A stretch of 55,756 nucleotides of DNA from Verrucomicrobiaceae bacterium E54 (GTDB lineage Bacteria; Verrucomicrobiota; Verrucomicrobiia; Verrucomicrobiales; Akkermansiaceae). The notes beneath the pieces were generated by a model. It had not been told where the DNA came from. It saw only the letters and a program-made list of their open reading frames with translations, and made no database searches. The position numbers and the translations under genes were made by a program. Position 1 is the stretch's first letter, and the number at the start of each line of letters is the position of its first letter. Where the stretch lies: the NCBI GenBank assembly GCA_022548915.1, contig JAKZES010000035.1, forward strand, positions 1 to 55,756, given 5' to 3'. Below, one piece after another: positions 1 through 55,756 of this stretch.

Positions 1-2
1 GA

Positions 3-278
3 CAACTGAGCCAAACACCGAAACCAACAACCGTTCCAAACCACCTCCAGAACCCCGTGCCTCTTCACAATTTACAGAAAAAATCTCGCGCGGCCACCAA
101 ACCTTCCATCTATCGGGAGGTCCTGCTGCATCGGTCACTGATCGAGGCTCTGGCAGGAGACGCTGGAGCCGCAAAGCAGCGAATGGCCGAGGCACGGGAG
201 ATCGAGGAACCCGACGCCTCCATCCTCAAGATCACCGAGCGTCTGCAGAAGCAAATCGAAGCGCTAATCGCGCCGTAG
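3..278 (+). CDS. 3' end of an unidentified gene (5' truncated by window edge)
   Basis: The frame is open from the first bases of the window to a TAG at 276-278, so the true start may lie outside. An internal GTG at 57 could also start a 73-residue protein. The first part is rich in Pro, Asn and Thr, like a linker. The rest is charged and helical, running from around S-I-Y-R-E-V to the end, with alternating Ala, Glu and Lys/Arg as in a helical-repeat (TPR-like) C-terminus. No catalytic motif is visible and I do not recognise the family. It is followed after 65 bases by the LysR gene on the same strand. It could also be a decayed fragment. Confidence 0.4.
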   Translation, partial: QLSQTPKPTTVPNHLQNPVPLHNLQKKSRAATKPSIYREVLLHRSLIEALAGDAGAAKQRMAEAREIEEPDASILKITERLQKQIEALIAP

Positions 279-343
279 GAAGCCATCGCAAGGTCCAACA
301 GTTTCCGATTGAGCCCGGCGGCGGCCCGGTCAGGATTCCGCCC

Positions 344-1222
344 ATGGATTTCCGGCAGATGCGCTCCTTTCTCGCGGTGGCCGAGGAAGGATCGATCACC
401 GCCGCCACCGGGCGGACCCATCTCAGCGCCTCGGCGATCAGCCGGCAGATCAAGGCACTCGAGGAAGAACTGGGGGTCGTCCTGCTCGAGCGCTCGGCGC
501 ATTCCATCGAGCTCACGCCGGCCGGAGAAGTCCTCGCCCGCGACGGCGCGGCCTGGGTGGCCACCGCCGGGCGGATCGCCGAGCGGGTCCGCGAAGTGGC
601 GAAGGGCGAGTTGATCAGGGTCGCCTACGCCCCCTCCCTCGCCGGTCCCATGCTCGGCCCGGCGCTGGAATGCTTCGCCCAGCTCCACCCGGGGGTCCGT
701 GTCCAGCTCTTCGACGCCTCGACGACCGAGATGAAATGCGGGCTGCGGAGCGGATCCTACGATCTGATCGTCACCGTGCCCGGCAGTGGCGATGAATCGG
801 CGATCGAATGGCGTCCCCTGATGCGCCTGCCGTGGCGGGTCGCGACACCGGCCGCCAGCGGAAAAACCGGTCCGCTCCAGCTTGCGGAACTCAATGGTGC
901 CCGACTCCTGATCTACCAGCGCGACGAGTATCCGGACTACTGGCGCCTGGTGAGCGAGCTGCTGCGCGATTCCGGCGCCAAACCCGTGGTCGTCGGGGAA
1001 TTCGACGGCTGGACGAGCCTGCGCACGGCGGTCGAGGGCGGCCTCGGCCTGGCCCTGGTCGCGGGACACGACGACGCAGGGGATCGGATCCTGCTCCGGA
1101 AGATCGAACCGCAACCCGAGCCGGTCTGCGTCTCCGTCGGATGCCGCCGCGAATCCCCGCCCGGCCCGGCATGCTTGGTGCTGATCGAGGAAATGGCCCG
1201 CGCCGCCCGCCAGCGCGGCTGA
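344..1222 (+). CDS. LysR-family transcriptional regulator
   Basis: This 292-residue protein has the usual LysR length. The N-terminal winged helix-turn-helix (about residues 1-60) shows the family pattern M-D-F-R-Q-M-R-S-F-L, then S-I-T-A-A and the recognition helix S-A-S-A-I-S-R-Q-I-K-A-L-E-E-E-L-G, followed by L-L-E-R. Residues from about 90 form the periplasmic-binding-protein-like effector domain, ending in the G-G-L-G-L-A-L-V segment typical of LysR. It should bind DNA as a tetramer and respond to a small molecule. LysR genes often sit divergent to their target, but no divergent gene lies next to it here, so target and effector are unknown. ATG at 344 is the natural start, with no clear Shine-Dalgarno sequence. 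Confidence 0.93.
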   Translation: MDFRQMRSFLAVAEEGSITAATGRTHLSASAISRQIKALEEELGVVLLERSAHSIELTPAGEVLARDGAAWVATAGRIAERVREVAKGELIRVAYAPSLAGPMLGPALECFAQLHPGVRVQLFDASTTEMKCGLRSGSYDLIVTVPGSGDESAIEWRPLMRLPWRVATPAASGKTGPLQLAELNGARLLIYQRDEYPDYWRLVSELLRDSGAKPVVVGEFDGWTSLRTAVEGGLGLALVAGHDDAGDRILLRKIEPQPEPVCVSVGCRRESPPGPACLVLIEEMARAARQRG

Positions 1223-1286
1223 ACCCGACTTCCAAGAGGCCGAAAAATCGTGGCGTTCCCCGCCACACGTGTGTATTTACCAAGTG

Positions 1287-4200
1287 ATGCGTCATTCTGA
1301 GGTTTGTCATCGACCCGCAGATCGGCGGCGACGGGGCTTTGCCCTCGTCGTCACGGTGCTGATGATGGTGCTCCTCAGCCTGCTGGCCGTCGGCATGCTG
1401 GCCCTTTCCACCATCCAGCTCCGGTCGTCCGGCGCCGGGCAGGCCCAGACACAGGCCCGCGCCAACGCACGGCTCGCCCTGCAGCAGGCCATTGGCCAGC
1501 TCCAGGTGGAACTCGGTCCGGACCAGCGCGTGTGTGCCCCGGCGGACCTCCTCGAGGGCGAATCGGACATCCACTGGACCGGCGTCTGGTCGTCCACCAA
1601 CCCGGACAACGAATCGTGGTGGTCCCGGGACCCGGACACCGGCAGCTGGGTCGACCGGCGCGTCGAAGCCGATTGGAGCGCGAAGGAAAATGCCAGGGCC
1701 TGGCTGGTCAGCGGCGGCGCCCGTCCCGGAACCTCCCCGTCGGCACGCATCGATCTCGTGGCGGAGGGTTCCGTCGGCGATGAGGTCGACGCCCGCGTCT
1801 CGGCTCCTCTGGTCGAAATCACCGGCGACCACCCGGGGGCGATGGCGTGGTGGACCGGCGACCTGAGCCAGCGGGCCGACGTCGCCCTCTACGACCCCCA
1901 TGCCGCGGGCGGTGAGACCCGTGCGCGCTACGGCCTGGTGACAGGCCGGGGCAACTCACCCGAACTCATCGGCGAAGGACTCGATGTCGGGGATTCGGAA
2001 CGCGCCCGTTTCGTGAGCAGCCGCTCGGTCGACCTGGCGGCGGGGACGGCCTGGCCACGCCGCCATTTCCACGATTTCACCATCCACTCACGAGCCGTGC
2101 AGGCCAATGTCCTCGACGGCGGTCTCAAGCGTGACCTCAGCTCGTGGTTCGAGAGCGACGGCAGCGTCCCCGGCTACAGGGGGCTGCCGGGCATCGACGA
2201 CGAAACCCCCATGCTGGCACAGCTCGACGGCGCCGGGCTCCGGCCCGCAGGTCCGACCATGGGCCTGCTTCGCGACTGGGCATCCTCCGCCGTCACCTGG
2301 ACCGGCAACGATGTGGCGACGGTCAGTCCGGAAACGGTCGAGGATCCCGACAGCGAAGACTACGCCCTCGCCAACGAGAACCCGGCCCGACTCAGCGACA
2401 CCCGTCGTGCGAACCTCCAGCCGATCCTGGTCGAAGCCTCGAACTACATGCAGATCAGCACCTTCGAGACCGTGCCCCAGGACCCGGAAGACGACGTCGC
2501 CTACCAGCTCCGGCACCATATCTATCCGCGGGTCGTCCTCTGGAACCCCTACAACGTGGAGCTCGAGTTCGAGCCCGCCATCTTGATGATCCAGGGCAAC
2601 GGGCGTCAGGAGATGTGGACGACCAACAACTTCGGACAACGATTGGCCTGGATTTCGTTCGAGGGAGGTCGCAGCACCAATTTTGCGGATGGTAGCCTGG
2701 CGGCCCTCCTCGCCTCGGATGATTACCACGATCCCTACATGGGCTCCTACTATTTCTCGGTGCCCAAGACGACCTTCGGTCCCGGCGAGTGCCTGGTCTT
2801 TTCCCCGGCCCGATCCGCCGAATACGACGCGCTCAGCACCTACCGCCCAGGCCCTTACGACCTCGCGGCAAACGAGCTAAGTTGCGAGGTGTCACCAGAT
2901 CCTTCCCGCAGCTTCTATGTCTCTGGATCCGACATCGGCGGCGGAGTTGAGCATCAACCAACCCAATACTGGTACGCGCCAACCCCCTTCTGGTGGCTGG
3001 GGCTGTGGGGAGGCATCGAGAACCAGGCCGATGACACCCGCGTCGTGATGAAGCAACTTGGGGACGCACGACCAATCGTGTTTGGCACTGCCGAAGCGAC
3101 GGAAGGGTATGGAGGCGATTCACAGTATTCCCCGGACCATCACTTCGACAACCTCCCCCAACTCTCTTACCTCTCCGGCTCGCTTCAATTCGGTGCCGGC
3201 AAGGAGCCAAGGATCGCGTGGGACGACCAGAGCCGGATGGACATCGAGCTGCTCGATCGCCTGAATCCGCGAGCCACCCTTCCGCCCGACGTCCGCACCC
3301 GCCAGGGCCTGCGGCTGAGGTGGTTCGAGGAACACCGGTCCAACCTGGTCAACGCCGGCCCGATGTCCGGCAACGAGGCCTTCTTCCAGGAGGCGCTGTT
3401 CGCCACCTGGAACCCGCGCGCTTCCTATGCCGTCCGCAACCCGTGGGAGAACCTCGCCGGCAGCCTGCCGACCCGAGGCTCGAACAGCAGCGGTGGCGGC
3501 CCGTGGTTCTTCGGTGCCTACACGCGCGATCTCTACGACGAAGCCGTCGGCTGGGACGCCCAGACTCCCCGCTTCCAGAACGGTCGCTACCACGGCAACC
3601 CCTTCGGACCGCCGCAGGAGGGGCTCGATCGGCACATCCTCTTCGAGCTGCCGCGGCGCGAGACCGGCATCCTCTCGCTCGGCCAGCTCCAGAGCGCCAA
3701 GCTCTCAGAGCTCGTCTGGCACCCGTCCTTCGCCTTCGGCAACTCGCTCGCCGACCCCCGCCTCGGCTACGACGGTCTCGACCGCACCGTGCCACCATCC
3801 CGCGACGACGATGACTACGGCGGATTCGATCCGAACGCGATCGGCTGGTCGTCCGATGGCGAACGCTCCGACAACCGCGACGCCTGGGCCAAGCAGGGAC
3901 GGGCCCTGCTGCAGGGCCTTCCGGGAGAGCGGCAGCTGGTCTACGACCTCTCCTACGAAGTGAACCACGCGCTGTGGGACGCCTACTTCGTCTCCGGCGG
4001 CGACCGCAGACAGAAGTCGGCCTTCCTCGCAGACCCGGCTGCCCAGCCGTTGCCAAACGGCCGGATGATCCTCGCCGGAACCGCCCCCTCCGACCCCGCC
4101 GAGCTCGACTTCCACCGCGCCGCCCGCCACCTCATGGTCGAGGGCGCCTTCAATGTGAACTCCACCCGCGTCGAGGCGTGGAAGGCCGTGCTCGCCGCCA

Positions 4201-4883
4201 CCCGCGATGACGACGAATCCAGTCCGTTCCGCCGGTTGCTGGCCGCCGACCGGGAGGTCACCAATGGCAGCGCGGGCCTGTCCGACGAGGCGTGGAACGG
4301 ATTTCGCAGCCTCAGCGACGAGGAAATCGAGCGCCTCGCCGAGGCCATCGTCGAACAGGTGAAGTTGCGCGGACCCTTTCTCTCGATGTCCGACTTCGTG
4401 AACCGCCGGCTGCACAACGACGAAACCGGCCGCAAGGGAGCGCTGCAGGCGGCTATCGATGCCTCCGGGCTCAACCAGGCGTTCGTCGACGCGCTTCCCA
4501 TCGAGAACGACGAATCGCTCGAAGACTACGTGCACCCGGACAACATCGAGGATCCCACCCGGCTCGAGCAGACGCTCAAGCCCGGGACGATGGCATGGGG
4601 CGCCCCCGGCTTCCTCACGCAGGGCGACCTGCTCCAAGTGCTCGCTCCGTCGATCACGGTGCGGTCCGACTCATTCGTCATCCGGGCCTACGGCGACGCC
4701 CGCGACCCGCAGGGGAACATCCTCGCCCGCGCCTGGTGCGAGGCCGTCGTCCAACGCACGCCCGAACCACTGGAGCCCGGACCCGACGGACTCAATCCGA
4801 AGCCGAGGACACCCGGCGACACCGAGTTCGGCCGCCGCTTCGAGGTGGTGAGCTTCCGCTGGCTCAAAGCGGAGGAAGTCTGA
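1287..4883 (+). CDS. Verru_Chthon cassette protein A (prepilin-like giant)
   Basis: This protein of about 1198 residues begins with a basic stretch (R-R-R-R-G) followed directly by F-A-L-V-V and about 22 hydrophobic residues. This is the type IV prepilin-like class III signal, with cleavage expected after the Gly. Length and N-terminus match the verrucomicrobial Verru_Chthon cassette protein A family, which normally stands beside cassette proteins B, C and D; none is present here. The large C-terminal part is presumably outside the inner membrane and has no recognised enzyme motif. A GTG at 1269 would add six residues; I prefer ATG 1287 because the GTG has no better ribosome-binding site. About 2870-3240 uses noticeably less G/C in third positions than the flanks. 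Confidence 0.85.
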   Translation: MRHSEVCHRPADRRRRGFALVVTVLMMVLLSLLAVGMLALSTIQLRSSGAGQAQTQARANARLALQQAIGQLQVELGPDQRVCAPADLLEGESDIHWTGVWSSTNPDNESWWSRDPDTGSWVDRRVEADWSAKENARAWLVSGGARPGTSPSARIDLVAEGSVGDEVDARVSAPLVEITGDHPGAMAWWTGDLSQRADVALYDPHAAGGETRARYGLVTGRGNSPELIGEGLDVGDSERARFVSSRSVDLAAGTAWPRRHFHDFTIHSRAVQANVLDGGLKRDLSSWFESDGSVPGYRGLPGIDDETPMLAQLDGAGLRPAGPTMGLLRDWASSAVTWTGNDVATVSPETVEDPDSEDYALANENPARLSDTRRANLQPILVEASNYMQISTFETVPQDPEDDVAYQLRHHIYPRVVLWNPYNVELEFEPAILMIQGNGRQEMWTTNNFGQRLAWISFEGGRSTNFADGSLAALLASDDYHDPYMGSYYFSVPKTTFGPGECLVFSPARSAEYDALSTYRPGPYDLAANELSCEVSPDPSRSFYVSGSDIGGGVEHQPTQYWYAPTPFWWLGLWGGIENQADDTRVVMKQLGDARPIVFGTAEATEGYGGDSQYSPDHHFDNLPQLSYLSGSLQFGAGKEPRIAWDDQSRMDIELLDRLNPRATLPPDVRTRQGLRLRWFEEHRSNLVNAGPMSGNEAFFQEALFATWNPRASYAVRNPWENLAGSLPTRGSNSSGGGPWFFGAYTRDLYDEAVGWDAQTPRFQNGRYHGNPFGPPQEGLDRHILFELPRRETGILSLGQLQSAKLSELVWHPSFAFGNSLADPRLGYDGLDRTVPPSRDDDDYGGFDPNAIGWSSDGERSDNRDAWAKQGRALLQGLPGERQLVYDLSYEVNHALWDAYFVSGGDRRQKSAFLADPAAQPLPNGRMILAGTAPSDPAELDFHRAARHLMVEGAFNVNSTRVEAWKAVLAATRDDDESSPFRRLLAADREVTNGSAGLSDEAWNGFRSLSDEEIERLAEAIVEQVKLRGPFLSMSDFVNRRLHNDETGRKGALQAAIDASGLNQAFVDALPIENDESLEDYVHPDNIEDPTRLEQTLKPGTMAWGAPGFLTQGDLLQVLAPSITVRSDSFVIRAYGDARDPQGNILARAWCEAVVQRTPEPLEPGPDGLNPKPRTPGDTEFGRRFEVVSFRWLKAEEV

Positions 4884-4921
4884 AACCCCAATCAGACCCT
4901 TCCAGCCCGACTTCCGCGTTC

Positions 4922-4944
4922 GTAGTTCCTCCTTTAGGAGGTCC
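4922..4944. repeat. Palindromic intergenic repeat, family A, single arm
   Basis: A near-perfect hairpin, T-C-C-T-C-C-T-T-T-A-G-G-A-G-G, is preceded by GTAGT. Related arms occur at 39333-39354 and 46708-46728. It lies in the 140-base gap between convergent genes (Verru_Chthon A and the sulfatase). This copy shows only the right arm of the longer element seen at the other two sites. The rest of the gap shows no gene and no terminator with a T-tract. Confidence 0.8.
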
Positions 4945-5023
4945 CCATCGCTCCCGTCGACTCGTACAATATCTTTGACCTGATCTGCCGCCCTGATCGG
5001 AAGGTTGAACCGCTTTCCCTTTC

Positions 5024-6367
5024 TCACTCCCCCGGCTCCGCCAGCCGCTTCCTCCAGGCGGCGATCTCATTCTTGAGCCGCTCCACCACCCCGGGTTTCT
5101 CCTCCGCGAGATCGTGCTTCTCACCGGGATCTTCCCGGATCTGATAGAGGTGGGCCGGTGCGCTGTCCCACGCGTGGAGGTTGCGATACTTCGTCGTGTC
5201 CTTTCCGGCATGGCGGAGGATGAGCTTCCAATCGCGCCCGACACACCACTCATACTGCAGGGTGTCCCCCGGGTCTCCGGGCGTCATGTTGTGGATCGAG
5301 TGGGTCACCCCGAAGACCCGCTCGCGTTCTCCGCGGGCATCGGCATCGAGGAGGTCGAGGCCCGGCAGGTCCTCCGGTGCCTCCACACCGGCGGCAGCCG
5401 CGATGGTCGGAAACAGATCGATCGCATGGGCGAAGTCGTCCGACCTCCCCGGTTCTACCCGGCCCGGCCATGACACCAGGACCGGACTGCGAATGCCGTT
5501 CTCGTACGGTGAGCCCTTCGAGCGCAGCGCGAAGCCGCTCCAGAGCTTCTGGTTCGGATCCCCGGCATTGCGGCTGCGCGGTGCCCAACCGTTGTCGCAG
5601 ATGAAGAGGACCAGCGTGTTGCCGGTCTGGCCCTTCTTTTCGATGTGGCCGAGGAGTTCCCCGCAGGTTTCGTCGAACCATTCGCACATCGCGAAATACT
5701 TCGCTTCATCCATCGGCCGGCCCTCTCCGCGGTATTTTTTCAGCAGACGTTCCGGCGGGTTGTGCGGGGTGTGGGGAAGGAAGGGCGCATACCACAGCAG
5801 GAACGGCTTCTCCTCGGCGACGGCGTGGTCGATGAAGTCGGTGACCGGCTTCATGCCCGCGCGGCCGATTTCCAGCCCGGCGTCGCCGTGCCGTCCGCCG
5901 CGCTTCGGATCGCCGTGGGTCATGCCGTGGGTGAACCCACCATCGGCATACGCCCCCTCCCACCACTTGCCGGACTGGTGGGCGAGATACCCGGCGGCGG
6001 TGAGCGCCTTGATGAAACTCGGATGCCGGTGGAATTCCTCCTTCACCGGCCCATCCAGCTCGGCCCGGCGATTCATCCCATCAACATCGTTGCCGGTCAC
6101 GCCGTGCTGGAAGGGGAACAAGCCGGTCGCCATCGAGGCCAACGAGGGGCGGCACAAGGGTGCGGCCACGTAACCGTGGCCAAACACCAGGCTGCGGTCG
6201 GCAAGCTTGTCGAGGTGCGGGGTCCGGATCACGGAATGCCCCATGAATCCGTAGTCCGCCCATCCCTGGTCATCGCCGAGAATGAAGACGACGTTGGGTC
6301 TTCCGGCGGCGAGCACCGGCACATGGACGAGAAAGACGACAAGGAAGAACAGGCGGGTCATGATCAT
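5024..6367 (-). CDS. Exported sulfatase (arylsulfatase family)
   Basis: This is a 447-residue member of the formylglycine-type sulfatase (alkaline-phosphatase-like) superfamily. A signal peptide occupies about residues 1-21. The first metal-binding motif, G-D-D-Q-G, is at 31-35 and a C-D-N-G motif lies in the second half. The formylglycine site reads L-C-R-P-S-L with Cys72 in place for oxidation, but the Arg of the classical C-x-P-S-R signature is Leu76. The usual K-W-H-L-G reads K-W-W-E-G. It lies 39 bases downstream of the GH95 gene on the same strand, so removal of sulfate from a fucose-type polysaccharide is a fair inference; the substrate is not shown. M1 or M3 could be the start. Confidence 0.92.
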   Translation of the reverse strand: MIMTRLFFLVVFLVHVPVLAAGRPNVVFILGDDQGWADYGFMGHSVIRTPHLDKLADRSLVFGHGYVAAPLCRPSLASMATGLFPFQHGVTGNDVDGMNRRAELDGPVKEEFHRHPSFIKALTAAGYLAHQSGKWWEGAYADGGFTHGMTHGDPKRGGRHGDAGLEIGRAGMKPVTDFIDHAVAEEKPFLLWYAPFLPHTPHNPPERLLKKYRGEGRPMDEAKYFAMCEWFDETCGELLGHIEKKGQTGNTLVLFICDNGWAPRSRNAGDPNQKLWSGFALRSKGSPYENGIRSPVLVSWPGRVEPGRSDDFAHAIDLFPTIAAAAGVEAPEDLPGLDLLDADARGERERVFGVTHSIHNMTPGDPGDTLQYEWCVGRDWKLILRHAGKDTTKYRNLHAWDSAPAHLYQIREDPGEKHDLAEEKPGVVERLKNEIAAWRKRLAEPGE

Positions 6368-6406
6368 GATGACTCGGACGGTTGGCTTACTCGCGCCAGC
6401 GAGGTA

Positions 6407-8713
6407 TCAGAACGAGTCGGGGGTGAGGGTCTTCTCGGTGCCCGGCTGGAGCTCCAGCGTCACGGTCTTCCCCCCGTAGCGCACCACGCATTTCCCCGGA
6501 CTGTTGCTGCCAGCTCGGATCACCGCCTTGGTCAACTTGCCGTCCTTCCAGTCCATATCGACCTCGAAGTCACCACGCGCGAGCATGCCGTGGACGCTGC
6601 CATCGGACCAGGCGTCCGGAACCGCCGGCAGCAGATGAATCTCTCCGGTCTGCGACTGGAGCAGCATCTCGTTGACCCCGGCGGCGTAGCCGAAATTGCC
6701 GTCGATCTGGAATGGCGGGTGGGTCATCCACAGGTTGCCATAAGTCTTGGAAGCGACCAGATCGGTGAGGATCTCATACGACTTGCGGGCTTCGAAAAGC
6801 CGGGCGAAGAGGCTGATCTTCCACGCCTTGCTCCAGCCGGTCGGGCCGTGGCCGCGGGCGTTCAGGCTGACCTTCGCCGCCTCGGCGAACTTCGGGGTCT
6901 CGGTCGGGCTGATCTGGCGACCGGGATAGACGCCGATCAGGTGATTGGTGTGGCGGTGCGTGCCCTTCGGGTCATCGATGTCCTCCATCCACTCCTGCAA
7001 CTGGCCCCACTTGCCGATCTGCGGGCCGAGCAGCTTCCCGCGCTTGGCTCGGAGTTGCTCGCGGTATTCAGCGTCCACCCCCAGCACCTCGCTGGCCTCG
7101 ATCATGTTGGTGAAGAGGTCCCAGCAAAGCTGCTGGTCATAGGTCACGCCATCGACCCCCACCGGACCGTGTTCGGGCGAGCGCCCTTCGGGTGCGACCA
7201 GCGTGCCGTCCGGCAACTCCTTGAGGTGATCGACCCAGAACTCGCTGATTTCCTTCATGATCGGGTAGGCGTAGTTCTTCAGGTATTCCTTGTCCCGGGT
7301 GAAGGCGTAGTGGTCCCAGAGGCTCTGGCACAGCCAGGCCGAATCGCCCTTCTGGACGTGCCAGGTCGAGCCGCCGAAGACGTTGTTCTCGCTACGCATC
7401 AGCCAGCCACGCTCGGCATCGAACACGCGCCGGGTTTCCTCCTTGCGAACCTCGCGGATCGAATCGATCCACTCGGCCAGCGGCACGAAGCACTCGGTCA
7501 GGTTCGACGGTCCGGTGAGCCAGTGGCACATCTGGACGTTGATGTCGGTGTGGTAGTCGCAGCGCCACGGCGGCCGGCGGTCGATGAGCCACAGCCCCTG
7601 CAGGTTCGCCGGGAGTCCGCCGTGACCCGGGCGAGACGAGCTGATGATCAGGTAGCGGGCGTACTGATAGAGCAACTCCTCAAGGTCGTGGTCGGTCACG
7701 TTTCCGTAGCCGCTTGTCTTCACCTCCTGCTTGTATCTCTCGACCCGCTCGGAGGTCTTGAGCGAAGTCAATGCCTCCGGGGTTTCCCCGAGGTCGATGG
7801 CAACCCGCCCGTAGAGCGCCTGGTAGTCGGCAAGATGGTCGGCGAGCAGGGTGGTATACGGCTTCTTCGCCGCGGCGTCGAGCCAGCCGAGCACGCGCTC
7901 GTGCGGATGCGGGCCGGTCCACCCCTTCTCGCGCTCGTTCACGTAGTTGGTATCGGCGGAAAGAATCAGCGTGAGCGCGTCGCAATCCTCGAAAATCATC
8001 GCCGCGCCCTCGGCCTTGACGGCACCACCCTCGTGCAGCACCCGGCAGCGGGCCTCGAGATCGAGGTCGATGTTCTCGGGAGACGCGTATTTCCGGTCGG
8101 CGAGCAGCTTCTTCTCGTTGACCAGTTGCTGCTGCCACCACCAGAACCCGCTGGTGTCGCCCTTGAGCACGAGGTCCTCACCTTCGACGGTCATGGGCAG
8201 CTCGTGGTCGTTGTCGAGAAAGACCCGACCGCTGAGCGAGCCGGGCTTGTCGGCGGTGAAGCGCATCACCATCACCTGGTCCGGATAGCTTGAGAAATAC
8301 TCCCGCTTGTAGGTCACCCCGCCCGACTTGTAGGAGATCGTGTGGATCGCCCGGCTGATATCGAGCTGGCGCCGGTAATCCGAGAACTCGGCATGCGGCA
8401 TTTCCAGATAGATGTCGCCGAAGGGCTGGTAGCCGCCGGTGTTGTCCTCGTTGCCGACCCACACCGAGTCCTCGTTGAACTGGATGCGCTCCTCGGCCGG
8501 GCCGCCGAAGATGGTCGCCCCGAGCCGCCCGTTGCCGATCGGATAGACGAACTGCGACCACTTGCCCCGGCGGCGGGGGTTCCCCCCCTCGTCGAGCAAC
8601 GAAAGCGGCTCGTCGGTCCAGATCAGGCGGGTCTCGGGGGTGGATTCGGGGGCGGCGTGGGAGAACTCGGCCAGACCGAGGAGGGCGAGCAGGAAGCAGG
8701 TGGTGCGTTTCAT
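6407..8713 (-). CDS. Glycoside hydrolase family 95 (alpha-L-fucosidase/galactosidase type)
   Basis: This protein of about 768 residues has a signal peptide starting M-K-R-T-T-C. Upstream in-frame codons from 8779 lack signal character and are excluded. The N-terminal GH95 domain shows Y-P-I-G-N-G-R-L-G-A and E-E-R-I-Q-F-N-E-D. The catalytic (alpha/alpha)6 part has S-P-E-H-G-P, which carries the likely acid Glu, and P-F-Q-I-D-G-N-F-G, which carries the Asp of the base site. The motif usually N-I-N, whose two Asn act at the base site in characterised fucosidases, reads D-I-N, with Asp390 (codon 7544-7546). The protein is probably periplasmic or secreted and releases alpha-L-fucose or L-galactose from glycans. 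It probably shares a transcript with the sulfatase. Confidence 0.93.
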   Translation of the reverse strand: MKRTTCFLLALLGLAEFSHAAPESTPETRLIWTDEPLSLLDEGGNPRRRGKWSQFVYPIGNGRLGATIFGGPAEERIQFNEDSVWVGNEDNTGGYQPFGDIYLEMPHAEFSDYRRQLDISRAIHTISYKSGGVTYKREYFSSYPDQVMVMRFTADKPGSLSGRVFLDNDHELPMTVEGEDLVLKGDTSGFWWWQQQLVNEKKLLADRKYASPENIDLDLEARCRVLHEGGAVKAEGAAMIFEDCDALTLILSADTNYVNEREKGWTGPHPHERVLGWLDAAAKKPYTTLLADHLADYQALYGRVAIDLGETPEALTSLKTSERVERYKQEVKTSGYGNVTDHDLEELLYQYARYLIISSSRPGHGGLPANLQGLWLIDRRPPWRCDYHTDINVQMCHWLTGPSNLTECFVPLAEWIDSIREVRKEETRRVFDAERGWLMRSENNVFGGSTWHVQKGDSAWLCQSLWDHYAFTRDKEYLKNYAYPIMKEISEFWVDHLKELPDGTLVAPEGRSPEHGPVGVDGVTYDQQLCWDLFTNMIEASEVLGVDAEYREQLRAKRGKLLGPQIGKWGQLQEWMEDIDDPKGTHRHTNHLIGVYPGRQISPTETPKFAEAAKVSLNARGHGPTGWSKAWKISLFARLFEARKSYEILTDLVASKTYGNLWMTHPPFQIDGNFGYAAGVNEMLLQSQTGEIHLLPAVPDAWSDGSVHGMLARGDFEVDMDWKDGKLTKAVIRAGSNSPGKCVVRYGGKTVTLELQPGTEKTLTPDSF

Positions 8714-8815
8714 GGGGACGTGGGAGAAGCTTGCAAAAGACTCCGCAGGCGTCAGGGAAAAAGCCACTTGCGAGTCCATTTCCAGATCCGCGATGGGTGG
8801 GGGATCTAGACTGCT

Positions 8816-8933
8816 GCGCTTCAGCGCCGCTCTCGGCAGGCGCTTCAGCGCCGGGGAGTGCCTGTGCCATCGGCTTCATCGGCCACCCGGCTTCGCAATG
8901 AATTGCTTCGCCAGAGCGGCGATGAATCGCCGC
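8816..8933. repeat. Hairpin/direct-repeat cluster in a 273-base gap
   Basis: The gap 8714-8986 holds no gene. It contains a 14-base direct repeat GCGCTTCAGCGCCG at 8816-8829 and 8840-8853. Two inverted repeats built around a central GA follow: GCAATGAATTGC at 8895-8906, and an 18-base palindrome with 8-base arms at 8916-8933. This looks like a short mobile or REP-type element. The promoter of the GH95-sulfatase unit should lie in 8714-8815, but I cannot point to clear -35 and -10 boxes. Confidence 0.6.
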
Positions 8934-8986
8934 AGTCCAGGAGCTGCCTCCTCCGGGCCGCACCACCATCAGCTCCAAGCCCGACC

Positions 8987-10447
8987 TCAAGCGAACAGGT
9001 CCATCACCGCCTTGCCCTTGCCGTCCTCGGTCGCGTAGAAGGGCCGGCGCTCGATGTCGAAGACGGTCTTGGGACTGATGCCCATGGCCGTGAAGAGGCT
9101 GGCGTGCAGATCGGTGATGGAAACCGGGTTCTCCACCGCCAGGCACGGACGCTCGTCGGCGGTCCGGCCATAAACGAAGCCCTTCTTCATCCCACCGCCG
9201 AACATCGCGACCGAGCTGCCGCCGGTGAAATGGCGGTGCAGGCCGTAGTGCTTCATCTCCTTGATGACGTCGGTCTTGGCGCGCGACTGGTCCTTCGCGG
9301 TCGAGCCGGGCACGCCCTCGATCATCATGTCGCGGCTGAATTCCGAGGCGATCACCACCAGCGTGCGGTCGAGCATTCCCCGCTCCTCGAGATCGCGGAT
9401 CAGGCGGGCGATCGGGCGGTCGATTTCCGCGTGCAGACGCTCGTAGGTCTTGTGCCCGTTCTCGTGGGTGTCCCAGTGAAGGAAGGGGACATACTCGGTC
9501 GTGACCTCGACGAAGCGCGCGCCCTCCTCCACCAAGCGGCGCGCCAGTAGACAGCCACGGCCGAAGCGACCGGTGTCGTATTCCTCGAGGATCTCCGGCT
9601 TCTCCCGAGCCAGGTCGAAGGCCTGGCGCTTCGGCGAGCCGAGCAGGCGGTGAGCGGCGTCGAGCGAACGCAGCATCGACTCCTGATGGTAATCGCTGAG
9701 GCCCTCCCCCTTCGGCGAATGCTCGAGCATCTGCTTGAGCGCCCTGTAGCGGCGGGCGAAACGATCAGGGCCCATGCCGTCGGGCGGGCGCACCGCCTCG
9801 GCCGCCTTTTCCGGATAGGGCAGATTGAAGGGAGCGAACTCGGAGCCGAAAAAGCCGCCGGTCGTGAAGGCCTTGATCTCCTGGCTTTCGCCGATGCCCT
9901 CGAGGCGCTGGCCGATGTTGATGAAAGGCGGCATCACCTCGTTGCGCGGGCCAAGCACCTTGGCCATCCAAGCCCCGATGTGCGGCGCCGCGACCGTCTG
10001 CGGCGGCACGTAGCCGGTGTGCCAGTGGTACTGGTGGCGCGAGTGCAGAATGCTGCCGAGGTCGGGCTGCACGTGCGAGCGGATCAGCGTGCCGCGATCC
10101 ATGACCTTGGCGATCTCCGGCAGGCCGGCAGAGATCTGCAGCCCGTCGACCGAGGTGTCGATCGCCGGAAAGGTGCTGATGATTTTCTCCACCGGCGTGC
10201 CCACCTCGAAGGGCAGGTAGGCCTTGGGATCGAAGGTTTCCGGCGAAGCCATGCCACCCGCCATCCAAATCAGGATGCAGGAGTCGGCCCGCGCCGCCGG
10301 ATGCTCGACCTCGTCCTCGGCACGCAGCAGCGGCGCGCCGCCCGCCAGTGTGAAGGCCGACCCCGCCGCCAGACGACGAAGGAACTCGCGGCGCGACCAG
10401 TCCGGACGCGACGCATCGAGCCAATCAGATGAATTCCGGTCACTCAT
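8987..10447 (-). CDS. DUF1501 family exported protein
   Basis: This 486-residue protein carries a twin-arginine-type signal (W-S-R-R-E-F-L-R-R-L, about residues 18-27). The DUF1501 domain follows, with I-L-I-W-M-A-G-G-M, P-E-T-F-D-P-K, and a late S-E-F-S-R-D plus H-F-T-G-G. DUF1501 belongs to the alkaline-phosphatase/sulfatase-like fold group and its biochemical role is unsettled. In planctomycetes and verrucomicrobia it nearly always sits beside a DUF1549/DUF1553 gene. Here it overlaps that gene by 4 bases (10444-10447), implying translational coupling. Export by Tat suggests a folded, cofactor- or metal-bearing protein. Confidence 0.92.
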   Translation of the reverse strand: MSDRNSSDWLDASRPDWSRREFLRRLAAGSAFTLAGGAPLLRAEDEVEHPAARADSCILIWMAGGMASPETFDPKAYLPFEVGTPVEKIISTFPAIDTSVDGLQISAGLPEIAKVMDRGTLIRSHVQPDLGSILHSRHQYHWHTGYVPPQTVAAPHIGAWMAKVLGPRNEVMPPFINIGQRLEGIGESQEIKAFTTGGFFGSEFAPFNLPYPEKAAEAVRPPDGMGPDRFARRYRALKQMLEHSPKGEGLSDYHQESMLRSLDAAHRLLGSPKRQAFDLAREKPEILEEYDTGRFGRGCLLARRLVEEGARFVEVTTEYVPFLHWDTHENGHKTYERLHAEIDRPIARLIRDLEERGMLDRTLVVIASEFSRDMMIEGVPGSTAKDQSRAKTDVIKEMKHYGLHRHFTGGSSVAMFGGGMKKGFVYGRTADERPCLAVENPVSITDLHASLFTAMGISPKTVFDIERRPFYATEDGKGKAVMDLFA

Positions 10448-12369
10448 TGGATGTAGAAGAACTCAGGTTGCACAAAGACGGTCCAAAGGAAGTCGGCGAG
10501 ACCTTCTTCGGCGGTGCCCTCACCGAGCATGCCGACCGCCACGGCCTTCTCCCCCTCATCCGGGCGACGCCCGAGCGCGGCAAGATAGACGTGATCGACA
10601 AGTTCGTCCGCCGGTTTCTTGGTCGCGAGCAGTGCGGCCGCGCCCTCGCGCAGCATCGAGGCGAACTCCGGTCCATTGGCGAGGTGGATCGCCTCGAGGG
10701 TGGAAAGCAGGTCCGGACGCGTGGAGACGACCTGGTCGCGGTTCGGACGGCCGAGCGCGGCCTGGAACGCATCGAGTCCGCGCAGCGACGCGCGCACCGG
10801 ACCCTCCCATTTTCCGAGCCCGCGAGCCTTGGCCACGACTTCAAGCGTCTGCGGCCCTTTCTTCCCCCCCTTGGGTGCCTGGGGCCAACTGCCCGTCACC
10901 CGGCTCACCGCATCGACAAACTGCTCCGCCGTGAGGCGCTTCATCACCGGCCCCCGGAACTCGCCCTGCTTGGATTCCTCGGCGACGTTCACGCTGCGGC
11001 TCTGGTAGATCTCCGAAGTCACGATCAACTCGAGGATGGCCTTGAGGTCGTAGTCCTCGTCCACCAGTCGCGTCGCCAGGTAGTCGAGCAGGTCGACATT
11101 CCAGGGCTCGGTGTCCATGGCATCGACGGGATCGACGATGCCGCGCCCCATCAGCCGCTGCCACAGGCGGTTGACGATCGTCCGCGCCGTCCGCCCGTTC
11201 TCCGGATGCACGATCAGGTCGGCGAGCTGCTTCAGGCGCTCGTCGCGCGGAGCGCTCGCATCGATGTCGCCCAGCTCGGGGTAGATCCACCTGGCGAGCG
11301 CCTTCTCGCCGGTCGGCTTGTCGCAGCGATGCAGCTCCAGCGGTTCGTTCGAGTAGATCGCCGCCAGGCTGTAGGCATCCTCCAGCTTCCACTGGTCGAC
11401 GAAGCTGTCGTGGCACGACGCGCACTTCATGTTGATGCCGAGAAACACCTGCGAGACGTTCTGCGAAAACTGGATCGCCTTGGTCTGGCTGGAGTTCACC
11501 TCGCCGCGCCACTGGATGCCGTCGATGAATCCGCGCGCCTCCTTCCCGGGAGCCACCAGCTCGCGGACGAACTCATCGTAGGGACGGTTCGTGTGGAGGG
11601 CACCGTAGAGCCAACCGGTGATGCGGGTGCGCCCGCCGGTGATGAATCCGGTGCCGTCGTAGGCATTGCGCAGCAGGTCGTTCCAGAAGGTCAGCCAGTG
11701 ATCGGCGTAGTCGGTATGGCGGCCGAGCAGATCATGGATCGCCGACTGACGTTTGTCGGGCGAGTCATCGGAGAGAAACTCCGCCAGCTCTTCCGGTGTC
11801 GGCGGCAGGCCGATCAGATCGAAGGACACCCGGCGCAGGAACGCGGAATCGTCCAAGGGGTGCGGTGGCTCGACCCCGTTCTCCTCGAACCATTTGCCCA
11901 GCAGCAGATCGATCGGATGCGCATCGGCCGGCCCGGCCGGCAGCTCCGGCCGGCGGGGCTTGAGCGGGGCCTCGTAGCGGTCACCGGCAAAGCTGAAACC
12001 CGGCTCCCAGGGCAGGCCGGCCGCAATCCAGCGCTCGAAGACCCGGATCTCCTCCTCGGGCAGCGGATCCGCCTGCTTCTTCGGCGGCGGCATCCGTTCG
12101 TCCTCGAAGTCGGTGCGCAGCAACTCGATCAGATACGAATCCTGCGGCTTGCCGAGTTCGACGACATCGGCATCGAGAAAGATCCCACGGTCGTTCAGCG
12201 AAAACCCGCCCTTCGACTCGTCCCCCCCGTGGCACTCGACGCAGTGCTTCTGGAGCAGCGGCACCACCTCATGGGCGAAGTCCACCTCGCCCCTCGCTGT
12301 TTGAGGCGCGGCGAGGGCGATCAGCCCGAGGGCAGAAGAAATGCGGGCCGGGATCATAAGACTCAACAT
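10444..12369 (-). CDS. DUF1549/DUF1553 protein with planctomycete cytochrome-type N-terminus
   Basis: This 641-residue protein has a short signal peptide followed by a PSCyt1-type module with C-V-E-C-H (Cys43, Cys46, His47), a covalent heme c site, and M-P-P-P. The DUF1549 region follows, including a second C-x-x-C-H in M-K-C-A-S-C-H, and then the DUF1553 domain with the R-T-I-V-N-R-L-W-Q-R segment. Such proteins are exported and assumed to take part in electron transfer or carbohydrate use together with their DUF1501 partner, but no reaction is established. It is the first gene of the pair. An in-frame ATG four codons in (12357) is a possible start. Confidence 0.92.
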   Translation of the reverse strand: MLSLMIPARISSALGLIALAAPQTARGEVDFAHEVVPLLQKHCVECHGGDESKGGFSLNDRGIFLDADVVELGKPQDSYLIELLRTDFEDERMPPPKKQADPLPEEEIRVFERWIAAGLPWEPGFSFAGDRYEAPLKPRRPELPAGPADAHPIDLLLGKWFEENGVEPPHPLDDSAFLRRVSFDLIGLPPTPEELAEFLSDDSPDKRQSAIHDLLGRHTDYADHWLTFWNDLLRNAYDGTGFITGGRTRITGWLYGALHTNRPYDEFVRELVAPGKEARGFIDGIQWRGEVNSSQTKAIQFSQNVSQVFLGINMKCASCHDSFVDQWKLEDAYSLAAIYSNEPLELHRCDKPTGEKALARWIYPELGDIDASAPRDERLKQLADLIVHPENGRTARTIVNRLWQRLMGRGIVDPVDAMDTEPWNVDLLDYLATRLVDEDYDLKAILELIVTSEIYQSRSVNVAEESKQGEFRGPVMKRLTAEQFVDAVSRVTGSWPQAPKGGKKGPQTLEVVAKARGLGKWEGPVRASLRGLDAFQAALGRPNRDQVVSTRPDLLSTLEAIHLANGPEFASMLREGAAALLATKKPADELVDHVYLAALGRRPDEGEKAVAVGMLGEGTAEEGLADFLWTVFVQPEFFYIQ

Positions 12370-12424
12370 GAAGTGCCATCCCTACGTCTCCCGCGCAACC
12401 GTCTTTCGCCGGCCGGGAGCTGGG

Positions 12425-12461
12425 CCAATACCGCTCTGACTGCGTATGGGTCAAATGACCC
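12425..12461 (-). promoter_or_regulatory. Possible promoter and operator before the DUF1549 gene
   Basis: A perfect inverted repeat GGGTCA-AA-TGACCC lies at 12448-12461. Read on the minus strand it contains TTGACC at 12454-12449, a reasonable -35 box. About 18 bases on is TATTGG at 12430-12425, a weak -10. The palindrome would overlap the -35 box, as a repressor site would. The remainder of the 221-base gap 12370-12590 holds a GC-rich stem near 12520-12550 and no gene. Confidence 0.35.
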
Positions 12462-12590
12462 GATGGGTCCCGACGGCAGGAGCCGGAGAATTCACGACTC
12501 CTGCGCCCGGATACCCAGCGCCCGCCCTGTTTCGCAGAGCGAAGGCGGGATCCCCGACCTGCCGACCTGGGCGGCATCCGGTGGCAGCCC

Positions 12591-13586
12591 TCAGCCCGTC
12601 GTCCAGCTGTTGAGCACCATGGCGTAGTTGCCGCGCTCGATGGCCTCGGGATCGGGGGCGTTGCGGTGGCTCATGCAGCCGCGGAGATCCTCAAGGTCCT
12701 TGTACTCGTGCTCCGCCAGCCAGTAGCGGAAGTCGTCGAGCAGGGTGCGCAGGTGGTGGATCCCGTGGTGCAGCAGGCCGGAGACGGTCTGCACGGTGGT
12801 CGCGCCCGCCATCAGCCCCTTGATCACGTCGTTGGCCGAGTGGACACCGCCGCTCAGGGACAACTCGAGGTTGGTCCGGCCGTGGAGGATCGCCAGCCAG
12901 CGCAGGCGGAGCGTGAGCTCCGATGGGTCGGAAAGCCGCAGCGTCGACTCGGTGCTGAGTTCCTCGATGTCGATGTCCGGCTGGTAGAAGCGGTTGAACA
13001 GGACCACGGCCTGCACGCCGATCTCCTCAAGCCGGGCCACGAAGTGCGGGATCGAGGTGAAGAAGGGCGACAACTTCACCGCGATCGGAATGTCGATGCC
13101 TTCGCGGGCGGCCTTGACCGACTCCAGCAGGCGGGCCTCGACATCGGCCGCGCTTTCGTGCGGATCGGAAGCGAGATGGTAGAGGTTGACCTCCAGCGCA
13201 TCGGCACCGGCCGCGGCGATCAGCCGGGGATACTCGCGCCAGCCGTCGGGGCTGATCCCGTTGACCGAGGCAATTACCGGCACATCCACCGCCGCCTTGA
13301 TCTGGGTGATCGTCGAGAGATAGTCGTCGGGGCCGAGACGGTAGTCCTCGGGCTCGGGCAGGTAGCTCAGCGCTTCGGCGAAGCTTTCCTCGGCCTCGTC
13401 GACCGCGGCGAAGGCGGCGCGCTGCTCCCTAACGATCTGCTCCTCGAAAAGCGAGTTCATGATGATGCACGGGGCTCCCGCGTCCTCCAGTTGACGCGCG
13501 TGGGCGGCATCACAACCGAGGGGTCCGGCACCCGGCAGGATGGGATGGCTGAGTGGAAGGCCGAGATAGTTGGTTTCGAGGTTCAT
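12591..13586 (-). CDS. Dihydroorotate dehydrogenase-like protein
   Basis: This 331-residue protein has the FMN-binding TIM-barrel sequence of the dihydroorotate dehydrogenase superfamily. Examples are H-P-I-L-P-G-A-G-P near the N-terminus, the central strand I-P-I-A-V-K-L-S-P-F-F, and S-L-S-G-G-V-H followed by G-A-T-T-V-Q-T near the C-terminus, where the FMN phosphate binds. It belongs to the DHOD-like group often found next to pyruvate:ferredoxin oxidoreductase, not obviously to the pyrimidine enzyme; the substrate is unknown. It starts 77 bases after the PFOR stop on the same strand. The ATG at 13586 begins the conserved M-N-L-E-T-N-Y-L-G segment; longer upstream reading overlaps PFOR and is not supported. 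Confidence 0.87.
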   Translation of the reverse strand: MNLETNYLGLPLSHPILPGAGPLGCDAAHARQLEDAGAPCIIMNSLFEEQIVREQRAAFAAVDEAEESFAEALSYLPEPEDYRLGPDDYLSTITQIKAAVDVPVIASVNGISPDGWREYPRLIAAAGADALEVNLYHLASDPHESAADVEARLLESVKAAREGIDIPIAVKLSPFFTSIPHFVARLEEIGVQAVVLFNRFYQPDIDIEELSTESTLRLSDPSELTLRLRWLAILHGRTNLELSLSGGVHSANDVIKGLMAGATTVQTVSGLLHHGIHHLRTLLDDFRYWLAEHEYKDLEDLRGCMSHRNAPDPEAIERGNYAMVLNSWTTG

Positions 13587-13618
13587 GGTCGGGGTGTTTG
13601 GGGATGGGATGCAGACTG

Positions 13619-13650
13619 CCTCCTGGACCAAGGCTACGGTGGCCAGGAGG
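13619..13650. other. Intercistronic hairpin between PFOR and DHOD-like genes
   Basis: The arms CCTCCTGG (13619-13626) and CCAGGAGG (13643-13650) pair perfectly around a 16-base loop in the 77-base spacer. There is no T-tract, so it is more likely an mRNA stability or processing element, or a repeat remnant, than a terminator. Confidence 0.5.
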
Positions 13651-13663
13651 GTCCGCGCTCCGT

Positions 13664-17257
<3,594 letters not shown>

Positions 17258-17356
17258 TCAAGGCAAGCGACCCCCGCCCGGCTTCGCGCCAATGCCGATT
17301 CGCGGCGCGGGAATTGCTCGCCGGGCGACCGCCCCGCGGGTGCCCCAGCGGGTGCG

Positions 17357-17385
17357 TTGACGCGGCAAAGCGTTTCCGGTAGAAC
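17357..17385 (+). promoter_or_regulatory. Sigma70-type promoter for the zinc-ribbon gene
   Basis: TTGACG (17357-17362) is followed by a 17-base spacer and TAGAAC (17380-17385). This puts transcription start near 17392, about 30 bases before the ATG at 17422. It lies in the 164-base divergent gap with the PFOR gene. I see no equally good promoter for PFOR. Confidence 0.55.
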
Positions 17386-17421
17386 GTCGCAACCCTCCCA
17401 CCGGCACCGCCGGTGATTTCA

Positions 17422-18831
17422 ATGCCCGAAGACGTCATTCATTTCTCCTGCGGCAGCTGCCACACAAAGCTCACGGTGCCCTCGAAGCTGGCGGGGGTGG
17501 AGGGCCCCTGCCCCAAGTGCGGTGCCACCATCCGCGCGCCCCGGGCAGAGCCCACGGTCCAGGCACCGGCCCAAGCCGCCCCTCCCGAGCCCGCCGCGGA
17601 ATCCGCGCCTCGCCTCCAGCCCGGCACCCTGCCGGAGCGTCGCAGACCGGCCAATGCCGTTCCGGAATCCGAGAATGAACGCATCCGCCCGGAACCCCGC
17701 GAACTCCCGGAACGCCCGGCCCGCGGCGGGGTGAGCCCCCGCCACAGCACGGCGGACGTTTCACGACGCCCGGCGCCAAAGGCCGAGCGTTCCTCCGGCC
17801 CCTCGCGCAAGAGTTCCGGACTCCAGCGTGTCCTGGTCCCGCTCCTTTTTTTGTTCCTCGGCGGGGCGCTTGCCTACATCCTGCTGAATTCCTTCCTCGG
17901 CACCCAGAATTCTGATCCGACCGCTGGGAACCCCCCTACTGCATCCGATCCGGGACCAAATCCAGCCCCGGCGGGAGATCCCGCAGCGGCGGCCGCGAAC
18001 TCGGGAGGGAACTCCGGAACCGCCACACCGCTCCCGCCCGAGGATCTCGACCCGGCCGACGGCCAGGAAGCCGAAGACGTGCTCCGCGCCTTCCTGCGCG
18101 CCTCCTCGATCGGGGCGCGCTTGCCCCTGATCGAACCCGTCTACGAACGCGAGGAGCTCACCGGCTCGGTGATCGACACGCCACTGCTTTCCGCCGACCG
18201 GATCACGCCGGATGCCCCCAACCGCAATTCGCTCGAGAACTTCGTCGACCACCCCTTCCGGGTGCGCTTCGAGCAGACCGACGCGGAGCCGTTCACCAGC
18301 CTGGTCATCGTCCGCAAGCGCGCCGGCCAGAAGGCCCGGGTGCTGATCGATCCGGTCCTCGACCTCCTCGGCGGCCGGCTGGCGGCCTTCGCCGCGGAGC
18401 CCTCCGATGAGCCGCAGACCTTCCGCGCCGTGATCGAGGCGATGCCGCGCTGCTTCGAGGAAGGGGTCCCGAACCCCGACGACAAGATCACCTACAAGCT
18501 CTCGTCGAGCACCCACGGCGGCGAGATCGCCCGCGCCTACGCCTCAAAAATGTCGCCGCTGGCCGAGATGCTCTACTCGCCCGACTCCGCCCTGCGCTGG
18601 GGAAAACGGGTCCCCGCCACGGTGACCCTGCGCTGGAACCGGGAGGAGGCACCCGGCAGCAGCACCCCCGTGGCCCCGGGGGAACCGGATGTTGAAGAAG
18701 ACGGGCCCGGCGAAGAGCAACCGGCGACCGGAGATGAACCCGCTGTCGAAGCGACGCCGACGCCCGAAGCGGACCCGGGGCAGCCCTACCTCGAACTCAT
18801 CGAGATCAAGAGCCTGGACTGGAGCCCTTGA
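17422..18831 (+). CDS. Zinc-ribbon single-pass membrane protein, unknown function
   Basis: This protein has about 469 residues. It opens with a zinc-ribbon: C-G-S-C, then about 18 residues, then C-P-K-C. A long Pro/Glu/Arg-rich linker follows to about residue 135, then one transmembrane helix (V-L-V-P-L-L-F-L-F-L-G-G-A-L-A-Y-I-L-L, about 138-158), then a second Pro/Ala-rich linker. A folded domain of about 220 residues has no motif I recognise, and an acidic tail ends the protein. The zinc-ribbon would be cytoplasmic and the C-terminal domain periplasmic. ATG 17422 is preferred over GTG 17413. The last 26 bases overlap the end of the convergent rhodanese gene. No function is assigned. Confidence 0.85.
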   Translation: MPEDVIHFSCGSCHTKLTVPSKLAGVEGPCPKCGATIRAPRAEPTVQAPAQAAPPEPAAESAPRLQPGTLPERRRPANAVPESENERIRPEPRELPERPARGGVSPRHSTADVSRRPAPKAERSSGPSRKSSGLQRVLVPLLFLFLGGALAYILLNSFLGTQNSDPTAGNPPTASDPGPNPAPAGDPAAAAANSGGNSGTATPLPPEDLDPADGQEAEDVLRAFLRASSIGARLPLIEPVYEREELTGSVIDTPLLSADRITPDAPNRNSLENFVDHPFRVRFEQTDAEPFTSLVIVRKRAGQKARVLIDPVLDLLGGRLAAFAAEPSDEPQTFRAVIEAMPRCFEEGVPNPDDKITYKLSSSTHGGEIARAYASKMSPLAEMLYSPDSALRWGKRVPATVTLRWNREEAPGSSTPVAPGEPDVEEDGPGEEQPATGDEPAVEATPTPEADPGQPYLELIEIKSLDWSP

Positions 18832-19282
18832 CCAGCCCGCCCTGCCGCAGCGCGGTCATGCCGCCCTGCAGGACCAGGATTTCTCCCGGAACGAGGCCGA
18901 TCTCGCGCAGTCCGTCGGCCAGGTCGTGGCTCAGGGAACAATGCAGGTCGTCGCAGTAAACGACCACCCGCCCGGCATCGGCCAGCTCGTCGAGGTGACG
19001 CTCCACCTGCGCCATCAGCGGCTCATCCGAGAGGATGGTCAGGTGAATTGATCCCTCAAGCCCGTCGCTCTTCCACGCCGACTCCTTGCGGGCATCGACC
19101 CAAAGGATGCCCTCGAGCCCGCCTTCGACGAGGGTCGCCAGGCGCACCTCGCCGGGCCGGAGCGGCGCCGCGGCCAACTCCTTCTCCGGCATGCCCGAGG
19201 GGCTGCCCCCGGCCATCCAAGTGCCCAGGCTCGCCGCCACGGCAACCACCCCGATGACCGCCACCTCGATCGAACTCTTCAT
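18806..19282 (-). CDS. Membrane-anchored rhodanese-like protein
   Basis: This is a 158-residue protein with an N-terminal hydrophobic helix (about 5-25) and one rhodanese domain. The domain shows W-V-D-A-R near residue 61 and the active-loop segment V-V-Y-C-D-D-L-H-C-S, with Cys110 in the catalytic position; the Arg usual in the loop is Cys115. Rhodanese domains carry persulfide sulfur on this Cys. It is the last gene of the sigma-factor operon. Its ATG overlaps the DUF1573 stop by 4 bases (19279-19282), and it ends tail to tail with the zinc-ribbon gene. Donor and acceptor are unknown; a periplasmic sulfur or redox role is inference. Confidence 0.85.
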   Translation of the reverse strand: MKSSIEVAVIGVVAVAASLGTWMAGGSPSGMPEKELAAAPLRPGEVRLATLVEGGLEGILWVDARKESAWKSDGLEGSIHLTILSDEPLMAQVERHLDELADAGRVVVYCDDLHCSLSHDLADGLREIGLVPGEILVLQGGMTALRQGGLVKGSSPGS

Positions 19283-19956
19283 GGCTCGACCGGCTTTCTC
19301 ACGAGCGCAAACGCCCGCTGACTCGAATAGCGGCTGCTTTCGGCATCCGTGCGGATCTGGATTACCCCGAGCGCCGGCTTGGACACCTCGACCGGAGTGA
19401 CGTGAAGTTCGTAGGCCTTGCCCTTTTCGAGGGTCTTCAGCTCCGTGGTGAATTTCTGATTTCCCGGCTCGACCGACAGCACGTGGATCGGTTTGTCGTG
19501 ATTCATCGTGATCGAAATGACCTGGGTCGTCGGTTCACCCGCGGCATCGACGTCCCACCGCACCGTCTTGGGTTCGATCTCGACCAGCACCGGGATGTGG
19601 ACGCGGGTCGTCAGGGTGATGGAGGGCTCCCCCGCCGGGTCGCCCTTGAGCCACAGGCGCACCGATTTATCCACCTCGCCGGAGAAATTCCCCATGTCGA
19701 AGATCGCGCGGATGGTCCCCTTCTCACCCGGTTCGTAGCGCAGCTTGCCGCCCTTGACCTTGACGTTCATGCACGAGCAGGTCGATTCGTAGCGGGCGAT
19801 GGTGATCGCCCCGTCGGTGTCGTTGCTGAACTCGAAGTCGCAGGTCACTTCCCGCTGATCATGGCCGGCATGGACATCCTTGAGTTTCGTTTCAAAGCTC
19901 AGCCCCGCCGAAAGCGGGAGCGGCAGAAACAGCACGCAGAGGAGAAGCGCTCTCAT
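19279..19956 (-). CDS. DUF1573 secreted protein
   Basis: This 225-residue protein starts with a clear signal peptide (M-R-A-L-L-L-C-V-L-F-L). ATG 19956 is chosen because upstream in-frame residues look non-coding. The DUF1573 domain, an immunoglobulin-like beta-sandwich family, shows the typical N-D-T-D-G-A-I-T-I followed by S-T-C-S-C, which places two close cysteines on the first strands. The second half looks like another beta-sandwich. DUF1573 proteins are envelope proteins of unknown role. It begins 8 bases after the upstream gene and is coupled to the rhodanese gene by a 4-base overlap. Confidence 0.87.
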   Translation of the reverse strand: MRALLLCVLFLPLPLSAGLSFETKLKDVHAGHDQREVTCDFEFSNDTDGAITIARYESTCSCMNVKVKGGKLRYEPGEKGTIRAIFDMGNFSGEVDKSVRLWLKGDPAGEPSITLTTRVHIPVLVEIEPKTVRWDVDAAGEPTTQVISITMNHDKPIHVLSVEPGNQKFTTELKTLEKGKAYELHVTPVEVSKPALGVIQIRTDAESSRYSSQRAFALVRKPVEP

Positions 19957-19964
19957 CGGGCGCA

Positions 19965-20462
19965 CTATGGACCCGACCCGGGTGGGGGCGCAAGTTCGAC
20001 CGCCACGATCAGGCGTCCGCCGCGCCACTCCGGACCCAGCACCAGCACCGGCTTGCCGTGGGTCAATGCCATGCCCGACTTGAGGATCTTCTTGCGGCTC
20101 AGCCACAACTCGAGATCGAGCCGCATGGTGTCGCGGGAAATCACGCTCTCGGTCTCAAAGCGGCACAGGATCTCGTCGCTTCCCTTGATCGGCTGCGCCC
20201 AGTTCTCGTAGCTGCGATAGACCTTCTGGCGATCGGACCCGAGCAGGCGGTAGTGCGTGAACTCCAGGGGCTCGTGCCGGCGCAGCTGTTCGGCCGTGGC
20301 GGCCGGGACCTCCGTCGTCCGCTCACCGGCCTTCGCCGGATCGTCGTTGGTGCCGAAATACACCACAACCTCGACCTCACCCACGGCCTCCTTGCCGCGA
20401 TCCGCCGCCGCTGCCGCAAGCGGCACCATCAGCGTGATGAGGAGCGTGGAAAGGAATCTCAT
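19965..20462 (-). CDS. Secreted protein of unknown function in the sigma-factor operon
   Basis: This 165-residue protein has a signal peptide ending A-A-A-A-A-D. The mature part is mainly beta, with V-E-V-V-V-Y-F-G-T-N-D-D near the start and paired strands later (M-R-L-D-L-E-L-W-L-S; P-V-L-V-L-G). I do not recognise the family. The start at 20462 overlaps the anti-sigma stop by 4 bases, and DUF1573 follows after 8 bases. Its position suggests an envelope component controlled by the sigma factor; this is inference from context. Confidence 0.8.
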   Translation of the reverse strand: MRFLSTLLITLMVPLAAAAADRGKEAVGEVEVVVYFGTNDDPAKAGERTTEVPAATAEQLRRHEPLEFTHYRLLGSDRQKVYRSYENWAQPIKGSDEILCRFETESVISRDTMRLDLELWLSRKKILKSGMALTHGKPVLVLGPEWRGGRLIVAVELAPPPGSGP

Positions 20463-21046
20463 CGCACGTCCTGGTCGTCTTCTTCCTCGCCGTGATTGGC
20501 CATCCGGCTCGGCTCCGGTTCGAGCATCGCCGTTTCGGGAATCTCCCACTCGTCGGGAATCGCCTGAACGCCGGCCAGCACGATCACCGAAGCCTCGTCG
20601 CCCCCGACGAACTCGGCCTGCACCCCACGCTCGGGGGTGTAGAGGACGGGTGCGAGCTCGGCGGCCACCGGTGGCGTCGCTTCCGGCACACCACCCCGGT
20701 CGTGGCCGAGGAAGAACCCCAGGGCCACCCCGGCCGCGGCCGTCGCCGGCATCACCCACAGCCACGGTCCGCGGCGGACCTTGCCGGGCTCGGGGGTCGG
20801 CCCGGCTGCGGGCGCGGAAAGCTCGATCTCGCGGCGGATGCGGGCGTTGAAGAACTCGGCGTGCGGCACCTCGTCTTCGCCTCCCAGGGCGGACCCCAGG
20901 AGTTCGCGGCTCCAGCGTGCCTGCTCGCGGCGTTCGACCCACTCGGGCTGCTCGCACGCCCAGCGCTCGACCTCGGCGGAGGCTTCGGCATCCAGTTCGT
21001 CCTCGACCCACAGGGCCAGGAGTTCGTCATCGGGCTTCGTATTCAT
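20459..21046 (-). CDS. Putative transmembrane anti-sigma factor
   Basis: This 195-residue protein follows the ECF sigma gene with a 20-base overlap (21027-21046). Residues 1-75 are acidic and helical, starting D-D-E-L-L-A-L-W-V-E-D-E-L-D-A, as in the N-terminal part of many anti-sigma factors. A single membrane helix covers about 94-114, leaving a C-terminal periplasmic tail. The H-x3-C-x2-C zinc motif of the ZAS group is absent, so if it is an anti-sigma factor it is of the zinc-free type. The assignment rests on gene order, topology and the D-E-L-L start. Confidence 0.75.
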   Translation of the reverse strand: MNTKPDDELLALWVEDELDAEASAEVERWACEQPEWVERREQARWSRELLGSALGGEDEVPHAEFFNARIRREIELSAPAAGPTPEPGKVRRGPWLWVMPATAAAGVALGFFLGHDRGGVPEATPPVAAELAPVLYTPERGVQAEFVGGDEASVIVLAGVQAIPDEWEIPETAMLEPEPSRMANHGEEEDDQDVR

Positions 21047-21662
21047 CCTTCAGGAGTGATTGGAGTTTCTGGCGGGCGTAGTGCAGGCGGCTCATCACCG
21101 TGCCGATGGAACAATCCATCACTTCGGCGATTTCCTTGTAAGCCAGACCCTGCACGTCCTTCAAGATCACGACTTCGCGGTGTTGCGGCGAAAGCTGGTC
21201 GAGGGCGGCCTCGATCTTCACGCGCAGCTCACCGTCGCGCATGGCATCATCGGGCCGCCTCTCGGCCGCCGGCGTCGTCGTCGAGGCCGGATCGATCGAC
21301 CCGGAGCCGAAGATCTCCTCGTTGAGCTCGCCCCCGCCCGCTTCCGGGCGCTTGCGGCGCGCCCAGTCGTAGACGGTGTTGTGGGCGATGCGGTAGAGCC
21401 AGGTCGAGAACTTCGCCTTCACCTCGAAGCGTGGCAAAGCCTTCCACGCCTTGATGAAGGCCTCCTGCGAGAGGTCCCAGGCGTCGGCTTCGTTTTTGGT
21501 CATCTGGCGAATCATGGCGAAAATCCTGCCCCGGTGACGGGTCACCAGTTCGTCGAACGCGGCGGAGTCACCCGCCTGCGCCTGAAGGACCAGCACCTCG
21601 TCGGCCGGCTCTTCGCCAGCCTCCGGGGATCCTTTCGACGCAGATGACTCGGATTTATTCAT
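21027..21662 (-). CDS. RNA polymerase sigma factor, ECF type
   Basis: This is a 211-residue sigma-70 family protein with only regions 2 and 4. Region 2 (about 30-105) shows D-E-L-V-T-R-H-R-G-R-I-F, D-L-S-Q-E-A-F-I-K-A-W and F-S-T-W-L-Y-R-I-A-H-N. Region 4 (about 150-205) shows L-S-P-Q-H-R-E-V-V-I-L-K and the helix-turn-helix Y-K-E-I-A-E-V-M-D-C-S-I-G-T-V-M-S-R-L. A Thr/Pro/Ala-rich linker of about 40 residues joins them. GGAAG lies 4 bases before the ATG. It heads a five-gene operon that ends with the rhodanese gene, and is presumably held by the next gene's product. Confidence 0.95.
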   Translation of the reverse strand: MNKSESSASKGSPEAGEEPADEVLVLQAQAGDSAAFDELVTRHRGRIFAMIRQMTKNEADAWDLSQEAFIKAWKALPRFEVKAKFSTWLYRIAHNTVYDWARRKRPEAGGGELNEEIFGSGSIDPASTTTPAAERRPDDAMRDGELRVKIEAALDQLSPQHREVVILKDVQGLAYKEIAEVMDCSIGTVMSRLHYARQKLQSLLKDEYEAR

Positions 21663-21791
21663 GTTGCTTCCGCCGGCCCACGATGGCGGGTCCGCCCGCG
21701 CCTGCCAAGTTTGGAGGTTCGGCCGTGGAGTGCCGCTCTACCGGGGCATTCTGCCGGACCAAATCCGCAACCCGGAGGTCGCTCGGGCCCA

Positions 21792-22226
21792 TCAGCCATC
21801 GCGCAGCGGGTGACGCCAGTCCAGCAGCGGAAAGCGGGCAAAACCCGAATCGGTGCTGAACCAGATGGCGCCGGCCTCGATCGCGAGCGCGGCGTGGTAG
21901 GCATCCGGAATCAGGTTTCCCTTGGCGCCCACCGCCTCGCAAAGCGAAGTGAATATTCTCCAATGCTCCTTCCCCGGAGCGAGCAGATGGAGGCCGGTAT
22001 GCCGACGAAGCCGTTCGCAGAACGCGAGGGCGAGTGGAAGAGGCGTCGGGTCGCGGAACGCTTTCGGATGGGTCACGACCCGGAGAAAGCCGGACAACAC
22101 CAACTCCGACACCGCGCACAACTCCGGCGCGTCGAGCTGCGACTCGAGCCAGTCGCGATAGGCCGCATGATCCGGCGAGTCCTCGCGGTGCGCATAGACG
22201 AGGACGTTGACATCGAACAGTTTCAC
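21792..22226 (-). CDS. vapC: PIN-domain toxin (VapC-like)
   Basis: This 144-residue PIN-domain protein is a probable Mg-dependent RNase acting as the toxin of a type II toxin-antitoxin pair. The acidic residues expected at the metal site are present: Asp5 (L-F-D-V-N-V-L-V-Y-A), Glu41, Asp108 (I-P-D-A-Y-H-A-A-L-A) and Asp126 (S-T-D-S-G-F). It overlaps the antitoxin gene by 4 bases (22223-22226). The RNA target is unknown. The 129 bases between it and the sigma gene hold no further gene. Confidence 0.92.
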   Translation of the reverse strand: MKLFDVNVLVYAHREDSPDHAAYRDWLESQLDAPELCAVSELVLSGFLRVVTHPKAFRDPTPLPLALAFCERLRRHTGLHLLAPGKEHWRIFTSLCEAVGAKGNLIPDAYHAALAIEAGAIWFSTDSGFARFPLLDWRHPLRDG

Positions 22227-22462
22227 CGGGTCTCCATCAGGTCGAGCAACGCGGCATTATTGTCGAGATCCACACCGTCCTGAAGTCCACGGCCTCCGTA
22301 GGTCGGGAGCGGTTCGACAGGCGTCGGGGCATCGGCCGGACCGCGACTCAGCAACATCCGCAGCCCCTCGGCCACCAACTCGCCCAGCGTGCGGCCTTCG
22401 GAAAGCGAACGCTCGCGCGCCTCCTTGAGCAGGGCATCGGGTATGTTGACCGTCGTTCTCAT
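22223..22462 (-). CDS. vapB: Antitoxin (VapB-like, ribbon-helix-helix)
   Basis: This 79-residue protein begins M-R-T-T-V-N-I-P-D-A-L-L-K-E-A, the beta-strand plus helix pattern of ribbon-helix-helix DNA-binding antitoxins. The region from about residue 45 is Pro-rich and probably extended, suited to wrapping the toxin. It would neutralise the PIN toxin and, with it, repress its own promoter. The start codon lies only 7 bases from a good -10 position and there is no Shine-Dalgarno sequence, so the message may be leaderless. Confidence 0.88.
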   Translation of the reverse strand: MRTTVNIPDALLKEARERSLSEGRTLGELVAEGLRMLLSRGPADAPTPVEPLPTYGGRGLQDGVDLDNNAALLDLMETR

Positions 22463-22464
22463 GC

Positions 22465-22498
22465 ATCATGATGTAGCAATGCTGAATCATGATGTCAA
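22465..22498 (-). promoter_or_regulatory. vapBC promoter with two ATCATGAT operator boxes
   Basis: On the minus strand a perfect TTGACA (22498-22493) is followed by a 17-base spacer and TACATC (22475-22470). Two identical 8-base palindromes ATCATGAT at 22465-22472 and 22486-22493 are 21 bases apart, two helical turns, and overlap the -10 and -35 edges. This is the layout expected for cooperative binding of an RHH antitoxin dimer pair. Confidence 0.65.
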
Positions 22499-22546
22499 CG
22501 GGGGGCAGAACTCCGCTTCTCAGAACTCTCGGAAAGAGCAACGGGC

Positions 22547-23713
22547 TCACCCGGCCGCCATTCGCCCGGCCGCCTCGCCGGTGGCGAAGCAGGTGCCCAT
22601 CACGCGGATCGAGGCCTGGGCCTCGTGGTCGCAGGAAATGCAGCGCCCGGCGACGAACAGCCGCTCGAAGCCCTTCGCCCGCAGAGCTCCCGCCGGAATT
22701 CCCGCCGAGCGCCCCTCGTCCGGGTAGCGCAGCTTCGGGCCGCGGTTCGACTCCCGCATCTCCATCGGCCACGCGGCAAAGGCCACATCGTCGTCGTGGG
22801 TGGTGCCGGAAATCACCTCGTCGCCGGTCAGGCACGCCTCGCCCTGCCAGCGGCGGCTTTCGCGCACCCCGGCGCGCACCGGCCAGTGGGCCACGTAGGC
22901 CTCGTCCCAGCCCGGCTGATGCTCACGAAAATACCCGATGATCTCCCGGGTGATGGCCCGACCCGTGGACTCCAGAGCCGAGAGGCAGGCCGGATCCGTC
23001 GGGTCGTAGCGGCCCGTTTCCTCGCCGGCGAGATCGAGTGTGCCGAACACCTCGCCCGGGCGGCCGCTGCTGCGGAAATGCATGCCCATGGCGGACTTCG
23101 GCAACTCGCCGGCCCGCACGCCCTCGACGATTCGCCCGGCAAGCTCCAGACCGGAAAGCTCTCCGTTCACGCCTTGCACGCCACACACGTAGGCGGGCCG
23201 CTGGAGGCGCTCGGAGGGGGTCCGCTCATCCGTCAGGCGGAGCAAGGCCGCCGCCACCGCATCGCCGCTGGCATCGACCACCGCCGCCGCTTCGATGTCA
23301 AAATGCCCGCCCCGACAACTCGCCTGCGCCCGCCACCCGGGCTCCAGCGAGATCAGCTCGCTGTGGAAAAGGCATTCCACCCCCGCCTCGCGGACCATCG
23401 CGTCGGCGATCGAGGCAAAGTCCACCGGATGCTGCGGCAGCACCCACAGGCGCCCCATCTTCACCGGACCCCGCCCGGTCGCCACCTTCATGCGGTCGGC
23501 GATCTCGACCGGGAGTCCTTCGTTGGCATGCTCCGGCCCCTCGCGATCCATCCGGTAGAGTCCGCAGAAGGTGTGCACCAGCGAGGCCGTGCCCATGCCG
23601 CCGAGCATCCCGTGGCGCTCGACCAGCACCACCTTCGCGCCGGCCCGTGCCGCGCTCACCGCGGCGGCCAGCCCGGCACTTCCGCCCCCGATCACCAGCA
23701 CGTCCGCCTTCAT
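22547..23713 (-). CDS. FAD-dependent oxidoreductase (PF12831-like)
   Basis: This 388-residue protein starts with a dinucleotide-binding fold (V-L-V-I-G-G-G-S-A-G-L-A-A-A, residues 5-18) and ends in C-I-S-C-D-H-E-A-Q-A-S, then G-T-C-F-A-T-G-E-A-A-G. The C-terminal pattern is usual for the FAD_oxidored family. V-V-D-A-S-G-D-A lies mid-protein. It should bind FAD and oxidise or reduce a small molecule that is not identified. Its ATG overlaps the stop of the acyl carrier protein gene by 4 bases (23710-23713), so the two are made together, and the substrate may be carrier-bound. That last step is inference. Confidence 0.88.
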   Translation of the reverse strand: MKADVLVIGGGSAGLAAAVSAARAGAKVVLVERHGMLGGMGTASLVHTFCGLYRMDREGPEHANEGLPVEIADRMKVATGRGPVKMGRLWVLPQHPVDFASIADAMVREAGVECLFHSELISLEPGWRAQASCRGGHFDIEAAAVVDASGDAVAAALLRLTDERTPSERLQRPAYVCGVQGVNGELSGLELAGRIVEGVRAGELPKSAMGMHFRSSGRPGEVFGTLDLAGEETGRYDPTDPACLSALESTGRAITREIIGYFREHQPGWDEAYVAHWPVRAGVRESRRWQGEACLTGDEVISGTTHDDDVAFAAWPMEMRESNRGPKLRYPDEGRSAGIPAGALRAKGFERLFVAGRCISCDHEAQASIRVMGTCFATGEAAGRMAAG

Positions 23714-23952
23714 CGCCGCGAATTGATCGTCGCCACCATCCGCGCCGGCGTGCCCAGCGTCTCGCGCCCGACATCCCCGGCGCCGAGCACCACCCCCCAG
23801 CGTTCCTCGACCACCACGATCAGCTGCATCACCGCCATCGAGTCCATCCCGGCCTCGAAGAGGTCCGTCTCCGCCCCGGCATCCGCCGGGAGTTCGACGA
23901 GCTGCTCCTCGCCCAGCATCCTCAGAACGTCATCGACTGCACAATCCACCAT
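23710..23952 (-). CDS. Acyl carrier protein (orphan)
   Basis: This 80-residue protein with the four-helix carrier layout has the phosphopantetheine attachment site T-D-L-F-E-A-G-M-D-S-M, with Ser38 modified. It ends in a helix with T-L-G-T-P-A-R-M-V. The L-F-E-A-G-x-D-S form resembles free-standing carriers for amino acids or unusual acyl groups (DltC-like) as much as the fatty-acid ACP. No ketosynthase, adenylation enzyme or acyltransferase is adjacent. It lies 48 bases downstream of an MFS gene and overlaps the FAD oxidoreductase by 4 bases, all on the same strand. Confidence 0.9.
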   Translation of the reverse strand: MVDCAVDDVLRMLGEEQLVELPADAGAETDLFEAGMDSMAVMQLIVVVEERWGVVLGAGDVGRETLGTPARMVATINSRR

Positions 23953-24000
23953 GCTGCTGGCTGAGTTTCACCATCGCCATCCGCCGGGAACCTGACTGCG

Positions 24001-25449
24001 TCAAACCACGGATTTCTCATCCGGCGACGCCGCCTCGGCCACGTCCTCCTCGTCGGCATCGGCGACCCGGATCTTGTCCCAGAAGGAGAGGAAGAACAGA
24101 ACCGCGATCCCTCCGGCGATCAACGCCGGCAGAATCCAGAACTCCTTCCACTGCTCCATCGTGCTGGTCAGCAAGTCGGGATCGACCCCGTCCGGCATGT
24201 CCATGGAAAACATCTGGCCGAGCTGTTGCAGGAAGCTGCTTTCTTCAGCACCCCGGATGCCCTTGATCTGCGCCTCCAGCGGAACAAATCCGGAGACGCC
24301 GCCGCCCCAGCCGGAAAAGTCGACGTTCATCCCGAAAAGCTTGCTCGGCACCTGGTACATCACCCCGAAGGCAATCGCGTAGCCGACATACATCCCGATG
24401 CCCTGGGTGAAGAAAACCAGCATGCTCTGCGCCTGGCTGCGAACTTTCTTCGGCGCCACCTTGTCGGTGTACATGAAGCCGGTGACGAAGAAGAAGTCGT
24501 AGCAGATACCGTGCAGGGCCACGCCGAGGAACAGCATCCACACAATCTGATCCGGTGCCCCGAAGGCGAAGAGAAGGTAGCGGGCGACCCACGCCAGCAT
24601 GCCGACCAGGATCATCCACTTCACCCCGAGCCGGCGGAAGAAGAACGGGATCAGCAGCATGAAGATGATCTCGGACATCTGGCCGATCGTCATGGTCGAT
24701 GCCGGCTGCAGGAACCCGGTGTTCTGGAGATAGTTGGATGTCAGCCCGTAGTAGTAGGCCAGCGGCACGCAGATCAGCATCGAGCAGATCATGAAGACCG
24801 CGAAGGCCGGGCGCTTGAAAAGCCCGAAGGCATCCACCATCAGCAGCGCGCGCAGGTTCACCGGCTCGCCCTTGGCCGGAGCCGGGGTGTGGGGCAGCAC
24901 GAAGGAAAAGGCGCCGAGCACGAGCGAGGCCGCTCCCGCGAGGTAAAACATGCTGAACTTCGCCGACCAGCCGAGGATCCCGACCACCAGCCCCGCCGCG
25001 ATCCAGCCGATCGTGCCCCAGACCCGGACCTTGGGGAAGGCGATGCGGTCGAGATGGCTGAAGGCCACCGAGTTTGCCAGCCCGAGCGTCGGCATGTAGG
25101 TCAGCATGTTGCCGATCATCAACCACACCATCAGCTCGCCATTCCCGGCCGCCGCCGCATTCGGAATCGCCAGCAGCAGCGCCCCGCCGATCAGGAACAG
25201 CACCCCCATCACGATCTGCGAGGGGAAAAAGCGGTCGGCGATCAGGCCGAGGAAAAGCGGCGCGATCATCGCCCCGATGGGGGCCGAGCCGTAGGCACCG
25301 CCCGAGAAGGCTCCAAGCTCGTTGCTGCCGAGGCAGAGACCCAGGGTGGCAAACCACGCCCCCCAGACGAAAAACTGCAGGAACATCATCACCGACAAGC
25401 GCATCGTCGGCCCGCCGTGGCCTCTCTCGTTCTCCATGCGCGACATCAT
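24001..25449 (-). CDS. MFS transporter of the nucleoside:H+ symporter (NupG-like) type
   Basis: This 482-residue protein has about 12 hydrophobic helices. The start M-R-L-S-V-M-M-F-L-Q-F-F-V-W-G-A-W and the first-loop pattern G-L-I-A-D-R-F-F match the nucleoside permease/xanthosine symporter group common in verrucomicrobia and planctomycetes. A long loop rich in Met and Gly lies near residue 380-430 before the last helix, and the C-terminal tail is acidic. It sits in the inner membrane; the actual substrate may be a sugar or nucleoside. It is the first gene of the MFS-ACP-FAD unit and is divergent from another MFS gene across 202 bases. Confidence 0.88.
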   Translation of the reverse strand: MMSRMENERGHGGPTMRLSVMMFLQFFVWGAWFATLGLCLGSNELGAFSGGAYGSAPIGAMIAPLFLGLIADRFFPSQIVMGVLFLIGGALLLAIPNAAAAGNGELMVWLMIGNMLTYMPTLGLANSVAFSHLDRIAFPKVRVWGTIGWIAAGLVVGILGWSAKFSMFYLAGAASLVLGAFSFVLPHTPAPAKGEPVNLRALLMVDAFGLFKRPAFAVFMICSMLICVPLAYYYGLTSNYLQNTGFLQPASTMTIGQMSEIIFMLLIPFFFRRLGVKWMILVGMLAWVARYLLFAFGAPDQIVWMLFLGVALHGICYDFFFVTGFMYTDKVAPKKVRSQAQSMLVFFTQGIGMYVGYAIAFGVMYQVPSKLFGMNVDFSGWGGGVSGFVPLEAQIKGIRGAEESSFLQQLGQMFSMDMPDGVDPDLLTSTMEQWKEFWILPALIAGGIAVLFFLSFWDKIRVADADEEDVAEAASPDEKSVV

Positions 25450-25615
25450 GCCGCGATCCGACCCCCACCCGGCAAGCGCATATCGTCCCGGGGGACCGCC
25501 GATGATGAAATCGGCATCTCGCGGGTCCGGTGGCCGGCCCGGACGAATTCGCGTTCATTCGAGCCGATTCGGGCCTTCAATCCCCCCACCTCCCCCGGCC
25601 ACCGCCATGTCGCCG

Positions 25616-25651
25616 ATCTGAAATCCGAAATCTCCAAATCTGAAATTCCAG
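25616..25651. repeat. Short tandem A/T-rich repeat (ATCTGAAAT type)
   Basis: Three degenerate copies of a unit like (A)TCTGAAAT(C/T)C sit directly before the ATG at 25652. They stand out in an otherwise GC-rich gap (25450-25651). The rest of the gap holds an inverted repeat GTCCGG...CCGGAC near 25525-25550 and no gene. The position means the repeat would form the ribosome-binding region of the MFS gene. Confidence 0.6.
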
Positions 25652-26875
25652 ATGTCTCTCCCGCCGCCCGGACAGTTCGATTTCTCGCAGCAGCGGCGTA
25701 CCTTCCGGCTCGAACTGCTGCGCTCCTTCCCGCAGGGCTTCGTCGAGACGGCGATGGCCACCTTCGCGGTCTTCGTCGCCATCCGGATCTTCGATCTGCC
25801 GTCGTGGGTGAAGGGCGCCATCCTGGCCTCGGGCAGTGTCGGCCTGCTGCTCAGCCTGTTCGTCGTCCAGATCATCCGCCGCCGCGGGTGGACGGTGAAC
25901 AACGTCGCCGCGGGCTTCTGGTGCCTGTCGGCCGTCGGCTTCGGCACCTCGGCGGTCTCCGCCGACCGCCCCGTCCTCTACGCCGCCGGCGTGTGCTTCG
26001 CCTTCGTCTTCCTCGCCTCGGCCTCGCCGCTGATGGCACAGATCTACCGCAAGCACTACGCCGACGAGAACCGCGGGCGCCTGTTCTCCCTCACCTCGCT
26101 GAGCCGGGCCTGCACCGTCGCCCTCGGCGGCTGGCTGCTCGGCCTGTGGGTCGAAAACCAGGGCTTTCAGCCTCTCTTCGCCACCTACGCCGCCGGCACC
26201 CTGCTCATGGCGCTGTGCGTCCGCGCCATGGCCCCGGTCCGCCTCCGCGCCTCGAACCGCATCCGCTGGTTCGACGCCTTTTCCCACGTCGGCGACAACA
26301 AGCCCTTCGCCAAGCTGCTGGTGATGTGGATGCTCATCGGCCTCGGCAACCTGATTTCATGGGCGCTGTTCGTCGAGTTCATCGGCAATCCCGCCTACGG
26401 CTTCGGCTTCGATGCCGAGCGCACCGGCTTCATCACCGCCACCGTGCCGATGCTCGCCTTCATCGTCACGGTCGTCCCCTGGGGCACCGTCTTCGACAAG
26501 CTTCCCTTCTACCGCGTCCGGGCGATGGTGAACCTGTTCTTCATCGCCGGCATCCTCATCTACTATCTTGGCAGCAGCGTCTTCACCCTGTGCCTCGGCA
26601 TCGCCCTGCACGGCATCGCCCGCTCCGGCGGCCAGATCCTGTGGATGCTGTGGACCACCCGCTTCGCCGAGGAGGACCGCCTCAGCGAATACCAGAGCGT
26701 GCACTCGTTTCTGACCGGCGTGCGCGGGGTGCTCGCGCCCTTCATCGCCTACGCCTGCCTCCAGCACCTCGGCCCCGTCTCCGTCGCCCTGATCGCCTCG
26801 GGCCTGCTCCTCATCGGCACGCTGCTGATCGCCCCCGAGATCCGTGCGGAGTTTGCGGCGGGCTCTCAGAAATAG
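25652..26875 (+). CDS. MFS transporter
   Basis: This 407-residue protein has about 12 predicted membrane helices in two halves. After the first helices the sequence shows R-K-H-Y-A-D-E-N-R-G-R-L-F-S-L, and mid-protein the cytoplasmic loop R-I-R-W-F-D-A-F-S-H. The substrate is not evident. The gene points away from the NupG-like gene and is followed after 45 bases by an ApbE gene on the same strand. The ATG at 25652 directly follows a simple repeat and has no Shine-Dalgarno sequence, so an internal start cannot be excluded. Confidence 0.85.
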   Translation: MSLPPPGQFDFSQQRRTFRLELLRSFPQGFVETAMATFAVFVAIRIFDLPSWVKGAILASGSVGLLLSLFVVQIIRRRGWTVNNVAAGFWCLSAVGFGTSAVSADRPVLYAAGVCFAFVFLASASPLMAQIYRKHYADENRGRLFSLTSLSRACTVALGGWLLGLWVENQGFQPLFATYAAGTLLMALCVRAMAPVRLRASNRIRWFDAFSHVGDNKPFAKLLVMWMLIGLGNLISWALFVEFIGNPAYGFGFDAERTGFITATVPMLAFIVTVVPWGTVFDKLPFYRVRAMVNLFFIAGILIYYLGSSVFTLCLGIALHGIARSGGQILWMLWTTRFAEEDRLSEYQSVHSFLTGVRGVLAPFIAYACLQHLGPVSVALIASGLLLIGTLLIAPEIRAEFAAGSQK

Positions 26876-26902
26876 GTCCTATGGGACCCATGGGACCTAT
26901 GG
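26872..26902. repeat. GGGACC/TATGG palindromic repeat at the MFS stop codon
   Basis: Alternating units of the form ATAGGTCC and TATGGGACC, each close to its own reverse complement, begin at the MFS stop codon (TAG 26873-26875) and run to 26902. They fill most of the 45-base gap before the ApbE gene. Read as protein in the same direction they give repeated G-P-M. Confidence 0.65.
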
Positions 26903-26920
26903 TATCCCGCTCCGCAGTTC

Positions 26921-27841
26921 ATGAAACTCTTCGCACTCCTCCTCATCGCCCCGCTGACCGCCGGCGAACGCCAGCAGTTCTCGCGGGAGTTGATGGGCAC
27001 GACCTTCTCCATCACCTGCTACACCGACGACCCGGCCCTCGCGAAGAAGGCCGCCGCCGAAGCCTTCGCGGCCGCCGCGGCGATCAACGCCGTCGCCTCC
27101 GACTACCTCACCGATTCCGAACTCTCGAAACTCTCGAGCGCCCCGGTCGACGAACCCATCGAACTCTCCGCCACCCTCTTCGACCTGCTTGAAACCGCCC
27201 GGCGCACGGCACAAATGACCGGCGGCCTCTACGATCCCACCCTCGGGCCCCTCACCCGGCTCTGGCGGGAATCCCGCCGCACCGGGTGCCTGCCCGACTC
27301 CGAAACGCTCGCCGCCGCCCGCAAGGCCACCGGTTGGCAGCACTATGCGCTCGATTCCGAGGCCCGCACCATCACGCTCGGCAAGCCCGGCATGCGCTTC
27401 GACCTCGGCGGTCTCGCCAAAGGCTACGCCGCCGACCAGATGCTCGCGATCCTCGTCGAACAAGGAATCCAGCGCAGTTCGGTCGTCGCCGGCGGCGACA
27501 TCGCCGTCGCCGCCGCTCCTTCCGGCCGCGGAGCGTGGCGGGTCGGCCTCAAGACCTTCGACCCCCGGAAGCCCGACGAGGCGGTCCCGCTCGTTCACGC
27601 CGCCGTCTCCACCTCCGGCGACCTCTTCCAGTTCGTCGACATCGACGGCGTCCGCTACTCCCACATCCTCGACCCCGCCACCGGCCTCGGTCTCACCGAT
27701 CCGATCGCCGTCAGCGTCATCGCTCCAAAAGCCACCCTCTCCGACCCTCTCGCCACCGCCGCCTGCGTGGCCGGCGCCGACAAGGCGAAGGAACTCCTCA
27801 AGTCATGGGGTGCCACCGACTTCCGGGTGCGGACCCGCTGA
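26921..27841 (+). CDS. apbE: FAD:protein FMN transferase (ApbE family)
   Basis: This 306-residue protein has a signal-like N-terminus (M-K-L-F-A-L-L-L-I-A-P-L). ApbE motifs present are L-M-G-T-T-F-S-I, the Y-D-P-T-L-G-P segment, M-R-F-D-L-G-G-L-A-K-G-Y-A-A-D, V-V-A-G-G-D-I, H-I-L-D-P-A-T-G and the metal-site region L-S-D-P-L-A-T-A. The enzyme cleaves FAD and links FMN to a Thr of exported target proteins, such as subunits of Na+-pumping or other electron-transfer complexes. No target is encoded next to it. It forms a probable unit with the MFS gene before it; a second ApbE lies at 43437-44318. Confidence 0.93.
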   Translation: MKLFALLLIAPLTAGERQQFSRELMGTTFSITCYTDDPALAKKAAAEAFAAAAAINAVASDYLTDSELSKLSSAPVDEPIELSATLFDLLETARRTAQMTGGLYDPTLGPLTRLWRESRRTGCLPDSETLAAARKATGWQHYALDSEARTITLGKPGMRFDLGGLAKGYAADQMLAILVEQGIQRSSVVAGGDIAVAAAPSGRGAWRVGLKTFDPRKPDEAVPLVHAAVSTSGDLFQFVDIDGVRYSHILDPATGLGLTDPIAVSVIAPKATLSDPLATAACVAGADKAKELLKSWGATDFRVRTR

Positions 27842-27919
27842 CCGCCGTGACGACCATCCCGGGTTCATGCCGGACGGGTTGATTCAGGCTTGCGCCCGCC
27901 CGGGCAAGGGGGAGGCTTG

Positions 27920-28573
27920 ATGATGCTCGGCCGTTTCCTCAAGACCATCCTGCTCACCGGACTCGCGCTGGTCCCGGCAAAAGGGGTGGTGCTTTTCCAA
28001 CTCGAGACCTTCGACGGCCCGACCGGCTGGACCGCGGGCAGTCCGCACCCGAGCCCGCCGTTCATCCAGCCCGACAGCGGCCCGCTGGGCACCGGCGACT
28101 CGTCGCTGGTCATCAACGCTTCGCCCGGCAGCGGCCCGGGGAGCCGGCTGGCCACCTACAACCGCACCGACTGGACCGGCGACTACCTCGGGGCCGGGAT
28201 CTCGGCATTGACCATGGACCTGCGGAACCAGTCGCCCAACGCCAGCCAGATCCGGATCGGGGTCAACGGTCCCGGCGGCTGGTTCGTCACCGAGGCCCGG
28301 CCCCTCGGAGTCTTCAGCACATGGACCTCGGTGGAGTTTGATCTCACCGCCGACAGCCTGCTCAGTGCCGGGGGCAGCGACGCCCACGCCACCCTCGCCG
28401 GCGTCACCGAGCTGCGGATCCTCCACAACGCCGACGTCAATTTCCGCGGCGGCACCGGGCAGCGCACCCTGCGGGTCGACAACCTCTTTGCCGTACCCGA
28501 GCCGGAAATCCCGCTCCTCGCCGGACTCGGGGTCATTTTTTTGTGTGGTTTTTTGTGTCGACGCCGCCGTTGA
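27920..28573 (+). CDS. PEP-CTERM sorting-domain protein
   Basis: This protein of about 217 residues has a signal peptide (L-K-T-I-L-L-T-G-L-A-L-V-P). Its central beta-rich domain resembles carbohydrate-binding or jelly-roll folds. The C-terminus has V-P-E-P-E, a hydrophobic helix (L-L-A-G-L-G-V-I-F-L-C-G-F-L-C) and R-R-R-R, the exosortase recognition tripartite signal. The protein should be processed by an exosortase not in this window and reach the outer envelope. GGGGGAGG before the ATG at 27920 is the best Shine-Dalgarno sequence in the window and decides the start over TTG 27890. The helix is encoded by two T-runs, at 28536-28542 and 28549-28554. Confidence 0.9.
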   Translation: MMLGRFLKTILLTGLALVPAKGVVLFQLETFDGPTGWTAGSPHPSPPFIQPDSGPLGTGDSSLVINASPGSGPGSRLATYNRTDWTGDYLGAGISALTMDLRNQSPNASQIRIGVNGPGGWFVTEARPLGVFSTWTSVEFDLTADSLLSAGGSDAHATLAGVTELRILHNADVNFRGGTGQRTLRVDNLFAVPEPEIPLLAGLGVIFLCGFLCRRRR

Positions 28574-28610
28574 GCCGCTCTAATCGTAAACTTTTGTAAA
28601 TCATCCTCGC

Positions 28611-31600
28611 ATGTCCCGAAGCCTCCGCCTCGCTGTCCTGGCGATCCTTTGGGCGGCCCCCAGCGCTCAGTCGCAGCTCACCGATCCCGTCTGGTCCCTC
28701 GGATCCGACGACGGTGCCGCCTCGCCGTTTCAGAACGAAAGCTACGATTCGAACGCCCCGCCCGGTTCCGCGTCGGCGAAGGACGACGACTACTATTTTG
28801 CGGGCACCTACGCCCCGCCGATCGGCACCGTCGCCAGCGACGAAGCCGTGTCCAACGTCGAGCGGGCGGTGACCGAGGGGGATCCGCGCGTGCGGTTCCA
28901 CTTTCCGCTGACCGCGGCCCAGCGCTCTTCCACGGCCCGGCTGTTCCTCACCATCGACCTCTACTCGGCCGGGATGTGGGTCGGCAACACCCTGCCCGGC
29001 TTCGGCAGCCACGACGTGGAGGTCCGCCTCAATGGTCAATCGCTCGGCACCTGGACCGCGCTGCGCTTCGGGACGGTCCTGCGCATTCCCTTCGATGCCG
29101 TGGATTTCCCGCTGACCGCCGAAGACAACATCCTCGAGGTCGAACGCACCGGCGGCTCGGCGGGCGGCTACATCCTCTTCGATTTCCTGCGGCTCGACGC
29201 CGATGCCGATGCGCTGGCCGATGGCGACGCCGACGGCATGCCGCGGTGGTATGAGGAAACCTACGGCCTCGACGACGGCGAGCCCGCCGACGCCGTCCTC
29301 GATCCCGATGGCGACGGGCTCAGCTCGCTCGCCGAATCGGCCCTGGGCACCAACCCCACCAACCCGGACACCGACCACGACGGGCTGCCCGACAACGAGT
29401 CCAGCGACCCGCTCGATCCCGACAGCGACGGCGACGGACTCCTCGACGGTGACGAAGTGACGACCCATCCCGCCGTGGCGGACAGCGACGGCGACGACTT
29501 CCCCGATGGCTACGAGGTGGCGGTGGGCACCGACCCCGGCTCGGATGCCTCGCAGCCGTTCGCCTTCGCCGGCAGCATCGGCCTGCAATTTCTCGCCGAG
29601 CGGCCCGGCTCGGTGGGCCTCGGTCCCTGGGAAATCGCCGGCGTCGTGCCGGCCCCGCACTGGAACCACTCCGACCGCCAGCCACTCTGGCCGCCGAACG
29701 CGACGGCGCTCACCGGCTCCGCCAGCGGCCTGGTCGACGGCACCGGCTCCGCCACCCCGGTCACGGCCGGTTGGTCCTTTGGCTATGCGACCGTCGGCCG
29801 CCACTCACAAGCCGGAGACCCCCGCATCCTCAACGGCAGCCTGGGAACGGATCAACCCTTCGGCCCCGACGTGCCGGTCGAAGTCACGCTCTCCGGCATT
29901 CCCTTCTCCAGCTACGACCTCATCGCCTACGTCGGCGGTCCGAATCCCTACTACCGCGCCAGCGTGGCCCTGGCCGGTGATCCGACCAGCACCCGCTACC
30001 TGCTTTCCGGCGCGGCGCCCCCTTTCCTCGGGTGGAATGAAGCGACCGCCACCAGCACCGCGGAGGTCGAACTCTCCAACTTCGTCCGCTTCCGCGGTCT
30101 CAGCACCGCCGCGCAAACCATCGTCCTCCAACAACTCGACAACGACAGCGTCGGCCTGCACGGCATCCAGATCATCGACATGTCGTCCGACGCCGACAGC
30201 GACGGCATTCCCGATGCCGTGGAGATCGAAATGAACCTCGACCCGCAGGTTCCGGACGCCACCGCCGATCCGGACCAGGATGGGCTCGACAATGCCGCCG
30301 AAGTGGCCGCGGGCACCGATCCCCACGACGCGGACAGCGATGACGATGGTCTGCAGGATGGGGATGAAACCACGACCGATCCGCTCGATCCCGACAGCGA
30401 CGAGGATGGCCTGCGCGACGGCGACGAAGTCCATGGCGATCCCTTCCCCTCCCTGCCGACGCTTGCGGACAGCGACAGTGACGGCCGGAACGATGCCGCC
30501 GAACGCGCCGCGGGCACCGACCCGATGAATCCCGCCGACGTCGCCCCCGGCGTGCCGGAATGGACGGCGGCCACACGCACATGGCACTGGCAGGTCGATG
30601 ACCTGTCGCTGCGCTGGAACCACGGGCAGTCCCCGATGGCAGGCCGTCGCACCGAACTCGCCGAGCTGGTCACCGAGCTCGATGACGGCGGTTGGTCTTC
30701 GGCCGTTCGCATGGGCCTCTACTACCGCGACGGTGTGGTGACCTACCGCTTCCGCTGCATCGAGGACGTCTTCCACCAGGATGGCGAGCCGACCTGGGCC
30801 TTCTACCACACCGGCTCGACCCAGCCGGCGAATGACCTGAAACATGCCCTCGGCTTCAGTGGTTTCGGCGACGCCGACGACTCGCTGCCGCTGCGCTTCA
30901 CCTTCACCGCCAACCAGCCGGATCCGGGCGAGAACCTTTGGACCCTCACCTTTCAACTCCACCAGACGGCGGACCCCGGAAATCCGGTGCTGCTCGGCAC
31001 CCATACCTGGACCAACGCGGTCGCAGCCGATCCCCGGCTGCTCGACGGCAGCGCTCCCTGGACGGATGCCTCCGGCAACCCCGGCGTGCCCTCCATCGAG
31101 ACCGAACCCGGCGTCGATGCCGTCATCACCCGCAACCCGCTCGGACCCGCCGACGGAGACCACGACGGCATGCCCGACGACTGGGAAAACGCCCACCTGC
31201 TGGATCCCTCCGACCCGACCGATGCGACCCTCGACCCCGACATCGACGGCCTGAACAATCGCGACGAGTTCTTCGCCGGCACCGATCCCAACGACGACGA
31301 CAGCGACGATGACGGCGTGGACGATGGCGAGGAAATCCGTCAGGGCAGCTCGCCCACATCCGGTGACTCGATCCCCGCCTGGTTCCACTTCACCGGCACG
31401 CCCGACGACCTGGACGGCGACGGCCTCTCGGATGCGTGGACGATGTGGGCCGGCGGCACGCCGCGGGCCGCGCTGGCCGACGACGATGGCGACGGCATGA
31501 CCAACCTCGAGGAAAGCGAGGCCGGCACCGATCCGGACGACCCGAACTCACGCCTTGATCTCGCCGCCCTGCGCCACGGCAACGACATGGTGCTCGACTG

Positions 31601-33545
31601 GCCCGACATCCGCGGCAAGGCCCACGTCGTCGAGTTCTCCGAATCGCTCGGCGGCTGGAACCCCGCCACCGGACTCCCACCCGCGACTTCCTCCGGTGGC
31701 CGCCTTTCCGTGACCATCCCCGACGCCTTCGGCGAAAACCACGGCTTCTATCGTACTTCGGTCCTCCCGCTCGACGCCGATGGCGACGGGGTGGACGACT
31801 GGGTCGAACTCGAGTTTCTCGCCAGCTCGACCACCTCGGCGGATTCCTCCGGCCAAGCAACCGAACGCTCCGGTCAGCCTCACCTTTCCGGCGACGCCAG
31901 GGCGCTGCTCGAAAAGCTCACCACCGGCACCTACCCCGGCTCCACCCGGCCCGGCATCCCCTCGCCCACCCAGGCCGCCCGTTTCCTGATGCAGGCCAGC
32001 TTCGGCCCCACGCCGGAGTCCATCGATCGCGTGCGCGAAATCGGCTACGAGGCGTGGATCGACGAGCAGCTCGCCCTGCCGCCCTCGCGGCTGCGCCCCT
32101 ACGTTCAGGAGATCAAGCGCGATGCCGCCGATGGCCGGCTCGATCCGCTCTATGACTTCAACGAAGGCGGCGGCTACGTCACCGGCTACAACGTCACCAC
32201 CCCGTGGGCGCGCCACGCGATCGACGCGCCCGACCAGCTCCGCCAGCGGGTCGCCTTCGCGCTCTCGCAGATCCTCGTGGTCTCACGCCGCGATGCCCAG
32301 CTCGCCGAACGCGTCGAGGGTCTCGCGACCTACTACGACATGCTCATCGACCAGGCATTCGGCGACTACGGCGGGTTGCTCCACGACGTCTCCCTGCATC
32401 CCGTGATGGGCTGGTATCTCAGCCACGTCGGAAACCAGAAGGCCGACCCCAGCATCCCGCGCTTTCCGGACGAGAACTACGCGCGCGAGATCATGCAGCT
32501 CTTCAGCATCGGCCTGTGGGATCTGAACATGGACGGCACCCGCAAGACGGACGAATTCGGGCAGCCGATCGAAACCTACGGCAACGGCGAGATCACCGAG
32601 CTGGCCCGCGTCTTCACCGGCCTCTTCTTCGACGCCCCCTGGGGCTGGGGCAGCGGCGGCTGGGCCGACGATCACTACGTCAAGCCGATGGTGATGCATC
32701 CGGACTACCACGACTTCGAAAGCAAGACGCTGCTCGGCGGCATCGTGATTCCCGCCCGCGATCCCAGCGCCGAGAACGGCCTTCGCGACATCCGGGACGC
32801 CGTCGACTCGCTCGTCCGGCATCCGAACACCGCGCCCTTCATCTCGAAGAAGCTCATCCAGTTCCTCGTCACGGCCAACCCGTCTCCCGCCTATGTCGGG
32901 CGCGTGGCGGCGGTCTTTGCCGACGACGGCAGCGGTGCCCGCGGCAACCTCGGTGCGGTGGTCAAGGCCATCCTCCTCGATTCCGAGGCGCGCGCGGTCC
33001 CGACGGATCCCGCCTTCGGCAAGACCCGCGAACCGGTGATCCGGACGATGCACCTGGCCCGGCTGATGAAGCTGACCGAGGCCCACCCGGACTTCGTCTG
33101 GTGGAATCCCGAACGCACCCACTATGCCTACAGTTTCCAGGAGCCCCTGCTGTCGCCCAACGTCTTCAACTTCTTCACGCCGGAGTACCAGGCCCCGGGC
33201 GAGATCCGCAATGCCGGGCTCGTCAGCCCCGGCTTCCAGATCGTCGATTCCTACTCCGCCATCTCGTTCCCGAACCTGCTTTGGGAATACCTCAACGAAG
33301 GCTACGCTTCCGGGTGGTCGATCCGCTTCGATCCCGACCACCACGAACTGCTGAAGGTCGCCGGTGACCATGAAACGCTGGTCGACCGCGTCAATCTCCT
33401 GCTCTGCGCGGGCAACATGAGCGCCCGCACCCGCACCGCCATCCTCGACGCCTTCGCCGCCACTCCCGACCTCACCGCCAAGGACAAGGTTGTCGTCGCC
33501 CTCTGGACCACCATCAACTCACCCGAAGGAGCCACTCAGCGCTGA
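28611..33545 (+). CDS. Giant exported protein: calcium-binding (TSP3-like) repeats plus DUF1800
   Basis: This protein has 1644 residues, with a signal peptide at 1-21 and an N-terminal beta domain to about 190. Three blocks of D-x-D-x-D-G-L/M-x-D repeats (about 195-310, 523-645 and 845-985) match thrombospondin type 3/dockerin-like calcium sites and alternate with beta-rich modules. From about 1120 to the end lies a DUF1800 domain, starting A-A-R-F-L-M-Q-A-S-F-G-P-T and including N-Y-A-R-E-I-M-Q-L-F-S-I-G. DUF1800 proteins are exported and partner with DUF1501 proteins; their activity is unknown. The DUF1501 gene follows after 64 bases. Calcium probably stiffens the repeat stalk. Confidence 0.93.
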   Translation: MSRSLRLAVLAILWAAPSAQSQLTDPVWSLGSDDGAASPFQNESYDSNAPPGSASAKDDDYYFAGTYAPPIGTVASDEAVSNVERAVTEGDPRVRFHFPLTAAQRSSTARLFLTIDLYSAGMWVGNTLPGFGSHDVEVRLNGQSLGTWTALRFGTVLRIPFDAVDFPLTAEDNILEVERTGGSAGGYILFDFLRLDADADALADGDADGMPRWYEETYGLDDGEPADAVLDPDGDGLSSLAESALGTNPTNPDTDHDGLPDNESSDPLDPDSDGDGLLDGDEVTTHPAVADSDGDDFPDGYEVAVGTDPGSDASQPFAFAGSIGLQFLAERPGSVGLGPWEIAGVVPAPHWNHSDRQPLWPPNATALTGSASGLVDGTGSATPVTAGWSFGYATVGRHSQAGDPRILNGSLGTDQPFGPDVPVEVTLSGIPFSSYDLIAYVGGPNPYYRASVALAGDPTSTRYLLSGAAPPFLGWNEATATSTAEVELSNFVRFRGLSTAAQTIVLQQLDNDSVGLHGIQIIDMSSDADSDGIPDAVEIEMNLDPQVPDATADPDQDGLDNAAEVAAGTDPHDADSDDDGLQDGDETTTDPLDPDSDEDGLRDGDEVHGDPFPSLPTLADSDSDGRNDAAERAAGTDPMNPADVAPGVPEWTAATRTWHWQVDDLSLRWNHGQSPMAGRRTELAELVTELDDGGWSSAVRMGLYYRDGVVTYRFRCIEDVFHQDGEPTWAFYHTGSTQPANDLKHALGFSGFGDADDSLPLRFTFTANQPDPGENLWTLTFQLHQTADPGNPVLLGTHTWTNAVAADPRLLDGSAPWTDASGNPGVPSIETEPGVDAVITRNPLGPADGDHDGMPDDWENAHLLDPSDPTDATLDPDIDGLNNRDEFFAGTDPNDDDSDDDGVDDGEEIRQGSSPTSGDSIPAWFHFTGTPDDLDGDGLSDAWTMWAGGTPRAALADDDGDGMTNLEESEAGTDPDDPNSRLDLAALRHGNDMVLDWPDIRGKAHVVEFSESLGGWNPATGLPPATSSGGRLSVTIPDAFGENHGFYRTSVLPLDADGDGVDDWVELEFLASSTTSADSSGQATERSGQPHLSGDARALLEKLTTGTYPGSTRPGIPSPTQAARFLMQASFGPTPESIDRVREIGYEAWIDEQLALPPSRLRPYVQEIKRDAADGRLDPLYDFNEGGGYVTGYNVTTPWARHAIDAPDQLRQRVAFALSQILVVSRRDAQLAERVEGLATYYDMLIDQAFGDYGGLLHDVSLHPVMGWYLSHVGNQKADPSIPRFPDENYAREIMQLFSIGLWDLNMDGTRKTDEFGQPIETYGNGEITELARVFTGLFFDAPWGWGSGGWADDHYVKPMVMHPDYHDFESKTLLGGIVIPARDPSAENGLRDIRDAVDSLVRHPNTAPFISKKLIQFLVTANPSPAYVGRVAAVFADDGSGARGNLGAVVKAILLDSEARAVPTDPAFGKTREPVIRTMHLARLMKLTEAHPDFVWWNPERTHYAYSFQEPLLSPNVFNFFTPEYQAPGEIRNAGLVSPGFQIVDSYSAISFPNLLWEYLNEGYASGWSIRFDPDHHELLKVAGDHETLVDRVNLLLCAGNMSARTRTAILDAFAATPDLTAKDKVVVALWTTINSPEGATQR

Positions 33546-33609
33546 GGACCGCCGATCTCCGAATCGGCATCCAACATATCACCCATCCACCGCCCTCCAC
33601 TCTTCCATC

Positions 33610-35082
33610 ATGCGCTCCCGCCGCCAATTTCTCGGAGAAGCCAGCTGTGCCGCGATCGGCTCGACCTCGGTGCTCTCGACACTGCTCAACCTGACCATGG
33701 CCAATCACGCGGCCGCTGCCAATGGCGAGGCCGCGGGCACCCGCAAGGCCCTCGTCTGCCTCTATCTGGGCGGCGGTTGCGACACCTTCAACTTCCTCGT
33801 TCCGATGGACCAGCCGGGCGGCTACGACGACTACGTCGCGGCCCGCACCAACCTGGCGATCCCGCGCAACCAGCTCATCCCGCTCAACGCGACCGACTCC
33901 TTCGGCCGCAGCTACGGCATTCATCCCGCCTGCCCGCGCATCGCGGAAATGTTCAACGGCCTCGGCGGCGACCCCGCCGCAAAACGGCTCAGCCTGCTGA
34001 CCAACATCGGCACCCTGGTCGAGCCCATCCCCGACAAGCAGGCCTACCTGCAGCGGCTGGTCAGCCTGCCACAGGCCCTCTTTTCCCATCGCGACCAGAC
34101 CGAGCAGTGGCAGACCTCGGTGCCGCAGGGCATGCAGGTCCTCACCGGCTGGGCCGGGCGCTGTGCCGACGTGATCCACTCGGCGCTGAACACCGACCAG
34201 ACCGGCGGCTACTACATGCCGATGAATTTCTCGCTGTCCGGGAACTCGACCTTCCAGATCGGCGAGAGCGAGGGGCAGTTCGTCATCACCGACAGCGGCG
34301 CGCTCACCTTCACCGGCACCACCTCGAACCAACCGGCCCACCGGGCCAAGCAAGCGGCGATCAGCGCCACCGTCGACAGCCCGATCGAAGAGCACTACCA
34401 GAATCTCTTCCAGCGGACCCACGGCCGGATCACCGCCAACAGCATCGCCCGCGGCGAGGAGTTCCAGAACCACTTCGACAACCCGGGCACCATCGACGGC
34501 GTCGACGTCAATGCGGTCATCGAAGCCGCCGGATTCCCCGACAACCGCGTCGGCCGCAATCTCGCCGCCGCCGTCCGGACCATCGCCATCCGCGACAAGA
34601 TCAGCCTGCACCGCCAGACGATCTTCGTCGAATACGGTGGCTGGGACCACCACAACGAACTGCTGCAGACGCAGGCCGCCATGCTCACCATCCTCGACCA
34701 GGCGCTTTACGCCTTCCAGCAATGCCTCGAGCAACTCGGCCTGGCGGAGGACGTGATCACCTTCACTGCCTCGGACTTCGGCCGCACCCTGCGATCGAAC
34801 GGCCAGGGCACCGACCACGCGTGGGCCGCCAACCAGATGGTCCTCGGCGGTCCGGTCGGCGGCGGGCAGGTTCTCGGCCACTTCCCCTCGCTGGCGATCG
34901 ACGGCCCCGACGACATCGGCCGCGGCGGGCGCATCTTCCCCCGGCTCTCGGTCGACGAGTATTTCTGCGAACTCATGCGCTGGTTCGGCGTGAGCAACGG
35001 CGACATGGACACCGTGCTGCCGAACATCGCGAACTTCTACGACCCGACGAGTTCGACCAATCCCATCGGCTTCCTTGCCTGA
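33610..35082 (+). CDS. DUF1501 family exported protein (partner of DUF1800)
   Basis: This 490-residue protein begins M-R-S-R-R-Q-F-L-G-E-A, a Tat-like signal. ATG 33610 is chosen because the 40 codons upstream overlap the preceding gene and look non-coding. The DUF1501 domain shows L-V-C-L-Y-L-G-G-G-C-D-T-F-N, Y-G-I-H-P-A-C, a Y-G-G-W-D-H-H-N motif and F-T-A-S-D-F-G-R-T-L near the end, then D-H-A-W-A. It differs from the DUF1501 protein at 8987, which pairs with DUF1549/DUF1553. A role in export or assembly of the giant DUF1800 protein, or an enzymatic role beside it, is inferred from pairing only. Confidence 0.92.
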   Translation: MRSRRQFLGEASCAAIGSTSVLSTLLNLTMANHAAAANGEAAGTRKALVCLYLGGGCDTFNFLVPMDQPGGYDDYVAARTNLAIPRNQLIPLNATDSFGRSYGIHPACPRIAEMFNGLGGDPAAKRLSLLTNIGTLVEPIPDKQAYLQRLVSLPQALFSHRDQTEQWQTSVPQGMQVLTGWAGRCADVIHSALNTDQTGGYYMPMNFSLSGNSTFQIGESEGQFVITDSGALTFTGTTSNQPAHRAKQAAISATVDSPIEEHYQNLFQRTHGRITANSIARGEEFQNHFDNPGTIDGVDVNAVIEAAGFPDNRVGRNLAAAVRTIAIRDKISLHRQTIFVEYGGWDHHNELLQTQAAMLTILDQALYAFQQCLEQLGLAEDVITFTASDFGRTLRSNGQGTDHAWAANQMVLGGPVGGGQVLGHFPSLAIDGPDDIGRGGRIFPRLSVDEYFCELMRWFGVSNGDMDTVLPNIANFYDPTSSTNPIGFLA

Positions 35083-35086
35083 GGCC

Positions 35087-35602
35087 ATGCCCATGCGCCG
35101 CTTCCTTCCGGTCGTCGCCGTGCTGGTGGTCGTCGGAGTCTTTCTCCTGATCCGCCGTGACGGGTCCACCCCGGAACCGCCCGCTCAGCCGCCCGCCAGT
35201 GCGCTCCCCGCCCACGACGACGACGTCATGCCTCCGCTCCCCGGCGAGCGCCTGATGGGCAACACCCGCGATCCCTTCGCCGAGCCGATCGAGGACCTCC
35301 GCGCCCTCGACCGGGTGATCGTCGGCTACTTCTCCATCATCAAGGACCACGAAGGCTACTCCATCGGCGGCAACGAGGACCTTGCCGCCGCGCTGCGCGG
35401 CGAGAATGCCTACAAGCAGCGCTTCCTCCCGGACGACCACTACGCCTTCGGCGCCGACGGCCGCCTCATCGACCGCTGGGAAACCCCGATTTTCGTCCAC
35501 CCCATTGCCGCCCGAGACATCGAGCTCCGCTCCGCCGGACCGGACCGCGAGATGTTTACCAACGACGACATTGTCCTGAACAAGTCGTCCGTGGACCCTT
35601 GA
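35087..35602 (+). CDS. Small single-pass protein with pseudopilin-like C-terminus
   Basis: This protein of 171 residues starts M-P-M-R-R, then one hydrophobic helix (about 5-21), then a Pro-rich linker. The C-terminal part, I-E-L-R-S-A-G-P-D followed by N-D-D-I, recalls the calcium-binding end of type II secretion major pseudopilins, but there is no prepilin cleavage site. It begins 4 bases after the DUF1501 stop, so it likely belongs to the same transcript and may be a third component of that exported system. I do not recognise a named family. Confidence 0.75.
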   Translation: MPMRRFLPVVAVLVVVGVFLLIRRDGSTPEPPAQPPASALPAHDDDVMPPLPGERLMGNTRDPFAEPIEDLRALDRVIVGYFSIIKDHEGYSIGGNEDLAAALRGENAYKQRFLPDDHYAFGADGRLIDRWETPIFVHPIAARDIELRSAGPDREMFTNDDIVLNKSSVDP

Positions 35603-35632
35603 CGCACGAGCCATAAAGCAGTAAATATTGCT
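35599..35632 (+). promoter_or_regulatory. Promoter and operator of the second vapBC module
   Basis: TTGACG (35599-35604) overlaps the stop of the preceding gene. A 17-base spacer leads to TAAATA (35622-35627), which ends 7 bases before the GTG start at 35635. A 16-base near-palindrome AGCAGTAAATATTGCT (35617-35632) covers the -10. The spacing equals that of the other vapBC promoter at 22465-22498. Confidence 0.5.
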
Positions 35633-35634
35633 CC

Positions 35635-35856
35635 GTGAAGACGACGATCGATCTTCCGGAGGCCCTGCTTGAGAAGAGCAAGGTCGCAGCGGCAAGGCGC
35701 CGGACGACCCTCAAGAACCTGGTCATCGAAGGCCTGGAAACCGTGCTGGCGGCGGATGAGGCAATTGCCGACCCTACCGCCGCCCTCGAGCGCCTTCAGC
35801 ATGGCTATCGATTGGGAGGAAAGCCCCTGACTCGCGAAGAGGCACATGCCCGCTGA
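35635..35856 (+). CDS. vapB: Antitoxin (VapB-like)
   Basis: This 73-residue protein starts M-K-T-T-I-D-L-P-E-A-L-L-E-K-S, a ribbon-helix-helix type N-terminus, followed by R-R-T-T-L-K-N-L-V-I-E-G-L. The C-terminal third (Y-R-L-G-G-K-P-L-T-R-E-E) should bind the toxin. GTG at 35635 is the start, since no upstream in-frame ATG fits. Its stop overlaps the toxin start by 11 bases. It is not closely similar to the antitoxin at 22223. It probably represses its own promoter. Confidence 0.88.
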   Translation: MKTTIDLPEALLEKSKVAAARRRTTLKNLVIEGLETVLAADEAIADPTAALERLQHGYRLGGKPLTREEAHAR

Positions 35857-36256
35857 ACGGTTCATCGACACCAACATCCTGCTCTACGCCTACGATCTCG
35901 ACGCCGGCGAGAAACGGGAGACGGTCCTCCCCCTGATTCGGGCGGGCTGGGAAATGCCCGGCCTGAATGCGATCAGCGTCCAAGTGCTGCAGGAGTTCTA
36001 CGTGAACTTCGTGCGCGTCGGTCGTTCCCACCGGGAAGCCTTACAGATCATCCAGGACCTGACGAAATGGCCTGTGGTCGATAATTCCCTTGAGCGTCTC
36101 GGCCAGGGTCTGGCGCTCAAGGAACGTCATCAGGTCTCCCTCTGGGATGCCATGATCATCGTCGCCGCCCAAGCCAGCGGAGCCCGCGAACTGATCACCG
36201 AAGACCTGAATGCCGGACAGAACTACGACGGTGTCATCGTCGTCAATCCGTTCTAA
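35846..36256 (+). CDS. vapC: PIN-domain toxin (VapC-like)
   Basis: This 136-residue PIN-domain RNase has its acidic site visible: Asp8 (F-I-D-T-N-I-L-L-Y), Glu50 (V-L-Q-E-F-Y), Asp101 (S-L-W-D-A-M-I) and Glu119/Asp120 (L-I-T-E-D-L). It is the toxin of the pair with the preceding gene, coupled by an 11-base overlap. Codon use here is less GC-biased than in the DUF1501 gene upstream, in keeping with the mobile nature of such modules. The RNA target is unknown. Confidence 0.93.
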   Translation: MPAERFIDTNILLYAYDLDAGEKRETVLPLIRAGWEMPGLNAISVQVLQEFYVNFVRVGRSHREALQIIQDLTKWPVVDNSLERLGQGLALKERHQVSLWDAMIIVAAQASGARELITEDLNAGQNYDGVIVVNPF

Positions 36257-36370
36257 ACTCCGGGCACCTGACGAACCCCGCAACGTTCCCAAGCCACCCG
36301 AGAAACCAAATCTCCCCGGACGTTTCACCTCGGATCAACCGCAAGAGCCGATAGCGTTGTTTCCATTGAA

Positions 36371-36937
36371 ATGAAACTCAAACATTCATTGGCTGGCTCT
36401 CTGACCGCTATCCTGCTGGTAGGCCTTCTCCAAGGAGCAGAGATCCTCGACACTCGCGTGCCATGGTCCGGCAACCTCAGGGACTACACGATGGCGGAGC
36501 TTGTCGCGAGAATGACCGGCTGGGCGGACCTCGATCCGGATGGTGACTTCCGTTTTACGGAGAGGCTTCCCGACGATATCGGCAGCAAGAGGATCGATCT
36601 GATCCGGATTGCAGAAGATTCACGCCCCACCTATCGGGAGCTGCTGGTTTCTGCCTTCGATGAGATTCAAAAGACGGTCGAGATACGGCGCGGCAGGTCG
36701 GGTATCGAGGTTATTTACCTCTACACCAGGATCTACAACCTGCCTTATGCCACGAAGCAGGAACTTTCACGCAAGGGGAGGCTCAGCCTTCAGGGCATCC
36801 AGGCAGAACTCGATGAAAAGGGCTGGCAAATGTCCGAGTTCGCCGATGTGCGTTTCTTCCCGGAGACCTCGTCGATTCTGATTCGCGGCACCAAGGAGGA
36901 TGTGGAAAGCGCGTGGCGTTTCTTCGGACTCAACTGA
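36371..36937 (+). CDS. Exported hypothetical protein
   Basis: This 188-residue protein has a signal peptide ending L-L-Q-G-A-E. The mature part is mixed alpha/beta. Its last 30 residues (V-R-F-F-P-E-T-S-S-I-L-I-R-G-T-K-E-D-V) resemble the small beta-alpha-beta N-domains of secretins and TonB-like proteins, but the match is only by eye. Third-position GC is clearly lower than in most genes here. It stands alone, 114 bases after the toxin gene, and converges with the ankyrin gene across a hairpin cluster. Confidence 0.7.
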   Translation: MKLKHSLAGSLTAILLVGLLQGAEILDTRVPWSGNLRDYTMAELVARMTGWADLDPDGDFRFTERLPDDIGSKRIDLIRIAEDSRPTYRELLVSAFDEIQKTVEIRRGRSGIEVIYLYTRIYNLPYATKQELSRKGRLSLQGIQAELDEKGWQMSEFADVRFFPETSSILIRGTKEDVESAWRFFGLN

Positions 36938-36994
36938 TCCATCCGGCTGATCCGGTCCGAAGACCAAGCGGCCCGAAGGGTCGCCAGAACGCAG

Positions 36995-37095
36995 CCCAGG
37001 GCCATCGGCCCTGGGACTCACCGGCCCGAAGCCAGGCGGCCTGAAAGGCCGCATCCGGATGCTGAACGGAAATCCCAAGGGCTGCCAGCCCTTGG
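36995..37095. repeat. Cluster of three perfect hairpins in a convergent gap
   Basis: The 226-base gap 36938-37163 holds no gene. It holds three hairpins: arms CCCAGGGCC/GGCCCTGGG at 36995-37015, GCGGCC/GGCCGC at 37036-37052, and CCAAGGGCT/AGCCCTTGG at 37075-37095. They are separated by A-rich spacers that share the word CCGAAG or CTGAA. None has a proper T-tract. The set looks like a REP-type cluster and may also stop transcription from both sides. Confidence 0.75.
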
Positions 37096-37163
37096 CTTTG
37101 CTCTCATGACCCTTCAGGCCATCAGGGGGTGGATGCAAATGGGCCGGAAGCCTCCCCGCAAGC

Positions 37164-37808
37164 TCACTCCGACAGCATCTCGATTGCCTCGGCGTTCTCG
37201 AACTTCTTGGCGAGGTCGAGGGCGGTGACACCCTGCTTGGACTTGAGCGTGGGGTCGATCTTGGTCTTCAGCAGCAGGGCGATCAGCTCCTTGCTGCCGC
37301 CGGTCGCGGCTTCGTGGAGGGGCGTGCCTCCGAGTTTGCTGAGGGTGGTCGGATCGGCTCCGCCTTCTAGCAGGGCCTTCGTCGTCTCGAGCTGGTTCTT
37401 GGCCGCCGCGTGGTGCAGCGGCGTCCAGCCGGACTTGTCGAGCACGTCGGGCTTCGCCCCGGCCTTCATCAGCGCGACGATGATCTCCGGGCTGTTGCGG
37501 GTGACGGCGTGGTGCAGCGGCGTGCTGCCGGAGTTGTCGGCGCGGTTCGGATTGGCCCCGGCTTCGAGCAAAAGCACGGCAATGTCCTTCTTCTTTCGCA
37601 GGATCGCCAAGTCGAGCGGGGCGCGGGCCTTCGGATCCTCGGGGTTCAGGATCGCCGGATCGGCGGCGATGTGGCGCTGGACGTCCTCCACATCGCCCTT
37701 GGCGATGGCCACACCGATGTTGGGGGTCGTCGGCTCCTCGGCGGAGGCAATCAGGGAAGACAACAGCGAAACGGCGACGATGACGGTGGAAAGGCGATGA
37801 ATTCTCAT
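37164..37808 (-). CDS. Exported ankyrin-repeat protein
   Basis: This 214-residue protein has a signal peptide (M-R-I-H-R-L-S-T-V-I-V-A-V-S) followed by about five ankyrin repeats of 33 residues. Three copies have the consensus G-x-T-P-L-H-x-A (G-S-T-P-L-H-H-A, G-W-T-P-L-H-H-A, G-G-T-P-L-H-E-A). The first and last repeats are more divergent (A-P-L-D-L-A; T-A-L-D-L-A). Ankyrin stacks bind proteins; the partner is not indicated. ATG 37808 is set by the signal peptide. The gene is divergent from the Gfo/Idh/MocA gene at 37946 across 137 bases. Confidence 0.9.
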   Translation of the reverse strand: MRIHRLSTVIVAVSLLSSLIASAEEPTTPNIGVAIAKGDVEDVQRHIAADPAILNPEDPKARAPLDLAILRKKKDIAVLLLEAGANPNRADNSGSTPLHHAVTRNSPEIIVALMKAGAKPDVLDKSGWTPLHHAAAKNQLETTKALLEGGADPTTLSKLGGTPLHEAATGGSKELIALLLKTKIDPTLKSKQGVTALDLAKKFENAEAIEMLSE

Positions 37809-37945
37809 GAGTTCGGGATGTTGGAAACCACTAGCGCGAATCCTCGCCCCGTCCAATCCCCACTTGCCTGAAAATGGGGGGATTTGGCGCGACAAAATCG
37901 CTGGATTCCGATGGAATCCGCCGTCCACGACCGTTTTCTGACATC

Positions 37946-39274
37946 ATGACCGATCTCAACCGCTACTCCCGCCGTTCCGTTCTCAAGCTGCTCGGCACTT
38001 CGGCCGCCGCCGCTCCCTTCGTCACCACCAACCTGATCGCCGCCCCGCCGTCCGGAAAGGTCCGCCACGGCGCCTTCGCCCTCGCCGGACAGGGTTGGGC
38101 CGACCTCCAGCAACTGGCCAACGTCGAGAACGTCGAAATCGCCGCCCTCTGCGACGTCGACCTGAACCGCGCCAAGAAGGCACGCGAGATGTTTCCGAAA
38201 GCGAAGTTCTACCAGGACTGGCGGGAATTGCTGGAGAACGAGGACCTCGACACGGCCAACGTCTCGGTCCCCGACCACATGCACGCGGCGATCGCCGTGA
38301 CCGCGATGAAAAAGGGAATCCACATCTACGGCCAGAAGCCGCTGGCCCACAATCTCCGGGAAACGCGCCGGATGACCGATCTCGCCGCCGAGAAGAAGCT
38401 GGTGACCCAGATGGGCATCCAGATCCACTCGACGGCGTACTACCAGATCGCGAGGCAGATGATGCAGGACGAGGCCATCGGCAAGGTGAAGGAGATCCAC
38501 ATCTGGTCCGGCAAGTCCTGGGGGGACATGGGCACCAAGCCGGACCGCACCGACCCGGTGCCGGACTATCTCGACTGGGATGGCTGGCTGGGCGTCGCCG
38601 CCGACCGGCCCTACATTGGCGACAACTACTACCACCCCGGTAACTGGCGCAAACGCCTCGACTTCGGCACCGGCACGCTCGGCGACATGGGCTGCCACAT
38701 TTTCGATCCGCTGTTCATGGGCCTCAAGCTGGCGGCACCGATCGCGGTGCGCTCCGAGGGACCGGCACCGAACGCCGACAACTGGGCGCTGAACGGCAAG
38801 GTGATCTACCTCTTCAAGGGCACACCGCACACCGCTGGCGAAACGCTCAAGGCGACCTGGTACGACGGCACGGCCAAACCGCCGGCGGACGTCCTGGCCC
38901 TCATCGAGGACGGCAAGGTCCCGGGTCAGGGCTCACTGCTGATCGGCACCGAAGGGGTGATGGTCGTGCCCCACGTTTCGCGCCCGAAGCTCTACCCCGA
39001 GAAGAAATTCGCCGACTACGCGCTGCCGCGGGTGAAGGGTGCCCAGCACTGGGGACAGTTCATCGACGCCGCCCGCGGGGTGGGCAAGACCACGGCGGAC
39101 TTCGCCTACTCCGGCCCGCTGACCGAGGCCATCCTGCTCGGCTGCCTGGCCTCCCGTTTCCCGCAGACCAGCCTGAAGTGGGATGCCGCCGCCCTGAAAT
39201 TCGACAAGCCCGAGGCCAACGCGTTTGTCGGCCGGGACTACCGCGACGGCTGGAAGATCGAGGGACTGGGATGA
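37946..39274 (+). CDS. Tat-exported Gfo/Idh/MocA oxidoreductase (1)
   Basis: This 442-residue protein has a Tat-type signal (Y-S-R-R-S-V-L-K-L-L-G). The Rossmann domain includes A-L-A-G-Q-G and C-D-V-D. The family's E-K-P motif, whose Lys is catalytic, reads Q-K-P (G-Q-K-P-L-A-H-N). The C-terminal domain carries L-G-D-M-G-C-H-I-F-D. These enzymes use a tightly bound NAD(P) on sugars or glycosides; export by Tat after cofactor loading fits. The substrate is unknown. ATG 37946 fixes the signal start. It is convergent with copy 2 across a family A repeat. Confidence 0.9.
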   Translation: MTDLNRYSRRSVLKLLGTSAAAAPFVTTNLIAAPPSGKVRHGAFALAGQGWADLQQLANVENVEIAALCDVDLNRAKKAREMFPKAKFYQDWRELLENEDLDTANVSVPDHMHAAIAVTAMKKGIHIYGQKPLAHNLRETRRMTDLAAEKKLVTQMGIQIHSTAYYQIARQMMQDEAIGKVKEIHIWSGKSWGDMGTKPDRTDPVPDYLDWDGWLGVAADRPYIGDNYYHPGNWRKRLDFGTGTLGDMGCHIFDPLFMGLKLAAPIAVRSEGPAPNADNWALNGKVIYLFKGTPHTAGETLKATWYDGTAKPPADVLALIEDGKVPGQGSLLIGTEGVMVVPHVSRPKLYPEKKFADYALPRVKGAQHWGQFIDAARGVGKTTADFAYSGPLTEAILLGCLASRFPQTSLKWDAAALKFDKPEANAFVGRDYRDGWKIEGLG

Positions 39275-39290
39275 GGAACGAACCGAGTGT

Positions 39291-39354
39291 AAAGGAGGGA
39301 CTACGTACGCCACTGGCCCGCCTGTTCAGTTTGTAGTTCCTCCTTCAGGAGGTC
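39291..39354. repeat. Palindromic intergenic repeat, family A, composite copy
   Basis: The left arm AAGGAGGGACTACG (39292-39305) and the right arm GTAGTTCCTCCTTCAGGAGG (39333-39352) are roughly reverse complements, around a centre that includes GGCCCGCCTGTTCAGTTT. The element sits in the gap between two convergent Gfo/Idh/MocA genes (39275-39405), where nothing else is seen. Compare 46658-46728 and 4922-4944. Confidence 0.85.
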
Positions 39355-39405
39355 TTCGTTCCCAACGGGCTCGATGCGAGACAGCGTCGCGCGCTCCTCT
39401 CGAAC

Positions 39406-40761
39406 CTACGCCACGAAATCGTAGTCGTAGGGCTTGCGCATCTCCCGGGCGACGTGGGCATTGCCCGCGTCGGCGTGCTCGCCGGTGAAAATCTCCTTGT
39501 CGGGATCCCACTGCAGGCTCTTGCCGGTGCGCAGCGAAATGGCTCCGAGGTGACAAACCGTCGCGGAGCGGTGGCCGGTCTCCACGCTGCAGATCGGGTC
39601 CTTCCGCGACCGCATGCAGTCGAAGAAGTTCCCCATGTGGTCGTTGCTTTCGTAGAGGCGTTCGGCATCCTCCGGCAGCGGCCTGCCGAGCAGCTCGCGA
39701 CTGCTGGCGTCGATCTTTTCGCGGCTGACCCAGATCCAGCCGTCGGTGCCCACGAAACGGATGCCGTTGCGCTGGCCGTCCTTGTTGACCGTCTCGCCGA
39801 AGGGACCATCGTCGCGGGTTGAGCGGACGTTGAACACGATCCCGTTGGGATAGGTGAACTTCACCTCGTAGTCGGCGATCACGGTGTAGCCTCCGGGGAT
39901 CGGCTGACTCAGCGCCTTGCTTTCGATCCCGGTCGGAGCCGGTAGGCCGATCGCCCAGTAGCCGATGTCCATGTGATGCGCGCCCCAATCGGTCATCGTG
40001 CCGCCGGAATACTCGTACCAGTAGCGGAACCACGTGTGGCAGCGCTCGGGGACGTAGTCGACCGCCTTGGCCTGGCCCTGCCAGAAATCCCAGTCGAGGC
40101 TGGCGGGCACCGGGGCCGTCTTGAACGGGCCCTCCCGCCGGCCGGCGGGCAACCAGACGTTGACCTCCTTGAGTTCGCCGATGCGGCCGTTTCGGACCAG
40201 TTCGCAGGCCAGCCGGAACCGCTGCGAGCTGCGCTGCTGGGTCCCGGTCTGCAGGACCCGCCGGTGGTCCCGCACCGCCTTCACCACGTGCCGGCCCTCG
40301 TCGATCGTGAGCGTGAGAGGCTTCTCGGAGTAGATGTCCTTCCCGGCCCGGGCCGCAGCGATGTTGATCAGGCTGTGCCAGTGGTCGGGCGTGCCGTTGA
40401 CGATGGCATCGATGTCGTCGCGCTCGAGCAGCTTGCGGAAATCCCGGAAGGTGTCGGGCTTCCCGCCGTCGGTCGAAAAGCGGGCGACCGCGCGATCGAT
40501 GTGGGCCTGGTCGACATCGGAGACCGCCACGACATCGCCGAAGCGCCGGGCACCCGCAGTGACGCCGCTGCCCTGGCCGCCGCAGCCGATCAGCGCGATC
40601 GCCGGACGCTCGTTCGGCGAAGTCACCTTCGGGGAAGGAGTTTCGGCCAGGGCCAGCTGGCGCTCGACGAACCACAGCGGCAGGCCGGTGGCGGCGGCGG
40701 TGGCCGTGCAGCGGCGCAGGAACGAACGGCGGGAGATCTGGAATGGCTTGGGTGGTTTCAT
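39406..40761 (-). CDS. Tat-exported Gfo/Idh/MocA oxidoreductase (2)
   Basis: This 451-residue protein starts M-K-P-P-K-P-F-Q and has a Tat signal (I-S-R-R-S-F-L-R-R-C). The Rossmann motif I-A-L-I-G-C-G-G-Q-G-S-G and V-S-D-V-D are followed by the complete S-E-K-P-L-T motif with the catalytic Lys. T-D-W-G-A-H-H-M-D is the C-terminal-domain signature and probably supplies the catalytic His. It is likely a periplasmic NAD(P)-dependent sugar oxidoreductase with unknown substrate. ATG 40761 is fixed by the signal; longer upstream reading is not supported. It is divergent from the membrane protein at 40871. Confidence 0.92.
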   Translation of the reverse strand: MKPPKPFQISRRSFLRRCTATAAATGLPLWFVERQLALAETPSPKVTSPNERPAIALIGCGGQGSGVTAGARRFGDVVAVSDVDQAHIDRAVARFSTDGGKPDTFRDFRKLLERDDIDAIVNGTPDHWHSLINIAAARAGKDIYSEKPLTLTIDEGRHVVKAVRDHRRVLQTGTQQRSSQRFRLACELVRNGRIGELKEVNVWLPAGRREGPFKTAPVPASLDWDFWQGQAKAVDYVPERCHTWFRYWYEYSGGTMTDWGAHHMDIGYWAIGLPAPTGIESKALSQPIPGGYTVIADYEVKFTYPNGIVFNVRSTRDDGPFGETVNKDGQRNGIRFVGTDGWIWVSREKIDASSRELLGRPLPEDAERLYESNDHMGNFFDCMRSRKDPICSVETGHRSATVCHLGAISLRTGKSLQWDPDKEIFTGEHADAGNAHVAREMRKPYDYDFVA

Positions 40762-40870
40762 CGGTGGGTCGAACGGTTCCGGTTCTTCTGGGTCACAGTA
40801 TCGGCATCCGCCGCCCGGAGAACAAGCTTGCGGAGCGGCGCTGGGCCACGAAGCTCCGCGGCAGCAAATC

Positions 40871-41911
40871 GTGAGCGAGACGGAGAAACGAAAGTCGCCC
40901 TGGCAATGGCTGGGCATCCTGGTGGTGGCGGGTCTGATGGTCCTGCTCCTCCGGCACATCGACTGGCAGGCGGTGAAGGCGGGCTTCGCCGCGGTGGACC
41001 TGAGGTTTCTGCCGGTCCTGGTGCTGCTGATCGCCCTGAATTTCCTGATCCGCAGCTGGCGCTGGCGCTATCTGCTGACCGGCGGGGAGACGATGAAGAT
41101 GCGCTCGCTGGTGGACGCCACGGTGATCGGGTTCACCGGCACCTTCCTGCTTCCCTTCCGCGCCGGGGAGGTGGTCCGCCCGTGGATCCTGACCCGTTGG
41201 GAGAAGATCAACTTCGGCGCCTCGGCCGCCAGCATCGTGGTCGAGCGGGTGGTCGATGCACTGACCATCATCGGCTTCCTCGCGGTGGCAATCACCTGGA
41301 TCGACAACCCGCCCGAGTGGCTCGGCACGGGCGCGAAGCTGCTGGGCGCGGTCGCCGTCGTCGGCGTCGGCTTCATGGTCATGGCCTACTTTTTCAGCCG
41401 CTCGTTCTCGAAGTTGGCCCGCAAGATGATCTCCATCTTCCTCTTCCCCAAGTTTCTCGCGCGTGTCCGCGCCGCGCTCTATCAGCTCGTCGATGGGTTC
41501 CTCGAGGGGCTGAAGGCCGTCTCCACCGGTCGTCAGCTGGCCATCGTGCTGATCGCCTCGCTGCTGCTGTGGCTGGAAATGGCGCTCTTCTATCAGGCCA
41601 CGCTGTGGACCATGGGCATCGGTCTCGGACCGGCCGCCGGATTGATGGTCACCGTGCTCGTAGCGCTGGCCGTCGCCGCCCCGGGCCCGCCGGGATTTCT
41701 CGGCACCTTCCAGATCGGCTGCCTCGCGGCGCTCGGCCTGTTCGAGGTCAGTCGCGAGGTGGGACTCTCCTACGCCATCGTCGCCCACTTCGTGCAGGCG
41801 GCGTGCATCATCCCCGCCGGGCTCTGGCTCCTCCAGGCCCGCGGCCTGAAACTGCGCCAGTCGCTGCCCGTTTCGAAGGCCGCGACGGATGATCGCAAGC
41901 AAGAGTCGTGA
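40871..41911 (+). CDS. Lysylphosphatidylglycerol synthase transmembrane region-like protein (UPF0104)
   Basis: This 346-residue membrane protein has about 8 helices. It shows the family pattern L-P-F-R-A-G-E-V-V-R-P, V-V-E-R-V-V-D-A, and P-G-P-P-G-F-L-G-T-F. This is the flippase-like half of MprF-type proteins, without the aminoacyl-transferase half. Stand-alone members are thought to move or modify lipids or lipid-linked glycans in the inner membrane. The start is GTG 40871; no upstream ATG fits and the preceding bases are divergent promoter space. It converges with copy 3 of the Gfo/Idh/MocA genes with only 24 bases between stops. Confidence 0.87.
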   Translation: MSETEKRKSPWQWLGILVVAGLMVLLLRHIDWQAVKAGFAAVDLRFLPVLVLLIALNFLIRSWRWRYLLTGGETMKMRSLVDATVIGFTGTFLLPFRAGEVVRPWILTRWEKINFGASAASIVVERVVDALTIIGFLAVAITWIDNPPEWLGTGAKLLGAVAVVGVGFMVMAYFFSRSFSKLARKMISIFLFPKFLARVRAALYQLVDGFLEGLKAVSTGRQLAIVLIASLLLWLEMALFYQATLWTMGIGLGPAAGLMVTVLVALAVAAPGPPGFLGTFQIGCLAALGLFEVSREVGLSYAIVAHFVQAACIIPAGLWLLQARGLKLRQSLPVSKAATDDRKQES

Positions 41912-41935
41912 ACCCCACAGGAGCGATCCGTCGGG

Positions 41936-43294
41936 TCAGCCCGCGACCGCCTTGCCGAACTCCCAGCCCTCGCGGACCGGCTCCCTGAGGTGGGCATCGA
42001 GCTCAGGGCGGTTGGTGACCTTCATCGTCGCGGCGTCGTAGTCGAGACGACCGCCGAAACGCTGGACGAGGACACCGAGCAGCAGCATCTCGGTGAGTTC
42101 GGAGGCGTAGTCGAAGCTCGAACCGGGTGCCGGGCCGTCACCCTTGATGGCGGCGGTCCACTCGCGGTAGTGGCCACCCTTCACCCGCGGGATCGTCTTC
42201 TCCGGGAGATCGCGGCGGAAATCCTGCCACACATCCCCGGGGATCAGCCGCGGGCTGTCCGGCCGGGTGCCACTCATCAGGCTGGCCTTGTCGCCGGACA
42301 TGATCATGCCGTCGCCACCGAGCTTCTCGATTCCCCACTCTTTCCTGATCTCCGGTCGATTTCCTCCTTCATACCACAGAATGCTCACCGGAGCCTTGTC
42401 GCCGCGCGCGGCAAAGTCGTAGCGGATCACCGAGGCGTCGGGACAGACGAGCGAGTCGTTGCCGGTTTTCTTCACCGCCTCGATCCGGCTCGGCATCCCG
42501 AGACCGAGCGCCCAGAACGGACCGTCGAGCGTGTGGCAGGTCCAGTCTCCGAGCAGCCCGCCACCAAAGTCGTAGTAGCTGCGCCAGCGCTTGGGCACGT
42601 AGATCTCGTTATAGGGGATGTCCTTCGCCACCGGGCCCAGCCACAGGTCCCAATCGAGCCCGTCGCGCACCGGCTGGGCCGCCGGCGGATGGTTCGCCGC
42701 CTTGGCAAAGTAGCGGCTGCCGAAGTTCGGTCCGCTGAGCCAGGCGTGCACCTCGCGGACCTGCCCCAACGCCCCCGCCTCATACCACTCCTTCATGTAG
42801 CGAATGCCCTCGGTCGCATGGCCCTGGTTGCCCATCTGGCTCACCACCTTGTAGTGGGCTGCCCCTTTCTTGAGCATGCGTGCCTGCCAGACGTTGTGGG
42901 TGAGCGGCTTCTCGCAAAAGACGTGCTTGCCGCATTCCATCGCCGCCATCGTCGCGGCGAAATGGGTGTGGTCGGGCGTGCTGATCACCACCCCGTCGAT
43001 CTCCCCGCCCATCTTGTCGAGCATCTCGCGGAAATCCTTGAAGCGCTTCGCCTTGGGCCACTTGCCGAAGGAAGCGGCAGCCTCGCGGTCGTCGACATCG
43101 CAAAGGGCGACCACGTTCTCCTGCGAGAGTCCCTGCAGGTTCTTCTCGCCGCGACCGCCAACCCCGATGAAGGCGAGATTGAGGCGGCTGTTCGCGGACG
43201 GGCCGGACTGGCCGATGCTGAAGCGCGGAAGCACGAAGGCCCCGGCGGCAAGCGCGGTGGTGGAGCCGATGAAGCGGCGGCGGGTGGATGTCAT
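41936..43294 (-). CDS. Tat-exported Gfo/Idh/MocA oxidoreductase (3)
   Basis: This 452-residue protein has a Tat signal (S-T-R-R-R-F-I-G-S-T-T). The Rossmann region N-L-A-F-I-G-V-G-G-R-G and C-D-V-D are followed by the full C-E-K-P-L-T-H-N motif. G-D-W-T-C-H-T-L-D is the C-terminal-domain signature. It is clearly paralogous to copy 5 at 49674 (shared W-D-L-W-L-G-P, C-H-T-L-D and E-P-V-R-E-G-W). The substrate is unknown. Upstream lies a repeat-containing gap (43295-43436) that separates it from the ApbE gene on the same strand. Confidence 0.92.
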   Translation of the reverse strand: MTSTRRRFIGSTTALAAGAFVLPRFSIGQSGPSANSRLNLAFIGVGGRGEKNLQGLSQENVVALCDVDDREAAASFGKWPKAKRFKDFREMLDKMGGEIDGVVISTPDHTHFAATMAAMECGKHVFCEKPLTHNVWQARMLKKGAAHYKVVSQMGNQGHATEGIRYMKEWYEAGALGQVREVHAWLSGPNFGSRYFAKAANHPPAAQPVRDGLDWDLWLGPVAKDIPYNEIYVPKRWRSYYDFGGGLLGDWTCHTLDGPFWALGLGMPSRIEAVKKTGNDSLVCPDASVIRYDFAARGDKAPVSILWYEGGNRPEIRKEWGIEKLGGDGMIMSGDKASLMSGTRPDSPRLIPGDVWQDFRRDLPEKTIPRVKGGHYREWTAAIKGDGPAPGSSFDYASELTEMLLLGVLVQRFGGRLDYDAATMKVTNRPELDAHLREPVREGWEFGKAVAG

Positions 43295-43351
43295 GGCACC
43301 GGATACGGTGGCCGTTGACCCCAGCTAGCGAAAAACTCGAAGTAGGTGGTG

Positions 43352-43463
43352 AGTCTGAAGGTCCGAATGTCGCAAGGTCGAAGGTCCGAACTGCCAGCAC
43401 CCAAGGCCTGTCGAATGCCGTCGTCCCAATGGACTTTCAGACCTTTCGACTTTCAGACTTTTG
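43352..43463. repeat. Two inverted arms of a TCTGAAAGTC/GGTCCGAA repeat
   Basis: The left arm (43352-43391) is built of AAGGTCCGAA-type words and the right arm (43432-43463) of GACTTTCAGACCTTTCGACT-type words, which are its approximate reverse complement. The 40 bases between them hold no gene. The right arm runs into the end of the ApbE gene and supplies its last codons and stop. The gap is otherwise empty. Confidence 0.65.
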
Positions 43464-44318
43464 ACCATCACCGCCCCACTGCCGGACCCCCTCGGCATCC
43501 TCGACATAGAGGCAGGCCGGTTGGTCGTCGCCGAGTTCCTTGATCTGGTCATCGGTCATCAGCATGACCGCGGTCGACCACGCATCCGCCTCCGCCGCCG
43601 TGGGCGCGGTCAGCCACACGCGCTTGTAGGACAAGCCCTCCCCGGGCTCCCTCGCGGCATCGGGGTGGACGATGTGATTGCCCTGGATGCCGACGCCCGA
43701 GGCGCTGAGTGCCTCGCGGTAGAGATCGATCCGCACCGAATCGTGATCGCCGGTCAGGTCGAGCGGCCACGCCAGCCGGCCATGGGCCAGCTGGGTGCTG
43801 GCCCCGGCGGACAGCAAAGCCGAATCGATCTCCCAGTCGATGAGGATCTGCCGCAGGCGGTCGAGGGCAAATCCCTTGCCGATCCCGCCTAGGTCGATCT
43901 CGCGACCGGGTGCCTCGCACACGATCAGCGGTTGATCCGGGGCGACCGTTAGATTGCCGAAAATCTCGGGAGCCTCGCCGCCCCTGCCCTTCTTCAGGTG
44001 CTCGATGCGCGCTCCCAGCGTCACGTCGAAAAGGCCGCCGGTCTCCTGATGCAACTGGAGGGCCTGGAGCAGGCAGGCGTGGCACTCCTCCGAAATGAAG
44101 AGACTGTCGCCCGCCCGCATGTGATTAATCTGCGACACGTCGCTGCCCTCGACGAAGCGGCTGAGCAGCGACTCGAGGCGGTCGAGTTCCTCGAAGCACA
44201 CCTTCGCCACATTGCGCTGGCGCTCCGCGCTCCCCTCCGGCATCCGGAGGTTGAAAGTGGTCTTCATCGCCTCGTGGGCGAACTTGACGGTCTTCGGCAT
44301 GGCAACTTCTTCATTCAT
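43437..44318 (-). CDS. ApbE-family FAD:protein FMN transferase (2)
   Basis: This 293-residue ApbE homologue has no signal peptide. Motifs present are S-D-V-S-Q-I-N, G-L-F-D-V-T-L-G, E-I-D-L-G-G-I-G-K-G-F-A-L-D, the middle A-G-A-S-T-Q, and A-D-A-W-S-T-A-V at the metal site. The H-I-(I/L)-D-P motif reads H-I-V-H-P, so one acidic residue is missing. That feature and the lack of a signal suggest a cytoplasmic or altered-function member. It overlaps the preceding membrane-protein gene by 4 bases (44315-44318). The last seven residues (K-S-E-S-R-K-V) are encoded by an intergenic repeat, so the tail is probably not conserved. Confidence 0.87.
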   Translation of the reverse strand: MNEEVAMPKTVKFAHEAMKTTFNLRMPEGSAERQRNVAKVCFEELDRLESLLSRFVEGSDVSQINHMRAGDSLFISEECHACLLQALQLHQETGGLFDVTLGARIEHLKKGRGGEAPEIFGNLTVAPDQPLIVCEAPGREIDLGGIGKGFALDRLRQILIDWEIDSALLSAGASTQLAHGRLAWPLDLTGDHDSVRIDLYREALSASGVGIQGNHIVHPDAAREPGEGLSYKRVWLTAPTAAEADAWSTAVMLMTDDQIKELGDDQPACLYVEDAEGVRQWGGDGQKSESRKV

Positions 44319-45820
44319 TCCGGGGGTGCGTCAAGCGAGGCATCCCAGAAGTCGCCGCGCACCCAGACGGTCATCGGCGTGTCGGCGCGCAGGCCCTTGG
44401 GAACGGGCACATGGCTTCCGGCGAGCATGACCGTTAGATCATCAATCGCGATCACCACCGGCAGGCGTGAAATATTGTCCGGAGCCTCCGGCCAGTAGCC
44501 CACCTTCCCGTAGCCGCGGAGATACCAGGGCAGCGGCCAGTAGTCGCTGCCAACCACGCCTAGAGGCTCGATGGAGCGCTCGGGCAGCGCTTCATCCAGG
44601 GCATCCAGCCACGGCACCAGCGACTCGATGTCGTCGCTGGTCGGAACGTAGGCATACGGGTTCCGCTCGTCGGAGGCGAGGCGCCCGGTCGCCTGCCGGC
44701 TCTGCAGGAACTGGCTCGCGAATCCCGCCGAGATTACCAGGCCCACCACGCCGGCAAGCACCTTGTTCCCCCGCGGCACCGCCGTCGCGACGAAGCCCGC
44801 CAGCAGGCAGACATGCGCCCAGGGCAGGACCATCAGCCAGGGCGTCTTGTAGGCGATGGCGCTGTAGATCGCCAGGTGGAAGACCGCCGACAAGGCGAGG
44901 AACCGGACCGCGAGGCGGGTCGCGGGCTCCATCGATCTCGACACGAAGCTCAGAACCAGAGCCGCCGCGGCGAAAAGGGCCACCGGCGTTTCAAACCACC
45001 AGCTCCCGCCCAATTTGCGGGGCCACAGGAGCAGATCGACGAAATAAGCGGCCGGCTTGTCGTGTCCCTCGACGAGATCGTAGATGAAGTACGACTTCAC
45101 TGCGTCCACCGCCCCCTGCCAGCGGGTGAAGCCGTTGGTGTAGAAGGCCAGCGAGGTCAGCACGGCGAGCCCCGCGGCAAGCAGAGCCGTGCGCCAGTAG
45201 CGGCGGACCAATTCGGCGGGCATCACCTTGTCCGGGCCCCGCGGGCTGAGCAGGTAAAGCAAACCACCCGCCGCCCCCCACGAGGCGATGCTGAAGGCGA
45301 AACTCGCCTTGGTCGCGAACATCAAGCCGACCCAGATCCCGGCGAGCCACCAGCGCTTCGTGCAGGCGATCTGGAACAGGGCCAGCACCCCGAAGAGCCC
45401 GAGCAGCATCTCGTGGATGAACATCCGGCTGTAATAGACAAGCAGCGGCGAGGTCGCGAGTGCCAGCGCGGCGATCAGCATGGGCGCATCACCGAAGCGC
45501 CGCCGCCCGAGCAGCGGCACCAGCACGAGCAGGCAACCCGCGAGCGCCGGGACCGCCCGCAGCGGGGCCTTCTCAAATTCCGCCCAGCTCTTCATCCCGG
45601 TGATCCGCGCCACCACCATCGCCGCACCGCTCAGGGTCGGCCCGTGATAGTGCTTGGGATCGAAGACGTAATTGCCCGACTCGACCCGGTGCGCGGTGAT
45701 CCGGGCGCCCGTCGCTTCGTCGGCGTGGAAGGGGCGTGCCGCGAGGTCGTTCCAGCGCAGGAACACGGCGACAAACGCCACCGCGACCCAACAGGCAATC
45801 AGGACCGAGCGTTTCATCAT
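44315..45820 (-). CDS. Agl23-like flippase-associated membrane protein (TIGR03663 type)
   Basis: This 501-residue polytopic protein resembles dolichyl-phosphate-mannose-type glycosyltransferases (GT-C fold). A short first helix is followed by the loop R-P-F-H-A-D-E-A, an acidic first-loop motif expected of GT-C enzymes, and by V-F-D-P-K-H-Y-H-G-P-T-L, typical of the Agl23 family. Further helices run to about residue 410, then a soluble C-terminal part. The family was named for association with archaeal N-glycan flippases; in bacteria the role is unknown. Start at 45820 or 45817 (two ATGs). It is divergent from the GT2 gene and coupled to ApbE. Confidence 0.85.
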   Translation of the reverse strand: MMKRSVLIACWVAVAFVAVFLRWNDLAARPFHADEATGARITAHRVESGNYVFDPKHYHGPTLSGAAMVVARITGMKSWAEFEKAPLRAVPALAGCLLVLVPLLGRRRFGDAPMLIAALALATSPLLVYYSRMFIHEMLLGLFGVLALFQIACTKRWWLAGIWVGLMFATKASFAFSIASWGAAGGLLYLLSPRGPDKVMPAELVRRYWRTALLAAGLAVLTSLAFYTNGFTRWQGAVDAVKSYFIYDLVEGHDKPAAYFVDLLLWPRKLGGSWWFETPVALFAAAALVLSFVSRSMEPATRLAVRFLALSAVFHLAIYSAIAYKTPWLMVLPWAHVCLLAGFVATAVPRGNKVLAGVVGLVISAGFASQFLQSRQATGRLASDERNPYAYVPTSDDIESLVPWLDALDEALPERSIEPLGVVGSDYWPLPWYLRGYGKVGYWPEAPDNISRLPVVIAIDDLTVMLAGSHVPVPKGLRADTPMTVWVRGDFWDASLDAPPE

Positions 45821-45872
45821 GGAAAATTCCGTAGGGTTGAAAGCCTCGAGAAGTGCTTCACGTTCGGGAACC

Positions 45873-46634
45873 ATGCGGGACGGAGACACCGAGGCAATCA
45901 CGATTCTCGTAACACCCGTGTGGAAGGATTCGAAGCGGCTCGCTCTTTTCGGCCGGGAACTGGCGGCGGAACTCGCGATCCGCGACGCGAACATCCGCTG
46001 GATCATCGCCGATGACGGGTCGGGAGAAGAGGAGGTCGGGCGCCTGAAGCTCCTGTGTGCCGAACTCGCGGCGATCTACCCGCACGTCCGCGTCCACGCC
46101 GCGCTGGCTCACCACGGCAAGGGATCGGTGGTGCGGGAGGCCTGGGCGCTTGAACCCGAGGCCGAATGGCTTTCCTTCGTCGACGCCGACGGCAGCGTCA
46201 GCGCGCCGGACATGCTCGACCTGATCTCCACCGCCCGGGAGAGCGGGCAATCGGTGATGGCGATCCGCAAGAACACCGCGACCACCAGGGTCGAGGAGGG
46301 AATTTTCCGCTGGATCCGGCACCATGGGTTCCTGCTCGCCTGCCGGCTGATTCTCCGGATCCGCTCCGAGGACACGCAATGCGGCGCCAAGGTCCTCAAG
46401 GGTGAGGCCTACCGGCGGATCGCCGGCAACCTGAGCGAACCCGGCCTCGCCTTTGACGCCGAACTGCTCGCCGAAATGACGGCGGCGGACATCCCCTGGA
46501 TGGAGGTGCCGGTCAACTGGGTGCGCAAGGGTGGCAGCCGCATCCACCCCTGGCACGATGCCTGGGACATGCTGCTCACGTTGTTTCGCATCCGCGCGAG
46601 GCTGGGAAAGGCGACGGTCGCCGGCGCCAAGTAG
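45873..46634 (+). CDS. Family 2 glycosyltransferase
   Basis: This 253-residue GT-A type enzyme has V-T-P-V-W-K-D near the N-terminus, I-I-A-D-D-G-S-G for nucleotide binding and S-F-V-D-A-D-G-S with the D-A-D metal motif. The length fits polyprenyl-phosphate sugar synthases (DPM1-like), but there is no membrane helix. The product could feed the GT-C-like protein encoded on the other strand. ATG 45873 is preferred; an in-frame ATG at 45819 would overlap the start codon of the divergent gene. The 52-base divergent gap must carry both promoters. Confidence 0.88.
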   Translation: MRDGDTEAITILVTPVWKDSKRLALFGRELAAELAIRDANIRWIIADDGSGEEEVGRLKLLCAELAAIYPHVRVHAALAHHGKGSVVREAWALEPEAEWLSFVDADGSVSAPDMLDLISTARESGQSVMAIRKNTATTRVEEGIFRWIRHHGFLLACRLILRIRSEDTQCGAKVLKGEAYRRIAGNLSEPGLAFDAELLAEMTAADIPWMEVPVNWVRKGGSRIHPWHDAWDMLLTLFRIRARLGKATVAGAK

Positions 46635-46657
46635 TCTCTGCAGCTCGAACCGTGCAA

Positions 46658-46728
46658 CCCCCTGAAGGGGGAACTACGAACATCACCGGCGGGCCTGGTC
46701 TGTTTGTCGTTCCTCCTTTAGGAGGTCC
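46658..46728. repeat. Palindromic intergenic repeat, family A, full composite copy
   Basis: The left arm CCCCCTGAAGGGGGAACTAC (46658-46677), a centre of about 30 bases with CACCGGCGGGCCTGGTCTG, and a right arm TTCCTCCTTTAGGAGG (46710-46725) form a two-hairpin element of about 70 bases. It lies between the convergent GT2 and lipoprotein genes. The centre resembles that of the 39291-39354 copy. Confidence 0.88.
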
Positions 46729-46740
46729 AACGCCACGGGT

Positions 46741-46778
46741 AAGAAAAAGGCCGGACCCTGCGACGGGATCCGGCCTTT
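46741..46778 (-). terminator. Rho-independent terminator of the DoxX-oxidoreductase-lipoprotein operon
   Basis: Read on the minus strand the stem AAAGGCCGGA...TCCGGCCTTT (arms 46769-46778 and 46746-46755, extended by CCC/GGG) is followed by TTTTTCTT. It starts 21 bases after the lipoprotein stop. Confidence 0.85.
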
Positions 46779-46798
46779 GGTTTGATCTGGTTGAACGC

Positions 46799-47497
46799 CT
46801 ACTCGGCGGCCGCGGATTTGCCGTAAACCTCCACTTCAATGTAGTGGTTCATGTCGTTGGACGTGTTGCCGTTGCTGTAGAGGCGCACGTACTGGCCCGT
46901 CGTCGCATTGCCGTTGATGACCTTGCCGAAGCGGGTTTCGACGTAGGGGCGGTCGGATCCCTTGCCCATGCCGGCCGAGTCGTCGTAGTCGTTGTTGAAG
47001 ACCGTGGTCACCCCTTCCTTGAACTCCGGATCATTGGAGATCTGGACGATCACGTCGTGGTAGGCGCGCTTCTGCGAGTGGAAGTGCCACAGCCAGATGG
47101 CGTTGATCTCGGCGGGAGCGCCAAGGTCGATCTGCACCCACTGCAGGCCGTCGAGAAGCTCGACGTAATAGCCTTCGCCGGCTTCCTTGTCGCCGTCGGT
47201 GATGAGGGCCACGTCGCCGATGATCGGATAGTCATCCGAGCTGGTGACTGTTTTGCCCGCGGAGAGCAGTTCGGTGCCTTCGGGCACCTTGAACTCAGGG
47301 GCCGACTTGGGCTCGTCCTCCAGGTTAGGGACCTTCATGGGCTTGGGCGTGCCTTCGATCAGTTCCGGAGGGAACTCGATGTCGAGCGCGACGCCATTGG
47401 CGACGCCACCGGAGCCGCCGGACGAGGAGCCTCCCTCGTCGCAACTGGCCAGGCCGAGCGTGAGGGCGGAGAGGATGAGGATGTCGGTTGTTTTCAT
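46799..47497 (-). CDS. Lipoprotein with discoidin (F5/8 type C)-like domain
   Basis: This 232-residue protein has a lipobox L-A-S-C with Cys19 after a short hydrophobic signal, then a Ser/Gly linker. From about residue 90 the sequence W-V-Q-I-D-L-G-A-P-A-E-I followed by I-W-L-W-H-F, and the end M-N-H-Y-I-E-V-E-V-Y-G, fit a discoidin-type carbohydrate-binding beta-sandwich. It should be lipid-anchored and bind glycan at the envelope. The ATG at 47497 overlaps the stop of the oxidoreductase gene by 4 bases, and a strong terminator follows. The ligand is unknown. Confidence 0.87.
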   Translation of the reverse strand: MKTTDILILSALTLGLASCDEGGSSSGGSGGVANGVALDIEFPPELIEGTPKPMKVPNLEDEPKSAPEFKVPEGTELLSAGKTVTSSDDYPIIGDVALITDGDKEAGEGYYVELLDGLQWVQIDLGAPAEINAIWLWHFHSQKRAYHDVIVQISNDPEFKEGVTTVFNNDYDDSAGMGKGSDRPYVETRFGKVINGNATTGQYVRLYSNGNTSNDMNHYIEVEVYGKSAAAE

Positions 47498-48930
47498 ACG
47501 GAGAGTTGTTCCTTGGTGAATTCGATGCGCTCTTTTTGCAAGGCCGAAGGATTGACGTAGAAGATCGGCGCTTCGCTCTCGAACGCGTGGCGGGCGTCGC
47601 AGTTGAGCTTGGCTTCGCCGCGCAGGGCCGCGAAGAAGTTCTCGAGGTGCGGCTGGTGGGCGGGCTTGGGAACCAGTTGACCCTTGTTGTCGCGGATGTA
47701 GGGCAGACCTCCGGGGAGATCGTATTCCTCGGGGGCGGCCGACTCGTAGACCTCGACCGCACCGGCGGACGCCGCCTGCGGCCTGGGTGCGGCCGGCTTC
47801 ATCCGCAGGTATCCCCGGCGGACCAGATCGTCCCACTTCTTCTCCATCGCCTCGAGCTCTTTCTCATCCGAAGGCGTCTCGCGGTAGATGGCCGATGTTG
47901 CGGCGATTTCAGCGGTCCTGATGTTCGCTTCGGTGCCCATGAAGCTCTCCCAGAAGCCACCGCCGGCGCTGGTCGTGGTGAGCACCTGATAGAAGGCCCG
48001 GACCTCGCCCTGGGGCGTGTCGTAGTCGAAGCAGGCCATCACGTTGTCGAAGTGCTCGCGCTCCTTGAAATAAGAATGGCCGCCGGTGGCATAGACCGCC
48101 TTGGGCTGGGTCCCGAGGAACCAGTTGAAGATGTCGATCTGGTGCGCCCCGAGGTCGGAGATCGGCCCCCCCGACAAGTCCCGGTAGAAGCGCCAGTTGA
48201 GGAACTGGTCCATGTTCTCGAACCCGTACTTCTGGAGCTTGTCCTGAGGCACGATGATCTTCGGCGAGATATCCTCGCCCCCGATCGGCTGCGAGGCGCT
48301 GAGCGACCGGTTCCACTGCGCGTTGGCATTGACGATCTGTCCGCACAGGTTGTGCTTCTTGATCAGTTGCTCGTAGGTGAAGAGGTAGCGGGGATTGCTC
48401 CGGCGCTGGTGACCGATCTGGCAGAGCTTGTCGTTGCGCTCGGCGGCACGAACCATGTCGCGGGCCCCTTCGATCGTGTTGGACATCATCTTCTCGCAGT
48501 AAACCGCGAGTCCGGCGTCGAGGCACTTCACCGTGTGCGGCGAGTGCCAGAAGTCCGGCGTCGCGATGATGGCCGCATCGAGACCCTTCTCGGTGGCGAG
48601 CATCTCGTCGATGTCGGTGTAGCGGTTGGGGCGTTGGTTCGGAACCGAGCGGTTCCGTTGGATGGAGTAGGCGGCACCGACCCCCCGCTGGAGGTTGTAG
48701 TCGGAAATGTCGCAGACGGCCTGGAAGTAGAGGCCCGGGATGTTCTTCAGGCAGTTGAAGAGGACCTCGCCCTGCTTGCCGTATCCCACGATCGCCACGT
48801 GGATCAGATCTCCCTCGGCCTGGGTGGCCGCCTTGAGGATGCCGGGAGCCGCGAGAGCCAGGCCAGCCCCCGTCGCGGTGGTGCTTCCAATGAAGCGCCG
48901 GCGAGTGATTGGAGAAGGTTGCATGCTCAT
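47494..48930 (-). CDS. Tat-exported Gfo/Idh/MocA oxidoreductase (4)
   Basis: This 478-residue protein has a Tat signal (T-R-R-R-F-I-G-S-T-T) almost identical to that of copy 3. The Rossmann part shows V-A-I-V-G-Y-G-K-Q-G and C-D-I-S-D. The E-K-P motif reads E-K-M (Y-C-E-K-M-M-S-N), keeping Glu and Lys but losing Pro. S-D-L-G-A-H-Q-I-D carries the expected C-terminal-domain His. A 35-residue Ala/Pro-rich insertion lies near residue 390-420. It is the middle gene of a three-gene operon and is coupled to the lipoprotein gene by a 4-base overlap. Confidence 0.92.
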   Translation of the reverse strand: MSMQPSPITRRRFIGSTTATGAGLALAAPGILKAATQAEGDLIHVAIVGYGKQGEVLFNCLKNIPGLYFQAVCDISDYNLQRGVGAAYSIQRNRSVPNQRPNRYTDIDEMLATEKGLDAAIIATPDFWHSPHTVKCLDAGLAVYCEKMMSNTIEGARDMVRAAERNDKLCQIGHQRRSNPRYLFTYEQLIKKHNLCGQIVNANAQWNRSLSASQPIGGEDISPKIIVPQDKLQKYGFENMDQFLNWRFYRDLSGGPISDLGAHQIDIFNWFLGTQPKAVYATGGHSYFKEREHFDNVMACFDYDTPQGEVRAFYQVLTTTSAGGGFWESFMGTEANIRTAEIAATSAIYRETPSDEKELEAMEKKWDDLVRRGYLRMKPAAPRPQAASAGAVEVYESAAPEEYDLPGGLPYIRDNKGQLVPKPAHQPHLENFFAALRGEAKLNCDARHAFESEAPIFYVNPSALQKERIEFTKEQLSV

Positions 48931-48952
48931 GTCGGAATTACTGTTGCAGGGG

Positions 48953-49483
48953 TCACCATTTTTTCAACAGGCAGAGCTTGTTGTAGGGGGCGAGGTAGAG
49001 AGCCCATACGATCAGGATCATGTGGGCCGCGAGCCACGCAACCCCGGAATTGCCCTGCTGGCCGCCGATCAGGATGAGGCCCCAGGTGAGGCTCACATAC
49101 AGCACACCGAGCAGGAACAGCGAGGTGCGGCTGGCGACGCCGAGCAGGATGGTCAGGCCGAGCACCAGCAGCGCAGGACCCAGGACCTTGTCGTAGATCG
49201 GCAGGAAAAAGCCGGGAATCAGCGGCTCCTTGGAGAACGTCTCGGCCATCGAGGGCGGCACCCCGTGGTAGTTGGAGAGGGCGTAGAACTTGTCGACGGT
49301 CTCGACCTCCATGCCGTAGGAGTTGGGAGCCCCGTCGATCATGACGTCGGCGGAGGCTTTCTCGGTTCCGGCGAATTTCTCAATGCCGGTCTGGAGCGCA
49401 CGAACGGCGAGCCAGAGGCGGCAAAGCCATGCGGCGAAAGTGAGGGCGAGGGTATCGGGCTTGGATTCAGTTTCGGTATTCAT
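48953..49483 (-). CDS. DoxX-like integral membrane protein
   Basis: This 176-residue protein has about four hydrophobic helices, with A-W-L-C-R-L-W-L-A-V-R-A-L and G-I-E-K-F-A near the start, as in DoxX/DoxD-type proteins. A periplasmic loop of about 50 residues follows helix 1. DoxX proteins are linked to quinone-dependent redox or sulfur metabolism, but many are uncharacterised. The start at 49483 begins M-N-T-E-T-E-S-K; reading further upstream is unsupported. It heads the operon, 22 bases before the oxidoreductase. The 190-base gap upstream (49484-49673) must hold the promoter, but no clear boxes are seen. Confidence 0.8.
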   Translation of the reverse strand: MNTETESKPDTLALTFAAWLCRLWLAVRALQTGIEKFAGTEKASADVMIDGAPNSYGMEVETVDKFYALSNYHGVPPSMAETFSKEPLIPGFFLPIYDKVLGPALLVLGLTILLGVASRTSLFLLGVLYVSLTWGLILIGGQQGNSGVAWLAAHMILIVWALYLAPYNKLCLLKKW

Positions 49484-49673
49484 CGACTTGGAGTTCGGGA
49501 AGAGAACGGAAGGACGAGGACTCGGACCTCTGATAAATTGCGTTTTACTGGGAGAAACTTGCTGTGGGGAACCTTTACGTGCGGCGGAGGCGAAATCTTC
49601 AGCCCGCGCGGCAGGGCGCATCCTAACGCGCGAACCGCGCCGGAGCTTTCAGCCGAATGGGGCGGGGGCAGTT

Positions 49674-51044
49674 TTACAGCTTTTCGCCGTATGACCAGCC
49701 TTCGCGCACGGGTTCCTTGATGAAGGCATTGAGCTCCGGATGGTTGGAAATCCGCGCGTTTTCCGCGTCCCACTCGATGCGGGTGTTGAAGCGCTGGGCC
49801 AGCACACCGAGCAGGATGATTTCGGTCAGTTTCGCCGAATAATCGAAGTTCGAACCCGGCTCGGGGCCCTCGCCCTTGATGGCCCGCAGCCACTCGCGGA
49901 AGGGACCGCCCGCCACGCGGGGAATCGTCTCCTCCGGCGGATTCGTCTGCCATTCCTTGCGCAGTTCGTTGGGCAGGATGAGCGGGGCACCGGCGTGGGT
50001 GCCGCAGCCGAGAAGCCCCTTGCTGCCGACCATCCAGCAGGCGCGCCCGAGGTGGGCGGCGTGCTCGGCGCCGAACTTGTCGATGCGCCCGACCTTCGTC
50101 CAATCCTGCGGACCGTCGAACCAGGTCAGCGTGACCGGTCCGCGGTCGCCCTTGGCCGGGAAATGGAAGCGGACGCGGCTGCCGGCGGGGATGACGCCCT
50201 CCAGCGAGTCCTTGCGGTCGAGGCACTCGACGGCGGTCGGCGGGTCGAGATCCAGAGCCCACACCGGCGTGTCGAGGGTGTGGCAACCCCAGTCGCCCAG
50301 CATTCCGAGGCCGAAATCGTAGAACGAGCGCCACTTTTTCGGCAGGTAGTCGCGGTAAAACGGACGCTTTTCCGCCGGCCCGAGCCAAAGGTCCCAGGCC
50401 AGGGTGGGCGGCACCGGCGACTCCGGCGGCGGCATGGTCGCGGGATTGGCGAAGTGGTCGTTGCCCATCTGCGGGCCATCGTTGCGGCAGAACACCTCGC
50501 CGACGTCGCCGATCACCCCGGACCGGACCGCCTCGACCGACTGGCGGATGCCGTCGCCGGCGTGGCCCTGGTTGCCCATCTGGGTCATGACCTCGTAGCG
50601 GTGCTTGGCCTTCACCAGCTGGCGCGACTGCCAGATGTTGTGGGCCAGCGGCTTCTGGGTGTAGACGTGGATCCCCCGCTCCATGCAGGCCAGCGTGGCG
50701 GGGAAATGGGTGTGATCGGGCGTGGAGATCACCACCGCGTCGATCTCCTTGTGCATCTTGTCGAGCATCACCCGGAAGTCCTCGAAGAAGGGCTGGGTGG
50801 TCCGCCAGTTCTTCATGTTCTCGGCGCTGACCTCGCGGTCGACGTCGCAGAAGGCCACCAGGTTCTCATCGCTGCAGCCCTGGTTGTATGGCTGGCGGGC
50901 AATCCAGCCCCCCGAGCCGATGAAGGCGACGTTCAGCTTGCTGTTGGCGGAGGGGCCGGGCTTGCCGATCGAAAACAGCGGCAGGGATCCGCCGGCTGCA
51001 GCCGCGGCTCCGGTCGTGGTGGCGAGAAAGGATCGGCGTTTCAT
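49674..51044 (-). CDS. Tat-exported Gfo/Idh/MocA oxidoreductase (5)
   Basis: This 456-residue protein has a Tat-like signal (M-K-R-R-S-F-L-A-T-T-T). N-V-A-F-I-G-S-G-G and C-D-V-D form the nucleotide-binding part. The E-K-P motif reads Q-K-P (T-Q-K-P-L-A-H-N), as in copy 1. G-D-W-G-C-H-T-L-D is shared with copy 3, to which it is most similar. It is probably periplasmic and acts on a sugar; the substrate is unknown. It is divergent from the secreted protein at 51303 across 258 bases that contain an AT-rich stretch (51236-51302) and no gene. Confidence 0.92.
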   Translation of the reverse strand: MKRRSFLATTTGAAAAAGGSLPLFSIGKPGPSANSKLNVAFIGSGGWIARQPYNQGCSDENLVAFCDVDREVSAENMKNWRTTQPFFEDFRVMLDKMHKEIDAVVISTPDHTHFPATLACMERGIHVYTQKPLAHNIWQSRQLVKAKHRYEVMTQMGNQGHAGDGIRQSVEAVRSGVIGDVGEVFCRNDGPQMGNDHFANPATMPPPESPVPPTLAWDLWLGPAEKRPFYRDYLPKKWRSFYDFGLGMLGDWGCHTLDTPVWALDLDPPTAVECLDRKDSLEGVIPAGSRVRFHFPAKGDRGPVTLTWFDGPQDWTKVGRIDKFGAEHAAHLGRACWMVGSKGLLGCGTHAGAPLILPNELRKEWQTNPPEETIPRVAGGPFREWLRAIKGEGPEPGSNFDYSAKLTEIILLGVLAQRFNTRIEWDAENARISNHPELNAFIKEPVREGWSYGEKL

Positions 51045-51302
51045 GGGAATCGGGTGGCAGACTAACGGCCGCCATTGGGCGGGACAATCCGCAATACCCC
51101 GCCCAGGCCCGCCTCCTTTCGTCATCGCACGTTCGGGGGATCCAGCCGCCCACGAGGCCGTCGATCCACCGCAGGACGCCACAACCGGGCCCGCCCGCCG
51201 GGTCGATCATTTCGGGTCAACCTTCTTACGTATCTCAATTCACGACTTTTTTTACATGTTTTTATTTGCGCCATTCATTTTTCGGCTTATCCGTTCGGCG
51301 TT

Positions 51303-51875
51303 ATGAAGAACAACAACCTCATCCTATCCGCCCTCACCGCCACCGTCGTCCTGGTTGCCCCCGTGCATCTCAAGGCCGAGGTGCTCGCTCCGAACGTCGG
51401 CACGCTGCCCGATGGTCCGGCCATCACCGCCGCTGACGTCCAGGCCGCCCAGGCCATGTGGGGTGATGCCGTGGTCGCGATCGGCAAGGCCGGCGACGAC
51501 GCCCCGAAGGTTGCGAAGGAAGCCGCCGAGGCTGCCTATGCCTTCGAGCTGGGTCCGATCCAGTTCAAGCCGACCCTCGCGGCCGAGACGCCCTTCCGTC
51601 CCGACCTTGAAGGAGCCCTCAGCTACTTCGTCGGCGGCAACGACAAGTATGCCGAAGACAAGGGCTTCGCGCTCAAGCCCTGGTCGAAGGTCCGCTTCGA
51701 GAACCACACCGTGAAGATGCACGGCAACATCGCGATCACGATGGGCCACTACTTCTTCACCGGCCCCGACGACACCGAGACCAAGGTGGAGTACACCAAG
51801 GGCTACGTGAAGACCGAGGACGGCAAGGTCCTGATCTTCCTGCAGGACTCCTCGCTGCCCTACGGCGCCAACTGA
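51303..51875 (+). CDS. Secreted NTF2-like protein (often labelled phosphoribosyl-AMP cyclohydrolase)
   Basis: This 190-residue protein has a signal peptide (N-N-L-I-L-S-A-L-T-A-T-V-V-L). The mature part, with A-A-Q-A-M-W-G-D, F-K-P-T-L-A, Y-F-V-G-G, V-K-M-H-G-N-I-A-I-T-M-G and the end L-Q-D-S-S-L-P-Y, matches a widespread secreted family. Databases often call it phosphoribosyl-AMP cyclohydrolase, but its pattern is that of an NTF2/SnoaL-like cone fold. Real HisI enzymes are cytoplasmic with Cys-rich metal sites, absent here. The function is unknown. An AT-rich upstream region likely contains the promoter, and a strong terminator follows. Confidence 0.82.
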   Translation: MKNNNLILSALTATVVLVAPVHLKAEVLAPNVGTLPDGPAITAADVQAAQAMWGDAVVAIGKAGDDAPKVAKEAAEAAYAFELGPIQFKPTLAAETPFRPDLEGALSYFVGGNDKYAEDKGFALKPWSKVRFENHTVKMHGNIAITMGHYFFTGPDDTETKVEYTKGYVKTEDGKVLIFLQDSSLPYGAN

Positions 51876-51896
51876 TTCCGATCGCGCATCGCCCGG

Positions 51897-51927
51897 CCCC
51901 GCGTCCGCTTCCGGACGCGGGGCTTTT
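51897..51927 (+). terminator. Rho-independent terminator
   Basis: The arms CCCCGCGTCCG (51897-51907) and CGGACGCGGGG (51912-51922) pair perfectly around a CTTC loop, followed by CTTTT. It lies 22 bases after the stop of the secreted NTF2-like protein. Confidence 0.88.
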
Positions 51928-52061
51928 CGCGTCAGGATCTCCCGCCCGTCCATTCCGGCGCTGCGCGAGCCCCCGGCTCGGGGCAAGGCCCGGTTCATGT
52001 GGCTCGCGCCGCTGTTCCACCACGCTCCGCGACCGTTGTAGGCGGTTTCCTTCAGCCCACC

Positions 52062-52112
52062 AAAGAAAACGCCCAAAGAAAACGCCCGGCCGGCGGGAGC
52101 CGGTCGGGCGTT
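52062..52112 (-). terminator. Terminator of the RRM gene with duplicated tail
   Basis: On the minus strand the stem with arms ACGCCCGACCGG/CCGGCCGGGCGT (52112-52082) is followed by TTTCTTT. The 13-base unit AAAGAAAACGCCC (plus strand) is present twice in tandem at 52062-52074 and 52075-52087, so the T-rich tail is duplicated. Together with 51897-51927 it explains most of the 261-base convergent gap 51876-52136. Confidence 0.8.
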
Positions 52113-52136
52113 GGAAAAATTGGGGATTGCAGGGGC

Positions 52137-52562
52137 TTACCAGCCGGTGTCGCGCTTGCCGCCACCGCGGCGATCACGTCCGCCGCGGCCACCGCCGCCG
52201 CCACCACGCCGGTCTCCACCGCCGCCGTAGCCGCCACCACCACCGCCGCCGTAGCCGCCACCACCACCGCCGCCGCCGTAGCCACCGCCACCACCACCAC
52301 CGCCGCCGCCGGAACGGGGCTCGCGAGGTTCGGCAGGATTGACCCGCAGGTTGCGACCTCCGAAGTCCTGGCCGTCAACAGCCTCGGCCGCTTCCTTCAC
52401 CTTCGAGGTGTCGGCCAGCGTCACGAAGCCGAAGCCGCGCGGGCGTCCGGTTTCACGGTCGGTGATCAGTTTCACTTTCTCCACCGCTCCGAAGGCGGCG
52501 AAGAGCTCTGCCACTTCTTCTTCGGTGGCGCTGTAGGGCAGGTTGCCCACGTAGATGTCCAT
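52137..52562 (-). CDS. Glycine-rich RNA-binding protein (RRM domain)
   Basis: This 141-residue protein has one RRM at residues 1-80. RNP2 reads I-Y-V-G-N-L near residue 3 and RNP1 reads R-G-F-G-F-V-T-L near 44. A Gly-rich tail with Y-G-G-G-G repeats and R-G-G boxes follows. This is the layout of bacterial and cyanobacterial Rbp proteins, which bind RNA and are often cold-induced. Start ATG 52562 is fixed by the RRM; codons further upstream (GTG 52592) lie in a hairpin leader. The tail is encoded by a GCC/ACC-rich repeat (about 52175-52315) prone to length change. Confidence 0.93.
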   Translation of the reverse strand: MDIYVGNLPYSATEEEVAELFAAFGAVEKVKLITDRETGRPRGFGFVTLADTSKVKEAAEAVDGQDFGGRNLRVNPAEPREPRSGGGGGGGGGGYGGGGGGGGYGGGGGGGYGGGGDRRGGGGGGRGGRDRRGGGKRDTGW

Positions 52563-52585
52563 TGGTTTGGATAGGTCAGTCGAAT

Positions 52586-52620
52586 GCACCATGTGGAAAA
52601 ACGTCCGAAAGGCATGGTGC
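52586..52620 (-). promoter_or_regulatory. Leader hairpin upstream of the RRM gene
   Basis: GCACCATG (52586-52593) and CATGGTGC (52613-52620) form perfect 8-base arms around a 19-base loop containing TTTTT, 24-58 bases before the start codon. It could act as a cold-sensitive or autoregulatory leader structure. No other gene is present in the 196-base gap 52563-52758. Confidence 0.5.
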
Positions 52621-52758
52621 CACCTCGCTGGAACGGACCGAGGTTCTCCCCGGCTGCTAGTCGGCTACACGCCCTCCGCCCCCACGACAAGCACCGAAAT
52701 TCGGCCGGGCGGGCTGATTTCTTGCCAGAAGGGTCCCCGCGGCCCTCATTAGCGGCCC

Positions 52759-53817
52759 TTGAGCAGCCCCCGAAACGCCCCACTGGACGGCTGGCGAGCG
52801 ATCGCCGTGCTGGGCGTGATGTGGCTGCACTGGGCGGTTCCCCACTGGCGCGGTCCGATTCCCTTCGAGATCGGGCTCTACTTCTTCCTCACCCTCACCG
52901 GTTTCCTGATCACCCGCATCCTGCTACGCGAAAGGGAAAAGGGTGAACTTTCCGGCTCCCCCTGGCGGATCGAGGCCCTCAAGCGCTTCCAGTGGCGGCG
53001 GGCGCTGCGGATCCTCATTCCCTGCTACACGGCGATGCTCTTCGGCCTGCTCGTCGGCGCCGAAGACCTGCGCGGGCATCCGCTGGTCTACTTCGCCCAG
53101 GTCTCGAACTTCCACCTCGCCACCCTCCCGGAATGGCCGTCGGGCACGGCCCACTACTGGACGCTGGCCATCCAGCAGCAGTTCTACCTGTTCTGGCCGC
53201 TGCTGGTCTTCCTGCTGCCGAGGCGCCTGCTGCTTCCCGTTTTCCTCGCCGCCATCGCCACCGCACCGCTGTCCCGGCTGGTCCTGCTCCACCACTTTCC
53301 CGAAATCCCGAATCCCGGCGCCATCACCACCTCCGCCCTCGATTTCCTCGGCGGCGGCTCGCTGCTCGCGCTGGCGATGCACCGAGGACTCGATCCCGCC
53401 GACAAGCGCCTGCGCCTTCCCGTCTGGATCGCGCTCGCCGCCTACATCGTCCTCTACGCCTTCGACAACCGGGGCCACCCGATCCCCGGCCTGCGGCATT
53501 TCCAGCAGACCTTCCTGACCTTCGCCATGCTCGGCCTGATCGCCGCGTCGCTCGCCGGCCTGCCCGATGCCTTGGCCCGGGTGCTCTCATCGAAGCCGCT
53601 CCAGCACCTCGCCAAAATCAGCTACTCGCTCTACCTCCTTCACAATCTCGTCCCCCTCGCCCTCGGCTGGGTCCTGCCGCAGCTTTGGGAAATCAACGGC
53701 CCGCCCGGCACCGCCATCCGCCTGCTTGCCTTCACGCTGGGGTCATGGGGGCTGGCCTGGGCGTCGTGGCGCTGGATCGAGCAGCCGGTCGACCGGCTCC
53801 GCTCATCCCGCCGCTGA
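52759..53817 (+). CDS. Acyltransferase family 3 membrane protein (OafA/YrhL-like)
   Basis: This 352-residue protein has about 10 membrane helices. The N-terminal family motif P-L-D-G-W-R-A-I-A-V-L-G-V-M-W-L-H carries the Arg and His expected for acyl transfer. The second motif, normally W-S-L-x-x-E-x-Q-F-Y, reads W-T-L-A-I-Q-Q-Q-F-Y, so Glu is replaced by Gln. Family members O-acylate envelope polysaccharides or other sugars in the inner membrane. The start is TTG 52759, since the family motif begins a few residues later and no ATG fits. The acceptor is unknown. Confidence 0.9.
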   Translation: MSSPRNAPLDGWRAIAVLGVMWLHWAVPHWRGPIPFEIGLYFFLTLTGFLITRILLREREKGELSGSPWRIEALKRFQWRRALRILIPCYTAMLFGLLVGAEDLRGHPLVYFAQVSNFHLATLPEWPSGTAHYWTLAIQQQFYLFWPLLVFLLPRRLLLPVFLAAIATAPLSRLVLLHHFPEIPNPGAITTSALDFLGGGSLLALAMHRGLDPADKRLRLPVWIALAAYIVLYAFDNRGHPIPGLRHFQQTFLTFAMLGLIAASLAGLPDALARVLSSKPLQHLAKISYSLYLLHNLVPLALGWVLPQLWEINGPPGTAIRLLAFTLGSWGLAWASWRWIEQPVDRLRSSRR

Positions 53818-53985
53818 ATCCATCCCTCCCCCGGCCGCCAGGCGCAGAATTTGCACAGGCTGGCACTCCACGTGCCGCAATCTCACGCAAAAACGCGCTT
53901 CGCGATTCACAAACCCGACTTTTCCTCCAACGTTCTCGCCCGTCCGGACATTTCCCGGCACCCACTTTCACGACCCCACCCCACC

Positions 53986-55653
53986 ATGGCTGAATCCTTC
54001 CTTCCCGACCCCTACACGCACCCCTACGAAATCGATCCGAAATACGCGAAGAGCGCGGTCTATTTCTGCTGCGAGTTCGGCATCGACCAGTCCTTCAAGA
54101 TCTACTCCGGCGGCCTCGGCTTCCTCGCCGGCTCGCACATGCGGTCCGCCGCGGCGCTGCAGCAGAACCTGCTCGGCATCGGCATCTACTGGACCTGCGG
54201 CTACTACAACCAAACCCGCGGCGAGGGCCGCGAAATGGCGGTGCAGTTCCGGCGCAAGGAATACGCCTTCCTGCAGGACACCGGCATCCGCTTCCAGATC
54301 CCGATCTACGGCAAGCAGGTCTGGGTCGGCGCCCACTTCCTGCCCTCGGAGGTCTTCGGCACCGTCCCGATGTTCTTCCTCACCACCGATGTCGAGGAGA
54401 ACAACCACGACGACCGCCAGATCACCCAGCGCCTCTACGACAACGACCCGGGCCGCCGGATCGCCCAGTACATGGTGCTCGGCATCGGCGGTGTCCGCCT
54501 GCTCGAGGAATTGAAGGTCGACCCCGAGGTCTACCACCTCAACGAGGCCCACGCGCTTTCCGCCGCCTTCCGCGTGATGGAAAGCCACGGCACCGATCCC
54601 GAGGAAGTCCGCAAGCGTTTCGTCTTCACCACCCACACCCCGGAGGAGGCCGGCAACGAGAAGCACGACTTCGGGCTGCTCAAGAAGGCCGGTTTCTTCG
54701 GCGACCTCGACGAGGCTCTCGTTCGCGAAGCCGCCGGTGTCGGCGACGACAACGTCTTCAATCACTCGCTGGCCGCACTTCGGCTCAGCCACAAGGCCAA
54801 TGGCGTCTCGAAACTCCACGGCGAGGTCTCGCGCAAGATGTGGGACCACCACGAGGGCATCTGCCCGATCGGCCACATCACCAACGCCCAGAACGCCCGC
54901 TACTGGAAGGACCGCGGACTTGAGCGGGCCCGCGCGACGGGCGACGTCGGGTTCCTCACCGACCGCAAGCGCGAGCTCAAGGAGCAGCTCTTCCGCATGG
55001 TGGCCGACCAGACCGGAAAGCTCTTCGACCCCAAGGTGCTGACGGTCGTCTGGGCCCGCCGTTTCGCCGGCTACAAGCGGGCCGAACTGATCACCCGCGA
55101 CATGAAGGCCTTCCGCAAGCTGCTCGCCTCGGAAGATCATCCCATCCAGATCATCTGGGCCGGCAAGCCCTACCCCTTCGACTACGGCGCGATCGACACC
55201 TTCAACCACCTCGTCCGCCTCACCAGCGACTTCCCGAATGCCTCGGTGCTCGTCGGCTACGAGCTCGAGCTGTCGCGGATGGTGAAATACGGTGCCGACA
55301 TCTGGCTCAACAATCCGGTCGTCACCCGCGAGGCCTCCGGCACCTCCGGCATGACCGCCGCGATGAATGCCGCGATCAATCTCTCGACCTTCGACGGCTG
55401 GGTCTGCGAGTTCGCCAAGGACGGCCACAATTCCTTCATCGTCCCGCCGGCCGACCCCGGGCTTTCGGATCACGATCGCGACGAGCACGACCGCATCGGC
55501 ATCCTCGACATCCTCCAGAACAAGGCGTTGCCGATGTACTACGAGCGTCCCGCCGAGTGGAGCCAGCTCGTGCTCAACAGCATGGGCGAGGTCGTCCCCT
55601 TCTTCGACTCCGACCGCATGGCCGACGAGTACTACGAACAGGTCTACAGCTGA
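53986..55653 (+). CDS. glgP: Alpha-glucan phosphorylase-like protein (GT35, short type)
   Basis: This 555-residue protein is shorter than classical glycogen phosphorylases (about 800) and fits the short alpha-glucan phosphorylase group. The N-terminal part has Y-F-C-C-E-F-G-I, then I-Y-S-G-G-L-G-F-L-A-G. The catalytic half has V-V-W-A-R-R-F-A-G-Y-K-R-A-E-L, with Arg and Lys of the phosphate site, then R-E-A-S-G-T-S-G-M-T. In classical enzymes the residue after G-T-S-x-M is the Lys that binds pyridoxal phosphate; here it is Thr457 (codon 55354-55356). Glycogen or maltodextrin use is likely, but true phosphorolysis is uncertain. ATG 53986 is chosen over 53851. The 168-base upstream gap shows no gene. 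Confidence 0.88.
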   Translation: MAESFLPDPYTHPYEIDPKYAKSAVYFCCEFGIDQSFKIYSGGLGFLAGSHMRSAAALQQNLLGIGIYWTCGYYNQTRGEGREMAVQFRRKEYAFLQDTGIRFQIPIYGKQVWVGAHFLPSEVFGTVPMFFLTTDVEENNHDDRQITQRLYDNDPGRRIAQYMVLGIGGVRLLEELKVDPEVYHLNEAHALSAAFRVMESHGTDPEEVRKRFVFTTHTPEEAGNEKHDFGLLKKAGFFGDLDEALVREAAGVGDDNVFNHSLAALRLSHKANGVSKLHGEVSRKMWDHHEGICPIGHITNAQNARYWKDRGLERARATGDVGFLTDRKRELKEQLFRMVADQTGKLFDPKVLTVVWARRFAGYKRAELITRDMKAFRKLLASEDHPIQIIWAGKPYPFDYGAIDTFNHLVRLTSDFPNASVLVGYELELSRMVKYGADIWLNNPVVTREASGTSGMTAAMNAAINLSTFDGWVCEFAKDGHNSFIVPPADPGLSDHDRDEHDRIGILDILQNKALPMYYERPAEWSQLVLNSMGEVVPFFDSDRMADEYYEQVYS

Positions 55654-55666
55654 CGGAGGAGGAAAG

Positions 55667-55756
55667 ATAGGGGTAGGGACGGCGCATTGGCTTGCGCCGC
55701 CCCTCCCTTCGAACCGGACGTGCGGATCTCCCGCATCCGGCTGTCCAGTCAGCGGT
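55667..55756 (-). mobile_element. 3' end of a group II intron (domains V and VI), truncated by window edge
   Basis: On the minus strand 55743-55711 reads as a domain V hairpin. It starts AGCCGGA, has an upper stem TGCGG/CCGCA with a GAGA-type turn, the CG bulge, and closes with TCCGGTTC. After a G/A-rich joint, 55705-55667 folds into a domain VI-like stem (GGCGCA/TGCGCC), with an unpaired A about 7 bases before a probable 3' end at CCCCTAT (55667). The 5' part and any reverse transcriptase lie beyond the right edge. The element ends about 13 bases after the phosphorylase stop, antisense to that gene. Confidence 0.7.

Follow-up and report, generated by a model that had tools for sequence, protein, structure and literature searches.

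What does an acyl carrier protein (ACP) do when its gene overlaps that of an FAD oxidoreductase and follows a transporter gene, on a stretch of DNA that seems to lack the enzymes such carriers serve? This question is raised by a stretch of 55,756 nucleotides from Verrucomicrobiaceae bacterium E54 (hereafter the window), for which a first-pass annotation had proposed an orphan ACP and an undescribed pathway, after noting that no ketosynthase (KS), adenylation enzyme or thioesterase is found among the immediate neighbours, which is indeed the case. Here, we describe the locus, its counterparts in related genomes and the candidate partner genes on other contigs of the same genome.

The gene trio and its proteins

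The three genes lie on the minus strand, which the first-pass annotation had left unstated, and the compact same-strand layout that it had described was confirmed in every part, including the gap, the D-S-M serine and the overlap. The range it had assigned to the unit, 23710-25449, covers the MFS and ACP genes, while the FAD gene is represented in it by its first four bases only. The features are as follows:

24001-25449, minus strand: MFS gene; PF03825 (nucleoside H+ symporter), 313.6 bits, cut-off 25.9
23953-24000, minus strand: gap of 48 bases between the MFS and ACP genes
23710-23952, minus strand: ACP gene, 80 aa; PF00550, 33.9 bits, cut-off 20.8
23839-23841, minus strand: TCG codon of the attachment serine, Ser38 of the ACP, inside D-S-M
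23710-23713, minus strand: 4-base stop/start overlap of the ACP and FAD genes
22547-23713, minus strand: FAD oxidoreductase gene, 388 aa; PF12831, 254.9 bits, cut-off 27

The ACP has both the profile match and the attachment serine of a PF00550 phosphopantetheine carrier, and Ser38 is invariant across 15 aligned ACPs. Its best models are DltC-like and all remain under their cut-offs: the best NCBIfam model, PRK05087 for the D-alanyl carrier protein DltC, reached 35.2 bits (cut-off 68) and another reached 24.6 (cut-off 52.35), so that an identity as DltC was rejected. It had also been envisaged that the ACP could be the housekeeping fatty-acid ACP displaced to this position, for which nothing beyond membership in the PP-binding family speaks. 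We consider this extremely improbable, as a separate AcpP-like gene is present on contig C225 of the same genome, its product is 22% identical to the window ACP, and the best models of the latter are of the DltC type, albeit below their cut-offs.

The PF12831 match of the FAD enzyme is full-length (residues 4-387), and its AlphaFold2 model has a mean pLDDT of 95. Among the 50 VIA matches listed, the fold is nearest to geranylgeranyl reductase, MnmG and urocanate and fumarate reductases, within a narrow Z range of 17.4-20.0, and Foldseek gave TM values of 0.36-0.47 to many flavoproteins. As the sequence matches to solved relatives mostly cover the N-terminal nucleotide-binding stretch, the TM values are of this order and the Z scores are flat, naming the reaction from these relatives was rejected; the fold leaves the reaction unfixed. 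In the tree of the FAD enzyme, 23 ACP-FAD pairs form one clade (99/98). Functional literature on PF12831 is scarce among the papers searched, one of which names the accession.

Conservation of the pair and position of the transporter

The first-pass annotation had suggested chemistry on a carrier-bound substrate, a proposal that depended on the pair being conserved among relatives. Such conservation was found: 28 of the 30 family loci (our own included) have the ACP gene immediately upstream of the FAD gene, and the two loci without an adjacent ACP (L036 and L037) are both truncated at contig ends. The exact 4-base overlap is present in 20 of 30 adjacent pairs as called in the named loci, with two more possible if an alternative start codon is used; since the DNA of 20 named loci is also represented in the 30-locus family set, the two sets are not independent. 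The genes of the relatives were predicted with a simple codon-usage caller, which may miss small genes, and loci carrying two identifiers were counted once (L236/L173, L241/L184, L040/L175, L065/L134, L068/L135, L044/L148 and L041/L186). In a Prosthecobacter-like group, FAD and AMP ligase genes occur, often together with a halogenase-like gene, and no ACP was found beside them. The conservation of the ACP-FAD pair is more than chance, the overlapping frames fit a redox reaction on a substrate held by the carrier, and the FAD enzyme is the predicted partner of the ACP.

The transporter does not share this conservation. Of 32 contexts, 3 have a member of its family no more than seven genes from FAD (L041 was left out of this count because no FAD gene was called in it; the same DNA, as L186, shows the ACP-FAD pair), and in the other two contexts with an MFS gene a 422-aa gene lies between it and the ACP. 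The MFS protein, to which the import or export of the small molecule had been ascribed, was hence rejected as a pathway member, and its gene is judged to lie outside the conserved unit. This also bears on the reading that the locus performs stand-alone carrier chemistry, in which the MFS protein would move a small molecule in or out, the ACP and FAD enzyme would modify the same molecule, and the KS and its chain-length-factor (CLF) partner would be uninvolved. As this reading would have it, the three genes of the window stand near each other and share one direction, but the proximity of the MFS gene is not conserved and the co-occurrence and linkage of the FAD gene with other genes (CLF and TM, below) argue against it, making it very unlikely.

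Candidate partner genes elsewhere in the genome

The designation of the ACP as an orphan did not hold beyond the window, as a KS, a CLF-like KS, an AMP ligase, a dehydratase, a ketoreductase, a second ACP and a flippase-like protein are encoded on other contigs of the same genome, and the same kinds of genes adjoin the ACP-FAD pair in some relatives. For the same reasons the locus does not appear as a self-contained new pathway. Including the contig of the pair, the candidate pathway genes are split over five contigs, the other four being:

C189: FabZ-like dehydratase, AMP ligase, KS and CLF-like KS, with an acyltransferase nearby
C193: ketoreductase (SDR), second ACP (ACP2), LPG_synthase_TM protein (TM, flippase-like) and patatin
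C199: patatin, ACP paralogue, condensation-fold protein and AMP ligase
C238: MMPL transporter and LolA

In the tandem on C189, the KS retains Cys and His; in the CLF the corresponding columns hold Gly and Glu, respectively, and the CLF by itself just misses the Pfam ketoacyl-synt cut-off (19.3 against 20.8). A ketoreductase, a dehydratase, a dedicated ACP, an acyl-activating ligase and an acyltransferase are all present on C193 and C189. The export pair on C238 consists of a LolA gene truncated by the contig end, scoring below cut-off against LolA2_flexi (42.2 of 125 bits), and an MMPL gene with HpnN as its best NCBIfam model, also below cut-off. The starter enzymes PF00221 (ammonia-lyase) and PF04345 (chorismate lyase) were not found in this genome, which is 97.5% complete.

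Because the parts sit on different contigs, we infer their partnership in this genome from other genomes. KS and CLF genes adjoin the pair in L062, L065, L066 and L068, and in L039 and L040 the pair is neighboured by KS and CLF together with AMP ligase, SDR, ACP2 and TM genes; a dehydratase is also among the adjoining genes in some relatives. Larger clusters containing the FAD gene are found at L236 (contig shared with L173), L238 and L241 (contig shared with L184). In a chosen panel of 46 genomes, a CLF-like gene accompanied the FAD gene in 31 of the 33 genomes that carry the latter (not found in G053 and G163) and was present in none of the 13 without it, and the same counts were obtained for TM (not found in G135 and G163). 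The panel comprised 33 of the 37 FAD-positive genomes (G116, G133, G150 and G154, being incomplete or fragmentary, were excluded) together with 13 of the 158 FAD-negative genomes, hand-picked from those listed.

In a sample of the class (286 genomes, including part of the panel), the FAD gene was found in 31 genomes at E ≤ 1e-100, a limit chosen after a gap was seen in the match list. CLF, counted at E ≤ 1e-20, where weak matches may be other CLF-like genes, was present in 28 of these 31 and in 66 of the 255 others (Fisher p 2.5e-12), or by genus in 14 of 15 against 41 of 122 (p 1e-5), p-values that overstate independence because the genomes are related. It was not found in the FAD-positive genomes G325 and G384 of this sample, and with the FAD limit loosened to 1e-60 it was present in 30 of 39. 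FAD and CLF genes lie at most 20 kb apart in 11 of the 28 class-sample genomes having both; for the probability of this linkage, 1% per genome was assumed.

From the observed existence of these genes, their conservation, their linkage in some relatives and their co-occurrence, we conclude that the ACP-FAD pair is probably a detached conserved module of an aryl-polyene/flexirubin-like type II KS pathway with predicted reaction steps and product, the rest being on the four further contigs. The pair could instead serve the NRPS-like set on C199, the co-occurrence with KS/CLF being indirect. Chthoniobacter-like and some Prosthecobacter-like genomes have the order ACP, condensation-fold, FAD, AMP ligase, and C199 shows the same order minus FAD. 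However, a condensation-fold gene occurs in 15 of the 33 FAD-positive panel genomes as against 31 of 33 for CLF, and we regard this reading as unlikely.

Likeness to known systems and predicted role

In composition, the gene set resembles aryl-polyene and flexirubin (membrane pigment lipid) pathways. The aryl-polyene (APE) cluster of E. coli CFT073 (apeA-R; PMC8253772) shares with it a KS with a chain-length-factor partner, more than one ACP, a ketoreductase, a dehydratase, an acyl-activating ligase, an acyltransferase, an MMPL/RND transporter and LolA. Homologues by phmmer were ApeD-LPLAT, ApeQ-SDR, ApeE-ACP2, ApeM-MMPL, ApeL-LolA and ApeO/ApeR-KS; within the set of ketoreductase, dehydratase, ACP, ligase and acyltransferase, direct E. 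coli matches were seen only for the ketoreductase, ACP and acyltransferase, and the present dehydratases, CLF and ligase have no match to E. coli APE proteins. Conversely, ApeC, ApeH, the dehydratases ApeI and ApeP and the methyltransferase ApeB have no match in the present set. The E. coli cluster has no match to the present LPG_synthase_TM, condensation-fold, patatin or ACP1 proteins, and it contains no FAD enzyme (PMC8253772). The KS is no closer to ApeO than is FabF of its own genome (143 against 145 bits), is further from ApeR (161 against 215 bits) and fails the PRK09185 subfamily cut-off of 407 bits (275), which ApeO passes (556). With the KS failing PRK09185 and no match to ApeC, ApeH, ApeI or ApeP, membership in the E. 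coli APE lineage was rejected, as was the assignment of a 253-aa protein of the relatives as ApeG, given no match to E. coli ApeG. Unlike in E. coli, the genes are scattered in our genome, whereas they are clustered with FAD in, for example, the larger clusters named above.

The flexirubin cluster of Chitinophaga pinensis (flxA-Y; PMC3992019) likewise follows type II polyene logic, with a ligase, KS, reductase and dehydratase. The LolA of a relative had its best score against NCBIfam LolA2_flexi (73.7 of 125 bits), and our SDR scored higher against FabG (239.7) than against FlxB (201.6 of 340). The flexirubin starter is coumarate, supplied via the ammonia-lyase FlxA (PMC3992019), whereas our genome is without a PF00221 protein, and by term no mention of FAD or oxidoreductase was found in the accessible text of the flexirubin paper.

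The principle of a carrier coupled to a flavoenzyme has a published precedent in DobQ/DobC/DobM (carrier, adenylase and FAD oxidoreductase; PMC13061610). In this DobC-DobQ-DobM hydrazone/diazo pathway, the discrete carrier protein receives its cargo from an adenylase; the authors think that the FAD-dependent oxidoreductase oxidises the substrate while it is on the carrier, with a PKS proposed for the step that follows (PMC13061610). The genome-mining set given in the accessible part of that study contains PF01266 and other families and not PF12831, and the likeness is one of working principle. No description of this ACP/PF12831 pair was found among literature titles and abstract openings, a search outside of which most subscription papers lie.

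On the best reading, the pair is predicted to form a redox module whose substrate is an ACP-bound intermediate in the KS/CLF pathway. An AMP ligase of the pathway would charge the phosphopantetheine on Ser38 with a carboxylic acid, and the FAD enzyme would perform a two-electron redox reaction (C-C/C=C) on the acyl group so attached, which could be starter, chain or head group. The KS/CLF, with ketoreductase and dehydratase, would then elongate the product, or the FAD step may follow elongation, and MMPL/LolA would export the lipid.

Two more specific versions of this role can be weighed. One, possible though we lean against it, is that the pair acts late, with the ACP receiving a finished chain or head group that the FAD enzyme would desaturate, reduce or ring-hydroxylate before the condensation-fold protein or an acyltransferase hands it on to a lipid anchor. 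The larger clusters, which place FAD beside a condensation-fold protein, an AMP ligase, a Trp-halogenase-like flavoprotein and a methyltransferase, are consistent with this, but of the 15 panel genomes of genus g13, all have the FAD gene and the condensation-fold gene was found in 2, so the condensation-fold transferase is not a general acceptor step. The other, which we hold to be rather unlikely, is that the pair and AMP ligase form a new route to a polyene-type starter, where an acid loaded on the ACP would be dehydrogenated by the PF12831 enzyme and a conjugated starter made on the ACP would take the place of the ammonia-lyase or chorismate-lyase route. If true, KS/CLF pigment pathways would have a lineage of their own in Verrucomicrobiota, and a specific carrier-linked function would fall to a PF12831 oxidoreductase.

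Read as a redox module of the KS/CLF pathway, the apparent orphan becomes part of a pathway that can be tested. In Verrucomicrobiota the ACP-FAD pair occurs together with KS/CLF and the flippase-like protein, although in many of the closest genomes the genes are dispersed, and tools based on clustering may miss them there. Yellow isolates are known in the phylum: Oceaniferula flavus is a yellow isolate with an antiSMASH aryl-polyene call (PMC9865893), and Luteolibacter soli is a yellow isolate for which aryl polyene is not among the antiSMASH classes given in the accessible part of its description (PMC11427321); carotenoids have been reported in Rubritalea (PMC3967232), and yellow colour by itself is therefore no proof. 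For PF12831, a carrier-bound substrate would provide a defined assay.

The gene pair and its neighbours

The unit upstream and downstream of the acyl carrier protein (ACP) gene comprises the following features:

22547-23713 (-), FAD oxidoreductase (388 aa), PF12831 above cut-off over nearly its full length
23710-23952 (-), ACP (80 aa), PF00550 above cut-off
upstream of the ACP gene (-), MFS gene, PF03825, nucleoside-symporter-like

All three genes lie on the minus strand at the positions given by the first-pass annotation, and the ACP stop shares a 4-base overlap with the FAD start. The top NCBIfam models for the ACP are DltC-type, all below cut-off, and its identity is 22% to the AcpP-like ACP of the same genome, 39% to a paralogue on contig C199 and 28% to the second ACP (ACP2) on C193.

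With the FAD protein as query, matches at E<=1e-40 were found in 37 of 195 same-family genomes. The ACP-FAD gene pair is conserved in these relatives: of 30 family loci taken from this search (own included), 28 have the ACP gene immediately before FAD, the remaining two being cut at contig ends. Of 32 wider gene contexts, 30 have a called ACP-family gene; L042 and L047 are the exceptions, the latter carrying an unassigned 82-aa gene at the ACP position. In L043 the ACP is present, split from FAD by two opposing genes. The exact 4-base overlap occurs in 20 of the 30 called adjacent pairs of named loci, and possibly in two more; 20 of these named loci duplicate DNA already present in the 30-locus family set. 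The transporter, previously taken as part of the unit, does not belong to this conserved core: a member of the MFS family occurs close to the pair in just 3 of 32 contexts, the window and two close relatives (L056, L057). In both relatives a 422-aa gene absent from the window (compare the gap 23953-24000) intervenes between MFS and ACP, so they do not share the window's close spacing of these genes.

Just downstream of the FAD gene is a VapC/VapB-like toxin-antitoxin pair (21792-22226 and 22223-22462, minus strand), found next to FAD in two close relatives only among the 32 contexts. An ECF-type sigma factor gene and four small genes occupy 18806-21662 (-), each kept near ACP-FAD in 8 to 10 of the 32 contexts. 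At 35635-36256 (+) there is a second small-gene pair, whose downstream member is a PIN-domain gene (PF01850 above cut-off) and whose upstream member has no Pfam match. The very long gene at 13664-17257 (-) presumably encodes pyruvate:ferredoxin oxidoreductase, judging from its ORF translation.

Probable link to a ketosynthase pathway

The description of the unit as an orphan could not be upheld, since a ketosynthase (KS) and its chain-length-factor-like partner (CLF) adjoin the pair in some relatives and the own genome carries pathway parts on other contigs:

C189: KS, CLF, AMP ligase, dehydratase, acyltransferase
C193: ketoreductase (SDR), ACP2, flippase-like LPG_synthase_TM protein (TM), patatin
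C199 (L054:9949-13935): consecutive genes for patatin, ACP paralogue, condensation-fold protein and AMP ligase
C238: MMPL, LolA
A further gene, of the PPTase superfamily (PF01648 above cut-off), is found on C66.

In four same-genus relatives KS and CLF lie upstream of ACP-FAD. They adjoin it in L065, and a single small opposing gene intervenes in L062, L066 and L068; L068 also carries genes for a FabZ-like dehydratase and an AMP ligase. AMP ligase, KS, CLF, SDR, ACP2, TM and ACP-FAD form one block in L039 and L040, and the order in L044 is ACP2, TM, patatin, ACP, FAD. Such KS-linked loci are a minority, most of the 32 contexts having no KS within seven genes. Divergent from the L044 block is a gene for an 816-aa protein whose C-terminal domain is PF12831 (L044:10651-13101).

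Cys169, His303, His340 and Lys335 are kept in the KS of six relatives. In the own proteins, the Cys and His of the KS are Gly and Glu in the CLF, which scores slightly under the Pfam ketoacyl-synt cut-off (19.3 vs 20.8).

Across a panel of 46 genomes (33 with and 13 without FAD), CLF and TM were each found in 31/33 FAD-positive vs 0/13 FAD-negative genomes, and the condensation-fold gene in 15/33 vs 0/13. A class-wide draw of 286 genomes, overlapping part of this panel, had FAD (E<=1e-100) in 31, with CLF in 28 of those and in 66 of the 255 others; at a looser FAD limit (E<=1e-60) CLF was present in 30 of 39. The association has a Fisher p of 2.5e-12 by genome and 1e-5 by genus, both too small given relatedness, and the two genes are <=20 kb apart on one contig in 11 of 28 double-positive genomes. 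As FAD nearly always occurs with KS/CLF while CLF-like genes often occur without FAD, the pair is accessory to a wider pathway. We have good confidence that the ACP-FAD pair is real, conserved and functionally linked to a KS/CLF pathway.

Known systems and probable chemistry

The gene composition resembles that of aryl-polyene or flexirubin pathways. Clusters of relatives include LolA, MMPL, methyltransferase, acyltransferase and halogenase-like genes, the set varying by cluster, and the top model for their LolA is LolA2_flexi, under cut-off. Against FlxB of the flexirubin pathway the SDR reaches 201.6 of 340, yet it has a higher score against FabG.

Direct comparison with the E. coli ape genes found homologues for ApeD, ApeQ, ApeE, ApeM, ApeL and the ketosynthases, and none for ApeC, ApeH, ApeI, ApeP and ApeB. 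The KS is no nearer to ApeO than is the own FabF (607 bits on TIGR03150, cut-off 494). The KS also stays below the PRK09185 cut-off, which ApeO exceeds. The pathway thus operates like the aryl-polyene kind, while membership in that lineage is unsupported, and was rejected on the KS result and the unmatched Ape proteins. As listed in Table 1 of PMC8253772 and in gene annotation, the E. coli cluster is without an FAD enzyme. DobC/DobQ/DobM of the hydrazone/diazo pathway (PMC13061610) are a working analogue of the AMP ligase/ACP/FAD scheme.

The FAD structure model (mean pLDDT 95) is closest in VIA to the geranylgeranyl reductase-like 3oz2 (Z 20.0, 277 aligned, 4.1 A), with MnmG/GidA, urocanate reductase and flavocytochrome c fumarate reductase as further neighbours. 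Several of these carry out C=C redox, and the modelled fold is compatible with, without proving, a dehydrogenase or reductase. Two copies of the condensation-fold protein were compared with Pfam, and neither gave a match. HxxxDG is present in 8 of 9 aligned copies, the own copy having HxxxDA, and the model of the Chthoniobacter flavus copy (pLDDT 78.7) matches AzeD as well as condensation and cyclisation domains of NRPSs. Benzoate-CoA and feruloyl-CoA ligases are closest to the C199 AMP ligase among solved structures.

In the proposed scheme, an AMP ligase would load the ACP with an acid, the FAD enzyme would oxidise or reduce this acid while it is carrier-bound, and KS/CLF, SDR and dehydratase would use or extend it. 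PF00221 and PF04345 proteins were absent when searched for in the own genome, which leaves an aromatic starter, if any, unexplained and slightly favours a starter role of the pair over late tailoring.

Distribution and origin of the split

Among named genomes, 80 FAD loci were found. Of these, 65 are close and come from Haloferula, Luteolibacter, Prosthecobacter, Chthoniobacter and others, two of them from MAGs that carry the labels Nitrospirota and Binatia. The other 15 are distant (27-30%) and belong to Bacillota, Synergistota and one Chloroflexi. In Chthoniobacter-like and some Prosthecobacter-like genomes the genes run in the order ACP, condensation-fold, FAD, AMP ligase, and a gene for a Trp-halogenase-like flavoprotein often comes next. 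Where a close locus has 1.8 kb or more of upstream sequence (59 loci), an ACP is upstream in 39 and a condensation-fold gene in 9; where downstream sequence suffices (62 loci), an AMP ligase is downstream in 27.

The FAD tree groups 23 ACP-FAD pairs, including that of the window, in one clade (99/98) separate from the operon group. On the own C199, the ACP, condensation-fold and AMP ligase genes keep the order seen in the operons of other families, with FAD missing, and the simplest reading is that FAD moved away together with an ACP copy.

Eight Prosthecobacter-like loci (L159, L162, L163, L171, L172, L176, L179, L189) carry FAD-AMP ligase without a nearby ACP or condensation-fold gene, with a small gene pair upstream in L171. 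No ACP was called beside the distant homologues (~28%) of gut Bacillota (L200, L201, L203, L204, L205, L207), where the order 487-aa / FAD / 186-aa is repeated.
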